Of a DNA stretch of 35,862 nt, positions 1 through 35,862 are shown one piece after another. Within the stretch, counting starts at the first letter, position 1. Each line of letters opens with the position of its first letter. Source of the DNA: a virus; IMG/VR virus record IMGVR_UViG_3300017764_000024, positions 1 to 35,862 of that record; one strand, given 5' to 3'. The notes below the pieces were generated by a model that was given only the letters and a program-made list of their open reading frames with translations, did not search any database and was not told the origin of the DNA. Made by a program: the position numbers and the translations under genes.

Positions 1-108
1 AGAGGGAAAGAGCATTTGCGCTGCTTCTAAGACCATCTTGACCTTATGCTTATCGTAATGATAAGATGCGGCAACAACAGGGTCTCTATCAAGATAAAAT
101 AAATTCAT
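1..108 (-). CDS. Conserved phage protein, N-terminal 36 residues only
   Basis: The reading frame starts with ATG at 106-108 and stays open to the left edge, so the C-terminus lies outside the window. The visible product begins MNLFYLDRDPVVAASYHYDK and continues with HKVKMVLEAAQML. This resembles a protein family I know from marine and cyanobacterial phages (MN-hydrophobic-DxDP, then H-x-D-K-H, then KMxLExAQML), for which I know no firm function. The conserved His, Asp and Lys residues suggest a catalytic or metal-binding N-terminus, which is inference. Its ATG overlaps the TGA of the upstream gene (105-332) in an ATGA arrangement, so the two are probably translationally coupled. Confidence 0.75.
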   Translation of the reverse strand, partial: MNLFYLDRDPVVAASYHYDKHKVKMVLEAAQMLFPS

Positions 109-332
109 AATCCCGATTTATTAAGAAAGTAATTATACACTTCTGGTATATGTTTTTTATAGTATGGTTGGTTTTCTTTAATAAACTTTTTCAAGTGCTT
201 TTTATCTTTAAAGCCACCGCAGTGGTTTAAGCTCCATAGCCCTCCGTCCATTTGTGATTTAAAGAACGGTTCAACACTTTCAATAAAGTCATTAACAGTC
301 CAACCTTCCCATATGTGTTTATCTCTATTCAT
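105..332 (-). CDS. Hypothetical phage protein, 75 aa
   Basis: This is a short soluble protein with no signal peptide or membrane segment. It is rich in aromatic and Lys residues, with a central GGLWSLNHCGGF stretch followed by a Lys-rich helix (DKKHLKKFIKE). I do not recognise a domain. It sits between the 333-602 gene, which it nearly abuts, and the edge gene, which it overlaps by 4 nt, so it belongs to the continuous minus-strand operon. It is supported as real by the tight packing and by the ATGA junction. The function is unknown. Confidence 0.65.
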   Translation of the reverse strand: MNRDKHIWEGWTVNDFIESVEPFFKSQMDGGLWSLNHCGGFKDKKHLKKFIKENQPYYKKHIPEVYNYFLNKSGL

Positions 333-602
333 TTATAATCTATTGAGTTTGTTTTCTACGTGCTCTATCTTTCTTTTGATTACAGCTGCTTGTTCGTATT
401 TTTCTTTTTCTTCAAGCTGAGCTAGTATTGTATGTAATCTTGCTAGCTCACCTAATAATATTTCTTCCTTAGCATTACCTTGAGTTGTTTCGTTTATCAT
501 TCTTTGCATTTCATCTTTAAACTGCTCATCGTATTGCTTTTGATAATCCATTATTTTTAAAAAGATTTTCTCAGCTATTATTTCTAGTTCTTCTTCTGTC
601 AT
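333..602 (-). CDS. Small coiled-coil protein with UVR-like helical motif, 89 aa
   Basis: The protein is almost entirely charged and helical. Residues about 45-89 (ELARLHTILAQLEEKEKYEQ, then AAVIKRKIEHVENKLNRL) resemble the UVR helical hairpin of UvrB/UvrC-type proteins, whose core is xLExxxKYExAAxIRDxI. In host proteins that motif mediates protein-protein contacts. Here there is no helicase or nuclease attached, so it would be a stand-alone interaction module. The UVR comparison is by eye. The 5' end is separated from the stop of the GP88-like gene by only 2 nt. Confidence 0.65.
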   Translation of the reverse strand: MTEEELEIIAEKIFLKIMDYQKQYDEQFKDEMQRMINETTQGNAKEEILLGELARLHTILAQLEEKEKYEQAAVIKRKIEHVENKLNRL

Positions 603-604
603 AT

Positions 605-1210
605 TTAGTGGTATATTAATCCTATTTTATTATTCTTGTTAAACCATTTTGTTGCGTACAAATCTATTTTACTTGCATTAACAAATCCAGCTCTATTAAG
701 TTTTTGTTCTGAAGTAAATATATTTGTGTATCTATCTTTAGTAGTTCTTATAAGATGCTTTTGTTTACCTGAGTCACTAAATATAACATCATAGTTTTCA
801 GGTAGATCTGTTTTTTGAAACATATCAACCATATTGGTGTAACTGTAAAACCGCACGCTTGGATTGTGTATAGCAATGTCGAGCCATTTGGCTAAATAAG
901 CGCGAGAATAATAATCACCACTGTCATGAACTCTTACATAATCTGGTTTCTTGCGTTTTATCTCTTCATTCATTGCGTCAACAAAGTCATCAGTCTTAGT
1001 TAACTGATAACGTTTCTCAAACGCGGGTTTTACATTACTCCAAATGTAGGCTCCTTTTTTAGCATAACAGAACTTTATACAAGCATCTGCCATGGGGCAC
1101 GTCAGTTTTCCACTCGCACTTTTGTACGCTGGTATACCAAAGTTAAATACCCTAAGCCCTAGTTTCTTACTAGTATTTTTTAATTTGCTATTTTGAGTCA
1201 ATAAATTCAT
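605..1210 (-). CDS. GP88-like cysteine-motif phage protein, 201 aa
   Basis: The start is MNLLTQNSKLKNTSKKLGLR, followed by a cysteine cluster C38-x5-C44-x3-C48 (CPMADACIKFC) and then YAKKG. Further on is a conserved VRVHDSGDYYSRAYLAKW block (about residues 92-109) and a YSYTNM segment. This layout matches the phage family usually labelled gene product 88 (GP88), found in many unrelated phages. The three clustered cysteines resemble an Fe-S or metal site, and the HDSGD block looks like a barrel active-site loop. No reaction is established. The length is in the family's usual range (about 200-250 aa) as I know it. The ATG overlaps the stop of the small membrane protein upstream. Confidence 0.75.
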   Translation of the reverse strand: MNLLTQNSKLKNTSKKLGLRVFNFGIPAYKSASGKLTCPMADACIKFCYAKKGAYIWSNVKPAFEKRYQLTKTDDFVDAMNEEIKRKKPDYVRVHDSGDYYSRAYLAKWLDIAIHNPSVRFYSYTNMVDMFQKTDLPENYDVIFSDSGKQKHLIRTTKDRYTNIFTSEQKLNRAGFVNASKIDLYATKWFNKNNKIGLIYH

Positions 1211-1362
1211 ACTAATTCTTCTATTACTCCAATTACTTCGCTAGCGATAAGTATACCCGCCGCTACTTCAATGTCAATAAAAATGAGACAATAGCCTCCT
1301 ACTCTTATAACACTCTTTGTCATACTAGCCCAAAAGTGTTTATCTGCATCTGGATATTTCAT
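1207..1362 (-). CDS. Small membrane protein, 51 aa
   Basis: ATG at 1360-1362, TGA at 1207-1209. The product begins MKYPDADKHFWASMTKSVIR and continues with one long hydrophobic stretch (about residues 20-47: VGGYCLIFIDIEVAAGILIA and on), ending GVIEELV. It is predicted to be a single-pass, or tight double-pass, inner-membrane protein with a charged, presumably cytoplasmic N-terminus. Similar short proteins (MKYxDADKHxWASxKKS, ending in ExxGIxEEL) recur in marine phage contigs, and I know of no established function. Its TGA overlaps the ATG of the GP88-like gene. The gene upstream ends 2 nt away, so the spacing leaves no room for an alternative. Confidence 0.75.
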   Translation of the reverse strand: MKYPDADKHFWASMTKSVIRVGGYCLIFIDIEVAAGILIASEVIGVIEELV

Positions 1363-1364
1363 AA

Positions 1365-1625
1365 CTAATCTAATAATGTCATATATGCTTCAGGGTTAGC
1401 TGATCTAAACCAATCTAAACCTTTCTGCATTAGATTCCATTGTCGAAATCTTTCTGCACCGATAATTAAATCGTACATTGCTACCTCGTTAGGTGACAGT
1501 AGGGCCTTATCGCCTGTAAATCTATTTTCTACAGTTTCCCACTCGGTGTACTTCATGCCATCATACCACTTTGGTAACGGCTTTTGCCCTGTGTCATTAC
1601 TCTTCCCACTCATAACCTTCTTCAA
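1365..1625 (-). CDS. Conserved hypothetical phage protein, up to 86 aa
   Basis: The longest frame starts at 1625, but an in-frame ATG at 1611-1613 (MSGKSND) is the more likely start. The first four codons lie deeper inside the upstream gene, and similar proteins I recall begin MSGKSND. Conserved-looking blocks are PLPKWYDGMKYTEWETVENR and LSPNEVAMYDLIIGAE. The protein is soluble, with no recognisable domain. The WETVENRFTG and LSPxEVAMYD blocks are typical of a family seen in marine phage operons of tiny genes. The start overlaps the end of the 1597-2031 gene, implying coupled translation. Confidence 0.65.
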   Translation of the reverse strand: MKKVMSGKSNDTGQKPLPKWYDGMKYTEWETVENRFTGDKALLSPNEVAMYDLIIGAERFRQWNLMQKGLDWFRSANPEAYMTLLD

Positions 1626-2031
1626 TTAATTCTTCTTCAACTTCTTTTCTTTTTTCACTGTAATACTCTTCATAAACTTCATCTACAACTTCTTGAAAAC
1701 CATAGTCTTGTGAGTCAAGATCTGTGTAGTATATATCATTACCATCATACATTGCTTGTGGCATTTTTTCAAGCCAGTCGCTGTCATAGTAGTATACATC
1801 TCCACCTATATAAGGATTTCTGTCATCATCGGTAGCAATCCATACTTCATAACCATCAGCTGTTGTTTCAGTATAGAACATAAAGCTTGGACTAACCCAA
1901 CTTTCTGATATTGTAAAATCGTAGTGCTCTTTAATAGCATTTAGCTTAGCATCATGGTCTAAGTCATGCACGCTGTAAATGTCTTTTTCTTCTAAAGTAT
2001 TTATAATAAGTTGATCATCTAGTTTTTTCAT
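1597..2031 (-). CDS. Acidic hypothetical protein, 144 aa
   Basis: The protein is strongly acidic. It has many Asp and Tyr residues in the middle (DVYYYDSDWLEKMPQ, NDIYYTDLDSQDYGF) and a Glu-rich helical C-terminus (residues about 115-144, EEYYSEKRKEVEEELIEEGY). Overall it looks like a DNA-mimic-like acidic protein, but no family match is evident, so that is only a suggestion. Neighbouring frames on the opposite strand are artefacts of its biased composition. The gene overlaps 2015-2233 by 17 nt at its start and the 1365-1625 gene at its end. Confidence 0.65.
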   Translation of the reverse strand: MKKLDDQLIINTLEEKDIYSVHDLDHDAKLNAIKEHYDFTISESWVSPSFMFYTETTADGYEVWIATDDDRNPYIGGDVYYYDSDWLEKMPQAMYDGNDIYYTDLDSQDYGFQEVVDEVYEEYYSEKRKEVEEELIEEGYEWEE

Positions 2032-2233
2032 CTGTTTCTATTAATTTAAAAATATAATTCCAAGTTTTAATTTCTCTTACTGTTGCGGACACACAAACTT
2101 TTAGTTGGTCTTCTGATAACACAGATGGAGATCCTTTTAATTCATCTACATACTTATCCAACTCTCTGTTTAGGTCTTCTAGTTTAGCAAAAGCTTTGTT
2201 TGAAGCTCTTTCTTTTAATTCTATATTGCTCAT
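2015..2233 (-). CDS. Small helical hypothetical protein, 72 aa
   Basis: It starts MSNIELKERASNKAFAKLED and is predicted helical through most of its length, with a charged amphipathic N-terminal half and a second helix around residues 40-68 (LSEDQLKVCVSATVREIKTW). No domain is recognised. The start overlaps the stop of 2230-2463 by 4 nt, and the end overlaps 1597-2031 by 17 nt. Its position as the second gene behind the 2481-2512 promoter-like element suggests expression from that element. Confidence 0.6.
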   Translation of the reverse strand: MSNIELKERASNKAFAKLEDLNRELDKYVDELKGSPSVLSEDQLKVCVSATVREIKTWNYIFKLIETDEKTR

Positions 2234-2463
2234 TGTTCTTTAAATAATTTTGTACCCCATTTGTAGTCATGTACTGTCCAATCAAACGTATGAGTATTAC
2301 TAAATATAATTAACCTGTTTACGTCTGATATTTTTAGGTCAGTGTAGACATGCTTGTTTTTTAGCGTAGGTATAATAACCTTGTCAACTATTTCATACTT
2401 TTTGCGCTCAGCAAGTAATCTTGTTTTTACTTTTGGCTTTAGTAGTTTGTATAGATTTTTCAT
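2230..2463 (-). CDS. Basic hypothetical protein, 77 aa
   Basis: This is a small Lys/Arg-rich protein: MKNLYKLLKPKVKTRLLAER, then KYEIVDKVIIPTLKNKHVYT and a C-terminal FDWTVHDYKWG block. No domain is recognised. The basic N-terminus could bind nucleic acid, which is inference. It is the first gene downstream of the conserved 32-bp element at 2481-2512, with a leader of about 18 nt between the element and the ATG. It therefore appears to lead the transcription unit running to the left edge. Confidence 0.6.
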   Translation of the reverse strand: MKNLYKLLKPKVKTRLLAERKKYEIVDKVIIPTLKNKHVYTDLKISDVNRLIIFSNTHTFDWTVHDYKWGTKLFKEQ

Positions 2464-2480
2464 TTATATCAATTTTAGTT

Positions 2481-2512
2481 ATAATCATTTTATACGCGTA
2501 ATTAGTTTGTGA
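2481..2512 (-). promoter_or_regulatory. 32-bp promoter-like element, copy a
   Basis: On the minus strand it reads TCACAAACTAATTACGC, then 8 nt, then TGATTAT. It is one of seven copies in the left arm. Its 5' end overlaps the last bases of the tRNA-Arg gene, so a single sequence serves both as tRNA 3' end and as the element's 5' end. It lies 18 nt before the ATG of the 2230-2463 gene. It is the least conserved copy at the TTTG position, with AATG instead. Confidence 0.55.
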
Positions 2513-2583
2513 ACCTGACACGACTCGAACGTGTGACCGTCTGCTTAGAAGGCAGATGCTCTATCCAACTGAGCTACAGGTCC
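2510..2583 (-). tRNA. tRNA-Arg(UCU)
   Basis: The cloverleaf is complete on the minus strand. Acceptor GGACCTG pairs with CAGGTTC (one G-U), discriminator A, D-arm AGCTC...GAGC, anticodon stem TCTGC/GCAGA with loop CTTCTAA giving anticodon TCT, and T-arm ACACG-TTCGAGT-CGTGT. No 3' CCA is encoded. It decodes AGA, which is the arginine codon used almost exclusively in most of this phage's genes, so it plausibly supplements the host. The 3' end runs directly into the promoter-like element at 2481-2512. Confidence 0.95.
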
Positions 2584-2603
2584 AGCCAACTATGTCTAAC
2601 TAG

Positions 2604-3128
2604 TTAGTTTATACTGGTTTTTAACACATTTATTATGTGGTTTAAGTCTTCAAGACTAAGGTTTACTTTGTTAGATTTTTTATTTTCATCAAATCTAGTT
2701 TCGCCATTAGCAAAATCAGTGTATGAAGTGTAATCGCTGTAAGTTGATATAATATCTTTAGGTGTAGCAACAAAAACGCACTCTGTTTTGTAGTTATCCC
2801 AACAGCTTACCATTGTTTTATCTCTATCACCTGACCATATTATGTATGTGTATTGGTGATCTATCTCATCTTGCAGTGGATATAAGTAGCAACTGTCATA
2901 GAAATGGTCGTGAACTAACTTTGCCGCCATTGCACTACCATCACATCTATTATTTTCTAACAACCAATTAGCTATTTGCACACCTTGCCACTCAGGGTAA
3001 CCATCATGGTGTAAGTACATGTTTACATAGCTAAAAGACTGAACGGCGCTCGGGTGTATAGCAAGACCTTTGCCTTCGCCACGCGCGTGCTGCCGATCTA
3101 CTACCATAGTTAAATTTCTAGTACTCAT
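2604..3128 (-). CDS. MSTR-type conserved hypothetical protein, 174 aa
   Basis: It begins MSTRNLTMVVDRQ and has a VNMYLHHDGYPEWQG block at about residues 35-49. This is the hallmark layout of a family found in phages and bacteria that starts M(S/G)TRSLTxV and contains MYRxxDGYPxGxG. The family has no assigned biochemical role that I know. A central YTYIIWSGDRDKTMVSCWD segment looks like a beta-rich core, and the C-terminus (LEDLNHIINVLKTS) is a short helix. It lies directly upstream of the tRNA-Arg gene and downstream of a 44-aa gene. Confidence 0.7.
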   Translation of the reverse strand: MSTRNLTMVVDRQHARGEGKGLAIHPSAVQSFSYVNMYLHHDGYPEWQGVQIANWLLENNRCDGSAMAAKLVHDHFYDSCYLYPLQDEIDHQYTYIIWSGDRDKTMVSCWDNYKTECVFVATPKDIISTYSDYTSYTDFANGETRFDENKKSNKVNLSLEDLNHIINVLKTSIN

Positions 3129-3130
3129 AA

Positions 3131-3265
3131 TTATTTAAATTTATTTGCTACTTCATATATTTCTTCTCTGTCTTCACTGTCTAAGTCCGGTGTTGTCTTA
3201 GCATAGTGACGTAATACATAGTGTACGAAAGTACAATCGTTTTCAGTAAGGTTTATATTTCTCAT
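3131..3265 (-). CDS. Small conserved phage protein, 44 aa
   Basis: ATG at 3263-3265, TAA at 3131-3133. The product is MRNINLTENDCTFVHYVLRH followed by YAKTTPDLDSEDREEIYEVA and NKFK. It is soluble and helical. The block LRHYAxTTPDLxSEDREEIYEVANKF is one I recognise from small genes of marine phages, with no known function. It exactly fills the space between the 3271-3648 and 2604-3128 genes, which supports it as a real gene although it is too short for many gene callers. Confidence 0.7.
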   Translation of the reverse strand: MRNINLTENDCTFVHYVLRHYAKTTPDLDSEDREEIYEVANKFK

Positions 3266-3270
3266 AGTCG

Positions 3271-3648
3271 TTATGATTTGTAGTTTTTTAAGTAGTATTC
3301 AACAATAAATACTAGTCTAGTCATTTCACTGTATATAAGAGCTCTAGCCCAAGCAGTGCCTTTTCTTACATAAGTGCCACCTGTATCTTGGTCTAACCAC
3401 ATCCATCTGTCTTCTCTTTTGTACTTAGGATTTAGTTGATATATTCTATCACTGCTGTCACATCTTCTAACGTAACCGCTTGAGTATGAGCCCATTAGCT
3501 CACCACCGGGACAAAGAAATATCCTTGTACCATTTTTTGCCTGTCTTTGAGTTGTAACCTCTTTTAGATTATGCTCTACAAGCATTCTTCTTGCAAACGC
3601 ATCAGTTAGCATTTGCCTTTCTTGTTTCCATGTGTAAGTGTTATTCAT
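3271..3648 (-). CDS. Hypothetical protein, 125 aa
   Basis: The protein is basic and rich in aromatic and Arg residues, with a central GTRIFLCPGGELMGSY segment and RRCDSSDRIYQLNPKYK. The last 25 residues (ARALIYSEMTRLVFIVEYYL) form a hydrophobic amphipathic helix, possibly membrane-associated. No family is recognised. It follows the 123-nt tRNA-like RNA by 15 nt, so both may come from one transcript. Confidence 0.6.
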   Translation of the reverse strand: MNNTYTWKQERQMLTDAFARRMLVEHNLKEVTTQRQAKNGTRIFLCPGGELMGSYSSGYVRRCDSSDRIYQLNPKYKREDRWMWLDQDTGGTYVRKGTAWARALIYSEMTRLVFIVEYYLKNYKS

Positions 3649-3663
3649 ATTTATTTAATTTAG

Positions 3664-3786
3664 TGGACGTGGCAGGATTCGAACCTGCATTTATCACTGT
3701 CACTACGAGTGGCTTTGTACAACTGATACAAGCTTGAAGCCAAGACCTCGATTTAACTGTTAGGTGATAATAACCATTTCACGCCC
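3664..3786 (-). ncRNA. tRNA-like / tmRNA-like 123-nt RNA, not a canonical tRNA
   Basis: On the minus strand a seven-base acceptor stem closes: GGGCGTG at the 5' end pairs with CACGTCC at the 3' end, with a G3:U70-type wobble, and discriminator A follows. Next to it is a perfect T-arm, GCAGG-TTCGAAT-CCTGC. The roughly 90 nt between them is too long for a tRNA and gives no normal D-arm or anticodon arm. Instead TTATCAC pairs with GTGATAA just before the T-arm, which is where the P2 helix of tmRNA sits. Two inner hairpins are CACTCGTAGTG and TTGTA-7 nt-TACAA, the latter with a C where U33 would be. G3:U70 is the alanine identity pair used by tmRNA, but no tag reading frame is visible and the RNA is far shorter than a tmRNA. 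Confidence 0.55.
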
Positions 3787-3789
3787 TCC

Positions 3790-3827
3790 AGTAGTTAATA
3801 GTGTACTTTCGAACTTTGTTAACTACT
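3790..3827. repeat. Perfect 9-bp inverted repeat between zinc-ribbon gene and tRNA-like RNA
   Basis: AGTAGTTAA at 3790-3798 pairs with TTAACTACT at 3819-3827 across a 20-nt loop that holds TTCGAA. It covers the stop codon of the 3823-4011 gene and ends 3 nt before the 5' end of the tRNA-like RNA. As RNA it would form a hairpin separating the two, perhaps a processing site or weak terminator. There is no T-tract. Confidence 0.5.
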
Positions 3828-4011
3828 TACGCCGCCAAGCTCTGTGCACACTAGCTGATACTTCTTGGCTGACGATTTGAATAGTATTGCCTGTCTTGTG
3901 CTCTATGATAGGTACATAGCTATAAGTTTGAGTGGTTGAACACTCGACACAAGTTTTGTAACCTAAGTCTATTCGCACTGGGTGCACAGTATTTCCGCAT
4001 CTACAATACAT
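3823..4011 (-). CDS. Zinc-ribbon-like small phage protein, 62 aa
   Basis: The product begins MYCRCGNTVHPVRIDLGYKT and continues CVECSTTQTY, giving two cysteine pairs (C3-x-C5 and C21-x2-C24) that could bind zinc. A conserved HKTGNTIQIV segment follows. This is a widespread marine phage family (CxCGxxxHPxRxxLGYxTCVxCST...HKTGN) with no proven role. Zinc proteins of this size often contact nucleic acid or RNA polymerase, which is inference. A longer frame from a TTG at 4042-4044 was rejected because that TTG is inside the promoter-like element. ATG 4009-4011 gives the family-like N-terminus. Confidence 0.75.
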   Translation of the reverse strand: MYCRCGNTVHPVRIDLGYKTCVECSTTQTYSYVPIIEHKTGNTIQIVSQEVSASVHRAWRRK

Positions 4012-4036
4012 ATTTGTTGTTTTAAAATTCACATAT

Positions 4037-4067
4037 ATAATCAAAAACGGTGCGTATTTAGTTTGTA
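4037..4067 (-). promoter_or_regulatory. 31-bp promoter-like element, copy b
   Basis: On the minus strand it reads TTACAAACTAAATACGC, then 6 nt, then TTTGATTAT. It precedes the zinc-ribbon gene ATG by 25 nt and contains the TAA stop of the 4058-4225 gene. It is 1 bp shorter than the other six copies, all of the difference being in the spacer. Confidence 0.6.
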
Positions 4068-4225
4068 ATTATTCCACCGTCTTCGTGAAGCATCCACTCG
4101 ATATTACTTAGCTTATGACCTTTCTGGTCCATCCAAGCCTCATAATCCTCACTTGATAGCATACCTGAACCTACTTCATATTGGTATACTTTACCATCGT
4201 TAAAATCTAATACTGTTATATACAT
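4058..4225 (-). CDS. Small conserved phage protein, 55 aa
   Basis: ATG at 4223-4225, TAA at 4058-4060. It begins MYITVLDFNDGKVYQYEVGS and ends with SNIEWMLHEDGGIITN. It is a small beta-alpha protein of a family I recognise in marine phages (xxITVLDFxxGxV...Wx-xxGxxLSNxEWMxxxD), with no known function. The stop codon is the TAA inside the promoter-like element of the next gene, so the end of this gene is also the regulatory region of its neighbour. Confidence 0.7.
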   Translation of the reverse strand: MYITVLDFNDGKVYQYEVGSGMLSSEDYEAWMDQKGHKLSNIEWMLHEDGGIITN

Positions 4226-4227
4226 GC

Positions 4228-4455
4228 TTAGTTATTTAAATATATTATTTGCTCTTCTATATACTCTAGTAAGTCATCACTTAGTAACTCGTATATATCA
4301 ACGTCACCGGCGCGTACTTCATGTATAGCAGCTGACGGTGGTGAACCTGGGTGACCTGAACCATCTGAGTAATACATAACCATTGCTTCACCAGGGTCAT
4401 ATTCGTAATACACATTAAGCTTCACGTCTCGTACTCTTACTTCTGCGTAATTCAT
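4228..4455 (-). CDS. Conserved hypothetical phage protein, 75 aa
   Basis: The protein is soluble and acidic. The core VYYEYDPGEAMVMYYSDGSG and HPGSPPSAAIHEV (about residues 15-47) matches a common marine phage family with the pattern Y-x-PxEPMVMYYxDGSGxPGxP. The C-terminal half is a Glu/Asp-rich helix (YELLSDDLLEYIEEQI). No function is known. Spacing to the genes on both sides is under 12 nt. Confidence 0.7.
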   Translation of the reverse strand: MNYAEVRVRDVKLNVYYEYDPGEAMVMYYSDGSGHPGSPPSAAIHEVRAGDVDIYELLSDDLLEYIEEQIIYLNN

Positions 4456-4465
4456 AGTTTATATT

Positions 4466-4660
4466 TTAAAATAGTGATTTATATAGTGAATCATAAACAA
4501 AATCACGGTGTTCATCGTTTAGTAAATCTAGCTGCTCGTCTGTCATTTGCACACCATCATAGTCTGCGTCGTGGCAAAAGGCATCACAGAAATCAGGGTA
4601 ATCACCGAAGTCTATACCATCGAACTGCATATTATCTATTTTATTTAGATCTAGTTTCAT
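4466..4660 (-). CDS. Acidic conserved phage protein, 64 aa
   Basis: It begins MKLDLNKIDNMQFDGIDFGD and continues YPDFCDAFCHDADYDGVQMT, followed by a short helix. It is very acidic (many Asp). The sequence KIDNMQFDGIDFxDYPDFCDA is a recognisable, strongly conserved block in marine phage small genes. Its role is unknown. The start ATG follows the stop of the 4664-4825 gene at once (TAAAAAATG), a typical no-Shine-Dalgarno start here. Confidence 0.7.
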   Translation of the reverse strand: MKLDLNKIDNMQFDGIDFGDYPDFCDAFCHDADYDGVQMTDEQLDLLNDEHRDFVYDSLYKSLF

Positions 4661-4663
4661 TTT

Positions 4664-4825
4664 TTAGATTTTAATTATATCCCAGCCTTCATTTTTAGCA
4701 AAGCTAATTGAAAACGGTTGTGCGCCTAGTAAGTATGTACAGCAACTATTGTAGTTGCCTTTATGTACTACCTCGCAGTCTTTAGTTACAGCGTAAGTGT
4801 AATCAAGATAATTATTACTCTTCAT
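4664..4825 (-). CDS. Small hypothetical protein with CC pair, 53 aa
   Basis: ATG at 4823-4825 lies inside the end of the 4815-5012 gene (11-nt overlap), TAA at 4664-4666. The product is MKSNNYLDYTYAVTKDCEVV followed by HKGNYNSCCTYLLGAQPFSI and SFAKNEGWDIIKI. The ending (xxAxxEGWxIxKI) resembles small phage proteins in which a helix is followed by a GW-beta strand. It has three cysteines, two adjacent. No other gene fits between its neighbours, which is good evidence that it is real. The function is unknown. Confidence 0.7.
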   Translation of the reverse strand: MKSNNYLDYTYAVTKDCEVVHKGNYNSCCTYLLGAQPFSISFAKNEGWDIIKI

Positions 4826-5012
4826 ATTGCTCTAGTATTTGCTCTATATTATCTTCGTAGTCTACAATTACTCTACCTAATTCTAGGAAATGTTGTAAAG
4901 CTTTAATCTCGTATTGGCTGAGGTCATTACACTCGTTGTCCTCGATAGCGTTTAAGCAATCTTGCATGTCGTTTACCGTGTTCTCGAACCGGCAATAACT
5001 CATGTTAGGCAT
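4815..5012 (-). CDS. Conserved small phage protein (MPNMSYCRFxNT family), 65 aa
   Basis: It starts MPNMSYCRFENTVNDMQDCL, a very recognisable N-terminus of a small protein family spread through marine phages, and continues as an acidic helical segment (about residues 25-65). No catalytic residues are apparent. The role is unknown, although its frequent occurrence suggests a useful small regulator or inhibitor, which is inference. It ends in overlap with the 53-aa gene and starts 1 nt after the stop of 5014-5268. Confidence 0.75.
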   Translation of the reverse strand: MPNMSYCRFENTVNDMQDCLNAIEDNECNDLSQYEIKALQHFLELGRVIVDYEDNIEQILEQYEE

Positions 5013-5013
5013 A

Positions 5014-5268
5014 TTATTTAGATTTAATTAATTTTAGTTGTTTAGTGTCAAATCGCTTGTGAGTTTCACGCCACATTTTATTGTGAGTAAACTTACGGGC
5101 TTTTGAGTATGTTTTTTTACCGTCAATCTTCATACGATTATATTCTTTATCGGTAAGACCATGGCAAAAACCATGTAATAGTCGCTGTTGATAGTTAATT
5201 TCAGCCTGTTGCCTACGCTTTTGTTCGACGTAGGCAATTAACTCAGGCATCGTCTTAGGAACACTCAT
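5014..5268 (-). CDS. Basic hypothetical protein, 84 aa
   Basis: The protein is strongly basic: ELIAYVEQKRRQQAEINYQQ and then KKTYSKARKFTHNKMWRE. It is mainly helical, with a possible nucleic-acid-binding Lys/Arg face. No domain is recognised. It sits 1 nt after the 5270-5536 gene and shares its promoter-like element at 5567-5598. It differs from most neighbours, which are acidic. Confidence 0.6.
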   Translation of the reverse strand: MSVPKTMPELIAYVEQKRRQQAEINYQQRLLHGFCHGLTDKEYNRMKIDGKKTYSKARKFTHNKMWRETHKRFDTKQLKLIKSK

Positions 5269-5269
5269 G

Positions 5270-5536
5270 TTAGTTGATACTTTTAAATAGCATTTCTACA
5301 TTTGCTCGTTCGTGATCTTTAGCAACGTCATTCCAGAAGCTTTCTTTAACTTCAATGAATGTAAGACCTTTGCATTTAAACCACTCTGATATACCTGGTT
5401 TTACTTCGTCGCCAGATATAATATCTTTGATACCGAATTTACTCGGTAAGTTGCCAACGGTATAACCTTTGTATGACTTGTTATTTATTTTAGCCATTGG
5501 AACTTCGTTTTTAGTATAAAATTTAATAGTGTTCAT
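5270..5536 (-). CDS. Hypothetical protein, 88 aa
   Basis: This is a small alpha/beta protein: MNTIKFYTKNEVPMAKINNK, then YTVGNLPSKFGIKDIISGDE and a C-terminal helix WNDVAKDHERANVEMLFKSI. An alternative start at M14 is possible but would remove the leading strand. No family is recognised. It is the first gene after promoter-like copy c, with a leader of about 30 nt, which fixes the start at 5534-5536. Confidence 0.6.
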   Translation of the reverse strand: MNTIKFYTKNEVPMAKINNKSYKGYTVGNLPSKFGIKDIISGDEVKPGISEWFKCKGLTFIEVKESFWNDVAKDHERANVEMLFKSIN

Positions 5537-5566
5537 AAGTGTATATTTAATAAATTAGACGTATTA

Positions 5567-5598
5567 ATAATCAAATAGTGATCGTATTTAGTTTGTAA
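5567..5598 (-). promoter_or_regulatory. 32-bp promoter-like element, copy c
   Basis: On the minus strand it reads TTACAAACTAAATACGA, then TCACTA, then TTTGATTAT. It lies 30 nt before the ATG of the 5270-5536 gene and immediately after the stop codon of the 5600-5851 gene. The upstream half is identical to copies b and d over ACAAACTAAATACG. Confidence 0.6.
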
Positions 5599-5599
5599 A

Positions 5600-5851
5600 C
5601 TATTTATTTTCTTGCCAGTTATTATATAGGTGTTTAAGATATGAAGTATCTTGTATTTCATCATCGCTTAGTTTATGGAAATGTAGAAACTTTGCGAAAG
5701 AAATAATATCGTTAGTTTCTTTGGCTTCTCGCTCGTATAATTCAAAGCGTAGTTCGTTCTCTGACCATTCAAGTAATTGCTCGAACGGTATTTTTGAGTG
5801 TATAGCAACAGCGTGGACGAGTTCGCTGTGATTTAGTTCTTGTATATTCAT
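5600..5851 (-). CDS. Acidic helical hypothetical protein, 83 aa
   Basis: It begins MNIQELNHSELVHAVAIHSK and is predicted helical throughout. Leu, Phe and Glu residues recur in LLEWSENELRFELYEREAKE and a C-terminal SYLKHLYNNWQ. It may be a small helical-bundle protein. No family is recognised. It follows the 43-aa gene with a 2-nt gap and ends at promoter-like copy c. Confidence 0.6.
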   Translation of the reverse strand: MNIQELNHSELVHAVAIHSKIPFEQLLEWSENELRFELYEREAKETNDIISFAKFLHFHKLSDDEIQDTSYLKHLYNNWQENK

Positions 5852-5853
5852 AG

Positions 5854-5985
5854 TTATATATTTAAACCTCGTATGGTGTATACTTTTTTAATTATATATT
5901 CTTGTTGGTCCATGGTGCAAGTGGCAAAACCAAACTCACCATATAACTTCATCGCGAAGTAATCTAGTTGTGTAGTGATACTCAT
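5854..5985 (-). CDS. Small conserved phage protein, 43 aa
   Basis: ATG at 5983-5985, TAA at 5854-5856. The product is MSITTQLDYFAMKLYGEFGF followed by ATCTMDQQEYIIKKVYTIRG and LNI. This matches a family of very short marine phage proteins (MSxxTQLxYFAxxLxGEFGFxTCTxxQQExII), function unknown. The ATG overlaps the TGA of the gene upstream (ATGA), so translation is coupled. Confidence 0.7.
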   Translation of the reverse strand: MSITTQLDYFAMKLYGEFGFATCTMDQQEYIIKKVYTIRGLNI

Positions 5986-6203
5986 AGTTTATTTATTAAG
6001 GTGTATAAAGTTTCTTTGATACCGTTTTTACTTACGTTACCGTTTAGGTATTGGTTCAAGTCGTCGATAGTAGATGTTACTTCAGTATTTACTCTGTTTA
6101 GTTCTATATCTACTAAGTCGGAAATATCGTTATTATTCAAGTGACTGTATTCTTGTATAAAGTCATTGTATATATCTTCACGTAGTGTAGTTAAATCTAT
6201 CAT
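5982..6203 (-). CDS. Hypothetical protein, 73 aa
   Basis: This is a soluble, helical and acidic protein (MIDLTTLREDIYNDFIQEYS, then NNNDISDLVDIELNRVNTEV and IDDLNQYLNGNVSKNG). No domain is recognised. The 46 nt between it and the next gene upstream contains a CCAC-8 nt-GTGG hairpin. No 32-bp element is present there, so it probably depends on read-through from the element at 6512-6543. Confidence 0.6.
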   Translation of the reverse strand: MIDLTTLREDIYNDFIQEYSHLNNNDISDLVDIELNRVNTEVTSTIDDLNQYLNGNVSKNGIKETLYTLINKL

Positions 6204-6249
6204 AGTATAAAGGCAGTTTAGCCACTTGCCTAGGTGGGAATTAAATTAA

Positions 6250-6480
6250 TTAAACTAATTTTTTATCTCGCAAAGCGGAAGGTATATTGTTAGTTGCCGT
6301 ATAATTTTTATACTTCGACCAACATGGTAATTTCGATAAACCATTTTTATCCATTATTTTAAAGGCGACATCATGGTTATATTTTACCTTGTTACCATTT
6401 TTGAATGTTACTTCAATAGTTTGGTTTTTTCCGATTAGACTTTGACGTAGTACAAAGCGTTTAGTATTTAAAATAGACAT
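6250..6480 (-). CDS. TKRFVxRxSLxGKNQ paralogue 1, 76 aa
   Basis: The product begins MSILNTKRFVLRQSLIGKNQ and contains VKYNHDVAFK and KYKNYTATNN. It is a clear paralogue of the 7121-7363 product, about half identical, with shared TKRFV-R-SL-GKNQ, KYNHDV and KYKNYT-TNN-P blocks. Start choice: a longer frame begins at a TTG at 6519, inside the promoter-like element, and another ATG lies at 6507. Aligning the leaders (TAACTTAAA then ATG) with the paralogue points to ATG 6478-6480. The small basic beta-strand pattern may indicate a nucleic-acid-binding or inhibitor protein, which is inference. Confidence 0.7.
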   Translation of the reverse strand: MSILNTKRFVLRQSLIGKNQTIEVTFKNGNKVKYNHDVAFKIMDKNGLSKLPCWSKYKNYTATNNIPSALRDKKLV

Positions 6481-6511
6481 AGTTTTAATTTTTAAGTTAT
6501 TAGACATAGAT

Positions 6512-6543
6512 ATAATCAATTAGTATTCGTATTTAGTTTGTAA
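6512..6543 (-). promoter_or_regulatory. 32-bp promoter-like element, copy d
   Basis: On the minus strand it reads TTTACAAACTAAATACGA, then ATACTA, then ATTGATTAT. It lies 31 nt before the ATG of the 6250-6480 gene. The TTG within its right end is what some gene callers would take as a start codon. It shares the 14-nt ACAAACTAAATACG block with copies b and c. Confidence 0.6.
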
Positions 6544-6693
6544 AGGTGATAATTCGTTTACCAGTTATTTTTTATTATGAGGTATAGTTCAAACTCTCTT
6601 ACTTTAAAACTAAATTATTTTATTCAAAGTGTGACACTAGACTATTAGTTTATATAGAATAACACCCTATTGTCACATTTTTTATTCAACTTA
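6544..6693 (-). ncRNA. Candidate noncoding RNA or leader with large hairpin
   Basis: This 150-nt interval lies between promoter-like copies e and d and has no usable reading frame on the minus strand; the only ATG is followed at once by TGA. It contains an 11-bp inverted repeat with one mismatch, TGTGACACTAG at 6630-6640 against CTATTGTCACA at 6667-6677 (plus strand), with an inner CTAT/ATAG pairing. A transcript from copy e would fold this way just after its 5' end. Either a small RNA or a read-through leader fits, and the evidence is only structural. Confidence 0.35.
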
Positions 6694-6725
6694 ATAATCA
6701 AATATAGTGCGTAATTGGTTTGTGA
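6694..6725 (-). promoter_or_regulatory. 32-bp promoter-like element, copy e
   Basis: On the minus strand it reads TCACAAACCAATTACGC, then ACTATA, then TTTGATTAT. This copy contains TATATTTG, an exact match to the Bacteroidota -7 consensus TAnnTTTG. Upstream it has TTGTGTATAGCAC (6728-6740), which copy g shares exactly and copy f partly, so the element extends further in these three. No protein gene follows it. Confidence 0.6.
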
Positions 6726-6841
6726 AGTGCTATACACAAGTTTGCAACACCACGCTTTGCCTTTATTTCCATGTACTTAACACTCGCGTAGGGCGGAGTA
6801 TACTCTTCCGATCTTATTTCAGGATCAGGCCAATTTAATAA
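6698..6841 (-). pseudogene. Possible gene remnant without a start codon, 47 codons
   Basis: A stop-to-stop minus-strand frame reads LLNWPDPEIRSEEYTPPYAS and continues to THYI, ending at the TGA inside promoter-like copy e. The first part looks protein-like and faintly resembles the start of the 43-aa product downstream (NYLDPNIHPE). There is no ATG until residue 24. The last part overlaps the promoter-like element and its upstream extension, which argues against coding. It is either a decayed small gene or chance. Confidence 0.2.
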
Positions 6842-6844
6842 TCA

Positions 6845-6868
6845 AAACAAAGCCCCGAAGGGCTTATT
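6845..6868 (-). terminator. Rho-independent terminator with UUCG loop
   Basis: On the minus strand AAGCCC-TTCG-GGGCTT is followed by TGTTTTGATT. It lies 5 nt after the stop of the 43-aa gene 6873-7004. Read on the plus strand the same stem is followed by ATTTT, so it may act weakly both ways. Just downstream is ATAATCAAAA (plus strand), the right half of the 32-bp element without the left half, as if the terminator had replaced part of an element. Confidence 0.8.
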
Positions 6869-6872
6869 TTGG

Positions 6873-7004
6873 CTACATTTTGGAATTTATAAAATTAACC
6901 CAGTCGTCGTGGTCGTCAAACGTTGCCTCGAGGTGGGCATATTTTTTTTCCAGCATTAATATTTTTTTAAATTCCGGATGGATATTCGGATCGAGGTAAT
7001 TCAT
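6873..7004 (-). CDS. Small hypothetical protein, 43 aa
   Basis: ATG at 7002-7004, TAG at 6873-6875. The product is MNYLDPNIHPEFKKILMLEK followed by KYAHLEATFDDHDDWVNFIN and SKM, a helical acidic-ended mini-protein. Its own promoter-like element (7028-7059) lies 23 nt upstream and a strong terminator 5 nt downstream. It therefore forms a complete single-gene transcription unit, which is the best evidence that it is real. The ending DDWVNFINS is reminiscent of other small marine phage proteins. Confidence 0.7.
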   Translation of the reverse strand: MNYLDPNIHPEFKKILMLEKKYAHLEATFDDHDDWVNFINSKM

Positions 7005-7027
7005 ATTATTTATTTTTTGTCATATGG

Positions 7028-7059
7028 ATAATCAAAACACAGGCGTAATTGCTTTGTGA
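7028..7059 (-). promoter_or_regulatory. 32-bp promoter-like element, copy f
   Basis: On the minus strand it reads TCACAAAGCAATTACGC, then CTGTGT, then TTTGATTAT. It is preceded by TGTATAGCA, as in copies e and g. It drives, by position, the 43-aa gene at 6873-7004, and lies downstream of the terminator of the 7121-7363 gene. Confidence 0.6.
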
Positions 7060-7076
7060 TGCTATACATACAGTGT

Positions 7077-7104
7077 ATAAAAAAACACCCCGAAGGGTGT
7101 TGTT
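7077..7104 (-). terminator. Rho-independent terminator with UUCG loop
   Basis: On the minus strand ACACCC-TTCG-GGGTGT is followed by seven T residues. It lies about 20 nt after the stop of the 7121-7363 gene and shortly before promoter-like copy f, so the neighbouring units are insulated from each other. Confidence 0.85.
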
Positions 7105-7120
7105 TTGAGTTAGTTAGTTG

Positions 7121-7363
7121 TTACACTAGTTTCGGTAGTTCACGTACGAACTTCGGGAGGTTGTTCGTGTTAGTATAGTTTTTATACTTCTTGAAACAGT
7201 TCATACTCTCGAATTTATCCTTGAGTTGGTTGTAGACAACATCGTGGTTGTACTTACACTTTTCACCTTTGTGGTTATTAAACTCGATGATTTGATTTTT
7301 ACCTACGAGTGATTTACGAATAACGAAACGTTTTGTTGTTAGTATAGAATTTGTATTAGACAT
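7121..7363 (-). CDS. TKRFVxRxSLxGKNQ paralogue 2, 80 aa
   Basis: The product begins MSNTNSILTTKRFVIRKSLV and contains KCKYNHDVVY and KYKNYTNTNNLPKFVRE. It is a paralogue of the 6250-6480 product, with the same order of conserved blocks. It is the first minus-strand gene left of the divergent region, with its own promoter-like element (7406-7437) and terminator (7077-7104). That position suggests early, strong, individual expression. The biochemical role is not recognised. Its basic character and small size suit a host-interaction factor, which is inference. Confidence 0.7.
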   Translation of the reverse strand: MSNTNSILTTKRFVIRKSLVGKNQIIEFNNHKGEKCKYNHDVVYNQLKDKFESMNCFKKYKNYTNTNNLPKFVRELPKLV

Positions 7364-7405
7364 AATATAAAGTTTAAGTTATTAATTAATTTTAAATTCG
7401 ACTTA

Positions 7406-7437
7406 ATAATCAAGATAACCGCGTAGTTACCTTGTGG
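7406..7437 (-). promoter_or_regulatory. 32-bp promoter-like element, copy g
   Basis: On the minus strand it reads CCACAAGGTAACTACGC, then GGTTAT, then CTTGATTAT. It is the most diverged copy in the left half, but its spacing and the flanking TTGTGTATAGCAC are conserved. It lies 42 nt upstream of the 7121-7363 ATG. Confidence 0.55.
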
Positions 7438-7711
7438 GTGCTATACACAAATACCTAAAAGTTCTACGTAAATTATAGTTCCTAACTAAACTATAGTTAC
7501 TGTTACTGTGGTAAAAGCAATAACCATATTTGTAAAACGAGAGATGTTACGGGGCTGGGCAAAAAAATATTAGTTTTAGTAAAAAGGCGTAGGCCTATAT
7601 ATGTATATGTTATTCAACACCCCTATATATCTAACTAAATTTAATTATACCTACTATTATGTAATTATTTAGAATATATAAAAACACTAACCATGAGCAA
7701 GTTAATAAGCA
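7438..7711. promoter_or_regulatory. Divergent intergenic control region
   Basis: There is no gene in this stretch of about 270 bp (about 350 bp counting the leader on the left). Transcription diverges: minus-strand genes to the left, plus-strand genes to the right. It holds an inverted repeat TATAGTT/AACTATA (7474-7480 and 7489-7495), a tandem GTTACTGTTACTG, the palindrome TAGGCCTA near 7590, and a direct repeat CCTATATAT (7594-7602 and 7622-7630). It must carry the rightward promoter for the virion arm, although no clear TAnnTTTG is visible on the plus strand. An origin or operator is possible. Confidence 0.5.
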
Positions 7712-7960
7712 ATGCCAAAGCAAAAACTATCCCCAAAAGCCTCCGCAGCCAAAAAACGGCGAGATCTAGCATACGCTAAGACAAAAAGACGCACAAAAAT
7801 GCGCGCAGAGAATCAAAGATTACGTAGAGCCGCAAAAAAAGCAGGTAAAAACGTTGAAAATAAAGATTATGACCACACTTCTGGTCGTTTTGTTAGTGTT
7901 TACACCAATAGAAGTGGTCACGGAGAAGGAACTAGAAAAAATAATACAAAAAACGCATAA
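7712..7960 (+). CDS. Small basic phage protein, 82 aa
   Basis: The first half is strongly basic (MPKQKLSPKASAAKKRRDLA, then KTKRRTKMRAENQRLRRAAK). It is followed by GKNVENKDYDHTSGRFVSVY, and the C-terminus is polar and Gly/Asn-rich. The MPKQKLSxKASAAKKxRDL start and the xDFDHxxGRFxSV motif recur in small proteins of marine phages. Its basic helical half suggests a nucleic-acid-binding or virion-internal protein, which is inference. An overlapping ATG at 7692 opens only 28 codons in another frame and was not used. Confidence 0.7.
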   Translation: MPKQKLSPKASAAKKRRDLAYAKTKRRTKMRAENQRLRRAAKKAGKNVENKDYDHTSGRFVSVYTNRSGHGEGTRKNNTKNA

Positions 7961-7963
7961 AAA

Positions 7964-8530
7964 ATGGCCAGAATAGAGACATATAACAATGATAACGCGA
8001 TAAATCCATCAGATAAGCTGATAGGAACAGATGGAGCTGTTGGCGCTTTAAACGCAACTAAGAACTTTGAGGTGCAAAAGCTTAAAGATTACATGTATCA
8101 AAGTTTATCTCATGATATATTGAAAAAAGATTTAATAGTTACATCGACACAGATATTAAGCTTAAACAATGGTGGTACTATTGAGTTAGTACCCGCGCCA
8201 GGAGCTGGTAAATTACTCTACATTATCAATGCATTAATGCACTTAGACTTCGCTACTACAGCTTACAACTTTGCTGCAGCAGAACTTAGTGATGGAACAG
8301 GATTAACTTTAGGCACTACAAATTTAAATAACGATAATGGTCTTTTTAGTTCTAATCTTAACTCTACATCAGATACTTTTTTTGTAGGTGATCCAGTCGC
8401 GCCTGGTCCAAGCACACAAGTACCAGTAAATGCTGCTATTAATTTAGTTGCTACTTCTGGAATGACGGTTTCACAAGGAGATTCACCACTTAAAATATCT
8501 ATGTTGTATAGGGAAATAACTTTACCGTAA
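7964..8530 (+). CDS. Fibre-like structural protein with MARI-type N-terminus, 188 aa
   Basis: The N-terminus MARIETYNNDNAINPSDKLI followed by GTD-GA-G-TKNF is the same module that opens the 13856-14545 product (MARISVYSKD...DKVIGTD-SGS-TKNY). In marine phages it typically opens tail-fibre or virion appendage proteins and probably anchors them. After about residue 55 comes a beta-rich region with Thr, Ser, Asn and Gly, and the end is MLYREITLP. It stands apart from the other fibre genes, upstream of the chaperonins. A role as a small fibre or decoration protein is inferred. Confidence 0.6.
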   Translation: MARIETYNNDNAINPSDKLIGTDGAVGALNATKNFEVQKLKDYMYQSLSHDILKKDLIVTSTQILSLNNGGTIELVPAPGAGKLLYIINALMHLDFATTAYNFAAAELSDGTGLTLGTTNLNNDNGLFSSNLNSTSDTFFVGDPVAPGPSTQVPVNAAINLVATSGMTVSQGDSPLKISMLYREITLP

Positions 8531-8534
8531 AACC

Positions 8535-8551
8535 CTGCTCGGGTAGAGCAA
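8535..8551 (+). terminator. Short intergenic hairpin, weak terminator candidate
   Basis: TGCTC-GGGTA-GAGCA (8536-8550) follows the stop of the 188-aa gene by a few bases. There is no T-tract, so it would at most attenuate transcription or stabilise the mRNA end. Confidence 0.35.
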
Positions 8552-8580
8552 TAACCAATAATTAATTAAAACCAAAACCA

Positions 8581-8871
8581 ATGACTTATTTTTATTATAA
8601 GACCAATACTTGGGGTAACTCCACGCCTCAAGTAACCGAGGAGACCAAAGACTTTTGGAAACACCTTGTAGAGAAAAAAAACTGGAGAATTGTTAAACTA
8701 CCAAATGGTTTTTACCAGACAGAATACAAAGATCAAGATGATAATTGGATTGATGTTACTAGAAGAGAAACTATAGATGGAGCTGAATCTGCTATAAATA
8801 GTAGTATTGAGCACTACAATAAAAAACTAGAGTTTATAAAAGGACCAGTAGTAGTAAAAACATTTGAATAA
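8581..8871 (+). CDS. Hypothetical phage protein, 96 aa
   Basis: It is a small alpha/beta protein. The core IVKLPNGFYQTEYKDQDDNW is followed by VTRRETIDGAESAINSSIEH and an ending GPVVVKTFE. The pattern of a strand pair followed by a helix with AExAIxxSIxHY is one I recall from marine phages without a known function. It precedes groEL by 22 nt and is probably co-transcribed with it. No catalytic motif is visible. Confidence 0.65.
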   Translation: MTYFYYKTNTWGNSTPQVTEETKDFWKHLVEKKNWRIVKLPNGFYQTEYKDQDDNWIDVTRRETIDGAESAINSSIEHYNKKLEFIKGPVVVKTFE

Positions 8872-8893
8872 TAATAAACAATAATATAATTTA

Positions 8894-10456
8894 ATGGAAT
8901 TTAATAACCCAAGCGAAATCGTAAAAGACTTGTCTTTTGGCGATAAAGGAAGAGAGAAGATAATGCTAGGGGTTGATAAGCTTACAAAAGCAGTTGAATC
9001 AACCCTTGGCGCATCTGGAAAGTGCGTTATATATGAAGATGCATTAGGAAGACCGGTGATAACAAAAGATGGTGTAACCGTTGCGGAAAGCGTAGTCTTA
9101 AAAGATCCGGTCGAAAATATAGGTGCTACTTTAATTAAAGAAGCTGCTAAAAATACAGTAAAAGAAGCTGGAGATGGTACAACCACAGCTACAGTTCTAG
9201 CATCGTCCTTGCTTACTAAATGTAACGAAACATTAGATGTAAGCATAAGAGACCTAAAAGATGGTATAGACTCTTGTTTATATAAAGTAATGAAGCACCT
9301 AGATAAAAACGCCATACCAGTTGAAGGTGATATGCTTAAAAACGTAGCTACTATAAGTTGTAACAATGATAAAGATTTAGGTAGCAAAATAGGTAAAGCA
9401 TACAAAAAAGTCGGTAGAGATGGTGTTGTGCTTATGGAAGAGTCAGATACAAATGAAACATATGTAGAGTTTGTGGATGGTGTTCAGCTTGAGTGCAACT
9501 TAAAGTCACAGCATTTAGCTACAAACAAAGATCGCATGACATGTGAGCTTGATAATCCATATATTCTGCTAATGATGTCACCAATACCCAATGTTAGAAA
9601 AATACAGTCTATATTAGAGTTTGCAATAAAGAAAAACAGATCTTTGCTTATTATAGCTGAAATGGAGCAACAACCATATGCCACATTAATAGCTAACAAA
9701 GTAAAGGGTAATATAAAAGTTAATGTCGTCGATCCACCAGGATTTGGCCCTACTAAGATGGACACTATGGAAGACATAGCGTTCTTAACAGGTGCTAAAG
9801 TAATGAACGAAGAATTAGGTGATGATTTAGACCTTATTCAGCCAGATGTTTTAGGTGAAGCTGTAAAAGCTGTAACAGATGATAAAACGACCGTGCTTCA
9901 AGTTGGTGATCTAGGCGAAGCTTTAGCTGATAGAATAAAAACAGTTGAAGATAAAATAAAAGAAGAAACTAATCCGTTTTTCAAAAAAAGACTAGAACAA
10001 AGGCTAGCTATGCTTAACGGATCAGTAGCTATAGTAAAAGTAGGTGCTGATTCTAAAGTTGAGCTAAAAGAAAAACGCGATAGAGTTGAAGATGCGATTC
10101 ACGCAACTAAAGCCGCATACAAAGAAGGTATAGTTCCAGGTGGAGGTATAGCCCTTTTGAATGCCTCTAAAATAATCAAACCCGCTAACGCGGGTGAACA
10201 AGCTCTACTTGATGCTATTAAGTCTCCATACATAACTATACTTAATAACGCCGGTTTAGACGCATCTTTACAACTAAATAGAAAAGGTTGGGGTATTGAT
10301 GTTACAACTGGCAAACCTTTGAATATGGCTAGAGCTGGTATCATAGACCCGGTTTTGGTTACAAAATCGGCGCTCAAAAACGCAGTGAGTGTTGTTAAAA
10401 CTATTATTTCTGCAGATTGTATAATTAGTAATGTTAGAATAGATGAAAGCAATTAA
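8894..10456 (+). CDS. groEL: Chaperonin GroEL (phage-encoded Cpn60), 520 aa
   Basis: This is an ATP-driven protein-folding ring. Conserved blocks include ITKDGVTVAE (Asp59, equivalent to Asp52 of E. coli), AGDGTTTATVLA (residues 92-103, Asp94 equivalent to Asp87), RVEDAIHATKAA (Asp400 equivalent to Asp398), and VPGGGIALL. ATPase residues are therefore intact. It is about 28 residues shorter than E. coli GroEL and lacks the Gly-Gly-Met tail. The apical substrate segment that is normally RGYLSPYF reads CNLKSQHL, so usual contacts (Tyr199, Tyr203, Phe204) are replaced. It overlaps groES by 14 nt. It probably folds capsid or fibre proteins in the infected cell. Confidence 0.95.
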   Translation: MEFNNPSEIVKDLSFGDKGREKIMLGVDKLTKAVESTLGASGKCVIYEDALGRPVITKDGVTVAESVVLKDPVENIGATLIKEAAKNTVKEAGDGTTTATVLASSLLTKCNETLDVSIRDLKDGIDSCLYKVMKHLDKNAIPVEGDMLKNVATISCNNDKDLGSKIGKAYKKVGRDGVVLMEESDTNETYVEFVDGVQLECNLKSQHLATNKDRMTCELDNPYILLMMSPIPNVRKIQSILEFAIKKNRSLLIIAEMEQQPYATLIANKVKGNIKVNVVDPPGFGPTKMDTMEDIAFLTGAKVMNEELGDDLDLIQPDVLGEAVKAVTDDKTTVLQVGDLGEALADRIKTVEDKIKEETNPFFKKRLEQRLAMLNGSVAIVKVGADSKVELKEKRDRVEDAIHATKAAYKEGIVPGGGIALLNASKIIKPANAGEQALLDAIKSPYITILNNAGLDASLQLNRKGWGIDVTTGKPLNMARAGIIDPVLVTKSALKNAVSVVKTIISADCIISNVRIDESN

Positions 10457-10700
10457 TTATTATATAGTCTTAGAAAAGATAAAAGAGCAGCCAAAAAGCA
10501 TTGGCGGTATAGAGTTACTTGAAAAGTATGACAAAGACACTAGATATTCAAAAGCTAAGGTAATATCTGTTGGTGATAAAGTTGAAGCTGTAAAGCAAGA
10601 TGATATAGTGTGGTATGACAAACATAATGGTCATGGTATACAATTTGACAAAAAACTTTATCATGTTGTAAATTTAGGTGATATAGTAATTGTAGAATGA
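10443..10700 (+). CDS. groES: Co-chaperonin GroES, 85 aa
   Basis: The Cpn10 fold is recognisable: MKAINYYIVLEKIKEQPKSI, then GGIELLEK in the mobile loop (Ile23-Glu24-Leu25 corresponding to the Ile-Val-Leu GroEL anchor), AKVISVGDKVEAVKQDD, and VVNLGDIVIVE as the last strand. It caps the GroEL ring. It is 12 residues shorter than E. coli GroES, mainly in the roof region. The gene order groEL-groES with a 14-nt overlap is the reverse of the usual host groES-groEL operon. It also overlaps the next gene by 4 nt. Confidence 0.9.
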   Translation: MKAINYYIVLEKIKEQPKSIGGIELLEKYDKDTRYSKAKVISVGDKVEAVKQDDIVWYDKHNGHGIQFDKKLYHVVNLGDIVIVE

Positions 10701-11137
10701 TAACTTCTTCTACAGATTTAAGGGAATTGCAAATATTTAAGTATTACAGGCTCGTTCGCAAATGGGCCTGTAAAACTTATGATATAAAAGACGCAGACCT
10801 TGAATTACTTATATATCTTGACTGTAAAGATAGATTTACAAGAAAAGATTTTATGGACGGTACATATACTTACTCTTGGGATAAAGGTAGGTGGGAACGT
10901 CTAAGGCGTGAAGGTTGGATAGACGTTTGGCGCCAAAGAAATAGAACTTCAATTAAATATAGTATATATAAAACTTCGTACAAGTGCAGACAATTAATAT
11001 CAAGAATATATCGTATACTATTAAGTGAAGAGGATCTTCCTACAAGTAGTCGCGGTGTTTTCTATAAAAACAAAAATTATAGCGATAAAGTTTACAACAA
11101 AGCTATAGACGACATGATTAAAGATCCAGAACGATGA
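10697..11137 (+). CDS. Winged-helix-like DNA-binding protein candidate, 146 aa
   Basis: The helical first part (LRELQIFKYYRLVRKWACKT) leads into DLELLIYLDCKDRFTRKDFM, then a basic wing-like segment WERLRREGWIDVWRQRNRTS and a strand IKYSIYKTS. This order fits a MarR-type winged helix, in which a helix-turn-helix is followed by a beta wing. The C-terminal part (SRIYRILLSEEDLPTSSRGV) is helical. It may regulate transcription of the late arm or act in the virion. It is a marine phage family without characterised members that I know of. It overlaps groES and the next gene by 4 nt each. Confidence 0.55.
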   Translation: MITSSTDLRELQIFKYYRLVRKWACKTYDIKDADLELLIYLDCKDRFTRKDFMDGTYTYSWDKGRWERLRREGWIDVWRQRNRTSIKYSIYKTSYKCRQLISRIYRILLSEEDLPTSSRGVFYKNKNYSDKVYNKAIDDMIKDPER

Positions 11138-11469
11138 ATTACAAACCAATCACAATAAGAGCAAAGTGCAATTACTCAAAAGCACCAGCTAACCAAGAGG
11201 TGACTATAGATCCTCAAGGTAAAACGCCTGTCAATATGGCTAAAGTATCTCCACTTAAAAAACCTTTGGTTGGCAATCAAGACAGACTACCTCAACATTT
11301 ACAAGAAAACATTTTAGCTTCACCGGCGAAAGGATATAAATCTGATGCGCAGCGCAAAGCTGTACATGCTAGCAAAGCTGATGGAGGTAAAGGTGCTCCT
11401 AACAAAATGTACAAGTCACCTGCTAAAAAGAAGGGCTGCAAATCACCTGCTAAAAAACACTGTTATTAA
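11134..11469 (+). CDS. Basic SPxK-motif protein, 111 aa
   Basis: It is a Lys- and Pro-rich, probably disordered protein with four SP-x-K motifs (SPLK 39-42, SPAK 63-66, 95-98 and 104-107). The last two lie in a Lys/Cys-rich tail (KSPAKKKGCKSPAKKHC). SPxK repeats in eukaryotic H1 and sea-urchin histones bind the DNA minor groove, so this may be a virion-internal DNA-binding protein, which is inference. It starts with a 4-nt overlap and ends 1 nt into the next start. It is the first of five motif-bearing genes in a row. Confidence 0.6.
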   Translation: MNYKPITIRAKCNYSKAPANQEVTIDPQGKTPVNMAKVSPLKKPLVGNQDRLPQHLQENILASPAKGYKSDAQRKAVHASKADGGKGAPNKMYKSPAKKKGCKSPAKKHCY

Positions 11470-11807
11470 TGGCTTTTAAAATGAGAAGCGATTTAGCTAG
11501 ATTAACTGGTACAGAAGAAGATTTAGCTGAAGACCCACAAAATCCAGTTTTTTTAAAAAAATTAGATCCGGGCATAGCTGCAGAAGCTAATAGAGATGGA
11601 ACTATTTTTGTAGATCCATCATTGTCACCCGCTCAAATGAAAAAAGCCGTTAAACATGAAATGGTTCATATAGAGCAAATGAAAAGAGGTGATTTAAATT
11701 ACGATAATAATAACGTTTACTGGAAAGGAAAAATATATCCTAGGGATAAAATGCCTGAAGGATCAAAACAATTGCCTTGGGAAGCCGAGGCTTATAAAAG
11801 AACTTAA
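11469..11807 (+). CDS. HExxH zinc metallopeptidase-like protein, 112 aa
   Basis: Residues 62-72 read KHEMVHIEQMK, with His63, Glu64 and His67 in the HExxH zinc-binding order. A third ligand could be Glu105 or Glu107 in LPWEAEAYKR. The IFVDPSLSPAQMKKAVKHE lead-in and the NNVYWKGKIYPRDKMPEGSK segment match a small phage peptidase-like family that I recall. It begins MAFKMR, the same AFKMK-type motif found in the neighbouring SPxK proteins. It may process or accompany those proteins in the virion. It could also act on the host cell; it is too short for a typical cell-wall peptidase but has no signal peptide. Confidence 0.65.
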   Translation: MAFKMRSDLARLTGTEEDLAEDPQNPVFLKKLDPGIAAEANRDGTIFVDPSLSPAQMKKAVKHEMVHIEQMKRGDLNYDNNNVYWKGKIYPRDKMPEGSKQLPWEAEAYKRT

Positions 11808-11809
11808 AA

Positions 11810-12085
11810 ATGAAAGCAACACCTATAACACAAAAAGCTAAATTTAACAGAAACAGCAGCGGATGCTGTGGTGAGCCTGGATGTGGGCATACTTCATCTC
11901 CAGCTAAAGCTAATATGGCTTTAATATATGGAGCAGCTGATGTAGGCGCTTCAAAATCTTTTGTTGATCCTGGTGAAGCTATGCAACCAGGTTTAGATAA
12001 AGCAATGGACAAAATTGGTTCTGGTAGCATAGGTTTTGGCAAAAAAGAAAAAGAGGGTGATACCGAACTACCAACTGAAGAATAA
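11810..12085 (+). CDS. Small Cys-motif protein with one SPxK motif, 91 aa
   Basis: It begins MKATPITQKAKFNRNSSGCC, followed by GEPGCGH, giving C19-C20-x4-C25-x-H27, a possible metal-binding knuckle. SPAK at 30-33 follows. The rest is Gly/Ala-rich with an acidic end (EKEGDTELPTEE). No family is recognised. Its position and SPAK motif tie it to the adjacent genes, and the overall impression is a small virion accessory protein, which is inference. Confidence 0.55.
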   Translation: MKATPITQKAKFNRNSSGCCGEPGCGHTSSPAKANMALIYGAADVGASKSFVDPGEAMQPGLDKAMDKIGSGSIGFGKKEKEGDTELPTEE

Positions 12086-12096
12086 AAAATACAACT

Positions 12097-13122
12097 ATGA
12101 AACTTAGAAACACCCCACTAAAACAAACTACTAATGTGCAAGAAATACCTGGCTATGACGGTAAAGGTAGAAAAGGTACTATTAATATAACTACAAATCA
12201 AACTCCCGGCGGAAAAACCGACTTTAGCTCAGATCCTGTTGAAAAAGCAAAACAAAAGAAATGGATTGAAGATAATCCAGAGCTATATAAAGAGCTGATA
12301 AACAAAAAGAGACAAGGCACAAGAAGCCAAAAGAAATCATTTGCACCTGATACAACAGTAACTGAAGGCAAACCAGGAACTACAGTAGATACTTTTACAG
12401 CTCCAAACACCAGGGAGACTATAAGAACTGGTAAAATTACAGCCAACAAAATGTCTAACATGGGTAAAAAGCAAGGTAGAATCCAAAACAGAGCTGTAAA
12501 ATCAGGTTTTGGATCCATGGAAGATGTTCTTGACACAGATGGTAATCCAACAGGAGAAAAAGAGTTTAAGCTAAAAGAATTAAACCCAGGTGATAAAGGT
12601 TATAATAAATATAGAAGATTTAAAGAAAACCTTGCAAAAGTTGAAAGCAAACGTAGTAAAGTTGAAGATTTAGACGATACTATTGTAGCTGCTAATAAAG
12701 CTGGTGTTAATGCTAGAAACCGAAGTGATTTTGAGTATGGCACTACAAAAACAGGTCCAGTTGAAGGTGGTGAAGTTCAGAACGTTCAAATAACTGATGA
12801 GCAAAAGCAAAGTGGAGATTTTACTAACTACGATGAAGTTGAAACTTTTGAAAATCAACCTGTAATGGACGAAGACGATAAAAATCCTAATAATCCACCA
12901 ATGAAATCTTCCGCGTTTAAGATGAAGTATAATCACTCACCTAGCAAAATGTATGCTCAAGCAAAAGAAAAATCATCTGCTCTTAAAATGTGGGGTGCAA
13001 GTAAAATAGAAGACGGTAATAAGTTGTTTTTTGACAAGTCTTTATTTAAAGGACAAAATAAAGCTACTAGACCGATGACTAACAAAGCTAGCGCTTTTAA
13101 AATGAAAGGTTACAACGAGTAA
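12097..13122 (+). CDS. SAFKMK/SPxK-motif protein, 341 aa
   Basis: The protein is mostly polar and probably disordered, rich in Lys, Asn, Thr and Gly, with an acidic stretch near residues 243-262. The last 70 residues carry repeated tags: SAFKMK (272-277), SPSKM (281-285), SALKM (294-298) and SAFKMK (332-337). The N-terminus has a related TPLK (6-9). Repeated C-terminal short tags could be packaging signals for virion incorporation or sites for a protease. No domain is recognised. It ends 1 nt into the start of the next gene. Confidence 0.6.
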   Translation: MKLRNTPLKQTTNVQEIPGYDGKGRKGTINITTNQTPGGKTDFSSDPVEKAKQKKWIEDNPELYKELINKKRQGTRSQKKSFAPDTTVTEGKPGTTVDTFTAPNTRETIRTGKITANKMSNMGKKQGRIQNRAVKSGFGSMEDVLDTDGNPTGEKEFKLKELNPGDKGYNKYRRFKENLAKVESKRSKVEDLDDTIVAANKAGVNARNRSDFEYGTTKTGPVEGGEVQNVQITDEQKQSGDFTNYDEVETFENQPVMDEDDKNPNNPPMKSSAFKMKYNHSPSKMYAQAKEKSSALKMWGASKIEDGNKLFFDKSLFKGQNKATRPMTNKASAFKMKGYNE

Positions 13123-13397
13123 TGGCTTACGTACAACACAATTCTCCTTTTAAGCAAACGAATAAAAGGACAAAAGGCAAAGGTAGACACTTTAGATCAA
13201 AAGAAGAGGGTTCTGGAATGACTGAAGCTGGTGTTGATTCATATAGAAGAGAAAATCCTGGTAGCAACCTACAAACCGCTGTTACCGAAAAAAACCCAAA
13301 AGGTAAAAGAGCTAAAAGAAGAAAAGCATTTTGTGCTAGATCAAGAAGTTGGACTGGCGAAAGAGGTAGAGCCGCTAGGCGTAGATGGAACTGTTAA
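13122..13397 (+). CDS. DUF6321-like basic phage protein, 91 aa
   Basis: It begins MAYVQHNSPFKQTNKRTKGK and has the characteristic GMTEAGVDSYRRENPGSNLQ, TAVTEKNPK-GKRAKRRKAFCAR and a final RRRWNC. This order (GMTxAGVxxYRRxNPGSxLQTAVT...RRKSFCAR...RKWNC) matches the phage family labelled DUF6321 as I know it. The function is unknown and the protein is strongly basic. An SPFK motif (8-11) links it to the preceding genes. A competing frame at 13231-13419 lacks this conserved content. Confidence 0.75.
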   Translation: MAYVQHNSPFKQTNKRTKGKGRHFRSKEEGSGMTEAGVDSYRRENPGSNLQTAVTEKNPKGKRAKRRKAFCARSRSWTGERGRAARRRWNC

Positions 13398-13408
13398 TAT
13401 AATTAATT

Positions 13409-13855
13409 ATGTCTACTAAAAAGAAATTTAAAGAAACTGCTGTAGGTAAGTTATTACTTGGAGCTGCAAGTGTTGTTAATCCAACTCTAGGTAAATTACT
13501 AGAAGGCGTAGTAGATCCAAAGCAAGCTATAGCTGAAATAACAAAGTCTGATATATCTGTTGAAGATAAAATAAAACTGCAGCAGTTGATACACGAAGGT
13601 CAACAACAAGAAATGATAGAAATAAGTTCTAGATGGAAAGCTGACCTTGAGCATGGAAACTGGTTAACTAGATCAGTTAGACCAATTGTTTTGCTTTTTT
13701 TAATATTTACTACTGTACTTATGGTGTTCATAGATTCTGGATCTATAACTTTTGAAGTTGACGAAAAATGGACAGATTTACTTCAAATCGTTTTAATCAC
13801 TGTAATAGGTGCTTATTTTGGAGGTCGAAGTATTGAAAAAGTAAGAAAAAAATAA
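13409..13855 (+). CDS. Holin-like protein (GTA-type 3TM holin family), 148 aa
   Basis: The N-terminal half is amphipathic and soluble (KFKETAVGKLLLGAASVVNP). The W-K-ADLEHGNWLTRSVRPIV motif (about residues 76-94) precedes two hydrophobic helices, about 91-109 and 122-138, and a Lys-rich C-terminus (IEKVRKK). This order, with RW-AD-x-GxWLTRxxRP before the first helix, is typical of gene-transfer-agent-type holins. It would make holes in the inner membrane for lysis. No endolysin is visible next to it, so the lysis partner lies elsewhere. Confidence 0.75.
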   Translation: MSTKKKFKETAVGKLLLGAASVVNPTLGKLLEGVVDPKQAIAEITKSDISVEDKIKLQQLIHEGQQQEMIEISSRWKADLEHGNWLTRSVRPIVLLFLIFTTVLMVFIDSGSITFEVDEKWTDLLQIVLITVIGAYFGGRSIEKVRKK

Positions 13856-14545
13856 ATGGCTAGAATAAGTGTTTATTCCAAAGATACTGTAATTGAAAAA
13901 CAAGATAAGGTAATAGGTACTGATTTTAGTGGTTCGATAACTAAAAACTACCCTTTTTCTGGTATCGCTGAGCTTTTCAATAAAGGTATTGTAAATGTTG
14001 GCGGTCAATTGGGATATAAATTTAGCGACATACTAGAAGAGCAAGCATTTTCTGGCCCTGCAGATAACGCTGCTTTTTCTTCTTTAACAACATTAAAGTT
14101 TAGCGAAATTGATGGAGCTGAACATAATATAGAAAATTTTATACTAGAATATAGAAATAAAAGAATACTGCTTTTTGATAACTTAGATAAAAACAAGTAC
14201 GGTATATACGATGTTTCTACTATAAGCGAAGATAGTAATAATTTGGATTATTATGATTTTAATATTAGCTTTATTTCTGGTAATGGCAATTTAATTTTAC
14301 ATAATTTTTATACGTTGTCCATGTATGGGCAAGATGCTACATATGTGCACCATCAAAATAACGCGAGCACAACTTGGACTATCAATCATGGCATGGGTAA
14401 ATTTCCTAGTGTTAGTATTAAGTTTTCAAGTAGTGATCAAATTTATGAAAACGTTGGCGCTTTTGCTGGCGTTGTATATACTGACAAAAATAACTTAACA
14501 ATTAACCTAGCAGCCGCGGAAAGCGGTTATGCATATTTAAACTAA
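13856..14545 (+). CDS. Tail-fibre-like protein with MARI-type N-terminus, 229 aa
   Basis: The N-terminal module (MARISVYSKDTVIEKQDKVI, GTD-SGS-TKNY) is shared with the 7964-8530 product. The middle is a beta-rich region. The C-terminal 65 residues (VHHQNNASTTWTINHGMGKF and on to AYLN) match a knob-like domain often found at the tips of phage fibres (HxQxxASxxWxIxHxLGKxPSVxV...G-AYLN). It probably anchors to the tail or baseplate and contacts the host surface. It starts 1 nt after the holin stop. Confidence 0.65.
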   Translation: MARISVYSKDTVIEKQDKVIGTDFSGSITKNYPFSGIAELFNKGIVNVGGQLGYKFSDILEEQAFSGPADNAAFSSLTTLKFSEIDGAEHNIENFILEYRNKRILLFDNLDKNKYGIYDVSTISEDSNNLDYYDFNISFISGNGNLILHNFYTLSMYGQDATYVHHQNNASTTWTINHGMGKFPSVSIKFSSSDQIYENVGAFAGVVYTDKNNLTINLAAAESGYAYLN

Positions 14546-14549
14546 AATT

Positions 14550-16154
14550 ATGGCAATACCATTTCTTAATCACTTAGATTTACGAAGTGTATCAGAGTTA
14601 CGAAATGCTATTCTTCATTTAACCACGGAAAGTTCAGCATCAGACGTAGAAGGTAAAATTATTTACGATACCGGAACAGACACAATAAAGTTTTATAACG
14701 GAACCGAATGGATTTCTCTTGGTGGAGACACAGTTAGAGCTGTATCTATAGATACTAACGGTGACGGTAGCGCAAACAATACTTTAGAAGCTTCAGAAAC
14801 ACTCGTCCTTAAAAAAGGAACAAACATCTCGTTGTCTGAGGCAGGTGGTGTAGTAACAATATCATCTACTGATACAGACACTCAGCTTAGCACTGAACAA
14901 GTTCAAGACATAGTTGGGGCAATGTTCTCTAGTAATACAGAAACTAGAATATCTGTATCTTATGAAGATAGCGATGGAACTATTGATCTTGTTGTCGACG
15001 ACATGACAGCAGACACCAACACGCAAAGATCTGCAGGTGTTGGTTTAACGTTAAACGGTAACGCGTTAGATGTAAACGTAGGTGCAACTGGAACGACGCA
15101 GGCGCCTGAATCAATAAGCACTATAGCTAATAGATTGTATCAAATTGAAACAGACGATCAAGATAACCTTGTTGTTAATGTGCCGTGGTCTGACACCGAC
15201 ACAAATACAGATGTTTTACAGGGTAACTCTGCAGCTACTGATAACGACGAAAAGTTTGTTACTTTTGTTGAAACAGCTACAGGCGCTCAACAAGCAAAAA
15301 CAGGAGCTGATTTTAAATTCAACCCAGGCTTAAACGGTGGTACATTGTATGTTCCAAACATAATTGTTTCAGGTGATACAATAACATCTAGTGAAACTGT
15401 AAAAATTATAGAAAACAATACTTTACAGTTTGAAGGTGCTGCTGGATCTGGTACTGATGATGAATTAAATCTTACAACAGCAACCCTAACAGATGATCAT
15501 ACTCAAACGTTGCAAAATGCCACTGGTACTATTGCTTTAACAAGTGATATTACAGGTACCAACTCTGGCACTAACACAGGTGATCAAAACTTATTTAGCA
15601 CAATAGCCGTATCAGGACAGAGTAATGTTATAGCAGATACAACATCTGACACACTAACACTTGTAGGTGGAAGTAACGTATCAATCTCAACAGCTGCCGG
15701 CTCAGATACTATTACAATTGCTTCAACAGATACTAACACTCAGTTGAGTACAGAACAAGTTCAAGATATCGTAGGTGCTATGTTTGCTGGTAACACAGAG
15801 ACAAGAATTTCAGCTGATTACCAAGACAGTGATGGTACAATTGACTTAACTGTCGATGACATGACCACTAACACTAACACTCAATTATCTACTGCAGCTG
15901 CTCTTATAGATGTTAGTGTGATGGATGACACTGCTAGTCATAGAACAGCTTCATTTTCACACGGTTTATCATCTCAAAACTTAATAGTTCAGATGTACGA
16001 CACCATAACCGGTCAAGTAGTTCATGCAGACATAGACCACACAAGTACTAGCGCAATATCAATAACTTTTTCGGCGATTCCAACAAACGACATTAGAGTT
16101 GTTGTTATAGACGCTAAAAACGGGTTAACTGATAAAACAGTTTCTTATTCATAA
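14550..16154 (+). CDS. Tail fibre protein with internal duplication, 534 aa
   Basis: It starts MAIPFLNHLDLRSVSELRNA with an IYDTGTDTIKFYNGTEW strand segment typical of fibre collars. A 50-residue unit (TQLSTEQVQDIVGAMF, NTETRISVSYEDSDGTIDL, DDMT-DTNTQ) appears at about 111-160 and again from about 394, so the gene holds an internal duplication. The C-terminal about 90 residues (HGLSSQNLIVQMYDTITGQV and on to DIRVVVIDAKNG) resemble a fibre-tip domain. The protein is rich in Thr, Ser, Asp and Asn and probably a trimeric beta-structured fibre. Confidence 0.75.
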   Translation: MAIPFLNHLDLRSVSELRNAILHLTTESSASDVEGKIIYDTGTDTIKFYNGTEWISLGGDTVRAVSIDTNGDGSANNTLEASETLVLKKGTNISLSEAGGVVTISSTDTDTQLSTEQVQDIVGAMFSSNTETRISVSYEDSDGTIDLVVDDMTADTNTQRSAGVGLTLNGNALDVNVGATGTTQAPESISTIANRLYQIETDDQDNLVVNVPWSDTDTNTDVLQGNSAATDNDEKFVTFVETATGAQQAKTGADFKFNPGLNGGTLYVPNIIVSGDTITSSETVKIIENNTLQFEGAAGSGTDDELNLTTATLTDDHTQTLQNATGTIALTSDITGTNSGTNTGDQNLFSTIAVSGQSNVIADTTSDTLTLVGGSNVSISTAAGSDTITIASTDTNTQLSTEQVQDIVGAMFAGNTETRISADYQDSDGTIDLTVDDMTTNTNTQLSTAAALIDVSVMDDTASHRTASFSHGLSSQNLIVQMYDTITGQVVHADIDHTSTSAISITFSAIPTNDIRVVVIDAKNGLTDKTVSYS

Positions 16155-16168
16155 TAATTAAATAAAAT

Positions 16169-19100
16169 ATGGCAATACCATTTCTTAAAGGTATAGACGT
16201 AACTGGCACTGTTGATTTAAGTAACTTAACGATCGACGGTGCTCAGGGTACAGATGGGCAAGTATTAACCTCTACAGGATCAGGTATTGCTTGGGAAGAC
16301 GCTTCTGGAGGTGCTAGCCTTTCTGGTGGCGCAGCTAATAAACTAGCAATATGGAGCGGCACAAGTACTTTAACTAACGACACAAATCTTCACTGGGATA
16401 CTTCAAATGATAGGTTAGGTATAGGCACTTCAAGTCCGTCCGCTAAATTTCATATTAAAGAAACAACTAATTCTACCTCATCAGGATATCTTTTGCAACT
16501 ACAAAGCGTAAACGGAGGGGGTGACTATTTTAATACATCTGGTTTTCATAGGGATAGCAGTCAAAACATGCGACTACTCCTTAATAAATCCGCGATGAGC
16601 GGAGCGAACACGGTATTAATAAATTCTTCTGGTGATTCATATTTATCTGGTGGCGATGTTGGTATAGGTACGAGCAGCCCTTCTCAAAAACTTCACGTGA
16701 ATGGTAATGTAATAGCTGATAGATATTATGGTTATAATGCTACAAATTATTACATAGATCCAAATGATGGTACTACTTCAGCTATACTAAACGGAGATGT
16801 AAGTATTGGCAGTAGTTCGACTTATACAAAATTATCAGTTACAGCAGACACCGGAACTGGTGGAGATGGTATATTTATACGATCAGCTTTTGCTGGAGGT
16901 TCGCCTATGGTAAGTGATAAGGACCCGTTTTTATCCATTGGGTGTTCGGATGCTACTGGTTCTGTTTCTACTATTTTTATGGGAGAAGATTCTACCGCTA
17001 CAAGTCAAGAATCTAAAATAGAATATAGTCATGACAATTCAGCTTTAAGTATTCATGTTGCAGGACAGGGGGTTCATAGAGAACACGTTAGATTTGGTCA
17101 TGTGTCGAGTAGCGCAGCCAGAACTAGATTTTACGGCAACGTTGGTATTGGAACAAATCCATCTGCTCCTCTTCATGTGTCTGGATTAGCGAGAGCAACT
17201 GATGGTTTTTCGACTGACGGTAACAATAGGTTTTATACTTGGAGAGCGTTACAAAATACAAGCTCCAGTAGTAACCAATATTACAGAATAGCTAGAGTTA
17301 CTGGCAGCCAATCAACAAGATTTATAATTGAATTAGCAGGAAGAAGTACTTCTTATACTGACGGCGTATTGCCAGCTTTTGGTAAAATTGTTGGGCAATT
17401 AAATAATGATAATAATTTCGATATAGTTTATTATAATGCTAGCGCTACAGATGAAGTTGTTGATGAAGTAGGACAAGTAGATGTTAATACAGTCCAAACA
17501 GACATATATGTTAGAGTTGGGCAGTTTGCTGAATTAACTGCTATAGGCCATATTAGTGATGGTACAATGATTACTTACGATTCAAACAGTGGAAGTACAT
17601 CAGCGCCTACTAACTATGTTCAAGCTACTGAATATAAATTATGGAACACTGGAAACGATGGATCAGGCTCTGGGTTAGATGCTGACTTACTAGACGGGCA
17701 GCATGCTTCTGCTTTTGCGGCTTCATCTCACAATCACGCAGCAGGCGACATAACTTCCGGAACATTCAGCACAGCAAGAATACCTAATCTTGCTGCATCT
17801 AAAATAACATCAGGAACATTCAGCGCCGCTAGAATAGCCCATAACAGTTTTGATATAGGAGACACTACTGCCGAAACAGGTAGATCTGTTCATGAAACTG
17901 GTATTTATACTTTTAACAGAAACAATGGTAATTTAGGCACAGGAACAGCTTCTGCGTATTATTCTGTTCTAGCATTTGGTCAAGGAGCAGGTGGTTCTGT
18001 TCAAATTGCAGGTGATTGGACTGGTGGAGGTAATAAATTATATTGGAGAAGTTTAAGAGACACTACAGACAACTGGTGGGACTGGAAAGAAATATACCAC
18101 ACCAACCACAAGCCAACTTATTCGGAGCTTGGCGCTATGGCTTACAGCAATTTAACAGGCACACCATCTTCTCTTCCAGCTAATGGAGGAAATTCAGATA
18201 CTGTAGACAATTTACACGCAGCTTCTTTTCTTAGAAGCGACGCTGCCGACACTTTTACAGGTAAACTTTCCGTTGGGTCTACAAGTAGTAGAAGCGCGGG
18301 CGTGTATGGTGTATATGACTCTTACAAGACAGGTCATATATGGTCAATAGGAACTGGTTATGAAATTCCTAACGATGGATCTAATTTTGGAGACTTATAT
18401 GGTCTAGCCTACAAGCACACTAATAATACTACCGGCGGCACAATGGGCGGCGGCCACCAAATGGTTTGGTGTGATAACGGAAGCGCTAGAGGTTCAATGG
18501 GCTATAGTGCTGTTTGGCATGCGGAGTCAATGAAAGCCCCGATATTCTATGACTCAGATAACACAGCGTATTATACAAATCCTGCTAGTACAAGCGTGAT
18601 GAACATTGTTACTGCGGATCGTATAAACATGAAGGATAGAGGCGATTTCATTAGCTTTTATGGTAATGATAATGATGACCACAGTATAACTTCAAGAAAT
18701 GAAGCTGGTAGTCCTGATGATGATATTAGAATAAATTCATATCACAGTGTTTTCTTTGACTTAGATTCAAATAATAATAATGACAACGCCAGTACTGGTA
18801 TTTATGTTGGCCAACACGGAAGCGGAAGCGGTACAATTGGCAGTCAGTGGACTTTTAAAACCACAACAGACGGTATAACGATAGCAAGTGGTTCTTTTAG
18901 AACGCCGGTTTTTTATGATTCAAATAATACATCATTTTTTGCGCATCTAGATAGTACCGCAGACTCTATTAGAGCGGCTGGGGATATCATAGCTTACTAT
19001 TCTTCTGATAAAAGGTATAAAGAAAATATAAAGCCCATAGAGTCACCAATTGAAAAAGTAAAAGCAATCAGTGGTGTTACTTTTGAGTGGAACGAAAAAT

Positions 19101-19300
19101 CACATAAAGAAACAGGCAAGAAAGATGTAGGTGTGATTGCGCAAGAGGTAGAAGAAGTATTACCAGAAATTGTACAAACCAGAGATAATGGCTATAAAGC
19201 TGTAGATTATCAAAAGCTAACAGCTGTACTAATTGAAGCTGTAAAAGACCAGCAAAAACAGATTGATGAACTTAAATCTATAATCAATGGCAGTTCCTAG
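16169..19300 (+). CDS. Tail fibre with S74 intramolecular chaperone, 1043 aa
   Basis: The N-terminus (MAIPFLKGIDVTGTVDLSNL) matches the preceding fibre. The shaft has repeated units GIGTSSPSAKFHIK, GIGTSSPSQKLHV and GIGTNPSAPLHV, a SGLDADLLDGQHASAF block and three YDxxNTxYYxxP-like units. Residues about 945-1040 form an S74 endosialidase-type chaperone: SSDKRYKENI (Ser946 and Lys951 as the expected catalytic dyad), VGVIAQEVEEVLPEIV and a C-terminal coiled coil. S74 domains trimerise the fibre and then cleave themselves off. The end overlaps the next gene by 14 nt. Confidence 0.85.
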   Translation: MAIPFLKGIDVTGTVDLSNLTIDGAQGTDGQVLTSTGSGIAWEDASGGASLSGGAANKLAIWSGTSTLTNDTNLHWDTSNDRLGIGTSSPSAKFHIKETTNSTSSGYLLQLQSVNGGGDYFNTSGFHRDSSQNMRLLLNKSAMSGANTVLINSSGDSYLSGGDVGIGTSSPSQKLHVNGNVIADRYYGYNATNYYIDPNDGTTSAILNGDVSIGSSSTYTKLSVTADTGTGGDGIFIRSAFAGGSPMVSDKDPFLSIGCSDATGSVSTIFMGEDSTATSQESKIEYSHDNSALSIHVAGQGVHREHVRFGHVSSSAARTRFYGNVGIGTNPSAPLHVSGLARATDGFSTDGNNRFYTWRALQNTSSSSNQYYRIARVTGSQSTRFIIELAGRSTSYTDGVLPAFGKIVGQLNNDNNFDIVYYNASATDEVVDEVGQVDVNTVQTDIYVRVGQFAELTAIGHISDGTMITYDSNSGSTSAPTNYVQATEYKLWNTGNDGSGSGLDADLLDGQHASAFAASSHNHAAGDITSGTFSTARIPNLAASKITSGTFSAARIAHNSFDIGDTTAETGRSVHETGIYTFNRNNGNLGTGTASAYYSVLAFGQGAGGSVQIAGDWTGGGNKLYWRSLRDTTDNWWDWKEIYHTNHKPTYSELGAMAYSNLTGTPSSLPANGGNSDTVDNLHAASFLRSDAADTFTGKLSVGSTSSRSAGVYGVYDSYKTGHIWSIGTGYEIPNDGSNFGDLYGLAYKHTNNTTGGTMGGGHQMVWCDNGSARGSMGYSAVWHAESMKAPIFYDSDNTAYYTNPASTSVMNIVTADRINMKDRGDFISFYGNDNDDHSITSRNEAGSPDDDIRINSYHSVFFDLDSNNNNDNASTGIYVGQHGSGSGTIGSQWTFKTTTDGITIASGSFRTPVFYDSNNTSFFAHLDSTADSIRAAGDIIAYYSSDKRYKENIKPIESPIEKVKAISGVTFEWNEKSHKETGKKDVGVIAQEVEEVLPEIVQTRDNGYKAVDYQKLTAVLIEAVKDQQKQIDELKSIINGSS

Positions 19301-20171
19301 TTCTGGCCCTATTTCTTTATATGGTATTGCTAAAGAAATACACTTAGATAACTACAATAATACAATACCAAATCCAAACCAATCAGGTACTAACTGGGAC
19401 ACGTTTAACTATCCTCAACCAATTAGTTTAAAAAACATGAGCACAGGCGCAGGTGGATTTGACGCTATTAACTCCGCATCATCATCTAAGCCAAACGGGG
19501 CTACTCCTCATAGTATGTCTGAGTTTCACGGATATGATCATGATGCTAGCTCTTTGACACTGCTTCAGACAATAACCGGTCAGCAACACTCAACACAAAC
19601 AACCGCATCAACTCAATACTCAATAGGGGTTAGCGCTTTTAAAGGTAAAACGGTTAGAGCTGTATTTCATTACGTTTCAGGATCAAACTACACGGGTGAT
19701 GTTCAGTTAGATATGATATCTATGCCGTGGTATGGAAGTTTTTTTGGAAGCCCCACCCAATGGCAAACAATGTCTACTGGTTTTGGCGGCAGTACGTTTA
19801 GCGCTTTACAATTAAACCCAGATTTTACTTCAAATGGAAACTGGGAGACTAATACAAGTGACTCAAGTAGTTACGCAGCAACAACGTTTGGTAGTATTGG
19901 CACTAGCACTTCTGCTTACGGAAGATGGGTCGGGAGAAGCAACGGAACTCCTTCTGGAGGCACTGGTTTAACATCAAGCCCTTTTAATGGCATGCATGTA
20001 TATGCTGAAACTAGTTCGCAAGGTGGTGGTTATCCAAGTAAAAACTTTTGGCTAAGAAGTCCTGAGTGGGATCATATTGACAATGAAGTCGGTACTCCTT
20101 CTTTTACTTTTTATTATGGAGCATATGGTAATACTATTGGAACTATGAGAGTTTATTTTTTAGAAGTTTAG
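19287..20171 (+). CDS. Tail-associated structural protein (MAVPSSGxISLYGIA type), 294 aa
   Basis: The N-terminus MAVPSSGPISLYGIAKEIHL with SLKNMSTGAGG at 47-57 is of a type that recurs in phage virion proteins (MAVPSSGxLSLxxIxxE...ISLxDL). The rest is Gly/Ser/Thr-rich and beta-structured, ending FTFYYGAYGNTIGTMRVYFLEV. It probably forms part of the fibre or tail tip. It starts 14 nt before the end of the S74 fibre gene, a coupling often seen between a fibre and its partner. Confidence 0.65.
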   Translation: MAVPSSGPISLYGIAKEIHLDNYNNTIPNPNQSGTNWDTFNYPQPISLKNMSTGAGGFDAINSASSSKPNGATPHSMSEFHGYDHDASSLTLLQTITGQQHSTQTTASTQYSIGVSAFKGKTVRAVFHYVSGSNYTGDVQLDMISMPWYGSFFGSPTQWQTMSTGFGGSTFSALQLNPDFTSNGNWETNTSDSSSYAATTFGSIGTSTSAYGRWVGRSNGTPSGGTGLTSSPFNGMHVYAETSSQGGGYPSKNFWLRSPEWDHIDNEVGTPSFTFYYGAYGNTIGTMRVYFLEV

Positions 20172-20227
20172 ATAATTATTAAAACAAGTGATTATTTAAC
20201 ATATATATAACCAATAAATTATAAATT

Positions 20228-20587
20228 ATGAATATGAGTTACGAGTGGGCGATTACGGCTATGAAAAAAGCACCCACGTTAGACGGATTGTCAAATGTAA
20301 TCACACACATTAATTTTAAATATACAGGAACAGACGCTGATTCAGGTCATGTAGCTATATTTAATGGCGCTTGTCCATTAGAAACCCCGGAGGAAGGTGC
20401 TGAGTTTATAGAACTAGCAGATCTTGCTGAAGCTAAAGTTATTGAATGGGCAAAAGCAGCGCATCCAACAAACCACATGAATCAAGTCATTGCAGAAGAA
20501 ATTAATAGCAGAATAACACCAACGAATGTAGAGGTGACTGGAGAAGAATTATCTTTTCTTGCGCCGCCCGCAGAAAGTGAAGAATAA
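20228..20587 (+). CDS. DUF7936-like phage protein, 119 aa
   Basis: It begins MNMSYEWAITAMKKAPTLDG, with FKYTGTDADSGHVAIFNGA and a helical HMNQVIAEEINSRI block. This resembles a marine phage family that starts MSYxWxIxxLK and contains TGTDxDGxxGxxxGA, sometimes labelled DUF7936. Family members probably start at the second ATG (20234). The function is unknown. It stands after a 56-bp AT-rich gap and may belong to the tail or assembly set. Confidence 0.6.
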   Translation: MNMSYEWAITAMKKAPTLDGLSNVITHINFKYTGTDADSGHVAIFNGACPLETPEEGAEFIELADLAEAKVIEWAKAAHPTNHMNQVIAEEINSRITPTNVEVTGEELSFLAPPAESEE

Positions 20588-20619
20588 ATAACTATTAACC
20601 ACAATTAAATTAAATTATT

Positions 20620-20868
20620 ATGTCAAAAATTAAAAAGAAAGAGCTACAAGCTCTTCAAGAAGTAGTAAATAGAATACAATCAATACAATCTCAGTTAGGT
20701 TTATACGAAATAGAAAAACACGCTTTGTTGCATGAAATGGTTACAGCTAGACAACAAGTTCAAGCGCAACAAGCCGATTTAGAAGAAAAATATGGTAAAG
20801 TTTCTATTGATGTAAAAACTGGTGAGTATAAAGAAATAGAGGAAGATGAAACTAATAAGGAAGATTAG
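20620..20868 (+). CDS. Coiled-coil protein, 82 aa
   Basis: The protein is nearly all coiled coil: residues 5-63 (KKKELQALQEVVNRIQSIQS and on) show a heptad-like Leu/Ile/Val spacing with Gln-rich faces. The acidic tail reads IDVKTGEYKEIEEDETNKED. The KYGKVSIDVKTGEY block at 58-71 is conserved in small phage proteins I recall. It may act as an assembly aid. It overlaps the next gene by 23 nt. Confidence 0.65.
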   Translation: MSKIKKKELQALQEVVNRIQSIQSQLGLYEIEKHALLHEMVTARQQVQAQQADLEEKYGKVSIDVKTGEYKEIEEDETNKED

Positions 20869-21064
20869 TATAGGCAGAGACTATAAAAATGAAGCTATGC
20901 ACTATGCTGTTGGGCAAGAAGTTTACGGTGGGCACTCTATACATCAAATAGTTGAAGAAGAAAAAAAGTATTCTGTATACATAGAAAAAAATAACGAGGT
21001 TTTACCTTGGAAAGATTTTAATAAAAATATGGCAATAGCCGTAGAATATAATTTAGAATATTAA
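20846..21064 (+). CDS. Conserved small phage protein, 72 aa
   Basis: It begins MKLIRKISIGRDYKNEAMHY and continues AVGQEVYGGHSIHQI, then VLPWKDFNKNMAIAVEYNLE. The blocks KISxGxDYKNEAMHYxVGQxVxGGHxIHxI and LPWKxFNxxMAxxxEYN are typical of a widespread marine phage family, function unknown. The start is fixed by the family N-terminus, which requires the 23-nt overlap. The stop overlaps the next ATG by 1 nt. Confidence 0.7.
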   Translation: MKLIRKISIGRDYKNEAMHYAVGQEVYGGHSIHQIVEEEKKYSVYIEKNNEVLPWKDFNKNMAIAVEYNLEY

Positions 21065-21660
21065 TGCGTAGTCCTTTTAACTTTATAGTAAAGCCAAAAG
21101 AAAAAAGGAGCACGTCTACTAAAAAAATAAAAGATAAAGAGCTTATATTAAACACAGAGCTACAAAATCATTTATATGTAAGTAGACACGGTATTGTTTT
21201 AGAAACTCCTGTGTTAGAAAAAACTAACGTTAAAAAAGGAGATGAAGTAATAATACATCATAATGTTTTTAGAAGGTTTTATGATGTTAAGGGTAATGAG
21301 AAAAACAGTAAAAGTTTTTTTGATGAAGAAGTTTTTTTTGCTAGCCCTGATCAAATATTTTTATACAAAAGAAACAAAGACTGGAAACCTGTAAAAGGTT
21401 ATTGTTTTGTAAAACCTATAAAAAATGATGATATTTTTTCTGATAGCAAAGAAAAACCTTTAGTTGGTATAATGAAATACCCCGATGAAGAGTTAATTAA
21501 AAACGGAATAAAGTCTGGTTTTAAAGTAGGTTTTAAACCTAGATCAGAATATGAGTTTATTGTTAACGGTGAAAAACTTTATAGGGTTAAATCTAATTTA
21601 ATAACAATAAAATATGAACATAAAGGAAACGAAGTCGAGTATAATCCAAGCTGGCTATAG
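21064..21660 (+). CDS. Conserved phage protein, possible tandem GroES-like double barrel, 198 aa
   Basis: It begins MRSPFNFIVKPKEKRSTSTK, a recognisable start of a family adjacent to phage packaging genes. Two halves show a similar strand order: GIVLETP-GDEVIIHHNVF-EEVFFASPDQIFLYKR (about 44-106), and GYCFVKPI-VGIMKYP-GFKVGFK-GEKLYRVKSNLITIKYE (about 112-187). The final DQIFLYK and NLITIKY strands sit where GroES has its last strand (SDILAIVE). A Cpn10-like tandem is inferred by eye. It could cap the phage GroEL or be a head-assembly factor. The 47-nt overlap with the next gene is unusually long. Confidence 0.6.
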   Translation: MRSPFNFIVKPKEKRSTSTKKIKDKELILNTELQNHLYVSRHGIVLETPVLEKTNVKKGDEVIIHHNVFRRFYDVKGNEKNSKSFFDEEVFFASPDQIFLYKRNKDWKPVKGYCFVKPIKNDDIFSDSKEKPLVGIMKYPDEELIKNGIKSGFKVGFKPRSEYEFIVNGEKLYRVKSNLITIKYEHKGNEVEYNPSWL

Positions 21661-21886
21661 AGCTGTTGAAGAATTAATAAAAGTAGCTAAAGAACCTATA
21701 GTTGAAACTGAAGATGATGTTTCTGCTGATAGATTAAAAAATGCTGCAGCAACAAAAAAGTTAGCTATATTTGATGCTTTTGAAATACTAAACAGGATTC
21801 AAGAAGAAAAATCTTTGCTAGAAAACAAACCTATAGAAAAGAAAACTGAAGCTTTTAAAGGTTTTGCAGAAAGAAGAAGCAAATAA
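21614..21886 (+). CDS. Candidate small terminase subunit, 90 aa
   Basis: It begins MNIKETKSSIIQAGYRAVEE, then LIKVAKEPI and DRLKNAAATKKLAIFDAFEI, ending FKGFAERRSK. The pattern AGYxAIxELIKVAxE...DxLKNAAATKKLAIFDAFEIL is a family found just before phage terminase genes, so a TerS-type DNA-recognition role is plausible. No classical helix-turn-helix is evident, but small terminases are helical oligomers. It overlaps the start of TerL by 1 nt. Identification rests on position and family, not on motifs. Confidence 0.55.
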   Translation: MNIKETKSSIIQAGYRAVEELIKVAKEPIVETEDDVSADRLKNAAATKKLAIFDAFEILNRIQEEKSLLENKPIEKKTEAFKGFAERRSK

Positions 21887-24099
21887 TGTACAAACAAAGT
21901 TTATATAGAATAATAAATCCTGTTAAGATAAACAAGTTAAAGAGATTTAATAAATCTAAAAGGTGGGAGTATGGCTACAATAAAGAAGAAGATCTAGTAA
22001 TTATAAGTAAGACAGGTCAAATAGGAGATGTGTATAGCATACAAAACTTAAACATAGCTTTACCACCTATGCCTAAAATAAACAAGCAAGACAACAAGTG
22101 GGTTAAAAAAGAATACCCTAAAGAGCTTAGCAGAATAAAAACTATATTTGATTGGAAGACTTACCCAGATGATTTTAAACAAAACTGGGAGCCGTATATA
22201 GATGAAGAATTTAAAAGACGTGACGAAGGGTATTGGTTCTACAATAAAGATGAGCCTACTTATGTTACTGGTACTCATTACATGTACTTGCAGTGGACCA
22301 AGATTGATGTTGGGGCCCCTGAATTTAGAGAAGCAAATAGATTATTCTTTATATTCTGGGAAGCTTGCAAGGCAGACAGCCGCTGTTATGGAATGTGCTA
22401 TCTTAAAAACAGACGATCCGGATTTTCTTTTATGGCGTCATCAGAAACAGTTAACTGGGCAACAATTTCATCTGATTCACGGTTTGGTATATTGTCCAAA
22501 TCTGGGGCCGATGCTAAGAAAATGTTTACCGATAAAGTTGTACCAATATCAGTCAACTACCCTTTTTTCTTTAAACCAATACAAGACGGTATGGATCGTC
22601 CCAAAACCGAACTTGCATATAGAGTACCCGCATCAAAGCTCACGCGTAAATCTATACAGTCAGGGCAGACGAGGGAAGAGCTTGAAGGACTTGATACAAC
22701 AATCGACTGGAAGAACACGGGCGATAACTCCTACGACGGTGAGAAACTTAAACTCCTTGTACATGACGAATCGGGTAAATGGGAACGGCCGGACAACATC
22801 CTCAACAACTGGCGGGTCACGAAGACAACGTTGAGACTAGGTAGTAGAATTATAGGTAAGTGTATGATGGGATCTACGAGCAATGCTCTAGACAAAGGTG
22901 GTGATAATTTTAAAAAGCTTTATTATGATTCAGACGTCACTAAAAGAAACCGCAATGGACAGACTCGCTCAGGACTATATAGTTTGTTTATACCTATGGA
23001 ATGGAACTACGAAGGATTCATTGATTCTTATGGAGTACCTGTATTCGACACTCCAAAAAAAGAAGTTAAAGGTCCTTATGGGGAAAGCATAGATATAGGT
23101 GTTATAGAGCACTGGGATAATGAAGTAGACGGTTTAAGAGGTGATCAAGACGCTTTAAACGAATATTACAGACAGTTTCCGCGTACAGAAGAACACGCGT
23201 TTAGAGATGAAACTAAAAACAGTATATTTAATTTAACAAAAATATACGAGCAAATAGATTACAACGAAGCTGTTGCAGATGGATTGATATCAAAAGGTAA
23301 TTTTCAATGGAAAAACGGTGTTAAAGACACTGAAGTTGTTTTTATGCCAAATGATCAAGGTAGATTTTTAATATCGTGGGTACCAGATTTATCTATACAA
23401 AACAATGTTATACTTAAAAATGGCATGAAAAAACCTGGTAACGAGCATATTGGAGCTTTTGGTTGTGATAGTTACGATATATCAGGCACAACCGACGGTA
23501 GAGGATCAAAAGGCGCTTTGCACGGACTAACAAGGTTTAGCATGGAAAACGCACCTGCTAACTCATTTTTTTTAGAATATATAGCTAGACCTCAAACTTC
23601 TGAAATATTTTTTGAAGATGTACTTATGGCTTGTATATTTTACGGCATGCCTATACTAGCAGAAAATAACAAACCTAGACTTTTGTATTATTTTAAAAGA
23701 AGAGGTTACAGAGGTTTTAGTATGAATAGACCTGATAAAACCTGGAATAAACTATCGGTTGCAGAAAAAGAAATTGGTGGTATACCTAACACAAGCGAAG
23801 ACATCAAACAGTCTCACGCGGCCGCTATAGAAATGTATATAGAGAACCACGTAGGTCATATTAAAGAAGGTACTTACGGTAATATATATTTCAATAAAAC
23901 ATTAAACGATTGGGCTAGATTTGATATAAATAAAAGAACAAAGTTTGACGCTGCAATTAGCTCGGGATTAGCTATAATGGCATGTAACAAACATATGTAT
24001 AGTCCAAAAAGTAGTTATAATAAAGACAAAGTAAATTTAAGTATCGCGAGATACCAGAACAAAGGAACAAGATCAAAACTAATAAATAATTATGGCTGA
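21886..24099 (+). CDS. terL: Terminase large subunit, 737 aa
   Basis: This is the ATPase/nuclease that packages DNA into the procapsid. A Walker A-like segment KNRRSGFS is at 174-181, Walker B LLVHDE at 290-295, and a coupling motif GSTSN at 329-333. The nuclease domain begins at about 523 with GCDSYDIS, whose Asp residues are metal ligands of the RNase H-like fold. The length is at the long end for TerL. Residues about 236-318 come from a DNA patch that is clearly GC-richer (47-52% in three counted 60-base lines from 22621 to 22800) and uses CGT, CGG, CTC and ACG codons unlike the rest of the gene. The portal gene overlaps it by 8 nt. Confidence 0.9.
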   Translation: MYKQSLYRIINPVKINKLKRFNKSKRWEYGYNKEEDLVIISKTGQIGDVYSIQNLNIALPPMPKINKQDNKWVKKEYPKELSRIKTIFDWKTYPDDFKQNWEPYIDEEFKRRDEGYWFYNKDEPTYVTGTHYMYLQWTKIDVGAPEFREANRLFFIFWEACKADSRCYGMCYLKNRRSGFSFMASSETVNWATISSDSRFGILSKSGADAKKMFTDKVVPISVNYPFFFKPIQDGMDRPKTELAYRVPASKLTRKSIQSGQTREELEGLDTTIDWKNTGDNSYDGEKLKLLVHDESGKWERPDNILNNWRVTKTTLRLGSRIIGKCMMGSTSNALDKGGDNFKKLYYDSDVTKRNRNGQTRSGLYSLFIPMEWNYEGFIDSYGVPVFDTPKKEVKGPYGESIDIGVIEHWDNEVDGLRGDQDALNEYYRQFPRTEEHAFRDETKNSIFNLTKIYEQIDYNEAVADGLISKGNFQWKNGVKDTEVVFMPNDQGRFLISWVPDLSIQNNVILKNGMKKPGNEHIGAFGCDSYDISGTTDGRGSKGALHGLTRFSMENAPANSFFLEYIARPQTSEIFFEDVLMACIFYGMPILAENNKPRLLYYFKRRGYRGFSMNRPDKTWNKLSVAEKEIGGIPNTSEDIKQSHAAAIEMYIENHVGHIKEGTYGNIYFNKTLNDWARFDINKRTKFDAAISSGLAIMACNKHMYSPKSSYNKDKVNLSIARYQNKGTRSKLINNYG

Positions 24100-26518
24100 G
24101 TCAGTTGTAAAAAGTTATTTTCCTAGTCAAATAGCTAGCGATTTAGAAAAAGTAACCGAAGAATACGGTTTAAAAGTTGCTAAAGCTATAGAACATGAGT
24201 GGTTTAAAAGAGACTCCGGTACTAATAGGTTTTATAACAATCAAAATACATTTCACAGAAGAAGATTGTACGCGCGAGGCGAACAGTCTATACAAAAATA
24301 TAAAGATGAGTTATCTATAAACGGTGACTTATCTTATCTAAATCTAGACTGGAAACCAGTTCCAATTATATCGAAGTTTGTAGATATAGTTGTTAATGGT
24401 ATTTCAGAAAGAACTTTTGACATAAAAGCTTTCTCACAAGATCCTTACGGTGTTCAAAAAAGAACAGACTACATGGAATCTTTAATTAGAGACATGCAAA
24501 CAAAAGAATTAAATAGCTTCGCTCAAGAAGCTTTTGGTATAAGTTTGTTTGAAACAGATCAAAACAGTTTACCAGAAAACAAAGAAGAGTTAGAGCTTCA
24601 CATGCAGTTAGACTATAAAGAAGCTATAGAGATAGCTCAGGAGCAAGCTATAAATACAATACTAGAAGGAAACAGATATGAGTTGCTTAGAAAAAGACTA
24701 AATTACGACTTAACTGTTTTAGGTATTGGTTGTGCTAAAACATCATTTAATAAATCAGAAGGTATAAAAGTAGAGTATGTAGATCCTGCTGATATTATAT
24801 TTTCTTATACAGAGTCACCTTACTTTGAAGATATATATTATGTGGGTGAAATAAAGACTGTACCTATTAATGAACTTAAGAAACAGTTTCCAGAATTAAC
24901 AAACGAAGATTTAGAAGAAATAACTAAGCAAGGCGTACAAAATACAGACTTCTATCACAGAACTATAAACGAAACAAACAACATAGATAAAAACTCTGTG
25001 CAGTTATTGTATTTTAATTATAAAACCTACGCTAACGAAGTTTACAAAGTAAAACAGACAGCAACAGGTGCTTCTAAAATATTAATAAAAGATGATACTT
25101 TTAATCCACCTGCAGAAGTTTTAGATCGTAACTTTGAAAAAATATCAAGATCTATAGAAGTTCTTTATGAAGGTGTTTTAGTTTTAGGTACAAATAAAAT
25201 GCTAAAATGGGAGTTAGCTAAGAATATGATGAGACCTAAAAGCGACCACACTAAAGTCAAAATGAACTACAGTATAGTTGCTCCTAGAATGTACAAAGGT
25301 CGTATAGAGAGTTTAGTTAGTAGAATTATAGGTTTTGCTGACATGATTCAAATAACTCATTTAAAACTACAGCAAGTTTTATCTCGCATGGTGCCTGATG
25401 GTATATATTTAGATGCTGATGGTTTAGCTGAAATAGACTTAGGTAATGGAACTAACTACAACCCACAAGAGGCGTTAAATATGTTCTTTCAAACTGGTTC
25501 TGTTATAGGTAGATCATTTACGTCTGAAGGTGATATGAATCCAGGTAAAATACCTGTTCAAGAAATACAATCAGGTTCTGGTAACAATAAAATATCATCT
25601 TTAATAACAACGTATAACTATTACATGCAGATGATACGTGATGTGACGGGATTAAATGAAGCTAGAGATGGTAGTATGCCTGACAAAAATGCTTTAGTTG
25701 GCGTACAAAAACTAGCAGCCGCTAATAGTAATACGGCTACAAGGCATATACTGCAAAGTGGTTTATTTTTAACAGCTGAAATAGCAGAAGCTTTGTCACT
25801 AAGAATATCTGACGTTTTAGAGTATAGTCCAACAAGAGAAGCTTTTATACAAGCTATAGGAGTTCACAACGTGGCTACGTTAGATGATATATCTGACATG
25901 CACTTACATGACTTTGGTATATTTATAGATTTAGCTCCAGATGATGAGCAGCAAGCTATATTAGAAAATAATATTCAAATGGCACTTAGCCAAGGTACTA
26001 TAGATTTAGAAGATGCTATTGACGTTAGAGAAATTAAAAACGTTAAGCTTGCTAATCAATTGCTTAAAATAAAAAGAAAAAAGAAGCAAGAAAAAGATAT
26101 GCAGATACAGCAAGCTAATATGCAAGCTCAAGCTGATGCAAACGTGCAAGCTCAACAAGCTGCTGCTCAACTAGAAGTTCAAAAACAACAAGCTTTAGTT
26201 GGCGCGCAGGTTCAACTAGAACAAGCTAAATCAAATTTTGAATCACAAAGGCTTTCTGAAGAAGCTAAATTAAAGAAAGATTTGATGGCTTATGAATTTC
26301 AAATTAATATGGCTTTGAAAAGCAAAGAAGCTGAAGTTCATAAAACAAAAGAGTCTTATAAAGAAAACAGAAAAGACGATAGAACTAAAATACAAGCTTC
26401 ACAACAAAGCCAACTTATAGAGCAAAGACAAAGAAACACCGGGCCAAAAAACTTTGAATCATCTGGCAACGATATACTAAGTGGTGATTTTGATTTAGGT
26501 TCGTTTGAACCCAGGTGA
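24092..26518 (+). CDS. Portal protein, 808 aa
   Basis: It forms the DNA entry ring of the head. It directly follows TerL, and the VPIISKFVDIVVNGISERTF block (about 89-108) and a long core with RIIGFADMIQITHLKLQQVL are as in large portals of podovirus-like phages. A C-terminal region of about 200 residues is Gln/Lys-rich coiled coil (QQANMQAQADANVQAQQAAA), probably the barrel or crown. The size of about 800 aa fits crAss-like and related portals more than small siphovirus ones. It starts within the last codons of TerL. Confidence 0.85.
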   Translation: MAESVVKSYFPSQIASDLEKVTEEYGLKVAKAIEHEWFKRDSGTNRFYNNQNTFHRRRLYARGEQSIQKYKDELSINGDLSYLNLDWKPVPIISKFVDIVVNGISERTFDIKAFSQDPYGVQKRTDYMESLIRDMQTKELNSFAQEAFGISLFETDQNSLPENKEELELHMQLDYKEAIEIAQEQAINTILEGNRYELLRKRLNYDLTVLGIGCAKTSFNKSEGIKVEYVDPADIIFSYTESPYFEDIYYVGEIKTVPINELKKQFPELTNEDLEEITKQGVQNTDFYHRTINETNNIDKNSVQLLYFNYKTYANEVYKVKQTATGASKILIKDDTFNPPAEVLDRNFEKISRSIEVLYEGVLVLGTNKMLKWELAKNMMRPKSDHTKVKMNYSIVAPRMYKGRIESLVSRIIGFADMIQITHLKLQQVLSRMVPDGIYLDADGLAEIDLGNGTNYNPQEALNMFFQTGSVIGRSFTSEGDMNPGKIPVQEIQSGSGNNKISSLITTYNYYMQMIRDVTGLNEARDGSMPDKNALVGVQKLAAANSNTATRHILQSGLFLTAEIAEALSLRISDVLEYSPTREAFIQAIGVHNVATLDDISDMHLHDFGIFIDLAPDDEQQAILENNIQMALSQGTIDLEDAIDVREIKNVKLANQLLKIKRKKKQEKDMQIQQANMQAQADANVQAQQAAAQLEVQKQQALVGAQVQLEQAKSNFESQRLSEEAKLKKDLMAYEFQINMALKSKEAEVHKTKESYKENRKDDRTKIQASQQSQLIEQRQRNTGPKNFESSGNDILSGDFDLGSFEPR

Positions 26519-26552
26519 TAATAGTAAATGTATAATTATATAATATTTTATC

Positions 26553-27740
26553 ATGGAAAACCAAGAAAATGAGTCTGTAATTGAAGAGGTTGTAGACAAA
26601 ACTACTGAGCAGACTTTAGAAAACGAAGTAGAAAAACCTCAAGAAGAAGTTGAAACTAAAGATCAAGAAAGTGTATCTAGCGTAGACGAAGATGGTACTA
26701 TTAAAATTGATCTAAGAAAATTAAACCAAGATCAACCTGAAAAAGCAGAAGTTGAAAGTGAACAAACTGAACCAGAGAAGGTTGAAGCTGAGCAAGCTGA
26801 TACAGCTGAAGATCAGGTTTTAGAAGAAGTCACTGAAGAAGAAGTTCAAGAACAAGTTGAAGAGCTTCAAGAAGAGGTAGAAGAGGTTATAGCCGAAGCA
26901 CAAGAAACAGGTGAACCTCTACCTGAAAATATACAAAAAGTAGTTGATTTCATGAATGAAACAGGTGGTAGCTTAGAAGATTATGTAAAGCTAAACACTG
27001 ATTATTCTAGTCTAAATGACAAACAATTACTTAGAGAGTATTATGAAAATACTAAACCACACTTAGATAAAGAAGATATAGATATATTAATGGAAGACTT
27101 TTCTTACGATGAAGAGTTAGATGACGAAAAATCTGTAAGAAAATCTAAAATAGCTTTTAAAGAAGAAGTAGCTAAAGCTAAAAATCATCTAGAATCTTTA
27201 AAGTCTGAGTATTACGAAGAAATTAAAGCTGGATCAAAATTGACACCTGATCAGCAAAAAGCAGTTGATTTTTTCAACCGCTATAATAAAGAATCTGAAG
27301 AAGAGAATAAAGTTGCTAAAAATAAATCAAATGTTTTTTTACAAAAAACTAATAAAGTTTTTTCTGACAATTTCAAAGGTTTTGAATATTCTGTTGGCGA
27401 TAAAAAATATAGATTTAATGTTAAAAATGCTAGTGAAGTTAAGCAAACACAAAGTGATATAAACAATTTTGTTAAAAAGTTTTTAGCGGAAGACAGCACG
27501 ATGGGTGATGCAAAAGGTTATCACAAGGCACTTTTTACAGCAATGAACGCGGATTCAATAGCTAATCATTTCTACGAGCAAGGCAAAGCTGATGCTATTA
27601 AAAATAGTGTAGCTAAGTCTAAAAACGTCGACATGGACCCTAGAGGTGTTCATGAACCTGTTACGGAAGCTGGTGGACTTAGAGTTAGAGCAATAAGCGG
27701 TGACGATTCTTCACGATTAAAAGTCAAAATAACAAAATAG
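26553..27740 (+). CDS. Acidic scaffold protein candidate, 395 aa
   Basis: The first 130 residues are extremely Glu/Asp/Gln-rich (NEVEKPQEEVETKDQESVSS) and probably disordered. The middle is helical and charged. The C-terminal end is basic (RVRAISGDDSSRLKVKITK). This acidic front and basic tail, placed directly upstream of the major capsid gene, is the usual profile of a tailed-phage scaffolding protein, whose basic tail contacts the coat. No protease motif is visible. The assignment is from position and composition only. Confidence 0.65.
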   Translation: MENQENESVIEEVVDKTTEQTLENEVEKPQEEVETKDQESVSSVDEDGTIKIDLRKLNQDQPEKAEVESEQTEPEKVEAEQADTAEDQVLEEVTEEEVQEQVEELQEEVEEVIAEAQETGEPLPENIQKVVDFMNETGGSLEDYVKLNTDYSSLNDKQLLREYYENTKPHLDKEDIDILMEDFSYDEELDDEKSVRKSKIAFKEEVAKAKNHLESLKSEYYEEIKAGSKLTPDQQKAVDFFNRYNKESEEENKVAKNKSNVFLQKTNKVFSDNFKGFEYSVGDKKYRFNVKNASEVKQTQSDINNFVKKFLAEDSTMGDAKGYHKALFTAMNADSIANHFYEQGKADAIKNSVAKSKNVDMDPRGVHEPVTEAGGLRVRAISGDDSSRLKVKITK

Positions 27741-27763
27741 AATAACTTTAAAAAACTAAAAAT

Positions 27764-29209
27764 ATGAGTTTTGCAACTGGCGGCGCGTTTCCAGCTGGAT
27801 TAACGCCCGCACCATCAAAAACTGTCTTCGATAAAAACTACCTAGCAATCGGTACTTCCGGAGACTTTGATTTTACAAAACAGTTCTTACCAGAAGTATA
27901 TGAAAAAGAAGTTGAAAGATATGGAAACAGATCTATCTCTTCATTTCTACGTATGGTAGGTGCTGAAATGCCAATGGCTTCTGACGAAGTCGTATGGTCT
28001 GAACAAGGTAGACTACACGTCGCTTATGATTCAGTAAAAGTTAAAACAAATAACGACGCTACAGATCACACTTTAGTTGTGCTTGACAGTGGAGGATCTG
28101 CTCAAGGTCACGCTATCAGAGCTAACCAAACTATCATCGTATCTAAAGGTTTTGTAACTGTAAAAGCTTTCGTTACTTCTGTTGACGCTGCAACTGGAGA
28201 GCTAGAGGCATACCCTCTAACTCAAGCTGACTGGCCTGCTTCATTCGTAGCTGGTACTAACCCAACCGACCTTAAAGTATTTGTTTATGGTTCTGAGTTT
28301 GGTAAAGGTGCTGCAGGAATGCAAAAGTCTATCGACGCTGGATTCCAAAAGTTTACTAACAGCCCAATTATCATTAAAGATAAATACTCAATCAATGGTT
28401 CTGACACTGCTCAGATCGGTTGGATCGAAGTAACTACTGAGCTTGGAACTTCTGGATATCTATGGTATCTAAAGTCAGAGCATGAAACTAGATTAAGATT
28501 TGAAGATTACCTAGAGATGTCTATGGTTGAAGCTGAGAAAGCAACTGAAACAATCACAGACGCTAACTCTCAAACTGTAAAAGGTACTGAAGGTCTTTTT
28601 GCTGCCATCGAAAGCAGAGGTCTTGTTTTCAATGATCATGACTTTAACAACGGTACTGGTTTAACTGGTCTTGGTGAGTTTGATTCAATCTTACAAGAGC
28701 TTGATAAGCAGGGTGCTATTGAAGAAAACATGCTTTTCTTAGATAGAGGTACATCTTTAGCTATCGACAACATGCTAGCAAGAGCTAATTCTTACGGAAC
28801 TGGCGGTACATCTTATGGTGTATTTGACAACTCTGAGGATATGGCACTTAATCTAGGATTTAGCGGTTTCCGCAGAGGTTCTTATGACTTCTACAAAACT
28901 GACTGGAAATATTTGAATGATGCTGCTACTCGTGGTTTAACTGATGATATCGACGGTGTACTTGTGCCTGCTGGTGTTTCTACAGTTTACGACCAAACGC
29001 TTGGCAAAAACATTCAAAGACCATTCTTGCACGTACGCTACAGAGCTTCTGAAGCTGACGATAGAAGAATGAAGTCTTGGATCACTGGTTCTGTTGGTGG
29101 TAACTACACTTCTGACATTGATGAGATGAACGTACACTTCTTGTCTGAAAGATGTCTATGTGTTCAAGGTGCTAACAACTTTGTATTGTTGAAAGACACT
29201 GCAAGCTAA
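27764..29209 (+). CDS. Major capsid protein, 481 aa
   Basis: It follows the scaffold candidate and ends at a strong terminator, as expected for the abundant shell protein. The sequence begins MSFATGGAFPAGLTPAPSKT, contains VERYGNRSISSFLRMVGAEM, and has long beta-rich stretches consistent with an HK97-type coat. Codon use differs from its neighbours, with many C-ending codons (TAC, AAC, ATC, TTC, GAC), as is common for very highly expressed genes. A candidate substrate of the phage chaperonin. Confidence 0.85.
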   Translation: MSFATGGAFPAGLTPAPSKTVFDKNYLAIGTSGDFDFTKQFLPEVYEKEVERYGNRSISSFLRMVGAEMPMASDEVVWSEQGRLHVAYDSVKVKTNNDATDHTLVVLDSGGSAQGHAIRANQTIIVSKGFVTVKAFVTSVDAATGELEAYPLTQADWPASFVAGTNPTDLKVFVYGSEFGKGAAGMQKSIDAGFQKFTNSPIIIKDKYSINGSDTAQIGWIEVTTELGTSGYLWYLKSEHETRLRFEDYLEMSMVEAEKATETITDANSQTVKGTEGLFAAIESRGLVFNDHDFNNGTGLTGLGEFDSILQELDKQGAIEENMLFLDRGTSLAIDNMLARANSYGTGGTSYGVFDNSEDMALNLGFSGFRRGSYDFYKTDWKYLNDAATRGLTDDIDGVLVPAGVSTVYDQTLGKNIQRPFLHVRYRASEADDRRMKSWITGSVGGNYTSDIDEMNVHFLSERCLCVQGANNFVLLKDTAS

Positions 29210-29222
29210 AAAGCAGAATAAA

Positions 29223-29268
29223 GTAAGATTACCCTCGATATAATTCGGGGGTAAATCTTACATTTTTA
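29223..29268 (+). terminator. Strong rho-independent terminator after the capsid gene
   Basis: GTAAGATTACCC at 29223-29234 pairs with GGGTAAATCTTAC (ending 29261) with one bulged base. The inner CCTCGA/TCGGGG pairing continues the stem. ATTTTTAAT follows. Its position separates the capsid from the connector genes and probably limits read-through, keeping capsid mRNA in excess. Confidence 0.85.
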
Positions 29269-29289
29269 ATAATTTTATTATATCATATC

Positions 29290-30054
29290 ATGGCAAAAAA
29301 AGAAAAAACCGCACCTGCGGTATGGGAACAAAAAGACAGAGTATACGAACTAGTTGGTAATAAAAAACCCATCATAACTACAATACCAGCAAAACACTCT
29401 GTTAAAAGATCTTTATTATGGTTTGATCCAGAAAAAGGTTATCAAAGAGAATTAAGATACGCTACAAACCAAAGCTCACCATTTGTTGATGAGCAAAAAG
29501 GTGAAGTTACATTACAACAAATTGTTTTTAGAGATGGAACTTTATTCGTGCCAAAGGCAAATGTATCACTACAAAAACTATTATCGCTTTATCACCCATT
29601 AAATGGTGGTATATATTACGAAGTAGATAATGTTAAACAAGCGAATGATGATTTAGCATATCTTGAAGCTGAAATTGAAGCTTTAAACTCTGCTAAAAAC
29701 TTAGATATTGATCATTTAGAAGCTATATTAAGAGTAGAGGTTGGTAGTAAGGTTAATTCTATGACTTCTAAGGAGATTAAAAGAGACGTGCTGTTGTTTG
29801 CACGTAGAAATCCTATTTTATTCTTAGAGTTAGCGTCTGATGACAACGTACAATTAAGAAATTTTGGTATAAAAGCCGTAGAAGACGGTATTATTGATTT
29901 AAGTCAAGACCAAAGAAACTTTACTTGGGCGTCAACAGGTAGAAAACTGTTATCTGTACCTTTTGAAGAAAACCCTTATTCAGCACTAGCTGCTTGGTTT
30001 AAAACAGATGAAGGAGTAGAGATTTACTCAAGTATTGAAAAAAGATTAAAATAA
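29290..30054 (+). CDS. Conserved phage head-associated protein, 254 aa
   Basis: Conserved blocks are LLWFDPEKGYQRELRY, SPFVDEQKGEV, DGTLFVPKANVSLQKLLSLY, VEVGSKVNSMTSKEIKRDVL and NPYSALAAWFKTDEGVEIYS. This matches a family that follows the major capsid gene in marine podovirus-like phages. A role in head completion, neck or capsid decoration is inferred from position. It is mainly helical from residue 120 on (LAYLEAEIEALNSAKNLDID). The gene lies between the MCP terminator and the 30069-30093 hairpin. Confidence 0.65.
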   Translation: MAKKEKTAPAVWEQKDRVYELVGNKKPIITTIPAKHSVKRSLLWFDPEKGYQRELRYATNQSSPFVDEQKGEVTLQQIVFRDGTLFVPKANVSLQKLLSLYHPLNGGIYYEVDNVKQANDDLAYLEAEIEALNSAKNLDIDHLEAILRVEVGSKVNSMTSKEIKRDVLLFARRNPILFLELASDDNVQLRNFGIKAVEDGIIDLSQDQRNFTWASTGRKLLSVPFEENPYSALAAWFKTDEGVEIYSSIEKRLK

Positions 30055-30068
30055 AGTCACTTATAGCG

Positions 30069-30093
30069 GTTAGGCCGCTTAACGTGGCCTAAC
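30069..30093 (+). terminator. Perfect intergenic hairpin, weak terminator candidate
   Basis: GTTAGGCC (30069-30076) pairs exactly with GGCCTAAC (30086-30093) across a 9-nt loop. ACTATAAAAAATA follows rather than a T-tract, so this is more likely an mRNA-end or processing hairpin than a strong terminator. It sits in the 57-bp gap before the connector genes. Confidence 0.45.
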
Positions 30094-30111
30094 TACTATA
30101 AAAAATATAAA

Positions 30112-30828
30112 ATGGCAGTAAGTGTAGATACCGTATATCAAAGAGTGCTCGCTGTGTTAAATAAAGAGCAAAGAGGTTATTTAACACCTGAAGAATTTAA
30201 TTTGTTTGCCAATCAAGTTCAAATGGATATATTTGAGCAGTATTTTTACGATATAAATCAATTTAGCAGATTGCATGGTAATGATACAGAGTATTCAGAC
30301 GTGTTAAACATATTGAACGAAAAAATAAATATATTTGAAAAGCAAGCATCACTTGATTATGATGAAAACGCTACACCTCCACACTACGATCTACCTACAG
30401 ATATATATAGGTTAGGCACAGTTATATATAAAAGCTCTGAAGTTGAAAAAGTCAACAGAAACGAGTATTTATATATAAACTCTTCAGCCATAACCAAACC
30501 AACAGATGATTTTCCTATTTATACTAGAGATGAAAACGGTATAAGAGTTTATGGTACATCAGAAATAACTTCTGATTCAACTGTAACGAATCCAGTAACT
30601 ATAAACTACGTGAAAAGACCTGATAGAGTTATTTGGAACTATAACACTGTTTTAGGTAACGCTCAATATCAAGCTACAGGTAGTAATGATTTTGATCTTC
30701 ATGATTCAGAGGAAGTAGAAATTGTAACAAAAATATTAGCTTTAGCTGGTGTTTTAGTTAGAGATTTATCAGTATATCAATTAGCGATGCAAGAAGATAT
30801 GCTTGCAGCACAACAAGAAAAACAATAA
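30112..30828 (+). CDS. Head-tail connector or adaptor candidate, 238 aa
   Basis: It begins MAVSVDTVYQRVLAVLNKEQ, then RGYLTPEEFNLFANQVQMDI. This is the strongly conserved start (MAVSVDTVYQRVLAxxNKEQRGYxTPxEFNLxANQAQxxIFEQYFYDxNQF) of a family found in Bacteroidota phages, where it follows the capsid gene. The middle is beta-rich (NPVTINYVKRPDRVIWNY) and the end helical. Adaptor, ring or tail-tube function is inferred from position. It lies 3 nt from the next gene. Confidence 0.65.
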   Translation: MAVSVDTVYQRVLAVLNKEQRGYLTPEEFNLFANQVQMDIFEQYFYDINQFSRLHGNDTEYSDVLNILNEKINIFEKQASLDYDENATPPHYDLPTDIYRLGTVIYKSSEVEKVNRNEYLYINSSAITKPTDDFPIYTRDENGIRVYGTSEITSDSTVTNPVTINYVKRPDRVIWNYNTVLGNAQYQATGSNDFDLHDSEEVEIVTKILALAGVLVRDLSVYQLAMQEDMLAAQQEKQ

Positions 30829-30831
30829 TAA

Positions 30832-31743
30832 ATGGCTTTATTTGAAGGAACACAGTATCAATACTATTACGGCCCTGATAATTTATGGGGTACTAACGAT
30901 GAGGTTTATGGAAACTACCAGTTTATAAAGCTAAAAGAGCTAGTTAATAATTTTATTATAGCTTATGTAGGTGAAGATAAAATTATATCTAAAATAAAAA
31001 GAACAGATGTAGCTTTTCATGTAAAAAGAGCTATGCAAGAGTTTAGCTATGATATATTTAAAAGTGAAAAGTCTCAAGAAATAGAAATACCACCAAGCTT
31101 ACAAATGCCACTACCACATGACTATGTTAATTATGTGAAAATTAGTTGGCTAGATCAAAGTGGTGTTGAAAGGCTTTTATATCCTGCTAGAAAAACTAGT
31201 AATCCACTACCTATACTTCAAGATGACAAATATGAATATTTGTTTGACTATCAAAGTGGTGAGATACTAACAGCCAACGAATCTGAAACTTGGAAGAAAT
31301 TTAAATCAGACACTAGTAATGCATCAACTGACAACTTAGATGATTTAGAAAACGATCCTGGGTTGTTACAATTATTTGGCAGAAGATATGGCATGGAGCC
31401 AGAAAATTCACAAACAAACGGTGTTTACTTTATAGATCCACTTAAAAGTAAAATATTCTTTGATTCGTCAATGACTGGCAAAGTTATTACTTTAAAATAC
31501 ATAAGCGACGGTTTAGCTGTAGACGCGGATATGATAGTTCACAAGTTTGCTGAAGAAGCCGTGTATCAGCACGTTGCTCACGCTATACTGTCAACAAGAG
31601 CTAATGTTCCAGAATATATAATTCAAAGATTTCAAAAAGGTAAATTTGCAAAAGCTAGACAAGCTAAGTTAAGACTATCTAATTTAAAAATAGAGGAGCT
31701 TACTCAAGTAATGAGAGGTAAGTCTAAAGTTATAAAACACTAA
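30832..31743 (+). CDS. Connector / tail-tube candidate, 303 aa
   Basis: Conserved blocks are QFIKLKELVNNFIIAYVGED, KRTDVAFHVKRAMQEFSYDI and IEIPPSLQMPLPHDYVNYVK, with SWLDQSGVERLLYPA following. This family accompanies the MAVSVDTVYQ protein in Bacteroidota phages and matches the profile of a neck or tail-tube protein. The N-terminal Tyr-rich stretch (GTQYQYYYGPDNLWGTNDEV) is unusual. The C-terminal helical basic segment (KFAKARQAKLRLSNLKIEEL) may bind DNA or the portal. The function is inferred. Confidence 0.65.
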   Translation: MALFEGTQYQYYYGPDNLWGTNDEVYGNYQFIKLKELVNNFIIAYVGEDKIISKIKRTDVAFHVKRAMQEFSYDIFKSEKSQEIEIPPSLQMPLPHDYVNYVKISWLDQSGVERLLYPARKTSNPLPILQDDKYEYLFDYQSGEILTANESETWKKFKSDTSNASTDNLDDLENDPGLLQLFGRRYGMEPENSQTNGVYFIDPLKSKIFFDSSMTGKVITLKYISDGLAVDADMIVHKFAEEAVYQHVAHAILSTRANVPEYIIQRFQKGKFAKARQAKLRLSNLKIEELTQVMRGKSKVIKH

Positions 31744-31746
31744 TAT

Positions 31747-34700
31747 ATGCCTGAAATTAAAAATGTTTTTTCGGCAGGTAAAATGAATAAAGACCTGGAC
31801 GAAAGATTAATTCCCAATGGCCAGTATCGAGATGCTTTGAATATAAAGATATCTAGTTCTGAGGGTGCGGACGTAGGTGCAATTGAAAATATATTAGGTA
31901 ACACAGCTATTTTTAATAGATCTTATAATGAGGTTACTAACTCATACACTCAATGGGGTTTAAACGACTCTGACACAAACTACTATGGTTTTGATAACTG
32001 TAAAACAGTAGGTGTTATAAGATACGATAGAAATGAAAAAATATATTGGCTTCTAAGTGGTAGCAATCAAGATGGTATACTAGAGTTTGATCAAACAACT
32101 AAAGTTGTATCTCCTGTTGTTATAGATAAAAACAACGTTTTAAAATTTTCATCAAATACTCTTATTACAGGTATAAATATAATCGATGGCTTGTTGTTTT
32201 TTACTGATGACTTAAATGAGCCAAAATGTATCAACATAGAAAGATTCAAAACTGCAGCAGCAGCCTCAGGAGACACTTCTCACACTGAAATTTACGGTAG
32301 AGATTTTATAGAATCAGATGTAACCGTAATAAAAAAATCACCTATTACAGCCCCCACTTTGGAGATGTACAGAACAAAGCAGCTTGACGATAATGGCAAT
32401 GTTACTAATGTAGATACAGGTTGGTATGGAGCTTTAGGTAGCAATGTAGATGGTGAACCAACACCATTTGATCCAGGTACTGCTGTTACTATGTATTGGA
32501 ATCAACCTTATCCTTTTTATAATGTTGGTGATACTTTAGTTTTAACGGCTTCAAACGGTGAAGATGATGAAGATCATATAGCTAGAGTTAAAGTTTTTGA
32601 AGTACCAACAGGTAATACTCAAAACTTTGCTAAAGTAAACGTGTTGTCTATTAACACAGCACCAGCAACGAGTACATTTTGGGAGGTAACTTTAGAACAA
32701 ACTCCACCCATGTTTGAGTTTAAGTTTGCTAGGTTTGCGTATAGATATATATACAATGATAATCAAGTTTCTTGTTTTTCTCCTTTTTCTGAGCCAGCAT
32801 TTTTACCTGACGAAAAAGCTTTTGAATATAACCCAGAGCAAGGTTACAATGTGTTAATGAAAAACACGGTTAGAAATTTAAAAGTAAAAAACTTCGCGTC
32901 AAGTGGGACAGTTCCATCCGATGTAGAAAAAATAGATATATTATATAAAGATTCTTCAAACCAAAATGTTTATGTTGTAGATACAATTGAAAAAGACTCT
33001 TCTGGTAACTTTGCTAATCAGTATAGTATAAAATCTGAAATAATAAGCAAGGTTATAGAGTCTAATCAAATACTAAGACCGTTTGATAATGTACCAAGAA
33101 AAGCAAAATCTCAAGAAATAATTGCCAATAGGCTAGTTTATGCTAATTATTTACAGAACTTTGATATAAAAAATGCAAACGGTGACATTGTAAAACCTAA
33201 AGTATCTATAAACATTGACAATTACCCAACTTGGAATATTACTAATGAATCAGCTGGTAAATCAATAAAAACTTTAAGAACTTATCAAATTGGCGTTGCT
33301 TATAGAGATGAACATGGTAGAGAAACACCAGTGTTTTCATCAGAAACAAGTTCTACTGTATTAGGTAAAACATCAGCAAACTTAAATAATAGAATATCTG
33401 CGGTAATAGAATCAGATCCTCCAGAAGGTTTTACTCATTTTAAGTTTTTTGTTAAAGAAAATTCAAACGAGTACTATAATTTATCAATGGATAGATTTTA
33501 CGTTGAGTCAGATGATAATGTTTGGATATCTTTTCCATCTTCAGAAAGAAATAAAATAAAAGAAGATGACTTTATTATATTAAAAAAACAACACGATAGC
33601 AACAACTTTGTTGATGAAGAAGCTAGATACAAAATTATAGCTTTAGAAAATGAAGCTCCAGACACAATAAAAACAAAAAATGTAAACAAAGCTAAAATAC
33701 AAGGTTCGGGTAATAATAACACCTTTGTATCTGACGGTCAGCCAGTTGAAACTGCTTTAACTTTAAAAATACTAAATCAAGCTTGGGTTGACTCTGGCGC
33801 TGATTCTAGAGACAACGCTTTGTTAGGTGAACCACAGCTTTGTTGTAAAATATTTACAGAAACAAATACAACACCTGTTTTTTATGATATAGAAAGTATA
33901 CAAAAAGTTGGATCTGGTAACGATGCTCATTACAAGATTACTTTAAATAAACCACTATCTGGTATGGCTTTTGCTACAAGTAATGGTCAAGAAGCTGTAG
34001 GTTTAGGTATAAATATATTTCAAAAAGAAATACAAAATAAACCAGAGTTTGCTGGTAGATTTTTTGCAAAAATATATAGTGATAAAGCTTTAGTTGACAG
34101 AATAACATCGGTAAACGAAAAAGAAGGTTATGCTATAGCTTCTACTCGCACTCTTGGTAAAATGACTAGATTTGGAGATAATGATGATAACTGGAAATCT
34201 GGCGATAGAGGTTGGCATATAGATAATTCACAGCCTCGTTATCATACAGCTGTTCAAGGGGGATTGTTGCCACATAATAGTAATCTTCCTGGAGAAACGC
34301 TTAACGTTGGTGCGAAACGAGGTAGAGGGACTAGAGTGGGCTCAAAATACATAGATATATGTTATTTTAAATGGGGACCTGGTAGTGGTAGCGCGGCAAG
34401 AAACGCATGGGACGGTTATTGGTGGGGCTTTGAAAATAAAGTTCCAGACGCAGCTGATACAGCTAATTTTTTACAGTCACCTGGACAAAAGATAAGATGG
34501 ACTGATGATCCAGATGGCACTATATATGAAATAGTCGATTATGCTAGAGTTCATTGTGTTACTTATAAAGGCAGCAAAAAAGGAAAGTTCGCTTCATCGA
34601 GATTAATAAGATTTACAATTCAACTAGATAAACCTCTAACTTGGTCACCAGATGACTCTTTACAGTTAACAGAAGTAGGTGGAAGTACTACTACTAATTT

Positions 34701-35862
34701 AGAGTTTTTAAGAATAGTAGATGAAGACTCTGGAACGTACACATCAAAAAACCCTGCTATTTTTGAAACTGAGCCCGATGAAAATGTTGACATTGATATA
34801 TACTATGAAGCTAGTGATAATATACCAATCGCTCAACACGGAACTGAAGCGTTGCCATCTACTCACGATTTAGATTGGTTCAACTGCTATTCGTTTAACA
34901 ATGGTGTAGAGTCTGACAGAATAAGAGATGATTTTAACGCTGTAAGAATAGGTAAAGGTGTAAAAGTATCTGCAACACTAGATGAGCCATACCAAGAAGA
35001 AAGAAGAGGATCAGGTTTAATATTTTCTCAAATATTCAACTCTTTAACAGGCACAAACAAACTTAATCAGTTTATACAAGCTCAACCTATAACTAAAGAC
35101 TTAAATCCAGCAAATGGATCAATACAAAAACTTCACGCTAGAGACACAGATTTAGTTGTAATGTGTGAAGATAAAGTTTTAAAGATTTTAGCTCAGAAAG
35201 ATGCCTTATTTAACGCAGACGGATCTGCTAACGTTACATCTAACGCGGCTGTTTTAGGTCAAGCGATACCTTTTGTTGGTGAATATGGTATATCTAAAAA
35301 CCCAGAGTCGTATGCTTATTATGGTTTTAGATCTTACTTCACAGATAAAAATAGAGGTGTTGTTTTAAGGCTATCAAGAGATGGTTTAGAAGAAATATCT
35401 TCAAACGGCATGAGCGATTATTTTTCAGATAAACTTGCTTCAGAAAACACAATGATTGGCAACTACGACGAAGACTCTGGATGCTACAATGTTAGTTTTT
35501 CTGATGAAACAGTTTCTTTTGAAGAAACAGTTAGAGGTTGGCCAACTAGAAAATCTTTTGTAGCTGAAGCTGGTGTATCTTTAAATAACATATATTACAC
35601 ATTTAAAGATGGTGTCATATGGTCACATGACAATCAAACAAGAAATAACTTTTATGGTACTCAATATAAATCAACAGTAAAGCTAGTGTTTAACGAGTCA
35701 CCATCAAAAATTAAAAACTTTAAAACAATATTTTACAAAGGAGACTCTGGTTGGACTTGTCCAAAAATATCTACAGATCAACAAGACGGTAGCGTTCCAG
35801 GCTTTTCTAATAAAGAAGGTATATATTATAACTTTATAAAAGGCATTGAAAACACATGGGAT
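31747..35862 (+). CDS. Large tail hub / stabilization-type protein, partial at the right end (1372 codons visible)
   Basis: ATG at 31747 opens a frame that is in phase to the window end and has no stop there, so it is truncated by the edge. It begins MPEIKNVFSAGKMNKDLDER, then LIPNGQYRDALNI, and has a LLFFTDDLNEPKCINIERF block. Later segments are LRPFDNVPRKAKSQEIIANR, a LVYANYLQNFD segment, YQIGVAYRDEHGRETPVFSS and GVVLRLSRDGLEEISSNGMS. These are the conserved blocks of the large tail-tube or stabilization-type proteins of podovirus-like and crAss-like phages. It probably builds the tail hub. In many annotations it is simply called phage stabilization protein. Confidence 0.75.
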   Translation, partial: MPEIKNVFSAGKMNKDLDERLIPNGQYRDALNIKISSSEGADVGAIENILGNTAIFNRSYNEVTNSYTQWGLNDSDTNYYGFDNCKTVGVIRYDRNEKIYWLLSGSNQDGILEFDQTTKVVSPVVIDKNNVLKFSSNTLITGINIIDGLLFFTDDLNEPKCINIERFKTAAAASGDTSHTEIYGRDFIESDVTVIKKSPITAPTLEMYRTKQLDDNGNVTNVDTGWYGALGSNVDGEPTPFDPGTAVTMYWNQPYPFYNVGDTLVLTASNGEDDEDHIARVKVFEVPTGNTQNFAKVNVLSINTAPATSTFWEVTLEQTPPMFEFKFARFAYRYIYNDNQVSCFSPFSEPAFLPDEKAFEYNPEQGYNVLMKNTVRNLKVKNFASSGTVPSDVEKIDILYKDSSNQNVYVVDTIEKDSSGNFANQYSIKSEIISKVIESNQILRPFDNVPRKAKSQEIIANRLVYANYLQNFDIKNANGDIVKPKVSINIDNYPTWNITNESAGKSIKTLRTYQIGVAYRDEHGRETPVFSSETSSTVLGKTSANLNNRISAVIESDPPEGFTHFKFFVKENSNEYYNLSMDRFYVESDDNVWISFPSSERNKIKEDDFIILKKQHDSNNFVDEEARYKIIALENEAPDTIKTKNVNKAKIQGSGNNNTFVSDGQPVETALTLKILNQAWVDSGADSRDNALLGEPQLCCKIFTETNTTPVFYDIESIQKVGSGNDAHYKITLNKPLSGMAFATSNGQEAVGLGINIFQKEIQNKPEFAGRFFAKIYSDKALVDRITSVNEKEGYAIASTRTLGKMTRFGDNDDNWKSGDRGWHIDNSQPRYHTAVQGGLLPHNSNLPGETLNVGAKRGRGTRVGSKYIDICYFKWGPGSGSAARNAWDGYWWGFENKVPDAADTANFLQSPGQKIRWTDDPDGTIYEIVDYARVHCVTYKGSKKGKFASSRLIRFTIQLDKPLTWSPDDSLQLTEVGGSTTTNLEFLRIVDEDSGTYTSKNPAIFETEPDENVDIDIYYEASDNIPIAQHGTEALPSTHDLDWFNCYSFNNGVESDRIRDDFNAVRIGKGVKVSATLDEPYQEERRGSGLIFSQIFNSLTGTNKLNQFIQAQPITKDLNPANGSIQKLHARDTDLVVMCEDKVLKILAQKDALFNADGSANVTSNAAVLGQAIPFVGEYGISKNPESYAYYGFRSYFTDKNRGVVLRLSRDGLEEISSNGMSDYFSDKLASENTMIGNYDEDSGCYNVSFSDETVSFEETVRGWPTRKSFVAEAGVSLNNIYYTFKDGVIWSHDNQTRNNFYGTQYKSTVKLVFNESPSKIKNFKTIFYKGDSGWTCPKISTDQQDGSVPGFSNKEGIYYNFIKGIENTWD

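Follow-up and report, generated by a model that had tools for sequence, protein, structure and literature searches.

A viral GroEL and its neighbouring GroES differ from bacterial proteins at a shared contact site and are accompanied by a candidate two-domain lid

The co-chaperonin gp31 of bacteriophage T4 serves capsid folding. The chaperonin of Pseudomonas phage EL neither binds E. coli GroES nor refolds rhodanese (PMC7185714), and mass spectrometry has found the GroEL of phage phi38:1 both within infected cells and in a virion sample (PMC13288928). According to the accessible part of the literature on environmental viruses, a GroEL gene is carried by 36 genomes from environmental samples that belong to the phi38:1 group (Nishimura et al. 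2017, PMC5332604) and, in viral metagenomes, the order of the two genes is associated with the phylogeny of GroEL (Marine et al. 2017, PMID 28731469, cited in PMC9611531). Outside viruses, the Cpn10 and Cpn20 proteins of chloroplasts have been documented to assemble into mixed seven-domain lids (PMC5780408, PMC4242682), and the tandem type is described in a review as specific to chloroplasts (PMC5780408). A phage encoding the barrel as well as the lid poses the question of why a virus carries a barrel and not a lid alone.

The window, by which we mean the whole stretch of DNA analysed (virus record IMGVR_UViG_3300017764_000024, 35,862 bases), carries such a pair. As the initial annotation had described, a groEL gene (8894-10456, plus strand) precedes a groES gene (10443-10700, plus strand), and the ORF coordinates give an overlap of 14 nt (10443-10456, plus strand). 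The source is a tailed phage, probably with a host in the Bacteroidota, because the nearest named relatives of the window terminase belong to phages of Flavobacteriia, together with one uncultured podovirus. From position 7712 to past 31743 the main genes all run in one direction, none of the gaps exceeding 80 nt, and this block places groEL-groES in the same orientation as genes for an S74 fibre, the terminase, the portal and a virion structural protein. Late expression together with the virion genes would be expected from this single co-directional block; a promoter scan of the window gave 18 hits versus 15.0 in shuffled sequences (sd 3.8), without a clear excess. Overlaps are frequent in this genome, and the genes at 16169-19300 and 19287-20171 also share 14 nt. 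The former encodes the S74 fibre-like protein, whose C-terminal S74 intramolecular chaperone domain represents a second folding aid in this phage, unrelated to GroEL/GroES. Elsewhere in the window, we noted a single tRNA-Arg (TCT) at 2509-2583 on the minus strand amid small minus-strand genes, a small basic protein with KSPAKK-like repeats at its end, encoded a short distance after the chaperonin genes (11134-11469), and, past the virion genes, a frame open for at least 1372 codons (31747-35862) that continues beyond the right end of the record.

Complete pairs had been regarded as uncommon in phages, and their order here as reversed. The first view is out of date, as a scan of viral contigs returned 137 candidate stretches encoding a relative in one viral collection. 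We kept 80 of them (66-74% identical), and in every one GroEL came before GroES, with an overlap of 1, 4, 14 or 17 nt in 79 and a 254-nt gap in the remaining one. GroES came first in all 76 bacterial loci whose flanks contained it. Among named phages, elemo, ctfjg026 and Panino are GroEL-first, and immuto, Calle, phi38:1 and Bacteroides phage SJC03 are GroES-first. The order is thus typical of a lineage and already in the literature, and neither order nor overlap counts as a novelty. In the crAss-like Cellulophaga phage phi14:2 (L086), GroEL is present and Cpn10 was not detected in the whole genome.

That the upstream gene encodes a group I, GroEL-type chaperonin (520 aa) is near certain. The product matches PF00118 (E 1.1e-56, 193 bits, positions 1-488 of 490 covered) and phrog_5725 (E 4.8e-136), and its structural model (pLDDT 76.5) matches GroEL/Hsp60 structures along its length with E-values down to 1.7e-45. 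The protein has the DGTTT motif and, in agreement with the initial annotation, retains the ATPase aspartates D52, D87, D398 and D495 (E. coli numbering). A C-terminal GGM tail is absent from all 79 GroELs of the viral clade and present in 75 of 79 bacterial GroELs, which are the best matches listed from a genome scan and serve as the bacterial reference for GroEL; since four of these also lack the tail, it is common rather than universal or strictly defining. The best listed bacterial match to the window GroEL is about 41-42% identical. In the tree, the viral sequences form one fully supported branch, whose stem measures 1.58 changes per column, although the placement of this clade among other long-branched phage GroELs is unsure. 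In the same tree, a GroEL contig labelled Candidatus Rokubacteria (L175) groups with Aequorivita (Flavobacteriaceae), so that assembly is probably contaminated. The viral clade is under purifying selection: among close pairs, the median dN/dS was 0.07 over the full gene and 0.05 within the apical domain, rough figures given a fair degree of divergence at synonymous sites (median pS 0.54). The idea of a gene recently taken from a host and now drifting as a non-functional copy has nothing beyond GroEL homology in its favour, and the single long-stemmed branch, the distance from the best listed bacterial match and a dN/dS of about 0.05-0.07 already contradict it; we give this explanation practically no weight.

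The initial annotation had also singled out the apical segment CNLKSQHL as an altered substrate-contact site. This segment (residues 201-208; 9494-9517, plus strand) aligns to E. coli RGYLSPYF (197-204) with no surrounding gap, which discards the possibility that it is merely shifted. We compared the apical domain of the 79 viral clade GroELs with that of the 79 listed bacterial ones. The consensus is SGLKSPHL in the viral clade and RGYLSPYF in bacteria; the alteration is therefore genuine, while the C, N and Q of the window are partly private to its genome. Position 199 is Y in every listed bacterial sequence and L or I in the viral clade, where Y203 is replaced by H in 77/79 sequences and F204 by L in 76/79. 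In helix H (9593-9631, plus strand; model helix 234-246), Q238 takes the place of L234 and L241 keeps L237; position 234 is Q in 79/79 viral sequences versus L, I, V or M in 79/79 listed bacterial ones. In helix I (9668-9709, plus strand; alignment and model), Y262 stands for L259, I266 for V263 and A267 for V264, and N268 keeps N265. Across the clade, L259 has become Y or F in 69/79 sequences, V263 mostly L or I and V264 mostly A or S (A/S/T), with L237, E238 and N265 kept (N265 in 79/79). The full residue set occurs in none of the 79 listed bacterial GroELs, one of which has H203 alone. Hence the apical change is real and clade-wide. Because positions 199, 204 and 263 stay hydrophobic, the groove is, as read from the alignment, remodelled and not abolished: 203 and 234 are polar, 259 aromatic and 264 small.

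The downstream gene encodes a small Cpn10-type GroES of 85 aa that matches PF00166 (33.7 bits, cut-off 21.1) and phrog_3188 (E 7.4e-12), and the viral GroES set gave a 96% profile match to bacterial GroES. Its roof segment is short, 9-10 residues in the viruses versus 13-19 in 72 of 76 bacterial GroES. The mobile loop is present, and its tripeptide aligns as IEL (10509-10517, plus strand) to IVL of E. coli, the outer I and L being kept and the middle V replaced by E. Residue 26 of the loop is E in the window and in 80/80 viral relatives but in 0/76 bacterial GroES, which have I, V, Y, L or F (76/76). In the GroEL-GroES crystal, loop residues I25, V26 and L27 contact L234, L237 and V264 of the barrel, and replacing N265 by A blocks GroES binding (PMC3514286). 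The altered groove residues thus also bind the GroES loop and, as the loop has changed too, the apical change need not concern clients. With L234 and V264 forming the docking site of the loop, a private barrel-lid interface, which we rate as moderately likely, would account for the apical change no less well than client choice. Groove and loop changes are both fixed within a single clade, so the 79/79 and 80/80 counts come from one lineage, each may reflect one event, and their meeting at one site is a coincidence of position rather than a statistical coupling. Other phages would fit a groove-loop pairing loosely: loop position 26 is Y or I in elemo, immuto and SJC03, which have L234, and the residue 234/loop 26 combinations of those without L234 are E/E in Panino, E/L in ctfjg026 and A/T in Calle. 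The pairing of E with E234 in Panino means that the loop E is no proof of a match to Q234, and its use as a marker of Q234 pairing is weakened by the two-domain lid of phi13:2, a phage without GroEL, which reads SGLEL.

The same changes could be seen as the traces of a holdase similar to the EL chaperonin, preventing aggregation without encapsulation while the GroES gene acts elsewhere. Replaced hydrophobic groove residues, the lost GGM tail and the failure of the EL protein to bind E. coli GroES or refold rhodanese (PMC7185714) speak for it; yet GroES is adjacent in 80/80 loci, its loop has changed along with the groove, identity to listed bacterial GroEL is about 41% and N265 is kept, which makes a holdase quite improbable.

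A further GroES-like gene lies upstream of the terminase genes (21064-21660, plus strand) and encodes 198 aa. The product matches phrog_13932 'co-chaperonin GroES' (E 1.7e-19) and gave no match to Pfam Cpn10. Its model has two domains (pLDDT 81.7), and the best structural match, chloroplast Cpn20 (7ekq_R), spans both (Z 9.8, rmsd 3.8 Å, 160 residues). Next come single GroES chains, which align over domain 2 with Z up to 9.0, and dehydrogenases rank lower still (Z of 6 or less). In profile comparisons, domain 2 matched bacterial GroES at 97.5%; domain 1 matched the viral small GroES at 83%, with KELIL aligned to the mobile loop, and bacterial GroES at only 8%. By these criteria the predicted GroES-like assignment is firm for domain 2 and moderate for domain 1, and the modelled protein is probably a further lid or a lid component. 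The records of elemo, Calle and phi13:2 label their homologues cpn10 and make no remark on the tandem domains.

The two-domain lid gene was found in all 38 GroEL-bearing contigs searched. In the converse direction, of 23 contigs carrying the two-domain lid gene 12 had no GroEL, but in all 12 less than 7.4 kb of sequence precedes that gene, which makes them uninformative. The perfect linkage to GroEL that tblastn made apparent does not stand, as four Pachyviridae, phi13:2, phi18:3, phi19:3 and phi46:3 (L256 2028-2630; L262-L265), encode two GroES types and no GroEL, namely a two-domain lid that has diverged and a small Cpn10 whose SGIII loop is host-like. Hence a barrel has been gained or lost among phages that have both lid types in common. 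The Pachyviridae also speak for lids that act on host GroEL like T4 gp31, leaving the viral GroEL as an accessory or in mixed rings: these relatives have both lid types without a barrel and their small lid keeps the host-like GIII loop. In the GroEL-bearing relatives of the window, however, the small-lid loop is no longer host-like, and we regard lids acting on the host barrel in this way as very improbable.

Taken together, we lean towards a self-contained viral chaperonin with its own barrel and cognate lid, expressed with the virion genes, which we consider somewhat likelier than all other readings combined. The kept ATPase aspartates, the side-by-side genes in 80/80 loci, the low dN/dS, the changes on both sides of the contact, the co-directional block, the two-domain lid in 38/38 contigs, N265 in 79/79 sequences and the mass-spectrometric detection of GroEL in phi38:1, a relative, count for it; the EL chaperonin working without a lid (PMC7185714), the missing GGM tail and the position of the phi38:1 pair by the DNA polymerase count against it. 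In such a machine, GroEL and GroES would be translated from overlapping genes and the pair probably transcribed together with the virion genes. Rings would most likely assemble and enclose substrates in an ATP-driven manner as in GroEL-GroES, encapsulation being likely by this analogy. Because groove and loop have changed at their shared contact, the viral lid would probably fit the viral barrel better than the host barrel. Naming virion proteins as clients is a guess guided by gene position and the T4 precedent; they would most likely be folded late in infection. The initial annotation had proposed a dedicated machine for a narrow set of virion proteins. A role in virion assembly is plausible given the co-directional block of virion genes, while the narrow range and the named client found no backing. 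The pair might instead be a general folding aid, serving the proteomes of host and virus while infection proceeds rather than virion proteins in particular. Gene neighbourhoods elsewhere suit this explanation, since the pair adjoins DNA polymerase and nucleases in phi38:1 and Calle (in phi38:1 it adjoins the polymerase and not virion genes) and follows DNA polymerase A in immuto; in the window clade, by contrast, it is co-directional with the virion block and the groove differs from that of every listed bacterial GroEL compared, so we think a general role unlikely. Equally doubtful is a bolder version of the self-contained machine, an orthogonal three-part chaperonin with a private groove and a mixed single and tandem lid as in chloroplasts, tuned to virion proteins.

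Viral pairs in GroEL-first order were already known; what is new is the matched change at the contact, together with the double lid. Virioplankton GroEL-GroES genes, as described in the accessible portions of that literature (Nishimura et al. 2017; PMC9611531), likewise include divergent viral GroELs on marine contigs with an order tied to phylogeny, and those portions contain no description of a two-domain lid. Among the closest known systems, phage elemo and podovirus ctfjg026 (MW202828) resemble the window in having GroEL first (overlaps of 1 and 44 nt, respectively), a two-domain lid before the terminase and a terminase 46% and 62% identical to that of the window, but their GroEL is only about 35% identical and elemo, a Flavobacterium phage, keeps L234 and has Y at loop position 26. 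The EL chaperonin shares with the window a phage GroEL homologue with an altered apical groove, but needs no co-chaperonin (PMC7185714), whereas the window clade keeps a neighbouring lid. T4 gp31 and RB49 CocO are, like the window GroES, phage co-chaperonins (PMC9598537); they use host GroEL, while the window phage supplies the barrel too. A clade with a changed groove and loop beside barrel-less relatives with the same lids offers natural contrasts for telling lid residues from client residues. Finally, as with Cpn20 and Cpn10 of chloroplasts, a tandem GroES-like protein occurs beside a single-domain one, although the phage tandem protein differs from Cpn20 in that domain 1 is weakly GroES-like and domain 2 has no obvious mobile loop. 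A tandem lid outside plastids, if true, would separate that design from plastid biology.
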